Assembly (NCBI GenBank): GCA_949751835.1
Contig: CATKHK010000023.1
Location: 186,001 to 250,000, forward strand
Source of the DNA: Blepharisma japonicum
Lineage: Eukaryota; Ciliophora; Heterotrichea; Heterotrichida; Blepharismidae
DNA length: 64,000 nucleotides
Direction of reading: 5' to 3'
The position numbers and the translations under genes are program-made. A model generated the notes under the pieces. That model was not told the origin of the DNA. It saw nothing but the letters and a program-made list of their open reading frames with translations, and made no database searches. This document shows positions 1-64,000 of this stretch, piece by piece (position 1 is the first letter of the stretch; the number at the start of each line of letters is the position of its first letter).

Positions 1-1
1 T

Positions 2-178
2 GGGGCACGGGAATCTAGCTTGTTTGCGTATTTTTGCGCAAAACTTCATGCTGGTCTTGATGTCAAATGCATATTTAAAGTTTATAATTGTCATTTGAAC
101 TTAAAAAGCAAGCAGTTATTTAAAGGGGAAAGCAAAAATAATCAGTTTTTGAAATTTGACTCTATAGATGGATGTTAA
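2..178 (+). CDS. 3' end of an unidentified protein gene (partial)
   Basis: A reading frame is open from the left edge to a TAA at 176-178, giving about 58 residues that begin GARESSLFAYFCAKL and end FDSIDGC. The start lies outside the window. The base composition is less AT-rich than nearby spacers and the codons look like those of the neighbouring genes, so I read it as the true C-terminus of a plus-strand gene. I do not recognise the family. It converges on the ubiquitin protease, leaving a gap of only 37 bp between the two stop codons, which is typical of this window. Confidence 0.6.
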   Translation, partial: GARESSLFAYFCAKLHAGLDVKCIFKVYNCHLNLKSKQLFKGESKNNQFLKFDSIDGC

Positions 179-215
179 TGTCTATATTAATGGATATTGT
201 CATAATAAAATTTAT

Positions 216-2288
216 TTAGAGACTAAATAATCTACTTATGAGTTCTTCAGTATCTCCATCTAGGCTACCTAATTGGCGCCCTTCAACATTATCTGAGTAG
301 ATATCTCCGTTGAATCTAACGATCGCAACATCAGAACCATAAGCTTCAGTTAAAATAAGCCAAATATCTTCACTGACATCGACATAATCTTCTCCAGACC
401 TCAGCCCATCTTTCATGCTGCCATTTTCATAGAAAAAATATTGATTATTCTTTATTTGTCCAGGAGGTTTTGGATCTTCAATTGCAGATCTCTTAAATAA
501 AAATGATTCCCAGGATTTTATCCAAGATTTTGGTATGAAGAATCTTGGAAATTCACTTGGTCCATCTTTGACTCTCTTATATAGACCTTTTTCAAAATCA
601 ATTCTTTCTTCAAGCCTCCTTTTGGTTTCCAAGCATTGTTCGCATGGATTATTTGCGATAATTGGCTCACCTTTATAGCCGACATCATCTCTTATTTGTT
701 CCCATTGTCAATGACTGATTGGCATTAAATCGTTTTCTTGCACTTCTACACTTAAAAATGAATGACTACAATAATATTTATTGAAGTTTATTGGACCTGG
801 GTTCGAAAGAGAATAATACCTATAAACCCATTCTTTTGGAATATAAATATCAGAACCATTTGAAAAAATTTTAGGACGCTTCACAGGAAACTTTGTATAT
901 ATAGCAACAAAGGTTTGCGCCTCTCTTACTTTTTCATCACTACATTCTTTTACGTATTTATCGTCGCACTCATATCATTTTCATCCATGATCAAAATCTC
1001 TGAAATAGGCAAGATAATGCCCTTTGAATATCCTAGCGATATCGCCATCATGCTTAATTACGCAAGATAAATTATAAATAGGACTGCCACCTTCTGAAAA
1101 CTCGTCAAGTTTTAGTGTAAATGGAGTGATCACATCCGTTGTAATTTTTGATCCTCCTAAGCGGGAATAATTACGCCTTTTCAAATTAATCACCAAAATA
1201 TCTGGAAACTTTTTAATTTTATATTGCTGAGTGCATGGAGCTTTTGTTCCACATTCTTCACAAAAACGTAAGTTATCTGGATCTATCAAATCTTGAGGGC
1301 TGCAGAGTAATTGTAAACAGTCATATAGATTAACTACTTGTCCACTAAATATAACTTACCTGCTTATTTTTTTCCAAAATGAACCTTTTTTTGATATATA
1401 GTAAGCTCTATCTTGATCTTCTAATAAAGCCTCTGATCTTTGTGCGAAACTTGCAATTTCTTTCTTATCCTGAGGTATTGCTAGTGAAATTTCACCAAAC
1501 TCTTCTTCGTTTTTATTGACAGCTCCGCAGTTGTGGCACCTCAATTCATTTATCATTGTTCCTTTAATAGATTCAGAGATAATTGATGCTTTATCAATTT
1601 TCCCTCTAAGGTAGGTATCTAAATTATCAAAAAAGAGCCGAAAGAATTCTTGAACGTCTTGTTGGTCTCTCTCAGCATACTCAGGGTTGAGGGCAGGTAT
1701 TAATTTAACGAATTTATCAGGAGAAATCACGATATGCCCACTCCAGATAAGTTTAAGAATTTCTCTAAACTGATAAATTAGAGTATTGGATTGGGACTCA
1801 TCAAGTATTTGATTCAAAACTGGATCTTTTCGGAGATAAGTTTGGATTGGTAACATTCTAGCAATGCATTGGAGAGCTGTGCTCACAAAGCAAGTGTTTC
1901 CCAAGTTTTTCATCCCAGTGAACCTTTTATTTCTCTCTTTAATATTATGATAGCCAAGTGACTCCGCAATTACTTTAAACATTCTGCTCAAGGTTATTTT
2001 ATTGACTTGGTATTTTTTGCATTCAAAGCAATAAGAAGTGAGGGTACTTATATTGAAGAATAGGTTGTGCCCAGGCTCTCTTGCATGCCTTTCTATGTCT
2101 TTTGAGCATGCTTCAACATGGCAAGTCAAACTAGGTGAAGTGTATAAGCATCTCCAGATATCAGGAGCTCCAGCCCCACAGTTATTAATTTTGCACTCCA
2201 ATCTATCTAGAGCATCTGCTGCATCTGATTTGCCTTGATTTAAGTATTGAATTCTTTCATCTACTGCACTAAGATGAGGGCAGCTCAT
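216..2288 (-). CDS. Ubiquitin-specific protease (USP/UBP family) with N-terminal zinc finger
   Basis: A cysteine protease of the USP class, which removes ubiquitin from proteins. There are 685 residues after removal of one 15-nt intron (1345-1359). Residues 1-95 hold a Cys/His-rich region like a ZnF-UBP ubiquitin-tail binding domain. The catalytic Cys box is at about 126-142 (NLGNTCF, Cys133). A CHNCG and CEECG pair belongs to the USP zinc ribbon, and the His box GHYLAYF places the catalytic His near 419, followed by W-K-W-YECDD. Several tryptophans here are TGA codons. The C-terminal ~170 residues, with FFIPKSWIKSWESF, resemble a DUSP-like region. The domain order is like USP20/USP33. I am confident of the class but not of a specific orthologue. 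Confidence 0.9.
1345..1359 (-). other. 15-nt intron in the ubiquitin protease gene
   Basis: On the minus strand it reads GTAAGTTATATTTAG. Removing it joins the protease core in one frame. If retained, it adds an in-frame TAA straight after the junction. Confidence 0.9.
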
Positions 2289-2399
2289 TTTATTATTCCT
2301 ATAAATCTATAATTTAATGCATAAATCTTCAAAAATTAATGTTGGAATTTATAAGAAAAAATTTAATGATAAGCGTTTCCTTGATTAATTTTGTCTGAA

Positions 2400-3077
2400 T
2401 TAGCAGTTTTTGAAATTAAAGCCTCCACATGCTATGACCAAAATAAAAAATAAAACAATCTACATAAATCTTACCATAAAAATTGCAAAGATCAATAATG
2501 TCAATTTTGTATTTTTCCACCAAAAGTGCCTTTTTACTCTAACAGCTTCTCTTTTAAATTCAAATGATGATTCAGTCATTAATTGTGTTTTATTAACAAG
2601 CATTTCTATTTTTTCTTCTCTCGCTATAACTTTATCAATATTTTCTATCATAATATCTTTCGTTTTTTCAATATTTTCTCTTGCCGTTCTTAACTTGTCT
2701 GCATTTTTGTCAGTGTTGTAATAAATCATTTTCTTTTTAATAACATCGGAAAAATCTTTATTCAAGCTGAAAGCTATTGCATTTTTAGCTCTTTCACCAT
2801 ACCTTTCCATAAAAATATCTTTAATATCATATAAGAACACATATGCAGTCCCTTTTGAGAAAGCAGACTCTGCAAGGCATAAAAAGGTAAAGCCATCACT
2901 GTTTACACAATGAAAGATATATTTATCTTCATAGGAATAAGAAATTGTTGGAGTTGTTATTTTTTTACTCAAAAGCTTGAGGGCTAGTTGTTGGAAGTTT
3001 CCACTTGCTGATGAGTATTCAACCAAAGGTGTTGGAGAGTTAATAGAACTGATTAGGGTATAAAGTATGGCAGCCAT
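2400..3077 (-). CDS. Longin-type R-SNARE (VAMP7/VAMP71-like)
   Basis: A membrane-fusion SNARE that would sit on endosomal, lysosomal or secretory vesicles. Of 220 residues, about 1-115 form a longin domain (MAAILYTLISS start). Residues ~125-185 are the SNARE helix, with the zero-layer Arg in KVIAREEKIEML. A Trp-rich juxtamembrane segment (KRHFWWKNTK) and one C-terminal transmembrane helix follow. The last exon after a 15-nt intron (2460-2474) supplies the end of the anchor and a short ACGGFNFKNC tail. Without splicing, the frame would stop inside the membrane anchor, which supports the intron. VAMP7 proteins are usually about 220 residues, so the length fits. Confidence 0.92.
2460..2474 (-). 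other. 15-nt intron in the VAMP7-like gene
   Basis: It reads GTAAGATTTATGTAG on the minus strand, in phase 0, and its final TAG is an in-frame stop if it is retained. Confidence 0.88.
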
Positions 3078-3285
3078 ATTTATAATATGTTAGCCCTTGA
3101 TTCATGATTTGATTTTAATAATTTAAATTAGGAACAAATTTCATTTTAAAAGCTCAAAAATAAGATTGCGTAAATTGTTAGGCTATATAAAATCTCTAAA
3201 AAGAACTATTTTAAGTAATCGCACTGAGGTAAAGAATAGGTATATATAAAATTATAGAATTCGATATTACAATTGCTAATTAAAA

Positions 3286-4248
3286 TTACATATTTGTAGG
3301 TTTCCAATTTAGCGTAACCCCTTTCTTTTCATCTCCTAATGTTGAAATCATAGTTCCTGTCCCTACCTGTTTTCCATGCTTCCAATTTCCTACAAACTTA
3401 TTTCCATTTGGCCATTCCAAAACTCCTTCGCCGTGCCTTTTATCTTTTTTATAATACCCCTTAAAAATTTTCCCATCTTTTCATCTGAATTCTCCATAAC
3501 CCTCCATTTTGTTATTTTTTCACAGCCCATTATAGCTTCTTCCATCAAATCAATGATATTCGCCTTTTCCATGAATATTATTATTCATAAATTGGCCTTC
3601 ATATGTACTCCCATCTCCCCAAATGAATTTTCCAAGTCCATGCTTTTTCCCATATTCATATTGGCCTTCATAAGAAGATCCATCAGGTCATTTCTCAGAT
3701 CCTCGCCCATGCTGCTTATCTTCTAGTCAGTCTCCATCATATCGTGAACCATCTGCATGGATATATAATCCTTTGCCACTTGCTTTATCATTAAACCAAT
3801 CTCCTTCGTAAACATCTCCATCATTATGAATCAGTCTCCCACGGCCATTTGCTTTATCGTCCTTTCAAAATCCTTCATACTTTGATCCATTTTTCCAAAT
3901 ATTGACTCCACGTCCTTCTCTCAGATTTGTTTTTATATTCCATTCCCCTATATAAATTTGTTGATTCGGGAATTTATATACAGGCTTTTTTACTGTGTTC
4001 GGAATAACAATATTTCCATAATCAAAAGCGCCTAAAAGTTTTTCAATTCTGACAGAATTTTTAACGAAAAATTCAGGTTGGATAGATAAAATGTTTTTTC
4101 TTGTAGAATACCCACGCCATAATGCTTGAATTTTTATGACTCCAGGAAGCGCTTTTCGAGTGCTACGATGCTTATATACAGATTCTATTTCTCCATGGCT
4201 TTCACTTTGAGAAAAATCGCTCATGCAGGCTGAACAAACTCCTCCCAT
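3286..4248 (-). CDS. MORN-repeat protein with IQ motif and lipidated N-terminus
   Basis: 320 residues. It begins MGGVCSAC, a classic myristoylation (Gly2) plus palmitoylation (Cys5, Cys8) signal, so it is likely bound to the plasma or alveolar membrane. At about 38-52 there is an IQ motif ([14 protein letters not shown]) that could bind calmodulin. From about residue 92 to the C-terminus run MORN repeats of the YEGxWxxxxxxGxG kind, roughly nine units, many with TGA-encoded Trp (for example [15 protein letters not shown]). MORN arrays bind membranes and scaffold cortical or ciliary structures in protists. The partner proteins are unknown. The stop is TAA at 3286-3288. Confidence 0.85.
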
Positions 4249-4356
4249 ATTTAATCTTCATTAGAAATAAAGTAGTTAAACGCTGAAAAAAATAGATAAA
4301 AAATTCAGTCTTCTTAATGAGTTGTTTTTAACAAAATAAGATTTTATAATACTACA

Positions 4357-6042
4357 TTAGACTTCAGGCACGCTTGCATATTCATCTGTGATTAATAGTT
4401 TTTCGCCTGAAAAAATTTGCCTTCTTTTTAGTCGTAAAAAGTTTGGCGGAGGTCCAGTTCTTAGCTTATGCTTTTCTCTCTTTTTCTTTTCAGCAGTTTT
4501 TACCATTCGCTTTGGTGGAGAGGAATTTATTGGAGAAGGTGCTGTACTTGGATGAGGACGAGGAATGCTAGTAGCTACTCTTGGCACAGATTGCTCTTTT
4601 TGGTAAAAGCTTAAAGATGATTTATGAAACTTGGTCCCAAGTAGAAGATTATTTTTTAAGCAGCTATATGAGGTTCTATAAGGGGATGTATCTCTTTTGA
4701 CTAATCTTTGTGATTCTGATCTTTTATGGATTCCAAGAGTTGGCAATTCAGGGTTAAGGATCGCTTCTTCTATTTCTTTTAATTCTTCAATTCGATTTTG
4801 GGTTCTTATCAAATCCTGTGATCTCTTACTCTTTAAAAAAGCTCATGTGTCTGGATAAGGAATTCTTGCTTTGAAATCATCTTTTGTAATAGTGTAAACT
4901 TCTACAACCCCACTATTACATTTGCAGGAAAATAGTCTTTTTTCAGCTCCATCAATAATTTCATCAGCCCCAACGATTTCGTTTTCCCCTTTTATGACGA
5001 CCTGCAGTGACTTTTTCTTTGACAAAATGGTTTTATGGAATCTTGCTTGGTCTGGCAAATTTTCAATATTTTTTTTGGTAAGTCTTACTTCTCCACTTTT
5101 TATGAAATAGACAAAATTAACTGGATCACCTTCTTTATATAAATATTGTTTGTTTTTCACTACTGTAAACTCAAAATAATAGCTGAATTTAATTAGTGCA
5201 ATTTTTGTTCAAGAAGAAAACATTGGTATTGACTGGAAAAATTTTATTTTTTGGTTCATTCTTTTTTCAGTAACAACCCCTAAGATTTTCTTGAAATCAC
5301 TCTTATTTAATACAGCCAAAAATGATCTTTCAAGTGCCTGAACAGAAGCAGCTCTTGGCCTGTCACTTATTAGTGCTAGTTCCCCAAAAGAGTCTCCTTC
5401 ATACAAAATGCTGACTTCTTGCAGCTGCTCCACTTCAATTTCGACTTTATCATTAGTTTCTTTCAGTTTCGTAATACTATCTATTACAAACTTTTCTTGT
5501 AAAAATTTTTCTTGAAATAGTTTTGTCAGGTTTTTTTCTTCATTTTGAACTAAGTCGCTGATTTCAGCTTTTTCTTCATGAACCCTCGGCCTAATTTTAT
5601 TAAACATAAAATTGTCAATAGCATTTTGCACTTTTTTGTCATTTGTTTTTGAATATTCTATCCCTTCATCTTTATGTGACCCTGATTTGTATCCTACGTT
5701 ATACCCGAAAAAATTTTGGAACTTGTCTAACAATTCTCTTTTGACCTTAAGTCTCTTTTTAGTAGGGACTTGTACAGAAACAGACCCTTTGAGCAAGATG
5801 AAAAACTCTTCACCTTTGCTTCCAAAGTCCACAATATAGTCGAATCCTTGAAATTCTCTTAACACCATGGCTTGGCATGATGCTCTGTGGACTTCATTTG
5901 ATTTCTGCTCTTCAGTTATTTTACGGAAGAATTCACAATCTTTTGTGACGCCGACAAGTTTGTCGATATCAGCTTCAGTCCTAAATCTAGGAGCTATCTG
6001 AAGAATATTCAGCGCAGTCTTTATATCATATCTAATGTCCAT
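4357..6042 (-). CDS. Cyclic nucleotide-binding domain protein (PKA-R/CNBD-like)
   Basis: 561 residues with two cyclic-nucleotide-binding domains. The first spans about 55-260 and carries an insertion of roughly 100 charged residues. Its phosphate-binding cassette is intact (GDSFGELALISDRPRAAS, near 215-235). The second begins near 290 (YKEGDPVNFVYFIKSGEVRL) and lacks a clear cassette. The tail (~400-561) is basic and Pro/Ser-rich. There is no PKA inhibitor site or dimerisation helix that I can see, so it is more likely a ciliate CNBD sensor or scaffold than a true PKA regulatory subunit. TGA is read as Trp at two joins (S-S-W-T and T-W-A-F). Its ATG lies only 11 bp after the stop of the upstream gene. 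Confidence 0.85.
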
Positions 6043-6053
6043 AATAAATTTAT

Positions 6054-7793
6054 TTAATCAAACATGCAATTAAGGTTTTTCTTTTCTCTGTATATTTGTC
6101 TTGTGTGTTTACAGTATTTTATTACTTCACCTTCATTGTTAAATATGTAAGCAGCTTCGTCTCCTACAAAGCTTGGCATGGTGCTGCAGACTCCAAGCTT
6201 CTTTTCAGCGCTATCTACTTCAAACTTTTCTGTTTCAAAGTTGACGAAAAACAATTTGACATTAAATCTTGTATTTTCGCTTTTTCCGCCAAATATAAGG
6301 AAAATATTGTCTTCAATGTGTAAAATTCCTGCACCAAAGAGCCTGCATGGCATTCTTATTTCATATAACTTTCAGCTGGACCCGTCAAACAATTCAATTG
6401 TGTCAAGATCTTCTAGCCCGCTCGTCCCACCAAATACATAAATTTTTTCTTGGTAAACGCATGATGCAGGGTAACTTCGCTCTTGGCGAAGAACTGGAAG
6501 ATTTTCTCACTGAAGGCTTTGATAATCTAATGCTTCACAATTTTTAATAGGCCGGCTTGAATTTCTACCTCCAATTAAATAGACTTTATTTTCGAAGTAA
6601 ATTGATGTGTGGCATTGGTGGCCTTGTGGCATATCAGTTTCAAACCAATGCAAGTCGCCTTGAAAGAAGCAAATCCACGCTCTTCGTAATGCTAACTGTC
6701 CTCCACTTATCATTAGTCCATTTGGAATTGTGCATAGAGAAGTGCCTTCACTGAGTTTTTCAACGAAATTTATTTCTCCAAATTCGCTTGTTTTGGTGTT
6801 GTAAGAAGCTACTTTGTCTCTTCTTTGATTAAATCCATACACTCTATCACCTTCAATATTTGGGGTTTGCGCTAGGACTTTTACATAATTGCTTTCTGGG
6901 CTAATAACATGCTCCATTGACTGTATCAATGAAACTACATGCCGTTTATATCCAAGTGCTTTTAAAGATCTCACAATTTCATAGCAGCTTGAAGCCTCAT
7001 TATTTGTTTGGCTCCCAGTCAGCTGTATTCCGAGCAAATTCCAGTTTTCATCAAATAGAGGACTTCCTGCAAGCCCACATTTTTCAAGTGTTTGGTATAC
7101 ATATCTGCCTCCTAAGCTTTCTTTTAATTCAACCCATTTTACAGATACAAAAATATCACTGTCATGAGGAGGTCCAAGAGTAATTGCAACAGCCCCACTT
7201 GTAATATGTCTTTCTCCATCAATATCATGCTCTTGTACTTCAACTAAAGGATATGTAGATTTAAAAGCAAAAAACGATAATGGGTCACTTATAATAAAAA
7301 ATTCTTCAGGATCAGCAAATAAAGGTAAATTAGAGTCTTCGAAATAAATCAAAGCACGGGCCGCTTCTTCATGAGATGAAAGTATTTTTGATGTAGTCAT
7401 TCCAAATCTGAGGTTGATTAAAATTCCAATTCCTCGGCATTCTCCATCAACATGGATACTAAAAAGGGAACGCAGCTTTTGTCAGCCTAAACAGAGATTG
7501 ATGGATTCTTCTGAAATAACCCGAGAAACTTGGCTTGAAGGAGCTTGAGTAGTTTTTATTTCGAGTCGAAGAGCTCCTTCTGTTTGGCTATAAGCGTCTT
7601 GTAAAGACTCTGTTGTCGTTAATGTAATTGTGTCATGATCTCTGTCTTGGTAGGTGATTGACATAGAATTGGCTTGGAGAAGAGAAGGGATTGTTGCTCT
7701 GATGCTTGAAAGTAGTTGATCGTAAGTATTTGGACAACCTCCTAAACTGTAAACTGAATCTTGGTAAAAGAGCTTAACTCTTGTAGTGAACAT
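6054..7793 (-). CDS. PB1 domain + inactive trypsin-like domain + kelch repeats
   Basis: 579 residues in one frame. Residues 1-85 look like a PB1 interaction domain (VKLFYQDSVYSLGGC... ITYQDRDHDTITLTT). Residues ~105-255 have the shape of a trypsin-like fold (GIGILINLRFG; GLAGSPLFDENWNLLGIQ). The catalytic Ser position of GxSGxP is Ala242, and the residue aligned with the catalytic His appears to be Lys, so it should be inactive. From ~290 onward kelch-type blades appear (VYLIGGRNSS, IYVFGGTSG, IFLIFGGKSEN). Two TGA codons are read as Trp. The architecture suggests an adaptor rather than an enzyme. I do not know a named family with this order. Confidence 0.75.
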
Positions 7794-8086
7794 TATCCCC
7801 CCTTTTAAGAAATCTTATAAATTAATTTTTATTCAATCATTATATAACTTTTCTTTTTAGATACAGGTATTATTTTCCTTTGCCGGTGAATATGAAGCTC
7901 CTTTCTTTCAATAAATACAACTTTTATACCTACTTTGAAATAGATTAAAAATGCTGTAATATTTGTAAGTGAAATGGAAAAATCAATTATAGAAATTTAA
8001 AAATTCTTTTAAAATTTGCATTTAATTCAATTACTTATCAATAGCATACTAATTGTAAAATATTTTATGTCACAACTTCTTCAAGA

Positions 8087-8596
8087 TTAGTCTAAACTTC
8101 TTCTTTGACTTCTTTGGTTTATAATAAGTTTTTGCATGTCTAATGGATCCAAAGTATCTGATTGGCCGAGGCCATTAAAAGAGCCCATCTTTTTCAAAGA
8201 TGGGAGATGAAATTGGTCAGGGAATACAAAGCCTAATTGCATCCTTCTTCCTATTATGACTTTTTTTCTGATATCAATCGGATTTCGTTTAAATTTAAAT
8301 ATATTTTTCAAATGGCTTAACTTCGATGTTTTGTATCTATCAGTATTAATTTCTATAGGCCTTGAGCCTAATACTAATTTAGCCTTCATTCTTATTTCAT
8401 TTTCTTTATGATACAAATCTTCTCAATTTTCAGCTTGGTTCATAATTATGCTTTTATTTCATGACCTTTTTGATTTATGCTTAGACGATTGCTTATTTTT
8501 GGGTGTAAAATCTGGAGTCTTTAATCTTTCTGGAGGTGGCTCACATATATCTAGCACAGCATTTATAAACTTTTCTCTCTTGGAAAAATTATTCAT
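8087..8596 (-). CDS. Small basic protein, unknown
   Basis: 169 residues if translation starts at the ATG at 8594-8596 (MNNFSKREKF). Two TGA codons are read as Trp (KRSWNKS, AENWEDL). The protein is basic, rich in Lys/Arg/Ser and probably largely disordered, with short hydrophobic patches (QLGFVFPDQFHLPSL). No domain is recognised. It lies 64 bp from the stop codon of the DYRK gene on the same strand. Confidence 0.6.
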
Positions 8597-8660
8597 TTTA
8601 TTACGGACATTTTTAAACAATACTATCTTTTTTCTTCAATTTATTTACAATTACGATGAA

Positions 8661-10274
8661 TTAAACGATATAGGATGGGTAATAAGGTACGTTATAGCGA
8701 GAAGACAGTGATTGCTGCTTGAAATGTTTCCCAGGCTGCCCTATTCTTAGTCGCTTTATTCTATGCACCTTTGGCTTTGATTTGTCAATTCTAACTTCAG
8801 ATAAACTTGCCCTATGCATAATTTTCTTCGGTTCTATCAATCAAGGGTGGCTTAGAGCTTGAAATGCAGTCATTCTAAGAGTAGGGTCTCATTCAAGACA
8901 CTCTAATTACATTTTACTTTTAATGAAATCTATAAATAGCTCATCTGCTCCTTTCAAAACTGTTTCTAAGCTTATTGTTCCTGGCATTCGTACTTTACCT
9001 TTGTGATTTTTAACTAAAATTACTTCATTATTTTCATCAAAAAATAGCAGCCTCTTAGAGGCTAAATTTATTAGATGCTGAGGAGGCACATTAAGACACT
9101 CAATAAAGCATAACAGTTGATCTTGCTCACTATCTCCAGGGAATAAAGGGTTTCCTGTATAAAGTTCAACTAAAATGCATCCTAATGATCATATATCAAT
9201 CCCTTTAGAATATCCAAGCCCTAAAATAACTTCGGGAGCTCGATAATACCTACTCTGAATATAACTGTAGAGCCGTTGATGCTCAAAGCAAGCAGATCCA
9301 AAGTCAATGATTTTAATTAAAGTGTCATTTAAATTCCTTAACAATATATTTTCAGGTTTGAGATCGCAATGGATTATATGTAAACCATGAATAAGTTTTA
9401 ATGCAGCCAATAATTGATGAGCAAGATTTCGAATCACTCCAAGTGACATTCCTTTAAAGGAATTAATTTTTAGATAATGATAAAGGTTTATGCTGAGAAG
9501 CTCAAAAGTAATGCATAAATGATTCCTAAATAAAAAATATTCCCTTAAGTGCACAACTCCGCTGTCCCCAGAATCATTATCCCTTAATACTTTTAAAACT
9601 TGCACCTCAATATTTGCTTGGTTATGAAATTTTTGTTTATTTCTTATGATTTTCAAAGCAACTTCTTCTTTTTCTTTGTGATCATAAGCTTTGATAACCT
9701 GCCCGAATGACCCTTTTCCTAGAATTTGAATAATTTCATACCGATATGCTATATGATCTCCTTTGACCAAAATATAATCGCTTCTTTCATCATCAAACCC
9801 GAAATTATGCTGCGGATCTCTATCAGGTTTCAGTTTTTCTATTCCAAACCCAATATAAAACACTTTCGGGAAGCTTAAGATTTCACTTTGTTCTAGATCT
9901 GTAAGTTCGCTCCGAAAAAGCTGCAAAGTCATTCCGGCTGAAATAGGGAGACTCATTGAATTTCAAGACCCTTTTAAAACAGCTTGGGAAATGGAGCTTA
10001 TTGAAGCTTTCAATGATGGCATTATGTGAATAACTGATGAAGACCTATGATGATTAATTTTAGTATCATAAACTTGTGCTCCCTGCTTTGGGAATAATTG
10101 AGAGTCATTATAAGAGTCCGCTGAATTTTTAATTCGAGCTGTATTACTGGAAATTGCTTTTGAAGCAGTTTTAAGAGAGGCAAGCTTGAGAGGTGGTATT
10201 GGCCTTGTTGGGGTAAAATTTTTGGGCATGGACTCCTTAAAATATAGTCTTGCCTTTGATTTAGGATTTGACAT
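8661..10274 (-). CDS. DYRK-family protein kinase (DYRK2/Pom1-like)
   Basis: A dual-specificity Ser/Thr kinase of 532 residues, with one 15-nt intron (8903-8917). After a disordered N-terminus (1-160) comes the DYRK homology box (FGFDDERSDYILVKGDH). The kinase domain has the Gly loop GKGSFG, catalytic Lys about 208, HCDLKPEN about 303-310, and DFG about 324. The activation loop YSYIQSRYYRAPE carries the self-phosphorylated Tyr of the YxY motif near 338. The order and spacing match class II DYRKs. All four Trp codons are TGA (SWNS, DIWSLG, EWDP, HPWL). The intron joins FIK to KCLEWDP, a conserved DYRK segment. It is divergent to a CDPK across a 65-bp gap. Confidence 0.95.
8903..8917 (-). other. 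15-nt intron in the DYRK gene
   Basis: It reads GTAAAATGTAATTAG on the minus strand. Removing it restores the DYRK C-lobe. Retention gives an in-frame TAA. Confidence 0.92.
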
Positions 10275-10339
10275 TTAATAATAAAAATATATTCTTTTGA
10301 ATATTGATAAAATAAATAATTTCTTAATCCACAACTATT

Positions 10340-11755
10340 ATGGATTTTACCATTTCACAGAGAGACTTTGTGTTCGAACATGAAGGCCATCTGAGGGATT
10401 TTTATAAAATTGGCAATAAAATAGGTGAAGGAGCCTTCAGCAATGTCAGAAAAATTAAAAACCGAGAATCTCATGAAAAAAGAGCAGTAAAAACTGTTCA
10501 CAAAAAGAAAATCAAAAACGAGTCAGAAAGGGAAATGATTTATAATGAAGTAAATTTGCTATCAAAGCTGGACCATCCCAATATATTGAAAATCTATGAG
10601 TTTTATCATGACGATAAAAACTATTATATCATCACTGAATTTTGTTCTGGAGGCGAATTGTTTGAAAAGATTATTAAAGATGGAAATCTAAGTGAAGGAC
10701 TAGCAGCGAGCTATATGAGACAATTATTATCTGTACTCGTATACTTGCATGATAGACATATTGTTCATAGAGACATAAAACCTGAAAACCTTTTACTAAA
10801 TAGTTCAGGGCCTGATTCACATTTAAAGGTCATTGATTTCGGGACTGCACAATTATGCCGTCCAGGAGAAAAGCTTCACTCAAGGTTTGGAACTCCTTAT
10901 TATGTAGCTCCTGAAGTATTAAGAATGAGGTATGATGAAAAATGTGATATATGAAGTGCAGGAGTCAATATGTATATTTTACTATCTGGAATTCCTCCAT
11001 TTGGAGGCAGTTCAGACCATGAAATATTGCTTAAAGTGAAAAATGGTAGATACTCATTCCCATCTCCTCAATGGGATTCTATTTCATTTGAAGCAAAAGA
11101 TTTAATTGAAAAAATGCTAGAAATTGACCCAGACAGAAGAATTTCAGCCAGAGAAGCACTTGCACATCCATGACTATTAAACGCAGCTCGCTTTAATATT
11201 GACCAAAATGCAGCTAGAAACGCTTTGGGGAACTTAAAAAGTTTTAGAGCGGAACAAAAACTAAAAAAAGTCACATTAGCCTATATAGCTTCACAGCTGG
11301 CAACAAAATCAGAAAGAGAAGAAATGGTCGAGCTTTTTGAATCTTTAGACACTGATGAAAATGGCACATTGTCACGTGAAGAGTTAAGACATGGTTTTGA
11401 ATTGATTTTTGGGTCAGAATTCGAAGATATAGATGGAGAAATCAGCCGAATCATGGCTGAAGCAGACGTCAATAGGTCAGGAGAAATTGATTATAATGAA
11501 TTTATCACTGCTTGTTTAAATAGACAAAATCTTTTGTCACGAAAAAGACTAGAGACTGCTTTTAAAGCTTTTGACTTAGATGGCAGCGGAACTATATCTG
11601 CAGATGAGCTTAAAGAAATTTTGGGGAAATACCACAAGTATGATGACTCTTTTTGGCAAGATATGATAAGAGAAGCTGATATGAATGGAGACGGTGTCAT
11701 TGATTTGCCAGAGTTTGTAAAGATGATGCTCGATCAGAACTGCGTTAAATTATAA
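10340..11755 (+). CDS. Calcium-dependent protein kinase (CDPK)
   Basis: 471 residues. An N-terminal kinase domain (~22-285) has Gly loop GEGAFS, HRDIKPEN, DFGTAQL, GTPYYVAPEV and DI-W-SAGV with a TGA-encoded Trp. A junction/autoinhibitory segment (~300-325) follows. Four EF hands come next (loops DTDENGTLSREE, DVNRSGEIDYNE, DLDGSGTISADE, DMNGDGVIDLPE), all with good calcium ligands. This is the standard CDPK plan of ciliates, plants and apicomplexans. Calcium releases the pseudosubstrate and activates the kinase. It starts MDFTIS, so it lacks the N-myristoyl Gly of many CDPKs and is probably cytosolic. Confidence 0.96.
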
Positions 11756-11798
11756 ATAATATTAAATTTATATATAGAAAATCTATTTTAATGAATTA

Positions 11799-11908
11799 AT
11801 AATGATTTTATCAGAATTTCCAATTTAAATTCATTTTAATGTGAGCTTAAATTGGCAATAATATGGAGCAACGGATATACTTATCAGAATTTTCTGGCTA
11901 TAAATAAT
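11799..11908 (+). repeat. Direct repeat, copy 1 (downstream of the Cys-rich gene)
   Basis: About 110 bp similar to 12457-12573. The core at 11856-11893 matches the second copy at 36 of 38 positions (it begins CAATAATATGGAGCAACGG). It lies between the CDPK 3' end and the stop of the Cys-rich gene. The aligned position of the ATG is not a start codon here. Confidence 0.8.
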
Positions 11909-12011
11909 ACAAAATATGGAAAATAATTATTTATGACCACAGATATTTTGAATCCCTATTGAAATTATTAGGACGAAATTATTAAATGAAAAGATTTAAG
12001 TCAAATGATAT

Positions 12012-12473
12012 TTATATTAGGTCATTTATAAGCTCATCTCGCAATTTTCTGTTTGCATCGATTCCTCCTTCGATCCAGTGGTTGTTTCCACCGCCACAGC
12101 CGTAGAAATCATCACTTTCACAAGGTGAGCTGCATCTAGGTTTTGGAGGGCATGTGCAATTTGTCACGTTCGGCTGAGTTGAGTTTTGTGGAGGAGGAAT
12201 GACAATGCAATTGCAGCTACAATTGCAAGTCCAACAAGAGCAATTGCATGAACATGAACAATTTGCAGGTCCTACTGTGATAAGAGAGGTATTTGTAGGC
12301 TGGATAGGAATTGAAGGTTTGCAGGGTGAATAGTCATCGCAGTCATTGGAGGATTCACAGTTGGAAGAGCCATGCCCGCATCCACCTAATTCTCTTGTCT
12401 GTCTTCCTTTGACTTCTTCGTTTGCTGCTGAAAGTACAACTAAGCTCAACAATAAGATAATGATAGGCTTCAT
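12012..12473 (-). CDS. Secreted cysteine-rich protein with C-x-C core
   Basis: 153 residues with a clear signal peptide (MKPIIILLLSLVVLSAA). The middle (about 70-90) is a run of alternating cysteines, ANCSCSCNCSCWTCNCSCNC, flanked by Pro/Asn/Thr-rich stretches with several possible N-glycosylation sites (NTS, NCS, NST, NVT). The pattern looks like a metallothionein core or a disulfide-zipped surface protein, but it is in a secreted frame, unlike ordinary metallothioneins. No family is recognised. Its 5' flank is duplicated on the other side of the gene. Confidence 0.7.
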   Translation of the reverse strand: MKPIIILLLSLVVLSAANEEVKGRQTRELGGCGHGSSNCESSNDCDDYSPCKPSIPIQPTNTSLITVGPANCSCSCNCSCWTCNCSCNCIVIPPPQNSTQPNVTNCTCPPKPRCSSPCESDDFYGCGGGNNHWIEGGIDANRKLRDELINDLI

Positions 12474-12573
12474 CAGAATTTTTTAATTATAAGTGATAAT
12501 TAATGTGAAGCTGAAATCAACAATAATATGGAGCAACGGCTAGACTTATCAGAATTTTATGGTATGAATAATA
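12457..12573 (+). repeat. Direct repeat, copy 2 (5' flank and first codons of the Cys-rich gene)
   Basis: The partner of 11799-11908, with its best-conserved core at 12521-12558. It includes the start codon region of the Cys-rich gene and about 85 bp upstream, so it probably covers its promoter. Confidence 0.8.
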
Positions 12574-12828
12574 TGGATCGAACTTCAATCTACAGAAATA
12601 AAGACTTGAAATAGAGAATTAGAATTCAAATAAATTTATAGAAGAAATATATAGATCAAAATCAGTTTGATAATTTCAAAAATTATTATTTGCTGAAGAT
12701 ACTCTTCAATGATTAGAAAGAAAATATTAATTCAAATTAATTTAACATTACAATAAGGCTGATATGGCTAAAATAAGTTTTGGGCATCTTTTATTATATA
12801 ATCAAATTAATAATCATTTATCAAATTG
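12574..12828. other. AT-rich spacer upstream of the Cys-rich gene
   Basis: Together with repeat copy 2 this makes a 355-bp gap between genes. Beyond the repeat I see only AT-rich sequence with no open frame worth calling. Confidence 0.5.
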
Positions 12829-14157
12829 TTACTCATTCTGATGAGCCTTCTTAATCCGTTTAAACATTTCATCAATCCTTTTAACTCCATATTCAAATTT
12901 TTCGTGGGCCTCTATAAATGATTGGCGTTTAGCTTTTATCTCAATAAGATCATCTTGAGGAACTGAGTTAAGGTTTAAAAGCTGAGCAGGGAGTTTTATT
13001 GTGAGATTTCTATCCTCATTACTTTCAGGAGCTTTTTCGTTGGTCAGTGTTGCCATGGTTTCTATTAATCTTCTCATCTTGTGTTTAGCTCTGTCAAATT
13101 TATATTTCATGAAATTTTTTTGTTCAGCAATTTTTATTGCATATAATCAATCATTTGGAGACATTTTATTACCGTTTAAAGCTCTCTTATTTCATTGATT
13201 ATATGTAATATATGCAATTCCTCGGCTTTTTGGAGACCCCATAAGTTCTTTAATATTACTATTAAGCTCTTTTTCTTTTTGAATTCTTTTAGACTTTATT
13301 TGTGGAATTGCTGCGACCTTAGAGACTTCTTTTGCATTACTTCTAGGAGTCAGAGGATTTCTAAATGGCAAAGGAGTAGTACATTTATTAGCAACAGGGG
13401 TGGATTTACTGTAAAGTTGAAATATATCTAAGTGCTTATGCGAACGATTAGTAGCTGTTGAACTTTCAGTTCTTAAAGCTTTTTCTGATCGAAATGATAA
13501 GAGCTGCCTATTTCTGCAAAGACTGTAATTATCAATACTAATAAAATATCATCTACCAGAAATATCTTGCAAAAAATCAGCCGAAAACTCCCGTATCATA
13601 TCTATGTGAGAAAGAGAATACTCCAAAATGTTTTTCAACGTCCCGGCATATTTATTAAGTTCCATAGTACTAACTGTAATTAATACTTTAGACTCATATG
13701 CAGTTTCTGACAGTATAAATTTATCAGAGCCTTCTTCTTCATCATATGTTATATATGATGCTGTTATATGCCCTGGAGTTTTCCATTTTATTCTGACTAT
13801 ATGCGGCTTTCCTCCTTTGCATTCTAAATATTCTTGAACAATTAAGTTTTCTGAGCTATTCTTTCAGATTTTAATTATTTCTTGTACCGCAAAACATAGA
13901 ATTCTGTTTGTTAATGTTTTGATGATTGCGCATGGAAAATTTGGTTTCTCCTTGAAGGTATTTACAATAATTGTCTCAATTTCTTCTGATTGAATATCTT
14001 TAAATAAGTAGGTTTTGACTGTTTTCTCGATTAGAATAGGACTTTTCAATCTTGAGTCTCTTATAAGAGATTTAGGAACTGGTAAGTGGACATAGTTTTC
14101 TTTTACAGCTGTATAAAGTGAATAAAAAAAATCATTGCTTGCTAGCTTAGTTTTCAT
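12829..14157 (-). CDS. Unknown ciliate protein
   Basis: 442 residues, single exon, with TGA-encoded Trp at several points (KIWKNSS, SGRWYFI, YNQWNKR, NDWLYA). The first ~220 residues look folded, with beta-rich stretches (HIVRIKWKTPGHITASYITY) and a conserved-looking block ADFLQDISGRWYFISIDNY. The middle is Ser/Thr/Arg-rich and the last ~90 residues form an amphipathic, probably coiled-coil helix (KFDRAKHKMRRLIETMATL). No known domain is recognised. The long frame across four TGA codons shows that it is a real gene. Confidence 0.75.
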
Positions 14158-14533
14158 CGTATATATTTGCTTTCTGATCTTTAATTAATAATGGCAGATT
14201 AGAATAAAAAAATGTATAACTCTTATATTAGTAAAATTAAAGCTACATCTCTTAAGTTTGAATAATATCGACTTTAATTTTATATTTTTTGATATATATC
14301 CTTCACATTTAAGAAAAGTTAATTTTTAAGCAAAATCTTTAAAAGTTAAAAATTCTGATCTTTTACATTTAAAGCCAAAATGGTAATTGACTTTCCTTAT
14401 TAAAATTTTATATTGATTATTAATCAATAATGATTAAAAAGGTTATTGAATTGGTGAATATTCTAATTTGCAAATGGAATTTATAAATAAATCGAACTAA
14501 ATATTAATATTAAAGGCTCATGTGCGTAATATT
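14158..14533. other. Intergenic, no feature seen
   Basis: 376 bp of AT-rich spacer between the Noc2 3' end and the start of the unknown gene. It presumably holds that gene's promoter. No RNA gene or protein frame is apparent. Confidence 0.5.
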
Positions 14534-16003
14534 TTATTTATCTTTGTGTACCCCTTGCTTATGTGTTGATAATGGGATATTTCCTTCAATATAATTTGGA
14601 GAAGCCATTATGGGTCCAAAAATTCCATTTCTCTTCTTTTCTATAAAGCGAGAATTTTCTTCAATCAATTTAACTGTGTAGCTAATTTTATTTTTAATAG
14701 CAGCATTCTTTGTGTCTTTTATTGATTTTTTCAATGCTAGTCTGATAGGAAGCGAGACTTCTGGAAATGAAATGCTATTTCCAAAATATGCAATATGCTC
14801 AAGCAAAGCTCTGCAAGATTCTTCTACTATTTTTTCCTTAAAAACGTCACTAGTAAGTTGCTCTTTATTTGCTTTCAGCATTGAAGTAAGATGAAATTCT
14901 GTGTTTCTGTTTGTTTTTGATCTTTTTTGTAATGCAGGATTCGTAATTATTTCAAGTACATAAGATGAGATACAAGAAATGTAGCCATCTAATCTATATT
15001 GGAGGATTATGAATAGTTTTATTATGTGAAGTTTCAAAGGACTGTATTTTTGAGCCTGATTTGCTTGAAATAGATTCTGTAAGATTTGGATAATAGAAGG
15101 TAAAATTTGAGAAAGCTGCTTGGGGTACGAAATTATCAAGTAGGCCGCAAAAGAAATTGAATTGAAAAATTGTCAATTATAAATAATTTTTGATTTTGCT
15201 AAACCTTTTGATACTTTTTCTAAATAAAATTCAAGTTTATTAATGTAGTTTCTAATAAATCGTTGCCCAGCTTCCAAATTTACGCTGAATAAATCTATAA
15301 AATAGCTTCGCATTAATTCTATTTCTTCTTGACTTTCAGATGCCATTATTTTTCACTTTTTTGCGATTGCATGAAATAAGACTTCAAGAGCATAGGTGGG
15401 CTCGATTGATTTTACGTATACAGCTTTTTTGATAAATGATAGAAAAGCCAGTTTTACATCTACTGATTCCTCAGCAATAATTCTACTGCTTTGCCCAACT
15501 AAAACCTGTGCTTGATTTGGGAATAATTTCAATAATTTTGCTAGCTTTTTAAGGCATTTTGAAATATTTATGTATACTTCAGAGGCAATTCCAGTTGCAC
15601 TTAATAAGGCAGCTGTATTTTTTAAAAAAATCTTAACTTTTTTCTCATATGATTTTCATTTTGTTGACTTATCTAGCTTTTTTCCCAATTTTGTCTTAAA
15701 ATCTTTAGCTATTCCAGTTAAAGCAATTTCTAAAGAATTACAGTAGTGGTTTTCCAGACCATATTTCTGGGAGTTTTCTATATCGCAATGGCATAAAATT
15801 GAATAAAGCTTTCTAAGCTGCTTGAAATTTCCTTGCTCTGAAGCTTTTGCTGTCTCTTTACCGAATTCATTTGTGAATAATTTAATCTTCTCTTGCTTTC
15901 TTTTTATTTGCAATCCTGCATTTTTATCCCCATCCTCAATGAAATCCTCAAAAGTCTCAAAATAAAGTTCCTCTGTGTTATCGGAAGGAACATTTTTTAC
16001 CAT
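14534..16003 (-). CDS. NOC2: Nucleolar complex protein 2 (Noc2)
   Basis: 489 residues. Noc2 pairs with Noc1 or Noc3 to carry pre-60S ribosomal subunits through the nucleolus and nucleoplasm. The family signature is in the C-terminal half: helical-repeat text such as PLKLHIIKLFIILQYRLDGY and the end block SFPEVSLPIRLALKKSIKDT followed by VKLIEENSRFIEKKRNGIFG. The N-terminal acidic/basic tail is short, so at 489 residues it is smaller than yeast or human Noc2 (about 700 or more). TGA-encoded Trp occurs at K-W-KS, KK-W-KIM and YN-W-QFF. Confidence 0.88.
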
Positions 16004-16099
16004 ATTTTGGCTTTATTACGAAAATTGAGAATCCCTTTCTATTGTTTTAAAATTTTATTTATTGCAAAATATTTTTTAAGTAAAAATTCAATGAATTTA

Positions 16100-16480
16100 T
16101 TAAAGTTCATGATTAGCAAAAACTTTTGCAGTTATAACCTTTGTTTTTATAGGCTCAGCTTCCCACGGCCTTTTATATTCGAATGTTAATAATAATGCCT
16201 CTCCATCTTCACATAATTCACTGCATGAAATTTCAAAAATCTGAATTCCGCCACCTCCAGTTAAACCACTTAGTAATTTATACTCTCCTTTTATATCAGG
16301 AACTTTTAATTTATTTGAATTGGGTAGATTCAAAGACCAGCTGTATCCAGTTGTTGGATTCGAGGACAATGCAACATTTGTTATCTTGCCTATTATTACT
16401 TTGAACTCTTGAACATTATCTATACTTGTATAAGCACTCATAGTAATGATGATAGAAAGAATAAAAATGAAGACTTTCAT
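16100..16480 (-). CDS. Chagasin-type cysteine protease inhibitor (I42 family), secreted
   Basis: 126 residues with a signal peptide (MKVFIFILSIIITMSA). All three inhibitory loops of the chagasin family are present: NPTTGYSW (41-48), the Gly-rich loop TGGGGIQIF (about 74-82) and YKRPWE (102-107). Chagasins are tight inhibitors of papain-family (clan CA) cysteine proteases and are known from bacteria, trypanosomes, Entamoeba and apicomplexans. It is likely to act in the secretory or lysosomal route on the cell's own cathepsins, or outside the cell. It is divergent to the RING/MORN gene. Confidence 0.93.
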   Translation of the reverse strand: MKVFIFILSIIITMSAYTSIDNVQEFKVIIGKITNVALSSNPTTGYSWSLNLPNSNKLKVPDIKGEYKLLSGLTGGGGIQIFEISCSELCEDGEALLLTFEYKRPWEAEPIKTKVITAKVFANHEL

Positions 16481-16676
16481 ATTTTATAATAGATAGGCAG
16501 TGAAGCTCCAAAATATTAAGAATAAAAGCGAAAGAATAATAAATTTTGCAACTTATAAATGCCAAAACAAGAGAAAACAAAATTAAATATATGATAATAA
16601 GTTTCTTAATAATAAATGATATATATAAATATAGTAATAAAGTATCAGTAATCATATTTTATATAGAGGAAAATAG

Positions 16677-17942
16677 ATGGGCTATGAAGTAGAAAGATTC
16701 GTAGATAAAGTTCCAAACTCTTTTTTATGTCTCATTTGCCATGAAGTCGTAAAAAATCCTAAAGAATGCACCTCTTGTGAAAGCCTCTTTTGCGGAGATT
16801 GTATTGCAGCTTGCATAGAGCTGAACGGATACATATGTCCTAATCGCTGCGAAAAATCAGAAATGCAAAGGCCAGGCAGAATAATTCGAACAAACTTAGA
16901 AGATCTTTTACTTAGATGCAAATACGCTAAGAACGGCTGTGGAAAAGTGGATAGAGTCGGCCGAATTGAAATACACGAGCAAGATGAATGCCCCTATAAT
17001 TGTGACATCAAGAAATGTGCAAGTCCAATCTGCAATAATAAAGAAGCTGTTGAAAATATGATATTATTTGCCACCCCTGAAAAGCCTTCAACTCCTGACA
17101 TTTATGTTTGCTCGCTGAAATGTGCAGCTACATTAGAATTTCAAAATATTTTAAACACTTCAAGATCACAAGAGGAAATGCTTCGAAGGCTTCAAAGCCG
17201 TTTTATGGAAAATATTAATAATATTGTGACCCTTAGCAGTCCTATTACATCTATTCATGAACAAGATAATGAAAAACCAATCATTTATAGCTCAACTACC
17301 AAGGTCAAAAAAGATGCTGTAGAGCTACCTGATGGCTCTGTATATACAGGGGAATGGACTTTGGATGGAAGAATTGAAGGAAAAGGAGTGCAAACGTGGC
17401 AGGATGGGGCTAGGTATTCAGGAGAATTTTTAAATGGAGAAAAGCATGGATATGGAAATAAAACTACCAGTAATGGTCAAAGCTATTATGGGTTCTGAAA
17501 ACATAATAATAGATCAGGCCATGGGACTTATAGATGGCCAAGTGGAAGCACTTATACAGGCAATTTCAAGCATGGGGATAACCATGGCTGGGGAAAATAT
17601 ACGTGACATAATGGAAAAATATATGAAGGAGAGTACAAAAATGATGAAAAAGATGGATTTGGAGCCATGATTTTTCCTGATGGAAGACGATATGTAGGTG
17701 AATGAAAGCACAATATGCATCATGGAAAAGGAGTTTTAACTAATAGTGATGGGAGTGAGTATCAAGGCGAATTTGTTGATGATATGAAGCAAGGATATGG
17801 AGTAATGAGATTTCCTGACAACTCCAAACAGATCGGATATTGAGAGTCCGACAAGCTTCATGGAGTTGTTACTTTTATTTCTAAAGACGATCAAAAAGAA
17901 GTCCAGCTCTGGAGAAATGGACAAAGAATAAACCTCGGCTAA
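16677..17942 (+). CDS. RING/TRAF-type zinc finger protein with MORN repeats
   Basis: 421 residues. An N-terminal RING-like finger (Cys residues ~18-58: [27 protein letters not shown]) is followed by a TRAF-type zinc finger (~78-110: [25 protein letters not shown]). A linker of ~90 residues leads to about seven MORN repeats (from ~220, [15 protein letters not shown] onward) to the end. Several MORN tryptophans are TGA. It could be an E3 ubiquitin ligase targeted to a membrane or cortical site by MORN repeats. That role is inferred from the domains. Confidence 0.85.
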
Positions 17943-18053
17943 TTTGTGCAATTTATCATTTTTATAGTTTTGTTTGTCTATAATTCTATATTCACTTATT
18001 TCTATAATTTATTTATCCATAGTCTTTAGTAAATATATTCTTATAACTTATAA

Positions 18054-19955
18054 ATGGTAGATTCAATTTCACAAAGCATTGGCAGCGACCTCAGAACTAA
18101 CCTAAAGTCAACGTTTAACAGAGCTTACGAAGAATATGAAAAGGCTGACGAACACCAAAAACTATTATTTTCCAAGCACTTTTTGATGTTCTTTTTCAAT
18201 AAAGTTGACAATATAGAGCCAGAAGACATTGTCGGCCTGAGAAAACTCATATCTTCCTTGTGCAATAATTCGCAAGAGAACCTATCCCACGGATACAATA
18301 AATTATTTACTTTAATCAGGCAAAGTATCAAAACTCAATACGACCTTTTCATTGCCAATGAAAAAAGATCTGAAGAAAACAAAGGAGAGGAGGCAGAAAA
18401 ACTGGTACAGGACAGAGGAAATGTATCACAGGATCCCATTCAATTTCTCAAGTCAGTTGAAAAGTGGTCAGAAGGTATCAGGCTGCTAGAAGAAGTAGGC
18501 ATTTCCTGCCAAGAGCTGAAGCATTATCTTTATATTAACTTAGCATGCTTAAACGTGGCTCCTGACGACCTTAAGAAAACATCTGAGTTATTAAAACATT
18601 TAAAGCCCTTTGTATATTTCTTAGAAGAACTGGGCATGAAAGATATCATCACAACTCCAACCAGAAATTTAGTTTCTACTATAAATAATTATGAACTCTA
18701 CAAAAGAATCCAAGATGCTTCTATTGAGGGCGCGAACACTGAAGAGCTATTCAAGCGTGTTAGCTCTTTAAATGAAGAAGATATAAAAGAATCGATAAGA
18801 ACAGTTCAGATCTATGATTATTCACATTGCGATTTAGGCGATACAATCAAAGATAAAATGACTAAATATTCAGTTCAATTGGGAGAAGAGCAAAAAGGAG
18901 AAATTCAAACCACAACAGATCAAAGAGAATTAGAAGAGGAAGAAAAAGATAATGTGAGAGAATTAGGGGCACAAGAGAAAACAGATAACGCTTTCGACAA
19001 TCTTGGTGAAGTTTGTCCTGAAGCTGATTCAATTAACCTTGACGATCTAAAAATAAACAGCTGGGATCAATTATCAGTTAATTCTCAAATCGTCCCTCCA
19101 AGAGATAAAGGAAACAATGTTATCATGAATGTTGAAAAAGTGGTTTACAACGGTGAAGAACTTGTAGCAAAGTCTCATACATTCCCTCCTGAATATACAA
19201 GAATAAAAAGATTTGAAAACGAAGCAAAAATAATGGCAATTGCTTCAGAGTCTGGGTCGAGTAATTTCTTAAGAGTTTTCGGAGCTTTTCATGATGTAGT
19301 GAATAATAGAAAAAGGTTTACAGTGATAATGGAATATTGTGAAGGAGTTCTCACTAATGAAATCAGAGAGAGAAAATATTCTCATGATAAATATACTGAA
19401 GAAGAACTGCAAATGTTTGCAATAGACATGATCAATGCTTGCTCAATATTGGCAGAAAAGAAAATCTATCACCGTGATATAAAGCCTGATAACATTTTTA
19501 TTAAAACAGAAGATGATGTGAAGATTTATAAGCTTGGAGATTTTGATGTCTCATTCACATCAGAAACCAAATCAACAGAAAGAACAGTATCAGCTGGAGT
19601 AACAGGGACACCAGATTATTTAGCCCCTGAACTATTTAATTTATATTTAGAGTCTCTAAGATTGCCAATGCATAAAAGAGCAGAATTTGCAATGAGGGCT
19701 AGATTAAGAATGAGTAAGGCAGACGTTTACTCTCTTGGCCTAACAATTCTTGAGATGGCTACCTTATCAAGCCCAGGAGGTCATAATTCATGTGATCAAG
19801 AGGAGATAGATGGTTATGTAAAATCAAAAGTTGAAATGCCTTGGGTAAAAGAGCTTTTACTCTACATGCTCAAAGTTAACTACCAGGAAAGACCAGATTT
19901 CAGAATGCTGAGAGAGCGGTTTGGAAACGATGCGCCTCAAGCAACAATAGTATAA
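18054..19955 (+). CDS. Atypical protein kinase with large N-terminal helical region
   Basis: 633 residues, no TGA codons. Residues 1-340 are helical and charged, of unknown family, with an acidic stretch near 285-315. The kinase domain occupies ~350-630. It shows a VIK-like Lys373, catalytic HRDIKPDN (His473, Asp475), activation-end GTPDYLAPELF, a long insertion (~25 residues) after APE, and D-V-YSLGLTILEM. There are two departures from the norm: no clear glycine-rich loop before Lys373, and the DFG motif reads D496-F-D498. The metal-binding Asp is kept, so it may still be active. Closest general type: ciliate-expanded Ser/Thr kinases. Confidence 0.85.
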   Translation: MVDSISQSIGSDLRTNLKSTFNRAYEEYEKADEHQKLLFSKHFLMFFFNKVDNIEPEDIVGLRKLISSLCNNSQENLSHGYNKLFTLIRQSIKTQYDLFIANEKRSEENKGEEAEKLVQDRGNVSQDPIQFLKSVEKWSEGIRLLEEVGISCQELKHYLYINLACLNVAPDDLKKTSELLKHLKPFVYFLEELGMKDIITTPTRNLVSTINNYELYKRIQDASIEGANTEELFKRVSSLNEEDIKESIRTVQIYDYSHCDLGDTIKDKMTKYSVQLGEEQKGEIQTTTDQRELEEEEKDNVRELGAQEKTDNAFDNLGEVCPEADSINLDDLKINSWDQLSVNSQIVPPRDKGNNVIMNVEKVVYNGEELVAKSHTFPPEYTRIKRFENEAKIMAIASESGSSNFLRVFGAFHDVVNNRKRFTVIMEYCEGVLTNEIRERKYSHDKYTEEELQMFAIDMINACSILAEKKIYHRDIKPDNIFIKTEDDVKIYKLGDFDVSFTSETKSTERTVSAGVTGTPDYLAPELFNLYLESLRLPMHKRAEFAMRARLRMSKADVYSLGLTILEMATLSSPGGHNSCDQEEIDGYVKSKVEMPWVKELLLYMLKVNYQERPDFRMLRERFGNDAPQATIV

Positions 19956-20512
19956 ATCATTTTATAAAATTGAATTTAATTATCTTAGTTATGTATTCAC
20001 TATATATTTAGAATAGCTCAAAGATAAAGCCTTAATTTAAGAGCATGATAATTATATTAATAGTTTACTCAATCTATTAATTATAATCAAATAAAGAAAA
20101 AATAGAAGGAAAAAAATATTTAGAGACTTAGGTTTTTTTCGTTTTTAGATTTATATAGTATTTATTACAAAGCTAAGAATGAAGTGAACTAAACGTTTTC
20201 TTTTTTAATCATTTAATTAGTAAATTAAAAGGTAATAACAGAAGCAAGCTCTTTAAAGCTTGATTTTTCCGCAAACCAATTAGGAACAATCCACAATTTC
20301 AGCTTCATTGACTCTTTAGGTTCATATAAAGAATAAAAAGTTCAGAGATTATAATTAGCTTTCATTAATTTTATTTCGTGTATTTATTTCTTACTTTGAG
20401 ACATTGGCATTTGTAGATAGCAGAAATTCAGGATATCCCAATTGAATAGGCATCAGTTGTAAATTATCTCTCTTATCTAAATTAATAATAAAGATAATTT
20501 TGTCTAGATAAT
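19956..20512. other. Intergenic, no confident gene
   Basis: 557 bp of AT-rich DNA between two plus-strand genes. A 46-codon minus-strand frame at 20225-20365 is the only notable content, and chance can explain it in this code. Confidence 0.45.
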
Positions 20513-23273
20513 ATGAAAAGGCCAATAAATATTCTTACATTCACTCAAAAAGAAGAACCATTGAGTTTAACTGACATCAAGCCTATATCTTTAATAGCCA
20601 AAGAGCTTTCTCTTCCAGAACCTCTTACAGAAATCGATCGTAATTACTATTTCAGAAGCTGATTCACAAGCCCTCTCATTTGAAGAACAAAAAAAATATA
20701 CAGAATCTGCAATGATCTGGTTAAGGACTCTTTTTCTAAAACGAAAACATCTTAAAGACTATCCTTCAGCTGTATTTAATATTTAGATGCTTGATCAAAC
20801 AAATCAATTCGCTTATATCCTCTGCGATTGGATTATTTACAGTCTAAAGCGTGACAAGAGGACTCAAGCGTTTAGCTTAATAGGAGTCCTTGATAAATTA
20901 ATTGATCCTAAATCTAAGCTAAAATTCAAAGACCGGAACCTATTACGAGCTTGTCTCCAAATCTAGTAAGAAATATCCAGCACTGGCTCTTATTATATAA
21001 AGGAGAAGAAAAATGATCAAGCAATTGAAGTTTGTGAAAAAGCTATCGCTTTGACAGAAAAAATTAACGATTTTCAAGATTTAGTCCTTGCTCTTTCAAT
21101 TTACGGTTATGCAATTTGCATGTCTGGAGATCATAAAAGGGCATTGGACCTTCATCAAAGAGCTTTAGACCTTTTATCAAATAAAAATAGATTTGAAAAT
21201 GATAAGGTGAATGTTTTTATTGCTGTCTCCTTATACAACACTGCAATAGAATGTGTGCATATGAATATGAGAGAAGAAGCCCAAAGCTATATAATGCAAG
21301 CATATAATATTGCACAAATTCATTTAAAAGCACTTCCTTTAGTCCATACAAAAGTCTTGTGACTTTATAAAGAGCTGAGGGATCCATCGCCACAAAGGCC
21401 AGACAATTTCCCTAAAATGGAAAAGCAAAATGCCTTAATTAACTCATCTGATAGCGGAAAGCTACTACAAAATGCAAAAGAGCAGATTAAAATTTCCCCA
21501 TCTAAAGCATTGCCTCCACATCCACTGTTTAAAATACTTCGCTCTAGTGTACAAGAGAATAAAAATCAAAGGCCGGGGACTTCTAGTGGCCCAGGAGAAA
21601 AAAGAATTGGAAGAGACTTATTAATTTCTAACGAAAAAAAGCCAAGACCAGTAAGCGCAAGCAAGCAAGATTTCATTGATATGGAAAAGACTAATGTAGT
21701 TAACAATGAAAAGCCTGCATTATCACTAAAAGAGAAAATTAGAATTAGATCAAAAAAAGAGAAATCAAGAACCAGGATTGAGCCAGCAAAGAAAAATGCA
21801 GTAGAAAACATTGAAAAAATAAAAGTTAGAAACAGCGCTGCTAAAAAGATCCAAAAGATATGGAGACTATATTACAGCAAAAAAAATCTAAAAATAATAA
21901 AAATCCAAAAATGATTTAGAGGATTTAAAAGTCAACAGAAAATAGCAAAGCTTAAAAGGAGCATTATTTTAATTCAATCAATAATTAGGAGAAAAGAAGC
22001 ATTTCTAATGGTTAGCAATATGAAAAGCCTTGATAAAAATATTTTATCAATTCAAAAATCATATAGAGGGCATAAAGACTATTTGAAATTCAAAATGCTT
22101 AAAAATAACATAATGATCATTCAGGCTGTGTTTAAGAGAAAAGATGCATTTCTGAGTGTCCAAGAAATGAAAAATGATTATAAAAATAAAAATATGAAGG
22201 CTTCGGATATTCAAAGGTGCTATAGAGGGTATAAAGGACGAGAAAAAAAGAAAAAGTTTGAATATGCATTATTAGATTTATGTGTGGCACTCCAATCTCT
22301 ATATAGAAGAAAAGAAGCACTTTTAACTGTCCAAGAAATCAGAAAAGTACACAAAAATGAAGAGGAGCAAGAAGCCATAAAAATCCAAAAGTTCTATAGA
22401 GGCTACAAACAACGTAAAAGAGCAAAAAGTATTATTGATTTAATTTTAATACTTCAATCCTTACTTAGAAGAAAGGAAGCCATTCTCACTGTTAAAAATT
22501 TGAAGAATGAAATCTATAATAGTAATCGTGAAATTATACTCAAGATACAAAAATGCTACAAAGGCTACACAGAAAGAAAAAAAGTAAAAAATCTTAAAAA
22601 TAGCATTTTGGTTATCCAATCTTTATTTCGAGCAAAATCAGCCTATGACCAAAATAAGGAAATGAAGCAAAAAATCGTTCTCACACAAAGTGTTGTCAGA
22701 TCACATTTAGTTAAAACAAAATACAAACATACTCGAGATGGGATCATAAAGCTCCAAAGTAATTGAAGAAGATTTATTACACAGAGGCAAATTTCTTCAA
22801 AGAAGGCTGCAATTAGCAAAGTAAAAGCATTCCTTCTTGGAATTGTGGTTCGGAAACGGGTAGTTAAGAAAAATCAGTCAGCCATCAAAATTCAGAGTTG
22901 ATATAAATCCCTGTTAGTCCAAAGAAAAATAAACCGAAATCAAAGATTTCTTAAGAAATTTATACTGAAACTAATGCTAGGAATTTGCAAAGAGCTGAAG
23001 AAAGATGCCAAAGAAATATTAAGTATAAAAATTGGACAAAAAGAAAGAGCAGCGATTAGAATTCAAAGCCAATGGAGAAAATGCCTTGGAAAAGTAAGAA
23101 TAGAAATTATTAAACAATCGCAAAATAAAGTAAAAGGATTTTTATTAGGAATAATTGGACGAAATAGAATAAGGAAGCAAAGAATCGCTGCAATAAAAAT
23201 ACAAAGCTGGATCAAAGGGCTTCTTTATAGGAAAAGTGCAAAAAATGTTCAGAGATTGAAAAGATTACATTAA
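20513..23273 (+). CDS. TPR and multi-IQ-motif protein
   Basis: 904 residues after removal of three introns (20640-20655, 20772-20786, 20966-20980). The N-terminal ~280 residues are helical and contain TPR-like units (GDHKRALDLHQRALDLL). A disordered basic linker follows. From about residue 427 to the end there is a long array, at least a dozen IQ-like motifs (IQKIWRLYYSKK, IQKSYRGHKDYLK, IQRCYRGYKGREKKK, IQSQWRKCLGK). IQ arrays of this kind bind calmodulin or centrin and occur in ciliary, basal-body and spindle-pole proteins, which I infer for this one. Two of the array tryptophans are TGA. Confidence 0.85.
20640..20655 (+). other. 16-nt intron in the TPR/IQ gene
   Basis: GTAATTACTATTTCAG, the only 16-nt intron found. 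Removing it restores the frame (EIDQADSQALSF); retention shifts it. Confidence 0.85.
20772..20786 (+). other. 15-nt intron in the TPR/IQ gene
   Basis: GTATTTAATATTTAG, phase 0; its last codon is an in-frame TAG if retained. Confidence 0.87.
20966..20980 (+). other. 15-nt intron in the TPR/IQ gene
   Basis: GTAAGAAATATCCAG; joining gives LQIYTGSYYIKEKKND. Retention creates TAG at the junction. Confidence 0.87.
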
Positions 23274-23396
23274 AATATTGTGGATTAGTTTGAAAAATAT
23301 TGAAAATATACTAATTCTTTAAGTTTATAAAATAGGCTTAGATATATAAATAATAATACAACTTTTTTACCCAAAGTATATGATTTCTAAAATTAT

Positions 23397-23401
23397 AAAA
23401 A
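23397..23401 (-). terminator. T-run behind the tRNA-like gene
   Basis: On the minus strand, TTTTT follows one base after the tRNA-like 3' end, as an RNA polymerase III stop signal would. Confidence 0.5.
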
Positions 23402-23402
23402 G

Positions 23403-23473
23403 GTCCAAGGTCGGGATTCGAACCCGATGAATACTGCTGAGATGTTCAATATCTTGGCACCCGCCTCCCTGGA
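23403..23473 (-). tRNA. tRNA-like gene, possible tRNA-Ser(UGA) with short D arm
   Basis: 71 nt on the minus strand. The acceptor ends TCCAGGG and CCTTGGA pair over seven positions (one G-T). The T arm is perfect (TCGGG, loop TTCGAAT, CCCGA) and matches the polymerase III B box GGTTCGAATCC. The anticodon loop reads ATTGAAC (anticodon TGA) on a 4-bp stem plus one mismatch. The D arm is only GGC-GGGT-GCC, a 3-bp stem with a four-base loop, far below normal, and the variable region (about 12 nt) shows no good stem although serine tRNAs need one. It may be a degenerate or unusual tRNA, so the amino-acid identity is uncertain. It is not the UCA-anticodon Trp tRNA that this code needs. Confidence 0.45.
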
Positions 23474-23926
23474 GCAATAATTTTGTATACTGGAAACATA
23501 AATAGTTAGATTTGCGTATTGATATATCAAAAATTTATTATAAGAGAAATCTTATGAGTAGTGAAAGTTATTGATTTATTTTGAAGTAGCTTGATAATAA
23601 AAAATGCATTAAATAAATTGTATGTCCTATCAATTACTTGATTTATAAATAGCAATACACATAATTAATTTACTTTTCTTTTACTTTAAGCTGTATACAT
23701 CTTTAATCGATTATTTAAAATTTGATAATCAGCTTCAGTTCTATTCAAAATTATTAAGAGCCTTATTATTTCCATATCTTTATTACCCAATAAAAATAAT
23801 TCTTTTTTAATACCCATTCATTACATAAAATCAGTTCAGTTAGCATCATCACATAATTTGTCCTATTTATGCGCCTGATAACTTCTAAATTTCTCTTAAT
23901 TTCTGATAACCGTTCGATAATATATT

Positions 23927-26278
23927 ATGGTCAAAGAAGGGACTGATCTAACTGAGCCGCTTATTCATAAGTCTGGTTCAGCAGCCGAAAAAGACTCATT
24001 TAAAGAAGACTACCATTACATTTTCGTCTTCCCCAATCACTTTTCCCAAGATGCAGCCGTAATTACTCCACTCAACGAAAAAATAAGCATGGCTCGCTGC
24101 AAAGAAATTTTTGCCAACACTTTTAAGCTGAGTGAAGAAGAAGGGCAGTCTGAAAGCTTAGAAATGAAGCTTAAACAAGAAACAAGCCAGCACATCCCAC
24201 AACGCCATTCCTGGATCAGCGAGATGTGGAGAGGATTTTCTAAAGAAAACCAAGGAGAAGTGGAATTCAGAAGATTCCTTAACTTGATCATAACTTGCGT
24301 CCTCAGAGTGATGCAGGAAGATCTTAAATTAGATTTAAAGCTGTTCTTTTCAAGGGATAGAGACGAAATATTCTGCAAGATCCGCGCCAGTGAGCACAAT
24401 TTTAAGGTTCAAGCTGATTTGATGGATTATCATTTACAGCTGAGAAGGCCTGAAACCACCCCTAGGTCTGGCTATACTTTGATTTGCCCTTATGGGAGAT
24501 TTGAAAAAAATAAAGACGAAGAAAATACAGGCCCAGTTCTCCAGAAAAAAGTTATTAAAGATGTAGAAAGCAACTATAAGAAGTATGGAATTGATGAAAG
24601 ACAGTCAAAAACAGGAAATGGAGTCACTATGTTTAAGTATAAAGACAAAGTAAGAATTTTACTGGCAATGATCAGCTCAGTTATTGATATTGGTGAGCTT
24701 TTAGATAACGATATTTTGATCAACCATTATTGCATACATAACGAAGAGCAGCTGAATTGGCTCAGAAGCAACTGGGGATCATTTTCTATGTTCTGGAAGC
24801 CTCAGCCTCTCCAAAAAGTTAGAAATTACTTTGGTGAAAAAATCGCTATGTACTTTGCATGGCTTGGATATTATGTAGCATGGCTTGCGGGTCCAGCCAT
24901 AATAGGTCTTGTAACGTTTATTATCCAGCTTGTTATGGATAATCTTGATGATAAGGATCAAAAAATGAACCTTGCTGAAATTTCGCTTCTTATATTTTCA
25001 CTGTCATTAGCATTAGGCTCTACATTGCTAGATCAGCTTTGGATAAGACGTCAAAATCAGCTTTCTTGGATGTGGGGAACAACAGACATTCAAGAAGTAG
25101 AACAGCAGCGCCCTACTTATAAAGGAAAATATGGAACTGATCCTGTAACTGGCCGTAAAAAGAAGATTTCTAATAAATCTATATGGGAAAAAATCAAAAG
25201 AAGCATTAGTATGTCAGTAGTTTGTATTTGCATTGCAAGTGCAATTGTAGCTGTTGTTGCAATCATGTTTTATCGTGATATTTATGCTAAGTATTCTTGG
25301 GGTCCACTTTCATGTGCCGTTATCAATGCAGTCCAAATCAGAGTTCTTAATATCATTTATAGAAAAGTTGCGAAATTTTTCACTGAATGGGAAAACTATG
25401 AGTATGATACTCAGTACAACGATGCCTTATGCATCAAACTGTATTTGTTCCAATTTGTTAACAGCTACGCCTCACTTGTTTATTTAGGATTCATTAAATG
25501 CTATGGAGAGGAAGACAATTCACAGTGCTTAGATGAGTTATCACTTCAATTAGAAGTCATTTTCGTATTTAATGTTATCTGCAACTTCTTCGAATTAGGA
25601 GTTCCTTATTGTGCTAATACTTGCAGAAAAAGAGCTGAAAAAAAGCATCTAAAAGCAATGCATGATTCTGGACATAAAGGGAGAAAAACCATGACTTCTA
25701 CTGAAAAACAAGCAAGTTTGTCAGAATATGAGACGCCATTAGATGATTATATGGAGCTCATCATTGATTATGGTTATGTCGTTATGTTTTCAGCAGCCTT
25801 CCCAATCGTTCCACTAATCGCATTATTTGTAAACATCATTGAAGTGAGGGTCGACGCCTATAAATTATGCTACCTAATGAAAAGACCTTATCCAACTCCT
25901 GCCAATTCTATAGGTGAGTGGGAATCAATTGTCAGAACCATTTCAGTTATAGGAGCTTTAACCAATACCGCAATCATTATTTTCACAGCAAATATTTTCG
26001 ATTTAACTGATTTCGCCACTAAGTGGGGATATTTCATGGTTATTGAGCACGTTCTTTTGGTATTTAAGTTTTTAATCAGTAGACAAGTCCCAGATATTCC
26101 TAATGACGTCAAGAAAGGATTGATATGGAGCAATAGAATTTCTGATGAAAAAATCTATGGCAAGAGCAGTGATGTCGACCAGCAAAGAGTCCTCAGAAAT
26201 TTATATTTCAAAAACAATCCAAATGCAATTAGGGAAAAAGCCATACTAGATCCAGAAAAGATTGCAATCACGGATTAA
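23927..26278 (+). CDS. Anoctamin/TMEM16 family membrane protein
   Basis: 783 residues. A cytosolic N-terminus (~1-290) comes before the anoctamin core, which opens with VRNYFGEKIAMYFAWLG, a hallmark of the family. About eight to ten membrane segments follow, including the block KFFTEWENYEYDTQYNDAL typical of TMEM16. TMEM16 proteins are calcium-gated chloride channels or phospholipid scramblases; which applies here cannot be told by eye. All 16 tryptophans I counted are TGG and none is TGA, unlike many neighbours, which may reflect high expression. Confidence 0.93.
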   Translation: MVKEGTDLTEPLIHKSGSAAEKDSFKEDYHYIFVFPNHFSQDAAVITPLNEKISMARCKEIFANTFKLSEEEGQSESLEMKLKQETSQHIPQRHSWISEMWRGFSKENQGEVEFRRFLNLIITCVLRVMQEDLKLDLKLFFSRDRDEIFCKIRASEHNFKVQADLMDYHLQLRRPETTPRSGYTLICPYGRFEKNKDEENTGPVLQKKVIKDVESNYKKYGIDERQSKTGNGVTMFKYKDKVRILLAMISSVIDIGELLDNDILINHYCIHNEEQLNWLRSNWGSFSMFWKPQPLQKVRNYFGEKIAMYFAWLGYYVAWLAGPAIIGLVTFIIQLVMDNLDDKDQKMNLAEISLLIFSLSLALGSTLLDQLWIRRQNQLSWMWGTTDIQEVEQQRPTYKGKYGTDPVTGRKKKISNKSIWEKIKRSISMSVVCICIASAIVAVVAIMFYRDIYAKYSWGPLSCAVINAVQIRVLNIIYRKVAKFFTEWENYEYDTQYNDALCIKLYLFQFVNSYASLVYLGFIKCYGEEDNSQCLDELSLQLEVIFVFNVICNFFELGVPYCANTCRKRAEKKHLKAMHDSGHKGRKTMTSTEKQASLSEYETPLDDYMELIIDYGYVVMFSAAFPIVPLIALFVNIIEVRVDAYKLCYLMKRPYPTPANSIGEWESIVRTISVIGALTNTAIIIFTANIFDLTDFATKWGYFMVIEHVLLVFKFLISRQVPDIPNDVKKGLIWSNRISDEKIYGKSSDVDQQRVLRNLYFKNNPNAIREKAILDPEKIAITD

Positions 26279-26319
26279 TTTAAATAATCCCATAGTTTAA
26301 GCTAAAATCTAAAACTCAT

Positions 26320-26751
26320 TTAATTACGTTTATCACCAATTTTGAGATTATTCAGAATGACTTGTTTGCTGGACTCCATGATTTCTCCCCCTATAATAAT
26401 TTCATCAAGAATCCCATAAACCTTGTGGAAATTGAAGACCAAATCGAGCTCGCATACATTTCCAAAAAATTGGTCAAGGACTTCTACAAATAAATGAATG
26501 ATTTCCATTATAGAGAGCTCGTTTTCGTCAATATCAACCCCGACTGAAAAGAAAAGTCCTGCGTATTTTCTGTAAATCACTTTGAAGTTTTTGAATTCAA
26601 TGAAGTTTGTGAACTTTTGGTCTCTGTTGATTACAAGACGATGAATTTCGTTTTCTGTTTGGCATTTTTCGTCGTGAGGAACATAGGTATACCATTTGGA
26701 GAGTCGTGTTTTGCCTTGGCGATTCTGCAAGAGGAGAAATCGAACTACCAT
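26320..26751 (-). CDS. AP2S1: AP-2 adaptor complex small (sigma) subunit
   Basis: 143 residues, the usual length. It starts [20 protein letters not shown] and contains [17 protein letters not shown] and [17 protein letters not shown], all typical of AP-2 sigma. The subunit forms part of the clathrin adaptor core at the plasma membrane and binds dileucine cargo signals. Its ATG lies 14 bp after the stop of the acidic-protein gene on the same strand. Confidence 0.96.
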
Positions 26752-26765
26752 TATAAATTATTTGA

Positions 26766-27314
26766 TTAAATTGATAACTTATTTGTGAGTTTATTATATT
26801 GTCTATTAATAAATTGGGATAGTCGGATTTCTTCCTGCTTTTTAGAAAGAATTTCGTTTTCTCTTTCTAATTTGGAGGAATCAGAATCGATTTTAGTTCT
26901 GTTCATCATGTTGATGATGTTTAGTTTTGATACAAGTTCTGGGTCAACAGTTAAGCTGTACTCCTTTTTCATTTTCGGATTATTTAGCTTCAGAAAGTCA
27001 ATTTTTTGTGTCAGTATTTTCATTTTCGGGTTATACTTTCTCGGCTTCCTATTTTCTAATAATTTTATCTTCTTCAGTATTCCAATTTTTTTCCCAATTA
27101 TGTCTCTTCGTTTTGCTTCACTCTCTGTAAAATCAAAATCACTTTTATATTCTTCACTTTCATAGCTTTCCTCACTATTTTCATTTTCTTCACTAACAAA
27201 TTCATCGCTGTAGACTTCACTGCTTTCATAATCATAATAGCTTTCAATTGTTTCAGTTCTTATCGCGCTGTCTAAATCTTCTGAAATCTGCGACTGAATA
27301 TTTTCCTCTTCCAT
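26766..27314 (-). CDS. Acidic Ser/Glu-rich protein, unknown
   Basis: 182 residues. The first ~65 are highly acidic and Ser/Tyr-rich (YYDYESSEVYSDEF, ENENSEESYESEEY). The rest is basic and helical (KKIGILKKIKLLENRK; KLERENEILSKKQEEIRLSQ), with a probable coiled coil at the end. No Trp and no domain are recognised. It looks like a charged nuclear or scaffold protein, but this is only a guess. Confidence 0.65.
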   Translation of the reverse strand: MEEENIQSQISEDLDSAIRTETIESYYDYESSEVYSDEFVSEENENSEESYESEEYKSDFDFTESEAKRRDIIGKKIGILKKIKLLENRKPRKYNPKMKILTQKIDFLKLNNPKMKKEYSLTVDPELVSKLNIINMMNRTKIDSDSSKLERENEILSKKQEEIRLSQFINRQYNKLTNKLSI

Positions 27315-27441
27315 TTTAACTTTATTATGAAATTTTCATTTATAAATAGGGATTATGCGAGAAGTCTTGCTTAATAACTCATAAAGCAGAAAATAATGGT
27401 TAAAGATGTTACATTTATTACCATTTTAAAGCATTTTAGCC

Positions 27442-29088
27442 TTATTTAGCGTCAAGCAACTTCAAGAGATCAGGATTTGTCGACCAAGCCTTCCTAAGAA
27501 CTTCAATAGCTTCTTGAACTTTGACAACCAAAAGAGGTGGGTTTTGCAATAGTCCAAGGAGTTCAGCATTGTCCATTTCAAGAAGCATCCCAGTTATTTT
27601 GCCGGCAATCTGTTGGCTTGAGTTCTTAAGGACTTGAGGGTACACAGCTTCACCAATCATTCTTTTCTTAATGTCAGCAGATGCAGCATTAAAGTCACTT
27701 AAATTAAAAGGCAGCTGAGGCTGTGGGACAGGCTGAGGCTGAGCAGGTGGTGGATAATGAACAAACGGCTGGGTTATAAGCATTTGACTAGGAGCTTCTG
27801 CCTTTGGCCTAGCTTGTGCAAATCCAGGGACTCTCATTCCTCTGCCTCTCCCCATCATGTTCCCCATCATGTTCCCCATCATCCCATACTCTCACATTTG
27901 ACTTTGGATTTTTCTCATCTTCATCATCCCTACCAGTTTTGCGACTTCTTCTCTCGGTTTCCAATGAGCTACAAACAGCCTATTCCCTTCCAACGAAGTA
28001 TCCCTCAACACAGCCAAAGCTTTATTTGCACTTTCAGCTTTAACAAAGCACACATACGCAATCCCTCTTGGAGTCATCTCTTTGATTTGTCTGCCGTCTT
28101 CAAACTTCACATTTTCCGTCTTGGGGATCAAAACTGACTCAACCTGTCCATAAGTTTCACAGATTTTCTTCAGTTTTTCTTCATCAATTGCAGGAGGGAT
28201 TCCTCTGATATAGAGATTTCTTCTTTTCCACTCCTCAATTTTCTTTTGATAATTTGCTTTGTTAATTGCCAGCCTCAACGCTTTTTTCATATGTGGGACT
28301 ACAAACCATGTGAAATTTCCTTCAGCTCTTCCATTCATATCACTTACAGCTTTTCTTGCGTTATCTGCAGTGTCAAAACACACAAAGCCGAAATATCTTG
28401 ATTGGCCTTGGAATTCGTTTTTCATGATGACGTGAGATGTGATCTCCCCAAAAGTGGAAAATCGCTTGTGAAGCTCTTCATCCGTTAATGAGGAATCAAA
28501 GCCTCTCACATATAGGTTGCGGTTGTTCGATAGATCATTTCGCTCTTTCATTGGGACGAATTTTTCAACAATAAGCCTGCTTCCATTAAGTTCCAAATTT
28601 TTGGCTGATTCTAACGCTAATTTGGCTGATTCTTGCTTTTCAAACTGGACAAAGCCATAGCCTCTAGGGCGCTCGTTTGAGTCGTAAACTAGCTTTGTAG
28701 ACAAAATGCTACCATAAGGACTAAATAAGTTATCTAGCTCTTTGCTTGTGACGCCTTCAGGGAGGTTGTTGATGAATAAATTTGCTTCTGGGTCGCGTTC
28801 TTTGCAGTATTTCATGACTCTGATGTGCTTTCCTTTGATGTCAAGACCGTTCAATTCAACTCTTGCTGTGTTGGCCTGAATTGGGTCTGTGAAACTCACG
28901 AAGGCAAAACCTAATGAAATACGTGTATCGATATGCCGAAGAACTCTAATATAAACCACTTGGCCAAACTTTGAAGTTGTTTGAAATAGGTCAGATTCAG
29001 AAACACTTGGGTGAAGGTCTCCAATAAAAATCTGAGCTCCTTGATTACTTGCTTTTCCTTGGACTTGCATTATTATCCTTAAAGACAA
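27442..29088 (-). CDS. Cytoplasmic poly(A)-binding protein (PABPC)
   Basis: 548 residues with four RRM domains (~18-95, ~105-180, ~190-270, ~295-375), each with RNP motifs such as IFIGDLHP/LGFAFVSF, LFINNLPE/RGYGFVQF, LYVRGFDS/YFGFVCF and LYIRGIPP/GIAYVCF. A Met/Gly and Pro/Gln-rich linker and a C-terminal MLLE domain (~465-545, GKITGMLLEMDNAELL) follow. It binds mRNA poly(A) tails and recruits PAM2 proteins, controlling translation and decay. One TGA is read as Trp in the linker (QMWEYG). If translation starts at the second Met the protein is six residues shorter. Confidence 0.96.
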
Positions 29089-29686
29089 ATGCTATAATGG
29101 CATCCATTTATCTAAAAATTTAGAGTAAAACAATAAGAGAAAAGTGGAATAAAGGTATAGGTATTGGAATAGCAGATAATAATTAATTAAAAATAGATTT
29201 GCATAACAATTTTATTGCCTATGAAGTAATTTTTTTATTTTAAATAGAAATAATTAAAACATATTATTGGGTCATTAAAATTATTAAATATCTTGCATAT
29301 TTCTCAAAACTTTTTGCACAGTGCTTCCATAAATTTTCCCCTGCTTTATAGGTGTCATTGAAATCATTGCAGTCAAATCATATTTGCAAAATAAAAAGAT
29401 TTAATGGAAATAAAAATAATAGTGATATGCATAGATTACCCTCGATCATTGCATAATATTAATCAAATAATTCAAATTAAAAAAAATAAAAGATGCGAAA
29501 ATTGCAAAATTAGGGCTTATTAACTGTTTGAATAATGGTCTTCTTTCTAGCCGCAGCATATTACCTCATTCAGGAATATGCATTATACTTTCCATTTATG
29601 TGTTGTCAGTTAGATTTTTAAAATTTAAAAATAGATTTGGGGTCTTTTTGAGGAAAATTATGCTTAATTAATTATGGTTTATCAGG
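29089..29686. other. Intergenic, no gene called
   Basis: 598 bp, AT-rich. A slightly more GC-rich island around 29280-29400 contains short protein-like frames but nothing continuous. Confidence 0.45.
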
Positions 29687-30199
29687 TTAGATTTGTGCAA
29701 TGATTTCATTGATTGTGTTGATGCAGCCAATTTTAATTTCTGGCACGATCTTCAAGTCCCTCAAAGCGAGATCAACCTTTTTCTTTAATCTTGCGAAATT
29801 TATATTTTCAGTCATAGTTTTTGGTGTTTCTTTTTCTATTTCTATTTGTTCTTTAATTTCCCAGCAAACTCTTCTAATAATTTCGCTTTTCTGCGGATTT
29901 ATTCTAAATCGCGCAATTCTCAGATGCTCAATACATTGATTTGTGATCTTGACAACTATTTGCCTTCTCTTCCTATAAAGTATTTTTGCCATGAGGTGTA
30001 TATGCGAATTCTGTGCTTGGAAGTCAAGCTCAGTGATTTCGTCAGTCATAATAAGCCTTTCTATGCGTTTTCTTGAGTCATCTATTTGCTGCTCGATCGA
30101 CTGAGTAAGAGTTTGGAGGCATTGTAGCTCTGAGTCCAAATTATCAGATTTTGCGCCTAAAGTCTTAGCGAATGAAGCCCATCTGTAGAGATCCTGCAT
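29687..30199 (-). CDS. Small helical protein, unknown
   Basis: 170 residues, starting MQDLYRWASF. It is almost entirely predicted helix, with heptad-like spacing (LDSELQCLQTLTQSIEQQ; SRKRIERLIMTDEITEL) suggesting a coiled coil. Ordinary codon use and a clear TAA stop support a real gene. No family is recognised. Confidence 0.65.
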   Translation of the reverse strand: MQDLYRWASFAKTLGAKSDNLDSELQCLQTLTQSIEQQIDDSRKRIERLIMTDEITELDFQAQNSHIHLMAKILYRKRRQIVVKITNQCIEHLRIARFRINPQKSEIIRRVCWEIKEQIEIEKETPKTMTENINFARLKKKVDLALRDLKIVPEIKIGCINTINEIIAQI

Positions 30200-31263
30200 T
30201 TTTCTTTAAATTATATTGATAAACGGATACTTCGCTTGAAGTGTTTTTATGCTAACCTAATATGGTGCAGGACAAAAATGTTCTGTTAGAAATTTTACTT
30301 AAACCGAAAATTATTAAAGAATCAAAGTGAAGAAAGAGGTAATTTTTAAAATCTTCACGACTTTAGATACTTGCTAGGAAGTCTTGAACTTTTTTAAAGA
30401 GCTTGGCTACAAAGCCAGTAAGATAAATTAAGTAGAGTTTTTATTTTTGATTGATTGTTGCTTTAAATTGTAGATGCTTTAAAAATGCTTGATATAGCCT
30501 TTGAATTGTACTTCGGGCAACTCCAATCATATAGCTAGCGATAACCAACTAAGCATCTTCCATTATTTTTAGATTCCGTAAAAACTAATTTTGGATACAA
30601 GGTTACCAGGAATCAATTTAAAAACAAAATTATTTTTTAGGCTTTGTTCCTTAATATTCTCTTAAGTTTAATTATATTCTTCTTTATAAACTTTCCCAAA
30701 TAGCCAGAAAAATAATAATCTAAAAGTTGAATTTGACGATTATTTCTGGGTTTTAAAATAAAGAAATATTCATACCTTAATAGAATATTTTATATATATT
30801 GTACAAAAAACTCATAACACTTCATTAAATATTGGTATTTAATTTTATTTTTTGGTACTTTTTGATCTAGCATAAGCTCATTTGGACTGCATCCTAAAGG
30901 ATATATTTATTAAAATATTGCAATTTCGACAAAAATTAGATTAATTGCACATCAATTGCAAATGGCCTCGAATCCTCCATATTGGTTTAATTTTGGTTAT
31001 TCGTTATAACACTATAGAATAGGGCTTTTAAAGAAAATGCCTTGCTATCATAAGCGCTAATTAATAAGTAAATCTTACTTCAAAGCTCCTCATTGTAATT
31101 AATTCTATATTCACAGCTTTATCGTAAGAGCAATTTTCAATTTAAAATATTTTTTTCCACTCCAAACTATTTAATTTTCTTCTCATTTCTCTTTTATAGA
31201 GTTTTTCATCTTCTATTCAATAGATTAATGCTAAATTTACTCCATTTCCCCATTTATTAGAAA
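30200..31263. other. Long intergenic stretch with a possible helix-turn-helix relic
   Basis: 1,064 bp without an intact gene. A minus-strand segment at 30441-30563 encodes helix-turn-helix-like text (SYMIGVARSTIQRLYQAF), but the frame is interrupted. Other short protein-like bits occur near 30860-31070. It may be a decayed gene or DNA transposon; the rest looks like spacer. Confidence 0.35.
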
Positions 31264-32247
31264 ATGTTGTGGCTTTCTCTTTTCTTCACCTCTTATGTGT
31301 CGGCTCAAATGTGCAGAGTCTTATCAATGCAGGGCGGTGCAAGTTTTGGCTCCTATGAAGGAGGAGTGTTGACTTCCATGGTAAACCTGCTTCCACCTGC
31401 TGAAGTTCAATACAATGCAGTTGTAGGAATTTCAGCAGGATCCTTAAATTCTCTCCTCCTTGCAATCTTCCCGATGGGCCAAGAGCTGAACGCAACCCAG
31501 CTGATCTACAACGTGTATTATAATCTCGACGGTGCCCAAGATGTTTATATCGACTGGAAAGGTGGGGTCATTGAAGGATTGACATTAAGAAGTGGGCTTT
31601 ATAACAACGAGCCATTGAGAAAAACAATCGCAAAATATTTCACATCGTTGAAAAGGAACATTACGGTTGGAAGCTGCAATATTGGCACTGGAGAATTTAT
31701 GACTTGGAATGAAACGGTAGGAAATGCAAATATTCAAGAGGCTGCGATATGTTCATCATCGATTCCAGGATTTTTCCCTATGCAAAGCTTCCAAGGGAAT
31801 AATTATGTTGATGGAGGAACGATTTATTCAAATGATATTTTTGATGCTGTAAAGAGATGTTATGCTGTAACAGGGAATTATTCTTTGATTACTGTTGACG
31901 CGCTAGCATGCTTTGGTGATAAGCTAAATACAGCAAAATCTAATTTGAAATCATTGGAAGTAAAGCTACGGGCTGATGAAATCCGCACATATGATTCAGG
32001 TTTAAGTGAACTTTATTATGCAATGGAGGCATATCCAGATGTGAATTTCAGATATTATATCCAGCCTAGTGTTTCACTTGGAAAAATACCTTTAAACTTC
32101 ACCCACGCTGCATTGATGTACAATTATGACGTTGGTATGAAAGATGCCCAAAATATTATCAACAATAAAATCTTTGCAAGGCAAATTATCAATGATTGGA
32201 TTGCTAAAAATGGTGGTGTCAATAAGCGCAAAACCATCATTATTTAA
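31264..32247 (+). CDS. Secreted patatin-like phospholipase
   Basis: 327 residues with a signal peptide (MLWLSLFFTSYVSA). The patatin Ser-Asp dyad is complete: oxyanion loop QGGASFGSYEGG (~23-34), nucleophile GISAGS (Ser57) and DGG (Asp183 in YVDGGTIY). It should hydrolyse acyl lipids in the secretory route, in lysosomes or outside the cell. There are several N-glycosylation sequons and no C-terminal anchor. The basic end KRKTIII is unusual. Confidence 0.93.
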   Translation: MLWLSLFFTSYVSAQMCRVLSMQGGASFGSYEGGVLTSMVNLLPPAEVQYNAVVGISAGSLNSLLLAIFPMGQELNATQLIYNVYYNLDGAQDVYIDWKGGVIEGLTLRSGLYNNEPLRKTIAKYFTSLKRNITVGSCNIGTGEFMTWNETVGNANIQEAAICSSSIPGFFPMQSFQGNNYVDGGTIYSNDIFDAVKRCYAVTGNYSLITVDALACFGDKLNTAKSNLKSLEVKLRADEIRTYDSGLSELYYAMEAYPDVNFRYYIQPSVSLGKIPLNFTHAALMYNYDVGMKDAQNIINNKIFARQIINDWIAKNGGVNKRKTIII

Positions 32248-32479
32248 TATATTCTTTAATGATAAGCAGAATTATTTAAAATTAATCCTAAATGCTAATA
32301 CCAAGAGCAAAATTTGATTTCACTCGAAGCTATAAAATTTATTTAGATTGCAAAGGAAGAAAGCACTTTAAATGAGCTTAAAAAGATCAATATATAGCCT
32401 AAGATTTAAGACTTGATTCAATTTTAAATGTTTTTGTTTAATATATAAGTTAATAAAAACGTTTACACCATTTTTTAAA

Positions 32480-33352
32480 ATGCAAGATAAAGGACTTTCC
32501 AGACGAGAAAGCAACTCACCTCAAGCCCCCAGAATTCCTAAATCAAAAGATGCACTTTTTCTATCAGTTCTTAATAAACTCCCTGCAGAAGAAGACAAGC
32601 GCGAAGAGCACAATTTTTTCATAAGAAGAGTAAAGATTATTTAGAGAGACATCCAAATAGCTGATCCTTCTTTAAACCCTCGAAATCCTCCTCCAGTAAA
32701 AATCCGTCCTCATAAGCCTTCAATAACAAAAGGTCCTTCTGAAGAAAACTCTCGAAAAACTTCCCCAAAACCTCCGGAAGAAGAAAATAAACAAATTTAC
32801 CCCCAAAGAATGAAAAATATAAGGCCAAATCAACCAAGACAAAAGCAATTAAAACCAGAAAAAGAAGAGCACTCTGTCAATCTCAGCAATTTATCAAACA
32901 TTATTAATGAAATGAAAGATATGCTTGGAAATATGCCCGTTGTCAACGATGCCCTTAATAAGTCAACTGAAAATACTGTCTATAGCAAACGAACATTTAG
33001 AAAGTCTAGACCTTCAGTTGTTCAGCCAAGTCAACCAAGTCCTAAAGCAAATGCTTCTCGTGAAAGAATTTCTCTTCATGATAAAAGCTTTAAAAACTCT
33101 GAGAAATTTCGACCGTATTTGATGAAGTCAAAACCAAGCAAAAAGATGCTAGCTCCGAGGTTAAGTTCGAGACATTCTATGAATAGACCAAAAAGCCATA
33201 AATCTCCAAAGGCGCTTCCTAATATAAAACCTAAGTCTTCAATAGATATTGAAGCAATACAGAGCTTCTTTATTGATTTCCATGCTAAAAGTAAATTGCT
33301 GCTAGGGAATCTGGAAAGAAGTGTACTTGGTGATAATAGTGTTTGTAAGTAA
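32480..33352 (+). CDS. Disordered basic protein, unknown
   Basis: 285 residues after one 15-nt intron (32630-32644). Rich in Pro, Ser, Lys and Arg (QPSQPSPKANASRER; SKPSKKMLAPRLSSRHS), so mainly disordered. Two short helices may be present (LSNLSNIINEMKDMLGN; IEAIQSFFIDFHAKSKLLLG near the end). No domain is recognised. The pattern resembles basal-body or cytoskeleton linker proteins of ciliates, but this is inference. Confidence 0.65.
32630..32644 (+). other. 15-nt intron in the disordered-protein gene
   Basis: GTAAAGATTATTTAG, phase 0, ending in an in-frame TAG if retained. Confidence 0.85.
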
Positions 33353-33416
33353 TTTTTAATTACCATTTTTAGTTACGTACTTGATTGATTATTTATCTTA
33401 AGATATCTCTAAGAAA

Positions 33417-33683
33417 TTATTGTCTCATGGGCCCTAAACCTGTCAAAGGATCTGTACCCAAAGGCCTTCGAAATAGCAATATATGAGGCTCTGGATTATG
33501 TATTGCATAATGAACCCATCCTCTACTCTGTTGGACTCCCAAAGTCCTCCACTCTGTTTCTGTTAATAATCGGCTTCTAGGCATTCTTTTATAAACATTC
33601 TTCGGTAAATGAACATGACGGTACTCATAGACATCGTCTTCATACTTTTCTGAATAGTCTATTTCTTGAGGGAAGTGAGGCAT
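33417..33683 (-). CDS. CKS1: Cyclin-dependent kinase regulatory subunit (CKS1)
   Basis: 88 residues. [19 protein letters not shown], the hinge region and [20 protein letters not shown] followed by LLFRRPL are nearly invariant CKS sequence. CKS binds CDK and docks phosphorylated substrates, promoting cell-cycle phosphorylation cascades. Confidence 0.97.
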
Positions 33684-33910
33684 TTAAATTTAAAATTATT
33701 CTTATCAAAAAATGGAGCTCAAAATTTTCTTCCTATAATAGATACCGTTAACAATATTTTATTATTTAATAAAGCATGTGAAAAAGATCATTTATTGCAT
33801 AGAATTAAAAAAAAATTTTTTGAATAATGAAGGTTTAGCGAAGAAATCTTGGAAAGCTAATAAATTATGTTAAAAAAAATGTAAATGAATGCTAATTAAT
33901 TAATAGCTAA

Positions 33911-35002
33911 ATGAAGCAGGCAAGCCTGATACTACTTTTCATAGCTACTCTGACATGGACTATGGAAACTTCAAGCTGTTCGAAATTGGCTTGTGGTGAT
34001 GCTGGAAGCTCTACTTCGGGAGCTTGTGTGACTGTGACTGATAAAACTGTCACCCTTAACTCTTGTCCAAGTAAATCATCATGCAGTGGTAATAGTCAAT
34101 TTTATGGAGTAGCAGACCACTACAACGCAAATTGCAACCCTGATTCTTCATCAGGCTCAAATGAAAACACATGCCCAGATTCCTCTAAAGCAGGTACCCT
34201 AAACACTTATGAATATTGTTGTCAATCCTCAGATTGCTACAGCAATAACTGTGATTCATCCAAGCACTGTGTAGGAGTTCCTTCACGCAAAACCTGCACA
34301 TCAGATTCTCAATGCGAGCCCAATTATTTCTGCTCTAGCAGTGAATGCATAAAATGTTATAGTGAAGGAGACTCATGCACGGGAGATGTTCAATGCGAAC
34401 TCGGATATGGCTGCAATTCCAACGAATGCACAAGATATTGGTCTTTAGACAATGGCTCATCAACACAAAATGCAGTTTTTTGCAAATCAAACTTCATGTA
34501 TAAAAATTATTGTGACAGTGCTGATATTTATATAAATTCTGACAAACTTTCAGACCCGTGAAAGTGCACAATTGGGGATACTTGCACATATAAATATAAT
34601 TTTAATGGAGCTACTATAGGAACACAAAGCTGCGTATGCGACGGTAAAGGAAGCACAACAGGATATTGCCCAGTTAAAAATAGTTATCCTTTGAAAGGAC
34701 TGGATGATAAGTTTTACCCGAGATTTGCATACACAGATGGAGATTGTGCTGGCAGCTATGGAAGAAAAACGGATTTAGCAAATGATTTAAGTAGACTTGT
34801 TGAATGCAATTCTATTGATCAAGATGGATATAATTATTATAGCAGCATGACATTAATTAAAGGAGCTTGGTCACTTTATAGCTCCGGAGCAATTGATAAA
34901 TGTGCGTCGGCTATGAACATTTTTGATCCTTCTTACAGTATTAGTTCTTGGAGTAGTGGTGAAAAACTCTTAATATCTAGTTTATTTATTATCTTTAACT
35001 AA
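33911..35002 (+). CDS. Secreted or GPI-anchored Cys-rich surface protein
   Basis: 363 residues. A signal peptide (MKQASLILLFIATLTW) is followed by dense cysteines in the first ~250 residues, with repeats of the CxxDSQCEPNYFCSSSECIKC and GDVQCELGYGCNSNEC type, similar to small disulfide-rich EGF/dickkopf-like modules. The C-terminus is a short hydrophobic stretch (LLISSLFIIFN) with no following charge, as in GPI-anchor signals. TGA is read as Trp once (LSDPWKC). Ciliate surface or extrusome-related proteins often look like this. The exact family is unknown. Confidence 0.75.
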
Positions 35003-35439
35003 TATAATTGATTTATCCGATTAGCATGCTAATATTCAATATATTTAAAAGTATTAATATATTCCTAATCTTAATAAATGAGATGCAAGTTTGAATTTTT
35101 AAACATAAAGGACAAAAAGTCATATTTAAATAAAGCTTTTTGTTTGTTAAATTGTAATTTTAGATATTATTTTCTTTAAGATTCAGATAATTTTTTTAAA
35201 TTGCCTTCTATCATTAATTCTATTTTTATTCTATGCAGATTTTATATATAATTAAAATTAAAAAAAATGTGTTACTTTTTCCATGAATATATTAATTTTT
35301 TTAGAATGGCATAGTCTGCATTCTCCAAAGATTAATTTTAAAAAGCCTATATTCTGATAAACAAAAGTTAAAACAATTGTCTTACTAATAAATAAATCAC
35401 TTATTACAAAATAAGCATAATCAGAAAAGTCATATAATT
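35003..35439. other. Intergenic, no feature seen
   Basis: 437 bp of very AT-rich spacer. It would carry the promoter of the SIAH-like gene. Confidence 0.5.
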
Positions 35440-36189
35440 ATGGAACTCGAGCCGAAATATTTGGAACTTATGAAATGCAGTCATTGCAAAAAGTATTTAA
35501 CTCCGCCCGTCAATATTTGTCAAGCAGGGCATTCGTTTTGCAGTACTTGCTCATTGGAAAACAGTCAATGCAGTATTTGTCCTTTGACTTCAATGATTTT
35601 TCATAATAGTCAAATCGAAGAACTCTTAAAACTCTCATTTTTGGTCTGCACAAGCCAGCAATGTGGCCATCTCATTTCATTATATACTCTACCGAATCAC
35701 AAAAAACTTTGTCCTATTTGTCCTTATTTGACCTGCATCTCTGGATGTGGTGAATTTGTTACTGACTTAGGAAATCATTTGATTTCACAGCATAATTGAA
35801 ATCAAACGAACATAGAAAACTCAGTCATATTTACAGCAACTGATACTGAATGAAATACGAACTATGAATGACCTCTTTCTGTTGGTCTATTAGAAAAGTA
35901 TTCAATTTTAATTGCAGCCAAGACAACTAATAAAATGATGCATCTGTGTATTTATAATTTAAGCACAACTGACTTGATTATCAAAGCAAAAGTGATAAAA
36001 AATACAGGAAGGTTAAAATATAAAGGATTAGTCCCAGGACTAAAAGAGTATATGAACTCAGACTCCAAATGACCTCACTTCAATTGTGAAGTGGCTGTGC
36101 TGATGAAGAGTTTTGCGACACCTGGAACAGCCCCTAACCAATTTCAAGTTAGTGTAGATATACAAGTTATTGAAAAACCACAAATTTAA
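35440..36189 (+). CDS. SIAH/SINA-type E3 ubiquitin ligase
   Basis: 249 residues. An N-terminal RING (CSHCKKYLTPPVNIC, GHSFCSTC, CSIC; residues ~13-48) is followed by a SIAH-type zinc finger pair (CTSQQCGHLISLYTLPNHKK and CPYLTCISGCGEFVTDLGNH, to ~118). A beta-rich C-terminal domain then resembles the SINA substrate-binding fold. Three TGA tryptophans occur. SINA proteins dimerise and ubiquitinate target proteins. The TAA stop (36187-36189) overlaps that of the convergent PP2C gene. Confidence 0.85.
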
Positions 36190-37370
36190 TAATTATTTTC
36201 ATAATTTTTGGGTAAATATGCCAAAATTACAGTAATGTCATCAACAGTAGAAGAGTCTTTTTTTATCCACCTAGACCACGCAAGTGCAGCTAACATTTCT
36301 GTAGCTTCTCTTACATTTCCTTTAAACTTGTAAACATACTCGACAGCTTCTTGATTTGAGATGAATTCTCATACCCCATCGCTGCACATTAAAACAAATT
36401 GATCTTCTTCTTCGACATCAATTTCATAAATTTCTGGCTCTGAAGAAATCCCAATACTTTGAAGCATTGTGTCTCCTAATGCTCGGGTCATTGATAGCCC
36501 AGGACTGTCTTTTCCTTTGAAATACACCCTTTCTCCTGAGTCACTTTTTAATTTTTTTATCTCTCCTCCAGCTTTTTCAATTCGATGCTTTTCATCTTCT
36601 TCTTCAGGCTTATGGTCTCTTGTTATTGGATGAGCAATAATTTTCCCATTTTCTTGTTTTGCGAGGACAGCTCTTGAGTCTCCTACATTAGCCACTATAA
36701 GTTTATTTTTTTGATAGAATACAACAGTCGCAGTTGTTCCTGATAAAATGCAGTTAAACTCTGTTTCTGGCTCTTCACATATGTCTATCAGCTGTTGCTG
36801 GCATGATGCAAATGTATCTTTTATCGCTTGTTTAGGGTTTTCTGTTCAATCTGGATGAGCAATCATTAGGTTTGGCAGCCTGCTATGCACAAAGTTGGAA
36901 ATATCATGTCCGTACTGACCATGACCATCATACACGCCTAACAAATAGCTAGGCCCATCTATAAGTATACAATAGTCGTCTTGATTTGGTAGATCGGGCT
37001 TCATTCCTTTTCTGCAGTTTACCCAGATGCCTGCACTTTGCAAACAAGTTGTTTGAATTTCCCCTTCAATTTTCATGCCTCTCTCTTCAAATCCTTTTTG
37101 AATTTCTGTTGAATATTGCCCAAGAAACATAGATCTTTGCCGAATTAGTAGCAAAGTGCCATGATCCTCATGCGCAACAGTTGGGAGTGTATACTTCCTT
37201 TTTCTGACCTTTCTTTTGGTTGGAACTTTTGAGTCATTTTCATCGGTTAGCTGCTCAACTTGTTTTTGGGAAATTTCCATTGTAAGGCGATACTTGTTAT
37301 TTCTGCTGGAATTGTCATCTGAAATCTTAGCGGGTTTTATGCGTTTAGATTTCGTGACACAGCTACCCAT
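36186..37370 (-). CDS. PP2C-type protein phosphatase (PPM family), N-myristoylated
   Basis: 394 residues. Starts MGSCVTK, a myristoylation/palmitoylation signal. The metal-ligand motifs of PP2C are present: NQDDYC (~130), GVYDGHGQYG (Asp148), GTTATVV, VANVGDSRAV, SMTRALGD, CSDGVWEF (TGA-encoded Trp) and DDITVILAYL. It should remove phosphate from Ser/Thr with two Mn/Mg ions at the membrane. The minus-strand TAA (36186-36188) shares three bases with the SIAH stop. Confidence 0.95.
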
Positions 37371-37683
37371 ATTGAAAATATTTCAACATAAATGAGCTGT
37401 GGATCAAAATGAATTTTAATGATATGCATTAAATGCCGAAAAATAGCTGTAATCAATAATTGAAACTAGCAACCTTTAAGGTTGGATATAGGGTTAAAAA
37501 GATCAAAAGGTAAAAAGAGGTCTATTTAGATAAATGATTTTTAATTTTATGATGATTTGAATAAAATAAATTTCGATGATTTAAATTTGATAATGAATAA
37601 ATTTTATAAAGATTTTGATTTATTAAAGAAATATGATAAGCTCTATTACCCCAGCCCAAAATTAAAATTTTCCATTAATTACA
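37371..37683. other. Divergent promoter region, no gene
   Basis: 313 bp between the starts of the PP2C and Suz12-like genes. AT-rich; no feature beyond the presumed promoters. Confidence 0.5.
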
Positions 37684-38613
37684 ATGCAAGATGATAGAAG
37701 TTGCTCGAGTGAGGAGTCTTCAAAGACAAATTTACCAGAAAATAAAACCATAAAGAAAAGTAAACTTGAAAGAAGAATGGAAAAGATGTTCCAAAATAAT
37801 CCGATTTTTTTAAGACGAAGCATAAAAATTTCTCAATTTCGCGGGACTCAAGTTCCTGAATATGAAGTTAGGATGGAAAAAAGAGCTGGTAAATTTATTT
37901 CTAAAAGAATAGTAGGCTCAAAATGCAGTTTATGCAATTGACAATTAAATTCGTTTGAGGCCTTAATTTTTCATTATTATTCTTTACACACTTATCTATG
38001 CTTTTTCGATATGTCGAATTCCCCTAACATTATTTATTTATTTCTTCCAAATCCAACACCTAATCGAAAAATCTTTACATTAATTGACAAAAGATCTTTA
38101 TTGGTAAAAATTACAGAAATTGTTAAGAAATACAACTTAGGATCTCCTACTATTCCTGCCTCAATCAAGTCTAAAATAGAGAAAAATTTTGGAAAACAAA
38201 AAGACAAAAAACCCAAAAATAAAAATATGTCAAAGCGTATCTATTTTCACTCTATCACTGGGGAACCTTTTGATCCAAATGAAATACAAGTCGACTCAGA
38301 AGAAGAAATAAACGATGAATGAATAAGAAAAAGTGAAGAAAAAGAAATAAACAGCTATGAAAATATGAATCTCGAAGATAAAGAATTTTTTAAACTTTGA
38401 AATTCACATATCCATGACAACTATAAAATTCCTGCTGATTTTTTGATGAAAGATGCTTGCATTACCTTCATTGAAAAATATCAATTAGGGATAGCTGTCT
38501 TCAGAACACAACTTACTTTGCATATAATGACGATGTGGGATTACAATATCTTGACTGGTGATGATATGCTATATATAATGCAGAAATTATTATTTGCAAT
38601 AAAAAATCAATAA
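37684..38613 (+). CDS. Suz12-like Polycomb (PRC2) subunit with zinc finger and VEFS box
   Basis: 309 residues. A C2H2 finger lies at 81-102 (C-x2-C-x12-H-x4-H, CSLCNWQLNSFEALIFHYY...H), matching the single Suz12 finger. From ~183 to 305 comes a VEFS box: RIYFHSITGEPFDPNEIQVD, EEINDEWIRKSE, FFKLWNSHI and IPADFLMKDACITFIEKYQL. This is the domain through which Suz12 activates the E(z) methyltransferase. In Tetrahymena and Paramecium, PRC2 makes H3K27/K9 methyl marks that silence transposons and guide DNA elimination. At 309 residues it lacks most of the animal N-terminus (Suz12 ~740). TGA-encoded Trp occurs in the conserved EW and LWN positions. Confidence 0.87.
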
Positions 38614-38802
38614 TAGCATAAGATGTTAATGAAATCCTAATTGAATATTAATTACTTAAATTAGTGGGAAATGCTTGTTAGCTATGATAAGTCGGATAGC
38701 TTATTTTTTCTAAAAATGGGCTCGTTTAATTTTAATAAATTTCTTTTAAATATAATAATGAAATAGAAGTCTTTTTAATCAATTAAATATTAATATGAGA
38801 AA

Positions 38803-40887
38803 TTATAAATTAATTCCTAAATTAATTGCTGCATCAACTTTCCATGCTTTAGGAAGAAATTTTGGATTCATAGTTTCAATGAAATTTACTCTCCATCTAT
38901 TAATAAATTCCTGTAAATTTCCCACCTTTTCTAAAACCCTGATCCCATGCATATTGCTGCTTTGTTTTTTTCAGTTCACATCTCCATGCAAATTTAAAAT
39001 TTCTTGAACATTATTTTCTTGAGCTAAAAATTCAATTAGCCCTTTCCTATTTTCATTAATTTCGCCATTTATTTTCTCTTCTACAAGAAGCTTATACTCT
39101 TCATTACCATTTAAGAAGTCCATAACTTTTGCTTCTAATTCAGCTTTTTTATCAATTGGCATTTTTTCTCCATGTTTTAATAGCTGAATACATACTTTTT
39201 GAGTTGATTTTAAGTCTCTATTAATTTTATGCATTTCTCCTGTCTCATGTAAAGGAACATTATACTCAATTGATATTTTTTGCTTTAAAATTTCACTGAA
39301 TTTATTGGCTTGCTCATGATGATTGATGCATAGTTTTACGACATCATGACATCTATGGGATTTGTAGTTCTCTGGAAAAGCTTGTCTATATAATAAAGGA
39401 ACAACGTGATACTTTAAATAATCTCCTTTAAACCCACACACTACGCATTTTTTCTTTTTTTCTATTGTATAAGCTGAAGGGTGAACTGATATGTCAGAAT
39501 ATCCATTGCCTTTAGGCTCGAAATTTAATCTGACTATTTGTGGATCTTTTTCTACAACAGTTGCAAGCCCTTTTTCTAAATATCAATTCGATTTAGATTT
39601 AGAAGCATAGCACAGCACAGTGCCGTTAGGTGCTTGGATTTCATAATTTTCATGGTCTCTTGTGCCTTCTGAGTTTTTACTAAATAGCTTGTTTCTTCTA
39701 TTAATCTTTTTATTATTTCTTTGATTTTTGGTATCATCATTTCCTATTAATTTGTATGGAATTTCTAAGCCTTTTTTTATTATTTCAAATATATCATCTA
39801 CTGAACTTTTTATTATAGGAATCTTGGAGATATCATCAATTAATTCTTTTAGCTGTTTTAAATTTCTAGGTTTTTCAACTGCAATATTTACTAATTTATC
39901 TGTCGGACAAATATAGTGGCAGCTTTCATCAAGCTCAGCTGCTATTCTATCTCTTAGTTTAAAAAATTCAAATAAAATATACTGTGTTTGCGTATCTAAA
40001 GGTTGCTTGCAATATTTTTTGAATGCCTTTTCACATGCTTCACTATTAATTTCTTTCAAGAAATATCCATTTTTGCATGCTTCATTTGTTTCGTTCCGAA
40101 CTATCCTCTGCTGTTCTTCTGATAATAAATTTATAGTAATAGACATTAAATAAATCATATAATGGGCATCTCTCGCTGCATATTCTATCATTTCTTTACT
40201 TAAAGGTCTCAGTCTTCAATCAGAAGTTTGGAATTTAATTTTCTCTTCAGATGTCATTTGATAATTACAGTAAGCGCTCCATAAGGAATTTAAACCTAAA
40301 TTTTTGAAATTTAATAATCGCGCTGCTATTTGTGTGTCATATACGTTTACCATAAAAATTCCAAAGTCTCGTTGAAGCCATTGAATGTCATTACTGCAAG
40401 CATGCAAAATTTTGCAAATATTTCTGTTTTCTAAAATAGCTGAAAGCTCAGGAATATATTTCCTAAGCTTTATTGCATCAAATAAATAAGTAACTTCTGG
40501 AGTAGATATTTGTATTAAGCAAATAAACCCTAAATAAGATCTTAATCTATGCTCTTCTACATCTAAGCCTAAAACTTCATAGTTTTTTAATATGTTTAAT
40601 GCTTCGTGAAATTGCTGTTCTTCTGTGACTAAAATAATTTCTGAAGAATTAAGGTGTTTTAATTCACAATTAATTTTTGGATAAGGAGTAATAAGGCTGT
40701 CTATAAGTAAGTTGAATTCTGATCTCTTCTGAGGTGATACCTTTGATAAATTATTTTTATAAAAATCTATTGAATAATCTTTGAAAAATTGCTGTGGTTT
40801 CTGGCTAGTCGTATGATTTTTTCGTCGTCGATAGAAAAGGACATATGCTAAAGTGATCAAAATTATTGTAAAAATAATTGCAAGCAT
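38803..40887 (-). CDS. EXD2: EXD2-like 3'-5' exonuclease, membrane-anchored
   Basis: 694 residues. A hydrophobic N-terminal anchor (MLAIIFTIILITLAYVLFY) is followed by basic residues. A DEDDy exonuclease domain spans ~75-290: GLDVEEH (Asp109, Glu111), ACSNDIQW (Asp167) and YAARD (Tyr236, Asp240). After a linker, a C-terminal zinc/HNH-like module (CVVCGFKGDYLKYHVVPLLY, SHRCHDVVKLCINHHEQA, ~460-520) matches the extra domain of animal EXD2. EXD2 degrades RNA or DNA ends and is tied to mitochondria and repair. Three TGA tryptophans bridge the frame. Animal EXD2 is about 620 residues. Confidence 0.88.
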
Positions 40888-41396
40888 TTAAATATTAATT
40901 CAATGATTTTATATGTTTTCCATATTTATTTGAAGTCCATTTTGGGAGATAGACTTCATATTGAATTATAATAAATATGTGATAGAGATTCAATATGATG
41001 AAATAAACCTTCTTTCCCCGTATGAAAAGTGATTCGAACGAAGTTCTGAAAATTATATTTCATAAGCCTTTTACTTTAAATTTTTGAAGCTAAATAAGCA
41101 ATTTTAAAGGTAATTGTAATATTAATACTTAAGATAGTAATAAATGCTTGCTATAAAGAGCGAAAAGGTGAAAGCCTATAAGACTTGGATCACTCTATTT
41201 ATGCAAGTTGTGATAAATGAGATGACTTAAAAAATCATAAATTAGACTGCTGTTTATAAAAATAATTAAAAAAATTTTGTCAATCTAAAATTTTAAACTC
41301 TTTTATTATGCTTTAGATATCCCAACTTAAAAATTGAAGCAAAAGATATCAAATGAGTATTGTTTTAATTATTTATGAATTATGATCTAATTCAAT
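40888..41396. other. Divergent spacer, no confident gene
   Basis: 509 bp between the starts of EXD2 and the next gene. A 50-codon plus frame (40913-41065, TGA as Trp) exists but is within chance for this code. Confidence 0.45.
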
Positions 41397-42020
41397 ATGT
41401 CTCATGCTGATTTACAGCAATACTTAAAAGACACTCGTGAAAACCGAAGACACCTAATCCAGCTTGCTAAAGACTATCTTAACTCAGAAGATAGCAAGCT
41501 CTCTGATAGAAAACATAAATCAAAACACCGCAGAAATAAATTCAACGATCATATATTTCCATCTCTAAAAAATCTAAATAATCACAAAACACAATTTTCT
41601 GAAATATCAGTGATAAAAGAAGTATCTAAATCAAGCACACCTGCGCATAGTAGATCTTTTATAGATAAATCATTTATTACACCAAAATTAAAAGAAAAGT
41701 ATGATATTATGGATTCAATATATTCAAAGAAACTCAAGCGAAGAAATTCGAATTATTTATTTTCAACACCCGATAGTAGAAACAAAATAATAGCGATACC
41801 TGAAAAAATTATCAAAAATAGATCAAACTCACCCTCAGAGAATATAAGCCAAGGCTGCCACTCACACAGATCTCTAACTCCAGAGCTTGAGCAGAATTCA
41901 AAAAATGCAAAATCAGATCCATTCCTCTGCATTCAGCGAAGAAAGATGCATATAAAAGAAAAACTATTACTTAAGTCCCCATCAAACTTATCTTACATTA
42001 ATTATTATAAATTGTTATAA
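41397..42020 (+). CDS. Disordered basic protein, unknown
   Basis: 207 residues, rich in Ser, Lys, Arg and Asn (KHKSKHRRNKFNDH; KKLKRRNSNYLFSTPDSR), with no Trp. An N-terminal helix (LQQYLKDTRENRRHLIQLA) is likely. No domain is recognised. Its stop codon overlaps that of the convergent transporter gene within the palindrome TTATAA. Confidence 0.6.
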   Translation: MSHADLQQYLKDTRENRRHLIQLAKDYLNSEDSKLSDRKHKSKHRRNKFNDHIFPSLKNLNNHKTQFSEISVIKEVSKSSTPAHSRSFIDKSFITPKLKEKYDIMDSIYSKKLKRRNSNYLFSTPDSRNKIIAIPEKIIKNRSNSPSENISQGCHSHRSLTPELEQNSKNAKSDPFLCIQRRKMHIKEKLLLKSPSNLSYINYYKLL

Positions 42021-44015
42021 GTAGCTAACAATCTCTCTAAACATCCCATCAGGGATTCTATTAATCCAAGAATTTCTTGATTTATGTCTGATATATAAAA
42101 TTCCTCTTCTCCTTATTAAGTACCCTAACTTTGTAACAAAAAACTCACATTTTGTTTGCGAATGGCACATAGAAACAGCGATATGGAGTTCTTTTCTACT
42201 GATCTCTACATCATTTATAGTAACTCCAAAGTATTTTCCATTTATTAGAAATTTAAGTTTTCCTTTTGCTGTGTCTACTAGTAGCCCAACACTTCCTCCT
42301 TTTCCAGAATATTGCAATTGAGGAAAGTTAAAAGATTGTGCATTCATTTTGTGGTTGATAAAAATTCCTCAGCTATTTTCTTTGTCAGAGAAAAGAAATT
42401 TCATTGATCCCAATGGCGTTTTTTCAAGAATCCCTATCTCAACTTCATAAGATCTCACTTGATTTGTGTGAAAAATCTCTATATAGCTTGTAGAGTTTAG
42501 CGGTAAAGTTTGTTCGGAAATAAGAGTGATTACATGAATCGGAGTTTTCAGCATCGCAGATTTCCCATTTTTTTCTATTTGGAAATTCTTGAGTGTTTCT
42601 TCATCAATTTTTCATGTTAATTCAGGGGTGTAGCATGACTCTTTAATTATATTGTCAAAATAAAATCGAGATATCATTTCTGGACCTTTAACAAATCTAT
42701 CATTTACTAGCAAATTTTGGTGTTTTTCATTAGTTGGCTCATCTGTATCTAATAATCCTTGATAATTTTTTATAAAATTGAACGAAAGAGCTGTTAAAAT
42801 TAGCAAAGGTAATGCTAAAGTAAAAAATATGGTAATAACCATATTATAGTATTCTTTCTGTTTATCTATAGCTTCGGCTCATATTAAAATCGTAAAAGAT
42901 AGTCCAGTAAGTACTTTTTGATAGCAAAGGATATATCCGTTTATTTTTTTGATTACTCTGACTTCTAAAGTAGCATTTCACATAAAAGATACATATAAAG
43001 AATATCCAACTCCTAAAAAGAAGATATCAATTACCGCTAAATAAAGCATTTTCAGCCAAGACGCAATAGCAAAAATAAGAATTGACAGACTAATTATAAT
43101 AATTGAAAATAAAAGAACTAATTTTCTATTTGTATCAGAAGAGTTTCATCGATCGAAAAAGGGCACTAAAATCGCGACAATAATATGAAATGTGCAAATT
43201 ATACATCCAGATTCAATATTTGATATATCAAAACTTCATTGAAAATATCCATTCGAAATATTTATGAACATAAATACCGTTGCATAAATCAAATAGAAAA
43301 CGATCTTAAAAGTTGAGTACTCTCGATTATTCATTCTAACTAACTCTCTTTTGACTCTATAAACAGGGGACAATGTTTTTATTGAGTAGTCGCATAGCTT
43401 GTCATCTCTTTTCATGTCATATTTGAATAACTTGAAGCAAAAAATTAACCCAGAAGAGCAGATCATAAGAGCAAAGCCAAATGAAGGGATTAAACCGGCT
43501 GAATCAGAAATTATAGGTAAAATGATATAGCTTAGTGAATTTCCTAGCCCAAAATTCATAAAAAATACAAGTCACTTGCTTCTTTCTTTAAATCATAGCA
43601 AAACAAGGGTTAGAACTGCCTGATATTGCACTTGATAAAACATACCAATAATTAATCTACCAATAATACAAAGTCATAAAATTTGGTTGTGGAATGCAAT
43701 AGCCACTATATATTGTCCAAAAATAATCCCAGTTGTAAACATAGCTATGCTTTTCCTCAATCCAAACATATCAGTAATAGCCCCACCATACCCCATTGAA
43801 GCCCCAATCCCATAATAAAGATAAACATAAAAATATGTATACGTCAACGCACTAATTTTGTATTCCTCCATAATCTCAACTTGTAATGCAGACGGCAAAT
43901 CATAAATAAAGCTCGAACTAACTAATAAAAGCACTGCAAAAATAAAAAAATTAAGCTTTTCTTTTCTGCTGGAAGGATCTTCTTCCTCAATTTCTATTAA
44001 GGGCCTCCTTTCCAT
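42015..44015 (-). CDS. MFS transporter fused to a C-terminal SPRY domain
   Basis: 666 residues in one frame bridged by TGA-encoded Trp. Residues ~20-425 form a major facilitator with about 11-12 membrane helices, most like MFSD1 (IYDLPSALQVEIMEEYKIS, TYTYFYVYLYYGIGASMG, FGLRKSIAMF, GRLIIGMFYQVQ). A cytosolic linker (~425-475) leads to a SPRY/B30.2-like domain (~480-640) with YEVEIGILEK, WGIFINHKM, GKGGSVGLLVDTAKGKLKF and LINGKYFGV. MFSD1 is a lysosomal dipeptide exporter. The SPRY part would bind a protein on the cytosolic face. I know of no such fusion in well-studied organisms. Confidence 0.82.
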
Positions 44016-44069
44016 ATTTAATTTATATCACCAACGAATTAAATGATTTTTAATTAAGCCTTCCATAAA

Positions 44070-45434
44070 CTATTGTTGAATGAAAGGCCTTAGAGGTTGT
44101 TCCAAATCTAATGGTTCGCCTGTAATTCTATGATATAAATCAAGAACATCTTCACAGGCACTTTCAAAGTGAGAAGTTGCGTCATAGCTTTTTGAGACAA
44201 AAATATTGTCAGCTCTTCCATCATCAAATGGTTCAAAAGTGTAATAAACTCTTATAAAAGTCTCTAGAACTTGTCCTAATAAATCAAAGGCAATTTGAAG
44301 CTCATCTTCTGGAAAATCAGTTTCTACTTGGGTGCTACAAATTGCGACATAATAGCCTTCAGGACAGACAAAGTGAGCATAGCTGACACAGCTGATATAA
44401 ATATCATTGTTTCTGTTTGCTTGGCGCTGAGGAATTATAATTTGACATGAAGCTGCATCACCTGTATTAGGAATTGGGTGATTTAAAATACAAATTGCTC
44501 TGACCACACTTCCAGTTGGTCTTGCTTTTCCAATATTCAGCACATAAGTAGGCTCACATACCACAATTGGAGCTCTAGCAACTTCATCGCCACTTCTAAC
44601 ACCTACCACCTTTCCTACTTCTCCAATAATAATTTCATCGATTTCTTTATTCAACATATAAGTTCCGCCATATATTGCAGAAAGTCTAGAAAATCCTTCA
44701 GCTATTCCTCCAATACCATAAACAGGGTAAAGGAATGGGGAATCTCCATATAGTCCAGCGCTGTCCATGTACAGTTTAATTTTTAGCATAACTTCATGGC
44801 TTGGTATTTCTAAGAACCTATCACTTGAGTATAAAGCAACTGCATGGACAATAAACTCAATTGTATTCCACTCTAAGCCAAAGCTAGCAACAAGTTCCTT
44901 GAATGGTAAGGTTCTTAATTGGAGACCTTTATGTGTTTCTGCATTTTCGGGATCGTAGTTTTGGATGAATTTAAATAGCTTTTTGCATCTTTTCTTTTCA
45001 AAAAGCCCCATTAGGTCACTCTTTAAGGCTTCAGAATCGTTACCAGGGACTTTATAGATTTTTGGTCTAGACTTGCTGAAAATCCCCCCAGAGCTGTTCT
45101 GCATAACAAAAGAGCCATCAAGGGATTTCCATTCAAGATTATTGGCAACTGATTCAGTGTGAAGGATAAATTTGACTAATTTTCCATTAGCCATTGTGAA
45201 CTTAGGGATTAAGTCAATATTCCAATCGCGGTTTTCTCCGAGGTGAGCTGGAGGTTCAACACCTGGACAAAATGAGTTATAAAGGTTAGATAAATTGAGA
45301 GAAGCTGTAAAACTTCCGTAAAAACCATTTTTATCTAAATGCAAAACCTTTCTGCCTTGTGCGGAGAATAAACCTGCAAGAATGCACTCAGTTAGTCCAG
45401 TGCCTAGAACTATAATATCATATACTTCTTCCAT
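44070..45434 (-). CDS. GDI: Rab GDP-dissociation inhibitor (GDI)
   Basis: 454 residues, the usual length. The dinucleotide-fold start DIIVLGTGLTECILAGLFSA, the Rab-binding platform and mobile loop (MDSAGLYGDSPFLYPVYGIG; YSSDRFLEIPSHEV) and FVCPEGYYVAICST identify GDI. It extracts GDP-bound, prenylated Rabs from membranes and recycles them. Length favours GDI over REP. Stop codon TAG. Confidence 0.95.
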   Translation of the reverse strand: MEEVYDIIVLGTGLTECILAGLFSAQGRKVLHLDKNGFYGSFTASLNLSNLYNSFCPGVEPPAHLGENRDWNIDLIPKFTMANGKLVKFILHTESVANNLEWKSLDGSFVMQNSSGGIFSKSRPKIYKVPGNDSEALKSDLMGLFEKKRCKKLFKFIQNYDPENAETHKGLQLRTLPFKELVASFGLEWNTIEFIVHAVALYSSDRFLEIPSHEVMLKIKLYMDSAGLYGDSPFLYPVYGIGGIAEGFSRLSAIYGGTYMLNKEIDEIIIGEVGKVVGVRSGDEVARAPIVVCEPTYVLNIGKARPTGSVVRAICILNHPIPNTGDAASCQIIIPQRQANRNNDIYISCVSYAHFVCPEGYYVAICSTQVETDFPEDELQIAFDLLGQVLETFIRVYYTFEPFDDGRADNIFVSKSYDATSHFESACEDVLDLYHRITGEPLDLEQPLRPFIQQ

Positions 45435-45684
45435 TTATAATTGGCGAAGCAACCCTTTTGTAATATCGCGATTTTGTTCTACCAAAGAAAATATGAAATT
45501 ATTTTAATTTTCCTAAAATTCTGGTAAATCATCTCTAAATTACTTTTTAATCCAAAAAATGCTTAGTTAATAAAAATTTAATTTCCTTTTCTTATCCGTT
45601 TTTACAATCCCTCAATTAAACTGTCATTATTTTAGTATTCATTCTTTTTATTACATATCCAATAAATCAAAAGATAAAATTAAA

Positions 45685-47115
45685 ATGGGTTGCTGTATAA
45701 GTAAGCCAGGCCGAACCCAATCTATACATATTTCAATACCTCAATCCAGGGGGCCTACACAAGAGATTCCAGAACTCCCTCGTTCAAGTACCCTTCCTCG
45801 GCGCACAAGAACAAACGAAAATCCTACATATTTTATATGTCCATATTGCCTTGGAGAGTTTCGTGAATCAATAACTCTTCAAGTGTTCACCGAACACTTA
45901 CTTTTCTGTATAAGAAACGGTCCAATTTCAAATTCACCACCGAAAAAGCAGTTCCCTCACCTCTCGAAAGAATCGCCTTATATTACCAAGATTGAATGGT
46001 TTCGTGACCAAATAAATGGGATCAGAATTCCATGGCAATCTGAATCTATGAAATTAATAATTCAACGAGATAATTTCTTGGAATCGTCAATGGCTCATTT
46101 GCTTGCATATACAATTCAAGATCTGCACAAAGAATTCCAGATTACTTTTGAAGGTGAATTAGGGATGGACGCTGGCGGGGTTCTTAGGGAATGGCTGACA
46201 TTGCTGATGAAAACTTTGTTTTCAACTGAGCATAGTCTATTTCAGTTTACTAACTCAAAGTGTATGAGTTATACTTTTCCTGATGTTATTGATCAAGCAA
46301 GAAGTGATGAATATATTTTCATGGGAAAATTAATGGGAAAAGCGCTGTTTGAAAATATCCCAATTAATTGTCAGCTGTCAAGAATCATTTTTAAACATAT
46401 TGTTGAAGAAGAAATATTGCTAGAAGACCTAACTTTTGTAGACGAGGACTTGTACAGGTCTTTGATTTTTATTCGAGAAAATCCTATTGAAGATGTGTTT
46501 TTTGAAACTTTCCAAGTCCAAAAACCGAAGGATAAGTTTATTCTCAAAGAAGATGGAGAAAATGAGAAAGTGACCGAAGAAAACAAGCAGGAATATATTG
46601 ACCTACGATTTAAATTCGAAACTCAAGATCTAATTAAACAAGGCTTAGAACTGATAATGCAAGGGTTCTATTCAGTTATTCCAAAGCCTTTAATAATATT
46701 TTTTACAGCTGAAGAATTAGAGCTTGCTTTGTGCGGACTTCCTTATATAGATATTCAGGACTGACAAGAGTTTACAGAATACCGTGATGAGTTTTCAGTA
46801 AGCCATCAAGATGTCCAATGATTTTGGGAAATTATAGAAAGCTTCAATCAAGAGCAGCTTTCTGATTTATTAATGTTTGTCACTGGAACCCCTAGACTCC
46901 CGGTTGAAGGGTTTTCGTCTCTTAGAACTATAAGAGGAGACGCTGCAAGATTTACGCTTGAGCCAATGAATTATGAAGAAAATACACTGACATTACCAAG
47001 AGCTCACACTTGTTTTAATAGACTTGATCTGCCAAGATACCCATCTAAAGAAATGATGGAAAAAGGACTGCTTTACGTGTTGAATAACCATGCTCTTGGT
47101 TTTGGAAATGAATAA
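45685..47115 (+). CDS. HECT-domain E3 ubiquitin ligase with lipidated N-terminus
   Basis: 476 residues. Begins MGCCISK (myristoylation plus palmitoylation). A small finger-like motif CPYCLGEFRESITLQVFTEH lies at ~52-72. The HECT domain fills ~125-476: the N-lobe FEGELGMDAGGVLREWL, the linker, and the C-lobe with catalytic Cys443 in HTCFNRLDLP. It accepts ubiquitin on the Cys and passes it to substrates. It is unusually short for a HECT ligase, with almost no substrate-binding region apart from the lipid anchor. Three TGA tryptophans. Confidence 0.93.
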
Positions 47116-47156
47116 TAATTTATAATATTTTAATACATTTTTGGCAATTATTTATA

Positions 47157-47897
47157 TTAAAGCAACCTCTTAAGCCTTGATGGTGAAAAATGCCTCTTCA
47201 CCCTTGGCAAAAAATGTTTTTCTGAAAAAGCTGGTGGAAGCATAGTAGGAGTCACCAAATCTAAGCTTGTTAAATGGAGTTTAGTTTCAGAGCTGTCTAA
47301 CTCAGTAGGTTTTTTCTTTAATTTAGAGTACACAGACCACCTGGTTAAATTTACTAATGATTTTTGTGATAAATCTGTAGTGTCATTTAACCTGATTTCA
47401 CTTGTCAGCTCTACATCTGATAAATCTCTGTTATTATTTGATAATTTTGTTTTTATTGTTGTAAGGTGTTTAAGGAGAGGACTTGTAGATCTTGTACGGG
47501 ATTGTGGGGTAATATCGTTGTATGAGAAGTATTGTTGATGAAGCTCATTTGAGATTTTATAAGTTTTTAGATTTGGTTTGGAAGTTGTAAGGGGAATGTT
47601 TGGAAGAGGGGTTAACGCTTTTGAAGAGGATGGCGAACTTTTGTCAGGAGAAAGAGAAAGTGGAAAGCCCAGACCTAAAAATGGGGTCTGCAAAGATTTG
47701 TCAGGTGATGGAGATTTAGATGGCTCGGGAGTTTTGAATTTTGGGTTTGGAGATTTGGAATTTGATGTGAGTCCAATTAAATCATTAATACATTTTCTTT
47801 GCAGATCCGCCTTTAATGGAGATGGCTTTTCTTTATGAGTGTTATAAGAGCTGTGATTTAGATATGATGTTTTAACACTCAACTTTTTATTGATCAT
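47157..47897 (-). CDS. Ser/Pro-rich disordered protein, unknown
   Basis: 246 residues. Very rich in Ser, Pro, Lys and Thr with many SP/TP sites (SNSKSPNPKFKTPEPSKSP; SLSPDKSSPSSSKALTPLP), so a likely target of proline-directed kinases. No folded domain is seen. It converges on the HECT gene with a 41-bp gap. Confidence 0.6.
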   Translation of the reverse strand: MINKKLSVKTSYLNHSSYNTHKEKPSPLKADLQRKCINDLIGLTSNSKSPNPKFKTPEPSKSPSPDKSLQTPFLGLGFPLSLSPDKSSPSSSKALTPLPNIPLTTSKPNLKTYKISNELHQQYFSYNDITPQSRTRSTSPLLKHLTTIKTKLSNNNRDLSDVELTSEIRLNDTTDLSQKSLVNLTRWSVYSKLKKKPTELDSSETKLHLTSLDLVTPTMLPPAFSEKHFLPRVKRHFSPSRLKRLL

Positions 47898-48221
47898 TAT
47901 AATTTTTCATTTTTTTATGATTTCATGCTCTTTGAGTGCTTAATTAAAAAAGTTATAAGTTTTTAAGTGAATGCTTTTAATTACTTGCAAATATTAATTT
48001 TAAGAAAATCAATTAAAAAGTGTCTATCATGGCTATATCTAATATTATTATAAAAATGAATTTGCAATTTTATATAATTATTACCCTATTAATTTAAATG
48101 TTTTATATTTCTATTGAAACAAATATAACTCTTAAATTAGAAAAATTAAATTCTAATCAATTTCTACTAATAAGAATATATTGTAGAGCCATGAAAACCC
48201 ATTTTAATTGGAAGCATCCTA
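47898..48221. other. Divergent promoter region, no gene
   Basis: 324 bp of AT-rich spacer upstream of the copine gene. No other feature seen. Confidence 0.5.
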
Positions 48222-49781
48222 ATGATTGCTATTAATATGGCTGACACTGCTGATACATCACTTCGCAAACTCTCTCTTAGCATGAAAGCAAGAGATTTAA
48301 AGAGAGTTGATAGTGTCTCACAAACAAATGCGCTTTGCAAAGTATTTTTAATAGGCCCTTCAGATGATTCTATAATTGAACAAGGCTCTACAGAAATCTG
48401 CCCAGACAGCCAAAACCCTGACTGGACTCAATTTATAGAAGTCCCCTTTATTTTTGAGAGCCCTCAGCAACTAAAGTTTACAATTTATACCAAATGCGAC
48501 GATAATCTGTATGAAATTGGATCAGCCACTGTCCCGATATCATGCTTAGCAGGAAATAAAGCAATTAACACAGATCTTGAGCAAGGGGAAGAGCCAAAAG
48601 GGCTTTTAATGGTGATTAGCGAGGAGGTGAAAGGCACTGGAGAGTATTACACCATGCAATTCGGTGTGCATGAGTTAGTTGAAAGCACAACCCCCTTTAG
48701 AAGTCTTTATATCTCATTAATGAGACTTAGACCTGGAAAAGATTACATAAGAGTATATAAAAGTGAATTCTTAGAGTACAGTGAAAATTTGGTATGGAAT
48801 CCTTTTACTATAAGATCTCAACATTTATGTGGAAATCAGGAAAGGTCACCCTTAAAGATTGAAGTTGTCAACTATTCCCCTGACACAAAGAGAAGTCAAA
48901 TAATTGGGTCAGGCTTTACAAATTTAGTTGATTTAAGGAGTGGAAAATCAGTCATGTTAAATAATAACAACGTAAAAGCAGGTGCTGCTGATATTGTTGT
49001 GTGCCAGTCATTTGTGAAAAGTGACTTAGAAAGCACATTTTTGGATTATTTAAGAGCAGGAACTCAAGTGAACGTTGTAGTGGCTATTGATTTTACAGCA
49101 TCAAATGGAAAGGCTACAAATCCTCGAAGTCTTCATTATATAAACCCAACTAAGCCAAATGAGTATGAGCAAGCAATCCAATCAGTTTGTTCTATATTAG
49201 AGAACTATGACAGTGACAAAAATTACCCTGTTTTTGGATTTGGAGGAATTTTTGATGATTCTGGAGAACCAAACCATTGTTTCCCATTAAATAATCGCCC
49301 AGAAAACCCAGAAGTGCACGGTGTAAATGGAATTATTGAAGTCTACCAAAACACGTTAAAAACTTGCAGTCTAAATGCCCCAACAAACATGGCGCCTATC
49401 ATCAGAAAAGTTAAAGAGATTGCTGAAAGAAAATCTCCGCTTGAAGCTTACTGGATTTTATTAATTTTGACCGATGGAGATATCTCAGATTTAAATGAAA
49501 CAAAAGCCGCAATAATTGATGCATCAGTTTTACCTCTAAGCATTATTATTGTAGGGGTCGGAGGATCAGAATTCGAAAATATGATTGAGCTTGATGGAGA
49601 TCAAATACCATTAACAGATTTTGAAGGGAGGGTAACAAACAGAGATATTGTTCAGTTTTTACCTTTCAGACAATTCAAAGATAATCCAGAAGAGCTTGCT
49701 AAAGAAGTTTTGTATGAAATTCCTGCACAAATTGAAAGCTTTATGGATGCGAATGGGCTTTTGCCAAAATCTGAAAATTAA
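48222..49781 (+). CDS. Copine (two C2 domains and a vWA domain)
   Basis: 519 residues, or 514 if translation starts at the second Met (MADTADTS), which looks more like copine N-termini. C2A ~10-125, C2B ~145-270, vWA ~280-505 with the MIDAS-like AIDFTASNG and LTDGDISD. Copines bind phospholipids in response to calcium. Here the C2A loop reads RVDSVSQTNALCK where copines usually have SDPF, so calcium ligands of the first C2 may be lost. All Trp codons are TGG. Confidence 0.93.
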   Translation: MIAINMADTADTSLRKLSLSMKARDLKRVDSVSQTNALCKVFLIGPSDDSIIEQGSTEICPDSQNPDWTQFIEVPFIFESPQQLKFTIYTKCDDNLYEIGSATVPISCLAGNKAINTDLEQGEEPKGLLMVISEEVKGTGEYYTMQFGVHELVESTTPFRSLYISLMRLRPGKDYIRVYKSEFLEYSENLVWNPFTIRSQHLCGNQERSPLKIEVVNYSPDTKRSQIIGSGFTNLVDLRSGKSVMLNNNNVKAGAADIVVCQSFVKSDLESTFLDYLRAGTQVNVVVAIDFTASNGKATNPRSLHYINPTKPNEYEQAIQSVCSILENYDSDKNYPVFGFGGIFDDSGEPNHCFPLNNRPENPEVHGVNGIIEVYQNTLKTCSLNAPTNMAPIIRKVKEIAERKSPLEAYWILLILTDGDISDLNETKAAIIDASVLPLSIIIVGVGGSEFENMIELDGDQIPLTDFEGRVTNRDIVQFLPFRQFKDNPEELAKEVLYEIPAQIESFMDANGLLPKSEN

Positions 49782-49850
49782 AGCTATAAAATAAAAGTAA
49801 CAGTAATGATTTAAATACTCCAATAATTTTTAGATAAAATATTTTTATAA

Positions 49851-51119
49851 TTATAAAAGATAAGGAATGAGATATTTATTAACTTCTTCGTGAGTCATAT
49901 TGCAATGTCCAGAGTCAATAATGGTTCTAACAATTTTTCCTTGGGCATCCATTGTTTTCGCTCCCAGATAATTATTTACATAGTTCAGTGTTTCATTATA
50001 AGGCTGCATTATATCAGAATCAATCGCAAAATACCCGAATATTTCACTTTCTTTTGGAATAACAGTAGTATCTTTTGAGAAGTAAACTTGTACAAAGTAG
50101 CCTAGTGTCAAATAAAGATCAGTGTATTCTTTCTTGATTTTTCTTTCATTATTCAAGTCAGCTAAAAAACTGCTTTCTTTAAGATATGTTTCATATTGGT
50201 ATTGGTCTTTAAAGTAACCTCCAGGCCCAAGAGCTTGAAAAGCAGAAGAATATGCCCCAAGTTCGGCAGCTTTATTATAAAGATAGCACTTTCATCCGAC
50301 TTCACAGTTCGGAAATTTATTTATTCCCATATTAGGAGTGCCAATAGTAATTAAATTGTTGACTTTAAGCCCAGAGCAACGCTGAAGAACCCCTCTCGCA
50401 ATAATTCCTCCGTGTGAAATTCCAATTAAATTGAATTTTGCTTTATAGTGATAATCTGCTTTAATTTTGGTGCATGCTTCATTCGTTTGGTCAGTCGTTG
50501 ACATAAAAATGCTTGATTGTGCGCCATCTCCTATTTCAATGCATCTTATATAAACCCCTAATTGCTTTCTTAAATATTTTTCCCATTCTTTATGGCTTTC
50601 ATCTTTGCAAGCTCCATTTATTCCATGAAAATAAGCTATTGGAAGTGGAGCTTTATTAGCCTTTTTATATATCGAAATATCAGAAGGGTTATAGGAAAAT
50701 TTAAAAGCGCTTGGAGAAGCCATTCTAATATATTGTGAAAGCCAAATACCTAGGTTTTTTCCAAAATCAGTCATATCAGATGAAACCGGGATCAGGTTTT
50801 TAGCTTTTGCTTCTTCAAATCGTTTATAAGTGCGGGCCATCATTTCTTCAGACGTTTTTAGGTTTTTCAATGGTTGCAATGCTTCTTGAAATTTACAATA
50901 TGTAGAAATTTTAGTTAAATCTTGTATAAGGATGCTCCAATCAATAGAAAAACTTTTATCTTGAGAAACTAAAGCTGGGGAATAAAGGCAATTTTCTGCA
51001 TCAAACTTTGATATTAAATCAGCTCCTTCTAAGATGCCTGTCAGCAATTGATTGTAAAAGGTTTTCTCTGGGTATACTAATAATCAAGCACAGATAAAAA
51101 TTAGAGCTCTCATTTTCAT
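49851..51119 (-). CDS. Palmitoyl-protein thioesterase (PPT1-like)
   Basis: 422 residues. An N-terminal signal peptide (MKMRALIFICAWLLVY, with TGA-encoded Trp) is visible only if the start is taken at 51117-51119. A ~120-residue helical segment precedes the alpha/beta-hydrolase domain: PLPIAYFHGINGACKD, nucleophile GISHGG (Ser235), the block VLQRCSGLKVNNLITIGTPN and catalytic His in DSGHCNMTHEE. PPT1 removes fatty acids from proteins in lysosomes. The N-terminal extension is absent from animal PPT1 (~306 residues) and has no family that I recognise. Confidence 0.87.
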
Positions 51120-51318
51120 TCTCTGATTATTAATCACAGGTCTGTTAAATAGGAAGAAAGCAACACTTTAAATAAGAAATAAAAATTATCTTATAAATTT
51201 CTATCTTTTGCAAATATTTCAAAATCCTATTTAAATTTAGCAATTAGCCAAATTTTCTCTTTCTTTATTAATTTTAAAGGAATTTAATTTTTATATATAT
51301 TTTCATTTTTATTCGAAA

Positions 51319-52023
51319 ATGAGAAGCGAGTCATTTGACTATTTTCAATATATGAAGCCTATGATATCAAGCATAGGCTACATTCAAGACAAAAAGAATG
51401 AATACTTAAAAAAAGCCCTAATCCCAAGATCATCAAGACCATGCTCAAAACAAATGTATTATAAAGAAAGAATTCCAGTAGAAATCCGAATCCAACGGGC
51501 ATTTGAAAAAGCTTCAGAATTCACCCAAAATCATTTAAGCCAAAAAGAAATATTAAGAAAAGGCAGTTTTGCCTTTCTAGTTAAAGAAAGAAGCGAGTTT
51601 GTTAAGAGCAGTGACTCGCCACCTCCTATTGGAAGATACACTCCAAATAATGAATTTCTTATGAAAAAATCACCAGAAGCTATATTTGGGAAAGCAAAAT
51701 TACCATGAGAAATTGAAAATGAGAGAAAAATTCGAGCTAAAAGCTGCGATATTTCGGTAGAGTCTACGTATATATTTGAAAATGAGAAAAAGAAAATAAA
51801 AGGAATACCATTCGACAAACAAATAAGCAGAAAATCACTATTAAATAATAGTTCATGTGAAAAAATATCTTTAACAAGATTTTCGAGTAAGATATTACGA
51901 CCTTCTGATAGGATAAATAAAATAGAAAGCATTATCAATAAGAAGATATTTAAAAAGCGCAGTGAGAATAGTCCAAATAAGTCGTTTATTAAACGCCAAT
52001 CTAAAAGTTTTATGATTCTCTAA
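51319..52023 (+). CDS. Small basic protein, possibly cytoskeletal
   Basis: 234 residues with one TGA-encoded Trp (LPWEIENER). A motif DSPPPIGRYTPNNEFLMKKS resembles the PxxGxY units of sperm-tail PG-rich (STPG) proteins but occurs once. The C-terminus is basic and disordered. An axonemal role is possible but weakly supported. Confidence 0.6.
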
Positions 52024-52309
52024 AGATGAGAAATTTTGTAAAATATTTAAATTTTTACAAATAATATAATGCTGAGTTAGAAATAGAATATAATTAGAAT
52101 AATTAATTGTTTTAGGCTATTATTTCAAGATATCTTCTTCTTGCTCTTCTCTATTAATACAAGTTTTATTTGAAATGAAGAACTTGTTTATTTAAAGTGA
52201 TAAAGTTGCTAATTTGAGATGTAGACTACTTAATGCCCTCGTCTCTTTTATTCGCCTTACATCTTTAGAATCTCAAAATTTAAAATAATTATTTTGAATT
52301 AACCATTTT

Positions 52310-54208
52310 TTATTGCTGTTGGCCTCTTAATTTAATAATATCGTTAATAGTGATCTCTGCATTATTTCGCAGCTCTGAAATTTCTTGATTTGTCAGCTCA
52401 AAAAATGTAGAAGTTGCTTTATTAAATCCTAAGCCAGACCTTCCTACTTCACCATCAAATCTGTTTTTCCTGACATCAATTAGCCTATACTTATGCCTAT
52501 TTTGTATAATAAAAATATTATCAGCTTCTTGTGTAGCTTTTGCAGACCCAAATACGCTGGAGACACTTAAATCAGAGTCATCATCAACTTTTTTAGGATG
52601 TATAACAGTGGTTATATGAACATTTTTATCAGTAGCGAATGCACGAAATCTTGCAATGACGTTATCTTGGAGATCAAATTTATTAGACCCTTGAGCTTGG
52701 CCACTGAGCATGAACTGAAGGTTATCTATCACAATATGTCCTATATCATAAGCATACACCGCAAAATCCATAGTATCCAAAATTTTATCCACATCAGTAG
52801 AGCCAAAGAATTTTAGCAAAAATAAAGGCAGCTCTTGAAATTTATCAGCATATTCATTAAAAAGCTCAGGCTGGGCTATTAAATCACATTTCGCATACTG
52901 CAGCAGCAATTTTTTCAGTAAAATGTCATTTTTTATTTCAAAACTCCCCCACAGTGTCGGAATATTTTGTTCACAAAAATCCAGTGATAATTGAGACAGT
53001 AATGTAGTTTTCCCTGAGCCTGTGCCTCCAGTTAGAATTGATAATTCTCCTCTTCTAAATCCTTTTGTTTTTTCATTAAACCATTTAAAAGAATTGCTCA
53101 TGATCCCAGTTTCTTCTTTATGTTTGATGATCTTTTGATAAACTTCTTGACGAAGCTCTCTGAATGTTGTAATATTTTCTTCGGCAAGTGGCTTGGCATC
53201 TGCAATAAACTGCTTCATTCCTTCGTGAGAGCAAGATAATAAAGCTTCGTTAGCATCTTTTGGACCATCCCCGCTAAAGTTTTTTGTTGAGACAATAAAG
53301 CTGCGCTTTATGCCAAGTTTTCTAGCAAATTTAGATGCGGCTTCTCTGCCTGCTAAGTCGTCGTCAAGTCATAAATAAATTTTTTGGAATTGCTCAAACC
53401 ATGGAAGCATTTGTAGAGGGAGATGAGAAGCTCCATTAGGCAGTGAAACAGCTGCAAGGCCTGTAGCTTGGTAAACAGCCATAGCATCATATTCTCCTTC
53501 AGTCAGCACAACGGTTTTTATTCCTGGTTGGACTGTATTTAGCCCAAATAACCCTCATCCTCCTCCAGTAGGTATCAATCTCATATGATGTTTATTTTCT
53601 TTATAAATTGCTCTTGCTTTAACCCTCATCAACTTCACTTGTCCTTTTCCAATTGAGGCAAACATAGGAAAATACACACTTGGCAGTTCGACAGAATTGT
53701 CATTTTGTAAATCTCTATAAATTTTCGGCCCAACACCAATTTTATAGTATTCTAAAATTTCTTCATTTAAGCCTCTGACTTCTTTTAAGTATTTTAATAT
53801 TTCAGGGTATTTATTTTCTCTCAAATAATTCACATGCTGCAGATGTTCTTCTTCTGATGGATACTGGACATTTGTGTTTTGCATGGTATCTACTCCTAGA
53901 CTGCCTCCTACAACAAAATTCTTGAAATCATACCATGATCCCGCAGCTCCACATCGGAAACAATGGAAAACCCCACTGTTTAATTTAAAGCCTAAAGTGA
54001 ACATGTTCGTTCTATCCTCATTATGAGGTTTCGGACACAAAGGGCAATATTTTACTTGAAAACCATTAGAATTTTCTTTATATTCTAACTGATGGCGGTG
54101 GAAAAAGTCTTGAATTTCTGTATTGGAGATAAGGTAATGAGAAGAAACAAAAGTCTGTGGGAGCTGTTTAAAGGTAAATCTTCTAATTAATGAAGCAAAC
54201 CTGTACAT
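52310..54208 (-). CDS. TWNK: Mitochondrial primase-helicase Twinkle
   Basis: 632 residues. A basic N-terminus (MYRFASLIRRFTFKQLPQ) looks like a mitochondrial import signal. A zinc ribbon follows (CPLCPKPHNEDR... GVFHCFRCGAAG, ~55-95), then a primase core with Toprim motifs LTEGEYDAM and LWLDDDLAGREAA (~235-285). The RecA-type helicase has Walker A GGTGSGKTT (~393-402), HIVIDNLQF and VIHPKK. This is the T7 gp4-like replicative helicase of mitochondrial DNA. The intact zinc ligands suggest that primase activity is kept, as in plants, while animals have lost them. TGA-encoded Trp joins GGG-W-GLFGL. Confidence 0.95.
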
Positions 54209-54494
54209 CTATTGCGCGTAAATTATTGTTAAAATATAAGGTAATAATGGGAGCAATAGGAAACAATAAGATAAATATTTCATTATAAGTTTCTTGTAAA
54301 GATAAGAATTATAATTAAATTCAGCTAAAAGAGTCAAGATTTTTGTGCTTGATAATTTTTTAACGATAATAAATTTTGTGGTTTATCTAGGCTAAAGAAG
54401 AAGGGATTTTGTCTAAGAAAAGTGTTGCAAAATTATGGATTAAGGTAAATTCTTATTTAAGAAATTCACTAAGTTAATAGGGTTAGAAATTTTA

Positions 54495-54743
54495 ATGGAG
54501 ATTGACCTTCTGCACCCAGAATCAGAACAGCAAAGAATATGCCACAAGAAGAAGAGATTGGTGCAAAGTCCCAATAGCTACTTCATGGACATCAAATGTT
54601 CAAGCTGTTATGCACTAACAACAGCTTTCAGCCATGCACAAAGCGTCATCACATGTGAAGGATGCCAACAAATACTTGCACAGCCTTCTGGAGGAAAATG
54701 CAAGCTCACAGTTGGTTGTTCAGTAAGACGAAAGGCAGATTAA
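54495..54743 (+). CDS. RPS27: Ribosomal protein eS27
   Basis: 82 residues. [20 protein letters not shown], the zinc finger [20 protein letters not shown] with CEGC, and [20 protein letters not shown] are diagnostic. A component of the small cytosolic ribosomal subunit. Confidence 0.98.
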
Positions 54744-54919
54744 CTTAAGGTTCTTTTTTACCTAACACAATCTTTTTCTTTAACTTAAGTCTTATCATTT
54801 TTAGCAGAGGCTAAAGTCCTGGATTGGTATTGTTACGAATAAATAGAAAAGTTATGATATTTATGTTAAAAAAACTTGACAAAATAGAAGAATTTACTCA
54901 AGGATGTGTTATGGTAATA

Positions 54920-55105
54920 CTATTTTCTTGGATCAAAGCCTTCTTTTATTAAGCATTTATTGTGCAGATTTATCTCATTTTGGCATTCTTCTTCAGATTT
55001 AAGTAGGAGGCATTGGTCTCTGGCAGATTTTGTTTTTTTGCATACACAGCAAGGACCTTTAATGACCTTTTCAAGTTTGCAGCCTTCTTGCTTGTGCTCT
55101 TCCAT
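54920..55105 (-). CDS. COX17: Cytochrome c oxidase copper chaperone COX17
   Basis: 61 residues. CCVCKKTKSARDQCLL carries the copper-binding CC pair, and the twin CX9C motif continues as C-x9-C (SEEECQNEINLHNKC) before IKEGF. It delivers copper to Sco1/Cox11 in the mitochondrial intermembrane space. Stop codon TAG. Confidence 0.93.
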   Translation of the reverse strand: MEEHKQEGCKLEKVIKGPCCVCKKTKSARDQCLLLKSEEECQNEINLHNKCLIKEGFDPRK

Positions 55106-55399
55106 ATTAAAATTATAGTGTAAACAAAAATTAATGTTACCTTTAGTTGTTAAATCTTGATTTTAATTTTACAATCAAGCTTCAAAGAGATTTTAAGAAT
55201 AAACGAGAAACCTTATTTTGCTCAAATAATTCTACTTTGAGTGCATTACAATATATCCAAAATTCTTTTTGAGCGTTTTCTGTATTGTCTGTTGCTTAAT
55301 GGCTTAATGCGAAAGATCAAGAAAGTGCTTTTTTTCCCCATTTACCCTTTTTACAGTTTAATTTCTTAATGATTTCTCGATAATTTATTAAAGATTTAT

Positions 55400-56050
55400 A
55401 TGAAGACTTCAGCTCCTGCATGGAGTATTTTTGGTAGAAAAAATTATAGACATTTCGAAAACGTTCCTGGACCGGGATCATATAACCCAACTAGTTATTT
55501 ACTTGATGGAGGACCAAATTTTGGATTTGGAAGATCTGCAAGACCTTCAATCATAGGCAAGCAAAGCTCCCCTGGACCAGGAACTTATATCCCTCGAGCT
55601 GTAACTCCTAATGCTAGACGACCAGTGTAATTATTATATAGATTTGGTAGATCTTATAGAGTTCCAATTAACAGCCTCAATGACACACCTGGACCTGGAA
55701 GCTACGAGCATCGGCCTAAAAGTGAAGGGCCATCATATAGCTTATATGGGCGATCTAAAAGAGACAAACAAAATAATTCTCCAGGTCCGGGACACTATAG
55801 TCCTAATTTATCAACAATAGACAATTTACCGGCCCCAAAGATGGGAAGAGCTAAAAGAGGTGCAGACTTATCATTATCCTCCTTTCCAGGCCCTGGAAGC
55901 TATCAGCTCAAAAGTACACTTGAAGGTCCGAAATGGGGACTTGGATATGGAGGAAGAAGCAACTTAAAACCTGCAAATATTCCAGGCCCAGGAACATATG
56001 AGATGAAATCAACAATATCAAACCTTCCATCATATAGTCAATCAACATAA
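55400..56050 (+). CDS. STPG/SHIPPO repeat protein (ODF3-like)
   Basis: 211 residues after one 15-nt intron (55627-55641). It contains about six PGPGxY units (VPGPGSYNP, SPGPGTYIP, TPGPGSYEH, SPGPGHYSP, FPGPGSYQL, IPGPGTYEM) separated by ~30 residues with FGR/YGR. Such proteins line axonemal microtubule inner surfaces or cortical microtubules. No Trp is coded by TGA here. Confidence 0.9.
55627..55641 (+). other. 15-nt intron in the STPG gene
   Basis: GTAATTATTATATAG. Splicing continues the repeat frame (RRPVFGRSYR). Retention gives GTG then an in-frame TAA. Confidence 0.88.
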
Positions 56051-56088
56051 ATAATTAAGCTAGCATTTAATATTCTATTAATTAGCAA

Positions 56089-59000
56089 TTAAATTTCAAA
56101 TTCCCCTTCTTCGCTGTCAGATGCAATTATCATTTCTGCGTTAGGCATTAGCTTGAATTGTTTGCTTTTTGTATCTTCGATATTGTTTTTTCTTTTTCTA
56201 GCACCAAATGGATTTTTGAAGTCTGAGGATTCGCTGGTGGCTGCTGTGATCTCTTCTAGGACTTCGTAGCCTTTTTCTTTGCTGATATTGATTTTTCTAG
56301 TTTTCCCCTTTCTTTCGTCGTCTGATTGTGTGATTATTTTTGTAGGGGGTTTAATATAGGTATTTATATCTTTTTTCTCCTTAACAGGTACTTTTGGAGC
56401 TCTTTTTGTAGCTTTTTTACTTTTTCCTTTCACTGCAGGAACTTTGTTCCTTTCTTTTTCTTCTTTTTCTCACTCCTCTTCAATAGTCTTTTTCAGTTCA
56501 TCCAAATCTTTTCCCCACATTTCATAAATGCTTGTATTTTTCAAAGTTTCTAATTCATGTATCTTTTCTTGCTCTTCTTTTTTAAGCTGTTCTACTCTTT
56601 CATATGTAAGAGATCACAATGGCATCCCTAGTAAATAATCATATTCTTTAGCTTTTATTGACCCTGACTCCACTATTTCATCATTTTCCTGCTCTGTTTC
56701 TTTATCTTCCACTTGGTGGATTTTGGGGTCTTTGAAAATTTTTTCTAGCTCTGATTTTGTAGTGAAGCCTTTTCTTTTTAATTCTGTAATTAAAATGGCT
56801 TTTTGTTTTTTATTTATTATAAGCTCATTGTTAATTACCATCAAAATAAACCTGACTTTATTGGAAATCATAGTAACTTCAGCGGTAGTTTGGCTAACTA
56901 AGAATTCTTTTCGCTTCTTGTAGAAATCTTCACGAATGATGTAATGCTCTTCTAAAATTTCTTTGATTCCTGAGTATTTTTTGATTTTACGCTCAGGATT
57001 GAATAGAACAAGATTGTTCATACTTAGTGAGGACTGAAGTTTAAATGTTTTTATTATTTCTGAATCTGAGAGTAGTTGCAAATTAGGGACTTCTATATGG
57101 AAATCTATACGATTTTCTGTATGATATTCTTTTATGTCAGTTACAATAGGGTTTTCAGCTTGAGCAAGCTCTTCAAGAAATTTTTTATAATCAGTAGTCC
57201 ACTTTCCGATTGGAAGCTCTGTAATCCTTAGTATATTTCCATCTATCCTTTCAAATACACCTTTTATTTCATAGCCTCCTCCATTTCCTTCAATCCAATC
57301 TAAAGATCCAGTATATCCTTTAAACCAAGGTGTTAAACGAATTCCATTAAAAGAATTGCCATTAATCCTGTCTCTATACACTTGAATTAGTTCAATCGGA
57401 TTATAAGGAGGAATGCTGGTGCTCCATCCAGTTCCAATACCATCAGCTCCATTTACCAGTACAAGTGGAATTATTGGGACATATCAATTTGGCTCAATTT
57501 TTTGACCCTCTTCTTCTTGGTAATTTAGCAAATAATCATCTTCTAATATAAACATTTTTCTAGTTACTTGAGAAAGATTTGTAAAAATATATCTTGGGCT
57601 TGCCATATCTTTCCCTCCTAAAAGCCTAGTTCCAAATTGTCCTATCGGCTGCAGCAAATTTATATTATTTGATCCAACAAAATTCTGAGCCAACCCTACA
57701 ATAGTAGTAGCCAAAGATTGTTCTCCATGATGATATGCAGAATGTTCCCCTACATACCCAGCTAGCTGCGCTACCTTTATTTCTCCTTTCAGCTTCCTCT
57801 TAAAGCAAGAAAAAATGATTTTCCTCTGCCCCGGCTTCAGCCCATCAATTGCACTTGGAATGGACCTAATATTGTCATAATTTGAAAATAAAATCAGCTC
57901 TCTATTAATGAAATCGGAAACACTTATTTGCGGCTCACTCATATCAAGAAAAGTATCAGGATCTAAAGCAGCAAGCCACCTTTTCCGATCATCAGATCTT
58001 TTTTTATTAAAAGCCATATCTATAGCATCCCCATCATGTTGGTCATTATCATATAAAAATTCAATCCTGTGTCTTTGAATATTTCCAAAATACTCGCGGG
58101 CTTCTTTACTAGTAGAAGTCCCTAAGCCTTTGTAGTATTTAATGCTCCATGATTTTCTGTCTTCAGCTTTATTCCAAGCTTCATATTCGTGAAGAGTGTA
58201 AAACGAAATGCTTTCTTGGCCTTTTGTTGCTTTTACAATAGGAGTGATAAATTCTTTTACAAATCCAGTGGTTTTTAATAGGCCTGGCCAAAAGAAATGA
58301 ATAAGGTTTATTATAAGTCCTTTGATATGAGAACCATCAAGATCTTGATCTGCCATAATCATGATGCAGCCATATCTAAGCTCGCCTAAATCTCCATATT
58401 CTTTTTTAGGCTGGAGTCCTACAATTTTCATGATATTCTGGATTTCTTCATTTGCCATCAGCTGCTTATGTGAAGCTTCTCTAACATTTAAAAGTTTTCC
58501 TTTTAGTGGGAAAGCTCCAAACTTATCTCTTCCAACAACTTCAATTCCTGCAACTGCCAGAGTTTTTGCGCTGTCTCCTTCAGTTAATATTAGTGTGCAT
58601 TCTCTGCTATTTTTAGTCCCAGCTAAATTTGCATCTTCTAGCTTATTCAAATAAATTTTTTCATTTTTCTTTGATTTTACTTTTTTCCCTAACTGTGCTT
58701 CAGTTTTTGCTTTAGCAAAAGCTACGACATGGTCAATGATGCCACAATTTACAACTTCTTTTATGAATTTCTCACTGAGCTCACATTTAGAGCCAAACGA
58801 AGAAGGTTTTAGTGTCATTGTTTCTTTAGTTTGGGAGTCAAAACAAGGATTTTCTATCAGAGAATTGACAAAAACCCACAAGTGCTGCTTTATTTGATTA
58901 TTTTTTATATCAAGCTTTTTGTTCTTTTTTTGGATCGCTCCTGAAATTGCATTAATTAATTGGTCTGCAACATGATTTACATGTGTTCCTCCTTTGGAAG

Positions 59001-59895
59001 TACAAATAGAGTTTACAAATGAGACCTGCTGGAAAACGCCTTCACTTATAGAAATTCCGACTTCTCATCTTTCGCTAGGATTTTCATAAATTTTAGGCAT
59101 AGTGGGGTCTTTGATGTAAAGGTCAATGTAGTCTTTGAAGTTTTTAATTGAAATTTCTTTTTGGTTAAGGAAGACTTTAACTGATTTGCCTGTAGATCCA
59201 GCCATATCGTACACTCTTTTAGTCATAAGATCGAGGATATCCTTATTGAGACTACTCATACCGAATCTTTCTAAGTCTGGGTAAAAGGTTATGCAGGTGT
59301 AATCCTCAGATTTTTTGAGCTTAGTTATGGCAGGTTGGGACTTTTTGCTCATATTTTGAGTCCATTCCATTGAGAACTTTTGCATTCTTTCTGAATCTGC
59401 AGTTTCAATTATAAATTTTTTAGAAAAGACGTTAGCAAGTTTGGCGCCATAGCCATTTCGACCACCGGTAGTCTTTTTTTTGGTGTCATCATAGTTACTG
59501 GATGTCAAAAGTTGGCCGAAAATGAGCTCTGGGACGTAGATTCCATATTCTTGATGCACTGCAACTGGGATTCCTTTTCCATTGTTTCACACAGATATCA
59601 TACCTCTTTCAGGGTCCAGAGTTACATCAATTTTGTTCATCTTTTTATCTCTCTGATAGTTATCAGCAGCATTAACCAAGATTTCATCAAATATTTTATA
59701 TAAGCCTGGAACATATTGTATTTGCCTGAACACCATGGTGTTTTGCTCAGAGTCTCACACTCACAGCTTGTTTTCTTGCATTTCAATTGAGCCTACATAA
59801 GTATCAGGACGAAGTAAAATGTGCTCTAATGGTGTTTTCTTTTGATATATCTGTTCAATCGTACTTGTACCTGAGTCGCTATCGTTCGCCGCCAT
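56089..59895 (-). CDS. TOP2: DNA topoisomerase II
   Basis: 1,268 residues, single exon, bridged by at least seven TGA tryptophans. The GHKL ATPase (IEQIYQKKTPLEHILLRPDT, DEILVNAADN, GGRNGYGAKLANVF) covers ~1-390. TOPRIM (LTEGDSAKTLAVAG, MIMADQDLDGSHIKG) covers ~430-590. The breakage-reunion core has the active Tyr769 in MASPRYIFTNL. The tail (~1130-1268) is charged and disordered. It passes DNA duplexes through one another to untangle chromosomes. The TAA stop is 38 bp from the convergent STPG gene. Confidence 0.97.
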
Positions 59896-60020
59896 TTAAA
59901 ATATTACAAGGGGGGAAGTTAAATAAATGTCTTTATTGCAAAACTCCTTATATGGCTTTCAGAATTTTCCTTCTCTCTTAGTCTTCTATACCTCTATATT
60001 TTTTTAATAAATTTCTATTT

Positions 60021-60698
60021 ATGGAAGAATTCATACAACGCCTCAACTACATAGAAAATCTCCAGAAAAAAGGAGCCCATGAGCGAGAAGTCCTTCTTAC
60101 TAGGATTTGTGAGCTTGAAGACCAAGTTGAAGATTTAACTGCGCAGCTGAGAAAAGTGCGGAAAGATCCAAGACCTCCAATTGCGTCAAGAGAAAGCATT
60201 GAAATTAATAACGCCACAAAAGAAACTAATGCTCAAGAAGATGAGCCTTGGCTGTTTTATACACCACCTGGTAGGCCTTATAGAGACATTTTATCGTTAC
60301 TTGATTTTTCTGAAGGTTGCGAGTTAGATGCCAGGTCATTGCTTACTGAAGAAGCTTTATGAATCCAAGTTTTAGAAAGAATGAACGTTGTGGATATCCC
60401 CTCCAGGCTTTCAGCTCTCCAGAAATTGGCTTCTGTTCAATTAGCCTCTGCATGCCACAATGAGCTTTTAATTATTGTAAGAGGTATTCCTGTCAGCGCT
60501 CATCCATTATTTGAAAGAATTTTGCCAAGCATCCTTACACTAGCTGAATATGTTAATATAGCCTGGAGTGAGGTAGAAAACAATAACCCAGACATACTAG
60601 GCCGAGTTGCTGTTGTTCTTGAGTGTGAACAAGAAATGAAAGTTTTAAGCGTAGACAGAGGCGATACCCGAATGTCCTTATTCATAGAAAGACTATAA
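60021..60698 (+). CDS. Coiled-coil protein, unknown
   Basis: 225 residues. The first ~50 form a coiled coil (LNYIENLQKKGAHEREVLL, LEDQVEDLTAQLRKV), followed by a compact region (ILSLLDFSEGCELDARSLL to the end) that may be globular, with one TGA-encoded Trp (EALWIQV). No known family. The next gene starts 18 bp after its stop on the same strand. Confidence 0.68.
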
Positions 60699-60716
60699 AT
60701 CTAAGTATTAATTAAT

Positions 60717-61481
60717 ATGGGAACTTTAGAAGGAAACTCAGACTTTTTTCAAATGATTGAGCACTCTATTAAATATTTCGACCCAGAACAGCACAAAGCA
60801 GACCAAAATAAGCGAGTTGCGCCGCCAGAGAGCTCTAAAGCAGAAATTGAAAGGCTTAAAAAAGAAATCATAGACCTGACGAAATCAATAGCAGATATTA
60901 TTGAAGATAAGAGAAAAATAGAAAGTGATTGCGCATTTTTAAAAAATCTTTTTTCACGATTTGAGACGGTTGAGAAACAGTATAAAGAAAAAACGAATTT
61001 TCTTGAGGAAAAACTTAATGAAAAAAATCAAGAAATTGAACAAATGAGGGAAAAAGCAACAAAAATAAGACAGGATGAGCAAAACGAAGAGATTGCAATA
61101 AGGAGAATCAATTCAAGACAAAACGTTGATAGCTTTGATGCAAGCTTAAATGAAATTATAGTGAATTCGCCACTTTCATTGAAACGCTATAAGTCGATGG
61201 AGAAGTTGCAGACCAGCGTGAAGGGGAAAGAAATAAATCTAGAAAAAGCGCTTGCAAAAATATCGAAATTAGATCAAGAGCTTTATGCTAAAAATATGCA
61301 AATCGAAGAAATCAATAACAAAATGAAGATGGAAAGCAGAGAGAAAAAGAGGCTGATTCTTCAAAATAAGCATTTATTTGATGAGCAGCATCGACTAGGT
61401 ATTAAAGGTGATTCAGAGACCTCTCAGGAAAAAGCAAAAAAATCATTATTTAGATCAAGAACTGTTGCTACAAGAAAATAA
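60717..61481 (+). CDS. Coiled-coil protein, unknown
   Basis: 254 residues, no Trp. Two long coiled coils, ~40-125 (AEIERLKKEIIDLTKSIADI) and ~175-230 (LDQELYAKNMQIEEINNKM), joined by a Ser-rich linker. The end is basic. It lies 18 bp behind another coiled-coil gene; they may act together, but only proximity suggests it. Confidence 0.7.
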   Translation: MGTLEGNSDFFQMIEHSIKYFDPEQHKADQNKRVAPPESSKAEIERLKKEIIDLTKSIADIIEDKRKIESDCAFLKNLFSRFETVEKQYKEKTNFLEEKLNEKNQEIEQMREKATKIRQDEQNEEIAIRRINSRQNVDSFDASLNEIIVNSPLSLKRYKSMEKLQTSVKGKEINLEKALAKISKLDQELYAKNMQIEEINNKMKMESREKKRLILQNKHLFDEQHRLGIKGDSETSQEKAKKSLFRSRTVATRK

Positions 61482-61972
61482 ATGTAAATAATTCTTAATT
61501 TTGACTAACTGAATAATATTTGAAAGTCAGAAAAATTCATCAGTTCTTTATTTTTTCAGAAATTAAAACAAAATCTCTCTTGGAACTATTATGTTCTAAT
61601 ATTTAGTTTAATTTTTTGTTATAACACAATTTTAACTGTTTCACTATGGCTTAACCCTTTTACCAAAGCCCTTTTTTGTTTTAGCTCCATTTTTCTGTTT
61701 CGATAAATCCAAAATGTTCGCCAGCCTTAAATTAACTCATTTCCTCGTCATCCATCTAAATTTAAGCTTTATTTTTTCATTAATAAATAAACTGCTTTAA
61801 ATATAATTCTCTGACCTTCATAATTTTGAATTTAATTAAAAGAAAATTTAAAATGCCTTATCTTCCTTTCATCATTAACTCATAAACAAATCTGCATTAC
61901 TGACTATGTCGCATTTAATATTAATTACTAACCTTTATCGTAATTATTTTATACTTATATACAAAAAACCAC
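61482..61972. other. Intergenic, possible tiny gene only
   Basis: 491 bp upstream of the MYB gene. A 35-codon minus-strand frame (61644-61751) encodes a basic peptide ending KKGFGKRVKP. It could be a micro-protein or chance. Otherwise AT-rich spacer. Confidence 0.35.
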
Positions 61973-62731
61973 ATGGAGACACCTAATTTAACTCCTTACC
62001 CTATAACAGAAGATGTCTGGATGATTCCGTGCTTTGTCAACAGAGAGGACAACATATATCAACCACTTTGCAAGCCATTTAGTACTGATATAGATTGAGA
62101 GAAATTACAGACAAGGCAGCCGTGAACTTTAATAGAAGATGATTCTTTAAGAGCTCTCATAGAGCAGCGTGGGCCAAGGCATTGAACGTCCATAGCTAGA
62201 GAATTAAATTCTATTGTACATAAAAGCCTTCCCCTTAGACAAGGGAAGCAATGTCGAGAAAGATGGTATAATCATCTAGATCCGGGGCTTTTAAAAGGTA
62301 ACTGGACGACTCAAGAAGATATTTATATTTTGGAAAAGCAGCTTGAGATTGGCAACAAATGAAGCGAAATTGCCAGGAATCTGCATGGGAGAACGGAAAA
62401 TCAAGTCAAGAACCGATGGAAAAGCATGTCCAAAAAAGCCGAAAAAATATGTCCTAAAGGATCTGATCCTATAAATTTCTTGCTAGACGAGAAAAAATGC
62501 ATGGAAAAAGAAACAAAGCCTGAAAATCCACTTCTTAATGTACCAACTCCAGTTCCAAGAAGTGGTGGAAGCCCTGGATTTGTGCCTTATACTTTTAATG
62601 ATCTAGGCTTTTCTTCTCTAGCTGACCAAATAAAAATGTGTTATAACATGGGAGTGGGACCAAACACACAAGCCGAACCAAGTCCATCTCCATCATCACT
62701 CTTGTTTTTCCAAAATCCAAGTTTTAGATAA
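61973..62731 (+). CDS. R2R3-type MYB DNA-binding protein
   Basis: 252 residues. Two MYB repeats at about 45-150. The Trp triads are at RQPWTLIEDDS, PRHWTSIAREL, CRERWYNHL in the first and GNWTTQEDIYI, NKWSEIARN, KNRWKSM in the second. Three of the six are TGA and three TGG, which settles the code. It should bind DNA as a transcription factor. The C-terminal part is Pro/Ser-rich and disordered. Confidence 0.93.
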
Positions 62732-63842
62732 ATAAGTATAGAGTATATACAATTTTATCGTATATTAATAATCAAATTTAATGAAACTCAATTGTTTATT
62801 AAATTGCAATTCAACTTCTATTTTTATTAATAAGCATGATAAATGTTAGATAATGAATAATTATGTAGATTCAGCATCGATAAGATTTACTAACAAATTT
62901 CTCATTGAAATGTTTTTCTTTTTATGCAGAAGCCTCTCATTTAAATATGTTAGACCCCATTTATTATGTATGATTTAATTAATTTTAGCCATAATCCAAT
63001 TCGGTAAATTACGTTAAATTTTAATGATAAATATCTTTCCAGTGTTTTCAGGAACAAAAATGACGGGTTTTCTCCAGCAAATAAAGATAATTAGATACTC
63101 TTGTGCTATTTTTAAAGATTTTATTTCCTTTTTCTTAAATATTTACATATGTCTTGATCTAGACCTTGGCAAATTGCATCAAATAAAACCCGTCTGCAGA
63201 TATCTATGACAAAATAGCCATAAATCGACGAAATTAACAGTTCAATAAATTGATAATTTCAATAGTAAAAGTCTGATAAATTTGATGATGTATTTAGAAT
63301 AAATACTATCATTAATGAGAGAAAAGACATTTTTTTGATAAACGTATCTTGATTAGGCATTAATTTAAATAAATTTTTTTAAAATAAATATAATGAAATA
63401 AAAATTGTAGAAGCAGGAGATCATGATATAAATTGCACTCAATAAATAAAAACTTTAAAATAAATAATGAATAATCATAGGTTGCGAATTTTTCAAATCC
63501 TCCATTTAATAAAATATTTAATAAATTTTTTTCTCATTGACTTGAATAATTACAAAAATTAGCAATTACTAGCTTTAGTAAACAAACTGTAAATAAAAAT
63601 CAAAGCACCAACTTTCATTAATCTATAGAAATATTATGATTTTGCAAATAATACAAGCCTTTTAAACTCAGTGTTATCAAAAACTTTTTAAAATTAGGCA
63701 ATCTATTTTATTTCCCAAGCAATTAATTGTGATAATCAAAGCAAGAGATCACTTGAAGATGATTTTGTTTTCTAAAAACCAAATAACATATGAATTATAA
63801 TAATCGAATCTATCAGATGCAAGCTATTAAAACACTATTAAA
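62732..63842. other. Long AT-rich intergenic stretch
   Basis: 1,111 bp with no gene. It holds a short inverted repeat (GACGGGTTTT at 63062-63071, AAAACCCGTC at 63185-63194). Nothing else stands out. Confidence 0.5.
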
Positions 63843-64000
63843 CTAAACAATGCGATCTCTTAATTTCCAAGAATACACATAAAGCGCGCTTAAAAATTCT
63901 GAAATCTCCCCTTTAAACCCCACAACACCTCTTTTTTGTTTTGTAAAATCAACATTTTGAATTTGAGATCCAGGACCTTTTTTGCCCTGTGCCAAAAAAT
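63843..64000 (-). CDS. 3' end of an unidentified gene (partial), jacalin-like tail possible
   Basis: Open from the right edge to a TAG (63843-63845), about 52 codons. It contains KKGPGSQIQNVDFTKQKRGV and VVGFKGEISEFLSALYVYSW. The block VVGFKGxxxEFLxALxVY resembles the last strands of jacalin-like lectin domains, but too little is present to be sure. Start and most of the gene lie outside the window. Confidence 0.55.
   Translation of the reverse strand, partial: FLAQGKKGPGSQIQNVDFTKQKRGVVGFKGEISEFLSALYVYSWKLRDRIV

Follow-up and report, generated by a model that had tools for sequence, protein, structure and literature searches.

The 64,000-nucleotide window analyzed here (Blepharisma japonicum contig CATKHK010000023.1, positions 186,001 to 250,000) carries what appears to be, so far as the DNA shows, a single gene encoding one membrane protein, in which an MFSD1-like major facilitator superfamily (MFS) transporter continues into a SPRY domain (Table 1). 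Comparison with un-fused relatives in the same genome suggests that the product combines a whole MFSD1-like protein, a linker, and a whole small SPRY protein. Our best reading, held with moderate confidence, is that of an MFS protein of the endolysosomal system whose specificity has shifted away from dipeptides and which bears a cytosolic SPRY docking tail; it may be transceptor-like or regulated by a partner. The anatomy predicted from these comparisons is well supported; the function is what we infer from it, for a fusion seen in one genome.

Table 1. The fusion gene and its parts (positions within the window; residues numbered from the start codon at 44015).
Feature	Residues	Position	Strand	Basis or remark
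MFS-SPRY fusion gene	666 aa + stop	42015..44015	minus	TGA=Trp; Pfam MFS_1 and SPRY
MFSD1-like transporter half	1-420	42756..44015	minus	MFS_1 best stretch 35-349; 8r8q; four-paralogue alignment
ERRPLI	2-7	43995..44012	minus	fits acidic dileucine pattern [DE]XXXL[LI]
Gln128	128	43632..43634	minus	replaces mouse MFSD1 Glu150 (dipeptide clamp); alignment
Linker	421-464	42624..42755	minus	stop-free, coding-like composition
SPRY module	465-666	42018..42623	minus	alignable to the C-terminus with two stand-alone SPRY proteins
Pfam SPRY stretch, tail-alone scan	527-626	42138-42437	minus	Pfam
Conserved C-terminal extension after SPRY	630-666	42018..42128	minus	ends ..PDGMFREIVSYL; shared with L014 and L015

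The genes of the window, which belongs to a genome of 45.2 Mb in 224 contigs, read TGA as tryptophan, and both this reassignment and 15-nt introns have been reported for Blepharisma stoltei (PMC9942806). With TGA as Trp and with TAA and TAG as stops, translation of the minus strand from 44015 to 42015 gave 666 codons without an internal stop. For five of the nine in-frame TGA codons, relatives have a tryptophan at the aligned position: W114, W141, and W346 correspond to tryptophans of mouse MFSD1 (W346 to the cavity residue Trp373), W468 to a TGA-coded tryptophan in both stand-alone SPRY relatives (L014 and L015), and W549 to a tryptophan in one of these two. An alternative in-frame ATG at 44066, 51 nt upstream, would give a 683-aa form; the start at 44015 is preferred because it leaves a gap of 54 nt to the neighboring GDI gene (44070-45434), against a mere 3 nt for the ATG at 44066. 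Four GTA..AG candidate introns of 15 or 16 nt occur across the 666-codon frame (at residues 124, 232, 580, and 631), and these are probably not real, since the frame aligns through those places. At the 3′ end, the palindrome TTATAA (42015-42020) is common to the fusion and to a convergent plus-strand ORF (41397-42020); each of the two frames terminates in Leu-stop, and they overlap by 6 nt.

To assess the junction between the two halves, a codon model was built from 26 of the 38 other window ORFs of at least 150 aa; the remaining 12, which were shorter or less certain, had been set aside by hand before scoring. The in-frame score of the linker was 5.7, compared with a mean of -8.4 (SD 5.8) for 6878 overlapping 44-codon windows from the intergenic DNA of this window and a mean of 9.9 (SD 6.4) for 282 coding windows, 23% of which fell at or below the linker score; 34 of the 6878 intergenic windows scored as high as the linker. 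With a model built on all 38 ORFs and a penalty of 6 per stop, frame 0 scored above the two other frames in each of the six 20-codon windows whose starts lie at residues 411-461, and the picture at the junction was the same with both models. Because the junction scores as coding rather than intergenic DNA, a two-gene reading is unlikely. In its specific form, an error of sequencing or assembly would have merged two genes, or an unseen intron or stop would separate them, and we regard this as very improbable. The frame is read from DNA, in which a single miscalled base could mask a stop codon, and 187 of the 6878 linker-length windows of intergenic DNA are free of stops too. Against this stand the linker score, the lead of frame 0, and the absence from the linker of any 15- or 16-nt GTA..AG intron candidate; moreover, the MFS half has no stop codon of its own and would be left without one as a separate gene.

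By profile, both domains are real. Pfam MFS_1 (PF07690) matched with an E value of 9.6e-16 (58.1 bits; cut-off, 33.4), and Pfam SPRY (PF00622) exceeded its cut-off of 26.3 bits in the 683-aa form (E 4.9e-7, 30.3 bits) as well as in the 217-aa tail alone (E 7.6e-8, 32.9 bits). At E ≤ 0.01, MFSD1 (8r8q; E 5.8e-10) was the sole match of the whole fusion protein in the PDB, and, within its own genome, four MFSD1-like genes were the only matches of the MFS half. No NCBIfam family was found for the 683-aa protein. These profiles, together with the open 666-codon frame and its coding-like linker, bear out the earlier note, which had described an MFSD1-like major facilitator continuing without a break, with TGA read as Trp, into a SPRY-like domain. 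Single-sequence AlphaFold models had a mean pLDDT of 38.9 for the whole protein and 34.6 for the tail, which was strand-rich yet too low in confidence for use; the SPRY fold is thus far a prediction from sequence. Seven strongly hydrophobic windows were detected in the fusion, and the alignment and topology of MFSD1 point to twelve helices with both termini in the cytosol. The N- and C-termini of MFSD1 are both reported as cytoplasmic (PMC11252000), and by this homology the tail would lie on the cytosolic side, in agreement with the earlier note.

Searched against its own genome (E ≤ 0.01), the whole protein gave seven matches: the fusion itself, four MFS-only proteins (L010-L013), and two SPRY-only proteins (L014 and L015), with no second MFS-SPRY fusion among them. 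Of these, L010 matches mouse MFSD1 at E 1.1e-73 and is plainly an MFSD1 itself; the reverse search with L010 recovered the same five transporters and a broken fragment between L012 and L013. As read, the plain transporters measure 464-495 aa and end shortly after the last helix, and none of the SPRY matches in the genome lies near them. L014 and L015, read as 236 and 226 aa, can be aligned with the fusion tail at 25-28% identity, beginning close to their N-termini and continuing to their last residues, and both pass the Pfam SPRY cut-off. Since the plain transporters end after the last helix and the SPRY proteins align to the C-terminus, the fusion is best explained as the joining of two whole proteins. 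The genome holds 35 SPRY matches, 32 of them besides the fusion, L014, and L015. In the same hydrophobicity scan as used for the fusion, none of these other 32 frames had more than one strongly hydrophobic window and seven rows had one, in a comparison where 17 of the 32 frames ran past the stretch read and distant segments could be missed. Two of the SPRY matches (C207:438-689 and C136:438-689) have identical coordinates near their contig starts, with the same frame length and end, which suggests that this contig end is duplicated or redundant.

The transporter half differs from its plain paralogues at the substrate site. In mouse MFSD1, Glu150 and Arg181 are described as clamping the two ends of the dipeptide, and their mutation harms stability and transport (PMC11252000). 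The residue comparison, which for TM5 and TM11 rests on a gapped alignment given the high divergence, places Gln128 of the fusion opposite Glu150 and a gap opposite Arg181; the clamp Glu and Arg are kept in all four plain paralogues and gone from the fusion. Independently of the alignment, the stretch between residues 148 and 194 of the fusion contains neither Arg nor Lys, and that between residues 111 and 143 neither Asp nor Glu. Three further positions kept in all four plain paralogues are changed in the fusion, namely Y56 to Ser, N397 to Lys, and the GLMP-contact residue Y416 to Asn. Y59, D60, Y276, Y365, W373, and Q396 are kept in the fusion and in all four plain paralogues, and F280 is kept in the fusion and in one of the four. 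Q393, a Leu in the fusion, is kept in none of the plain paralogues, nor is Q176; some cavity positions therefore vary in the plain paralogues too, and a share of the changes is not peculiar to the fusion. Also retained in the fusion are the Asp and Arg that follow TM2 and the TM4 Gly-Arg. Identity of the fusion was 21.9% to mouse MFSD1 and 22-26% across mouse and the plain paralogues, and in a tree of six rows the fusion branch exceeded 3 changes per site, with no starred branch and without a resolved place for the fusion. By these comparisons, the fused transporter is a very divergent MFSD1-like copy that has lost the dipeptide clamp. GLMP (PF15065) gave no matches in the own genome, in a search whose control was also silent everywhere. 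The divergence of the MFS half, the loss of the clamp, and the presence of both un-fused parents in the genome go beyond the earlier note.

The SPRY tail carries features of its stand-alone relatives beyond the Pfam domain. In the fusion, L014, and L015, the domain is followed by an extension of 35-40 residues that ends in [IL]P..[MIL]FRE[IL]..YL, with 47% identity between the fusion and L014 over 32 aa. A genome search with the 32-aa tail of L014 (E ≤ 10) recovered only the L014 gene itself and the fusion (E 0.014), missing L015, and Pfam (E ≤ 10) gave no family for the extension in the three tails. A profile built from the three tail sequences was compared with PDB chains: RanBP10 was the best match (E 3.3e-5), RanBP10 and RanBP9 together ranging from 3.3e-5 to 0.0048, and the other matches included DDX1 (5.3e-4), TRIM67 (0.0023), TRIM9 (0.0064), and SPSB (0.0073 to 0.16); ryanodine-receptor chains were, like SPSB, among the weaker matches. 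A SOCS box or F-box, suspected by eye in the post-SPRY tail, was dropped because Pfam gave no family at E ≤ 10 and the genome gave no SOCS_box match at E ≤ 1, in a search left unvalidated by its 14 controls, which gave matches only in two prokaryotes and below the cut-off. Searches with the SPRY alignment in two collections covering viral, bacterial, and archaeal sequences yielded 111 pattern matches in viral contigs and 189 in genome contigs, none of which was confirmed.

The N-terminus of the fusion, MERRPLI, offers a possible address for the protein. The acidic dileucine sorting pattern is [DE]XXXL[LI]; it is fitted by the N-termini of the fusion and of L010 and is absent from L011-L013, that is, from three of the four paralogues. 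Mouse MFSD1 is reported to reach lysosomes by means of EDRALL at residues 7-12 (PMC6819133). ERRPLI thus suggests delivery to endolysosomes or food vacuoles, although such a short pattern is easily met by chance.

Taken together, sequence and homology show a product made up of a transporter body of the MFSD1 type, a linker of 44 residues, and an entire SPRY protein that forms the C-terminal tail. The gene probably arose when a duplicated, fast-diverging MFSD1-like gene was joined to a copied SPRY gene of the small, stand-alone type, an origin suggested by the un-fused relatives that each half has in this genome. The protein would have both of its ends in the cytosol, and ERRPLI would direct it to endolysosomes or food vacuoles. 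With Glu150 and Arg181 gone, the protein should not carry dipeptides in the MFSD1 manner, and the transporter body would most likely handle another solute or else just sense one. The SPRY tail would dock a cytosolic protein, and partner binding would thereby be coupled to the state of transport at that membrane. In a more committed version, which we consider rather unlikely, a carrier descended from MFSD1 would now serve as a receptor at the membrane of the digestive vacuole or lysosome, having lost dipeptide transport while still binding a lumenal solute, and would report its conformation to the cytosol through the capture or release of a partner by the SPRY tail; if true, this transceptor architecture would be of a new kind.

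Two other readings accept the fusion as one gene and differ in what its halves would do. The MFS half might be a dead transporter that neither transports nor senses and merely holds a SPRY adaptor on the endolysosomal membrane, the adaptor acting as a scaffold or as a substrate receptor for protein turnover. We judge this possible yet somewhat unlikely. The loss of the clamp residues and the fast divergence of the MFS half would suit such a role, as would the nearest solved chains to the tail profile, which include RanBP10, RanBP9, DDX1, TRIM67, TRIM9, and SPSB; several of these proteins serve ubiquitin ligases. However, the retention of Y59, D60, Y276, Y365, W373, and Q396, of the Asp and Arg after TM2, and of the Gly-Arg of TM4 is more than a pure anchor needs, and neither a SOCS box nor an F-box was found in the C-terminal tail with Pfam at E ≤ 10. 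Distinctly improbable, in our estimate, is a neutral fusion, in which an ordinary transporter of another solute would bear a SPRY tail without a specific role. The arrangement has been seen in one genome only, and some same-strand neighbors lie close together here (two of the 16 pairs have gaps of 11 and 54 nt), so the loss of one stop can join genes. Yet at only 25-28% identity to its stand-alone relatives, the tail still shares their SPRY core and C-terminal motif, suggesting long-lasting constraint and not decay. Compared with both alternatives, the retuned transporter with a docking tail is the reading that we prefer.

The two parts of the protein can each be set against known systems. MFSD1 is known in the mouse as a lysosomal dipeptide uniporter (8r8q; PMC11252000, PMC6819133), which the fusion resembles in its MFS fold by Pfam, its acidic dileucine-type N-terminus, and the shared residues Y59, D60, Y276, F280, Y365, W373, and Q396. 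It differs from MFSD1 in its 22% identity, its lack of Glu150 and Arg181, the replacement of the GLMP-contact Tyr416 by Asn, and the presence of about 246 residues, including SPRY, after the transporter part. The tail resembles L014 and L015 in its above-cut-off SPRY domain and in the common C-terminal motif, whereas those proteins have no transporter and share 25-28% identity with it. RanBP9, RanBP10, and SPSB are among the solved-structure matches of the tail profile; these are soluble proteins without a transporter, and the fusion tail differs from SPSB in that no SOCS box was found in it. Membrane proteins with cytosolic B30.2/SPRY domains include the butyrophilins, which are single-span and immunoglobulin-type, and the ryanodine receptors, which are calcium channels; both are unrelated to MFS carriers. 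In our model only, the fusion would be analogous to transceptors and tail-regulated transporters such as Gap1, Mep2, and Pho84, in which a cytosolic terminus of a polytopic transporter links conformation to signaling or regulation. The main text of a review on transporter tails describes such roles for termini in general and does not mention SPRY (PMC6597760). No MFS-SPRY protein was named among the matches listed in our literature searches, to which our claim of novelty is limited, and the earlier note likewise knew of no such protein. We rate the MFS-SPRY arrangement as a new domain combination of known kinds that is real as DNA.

If our preferred reading is true, a lysosomal peptide exporter would have been turned to another use in two steps, the loss of the clamp and the gain of a docking domain, which can be tested separately. 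With one gene in one genome, the reach of this finding is modest until orthologues are shown. The four plain transporter paralogues and the two un-fused SPRY relatives provide natural controls for the role of the tail. Among these transporters, L012 and L013 form a tandem MFSD1-like pair (C133:61292-64779) that is 88% identical, and the broken third fragment between them (C133:62755-63123) contains internal stops. The TM1-TM2 loop of L011-L013 has one apparent 15-nt GT..TAG intron, at the same place in all three genes; L010 and the fusion have no insertion at this place, and their frames read through.
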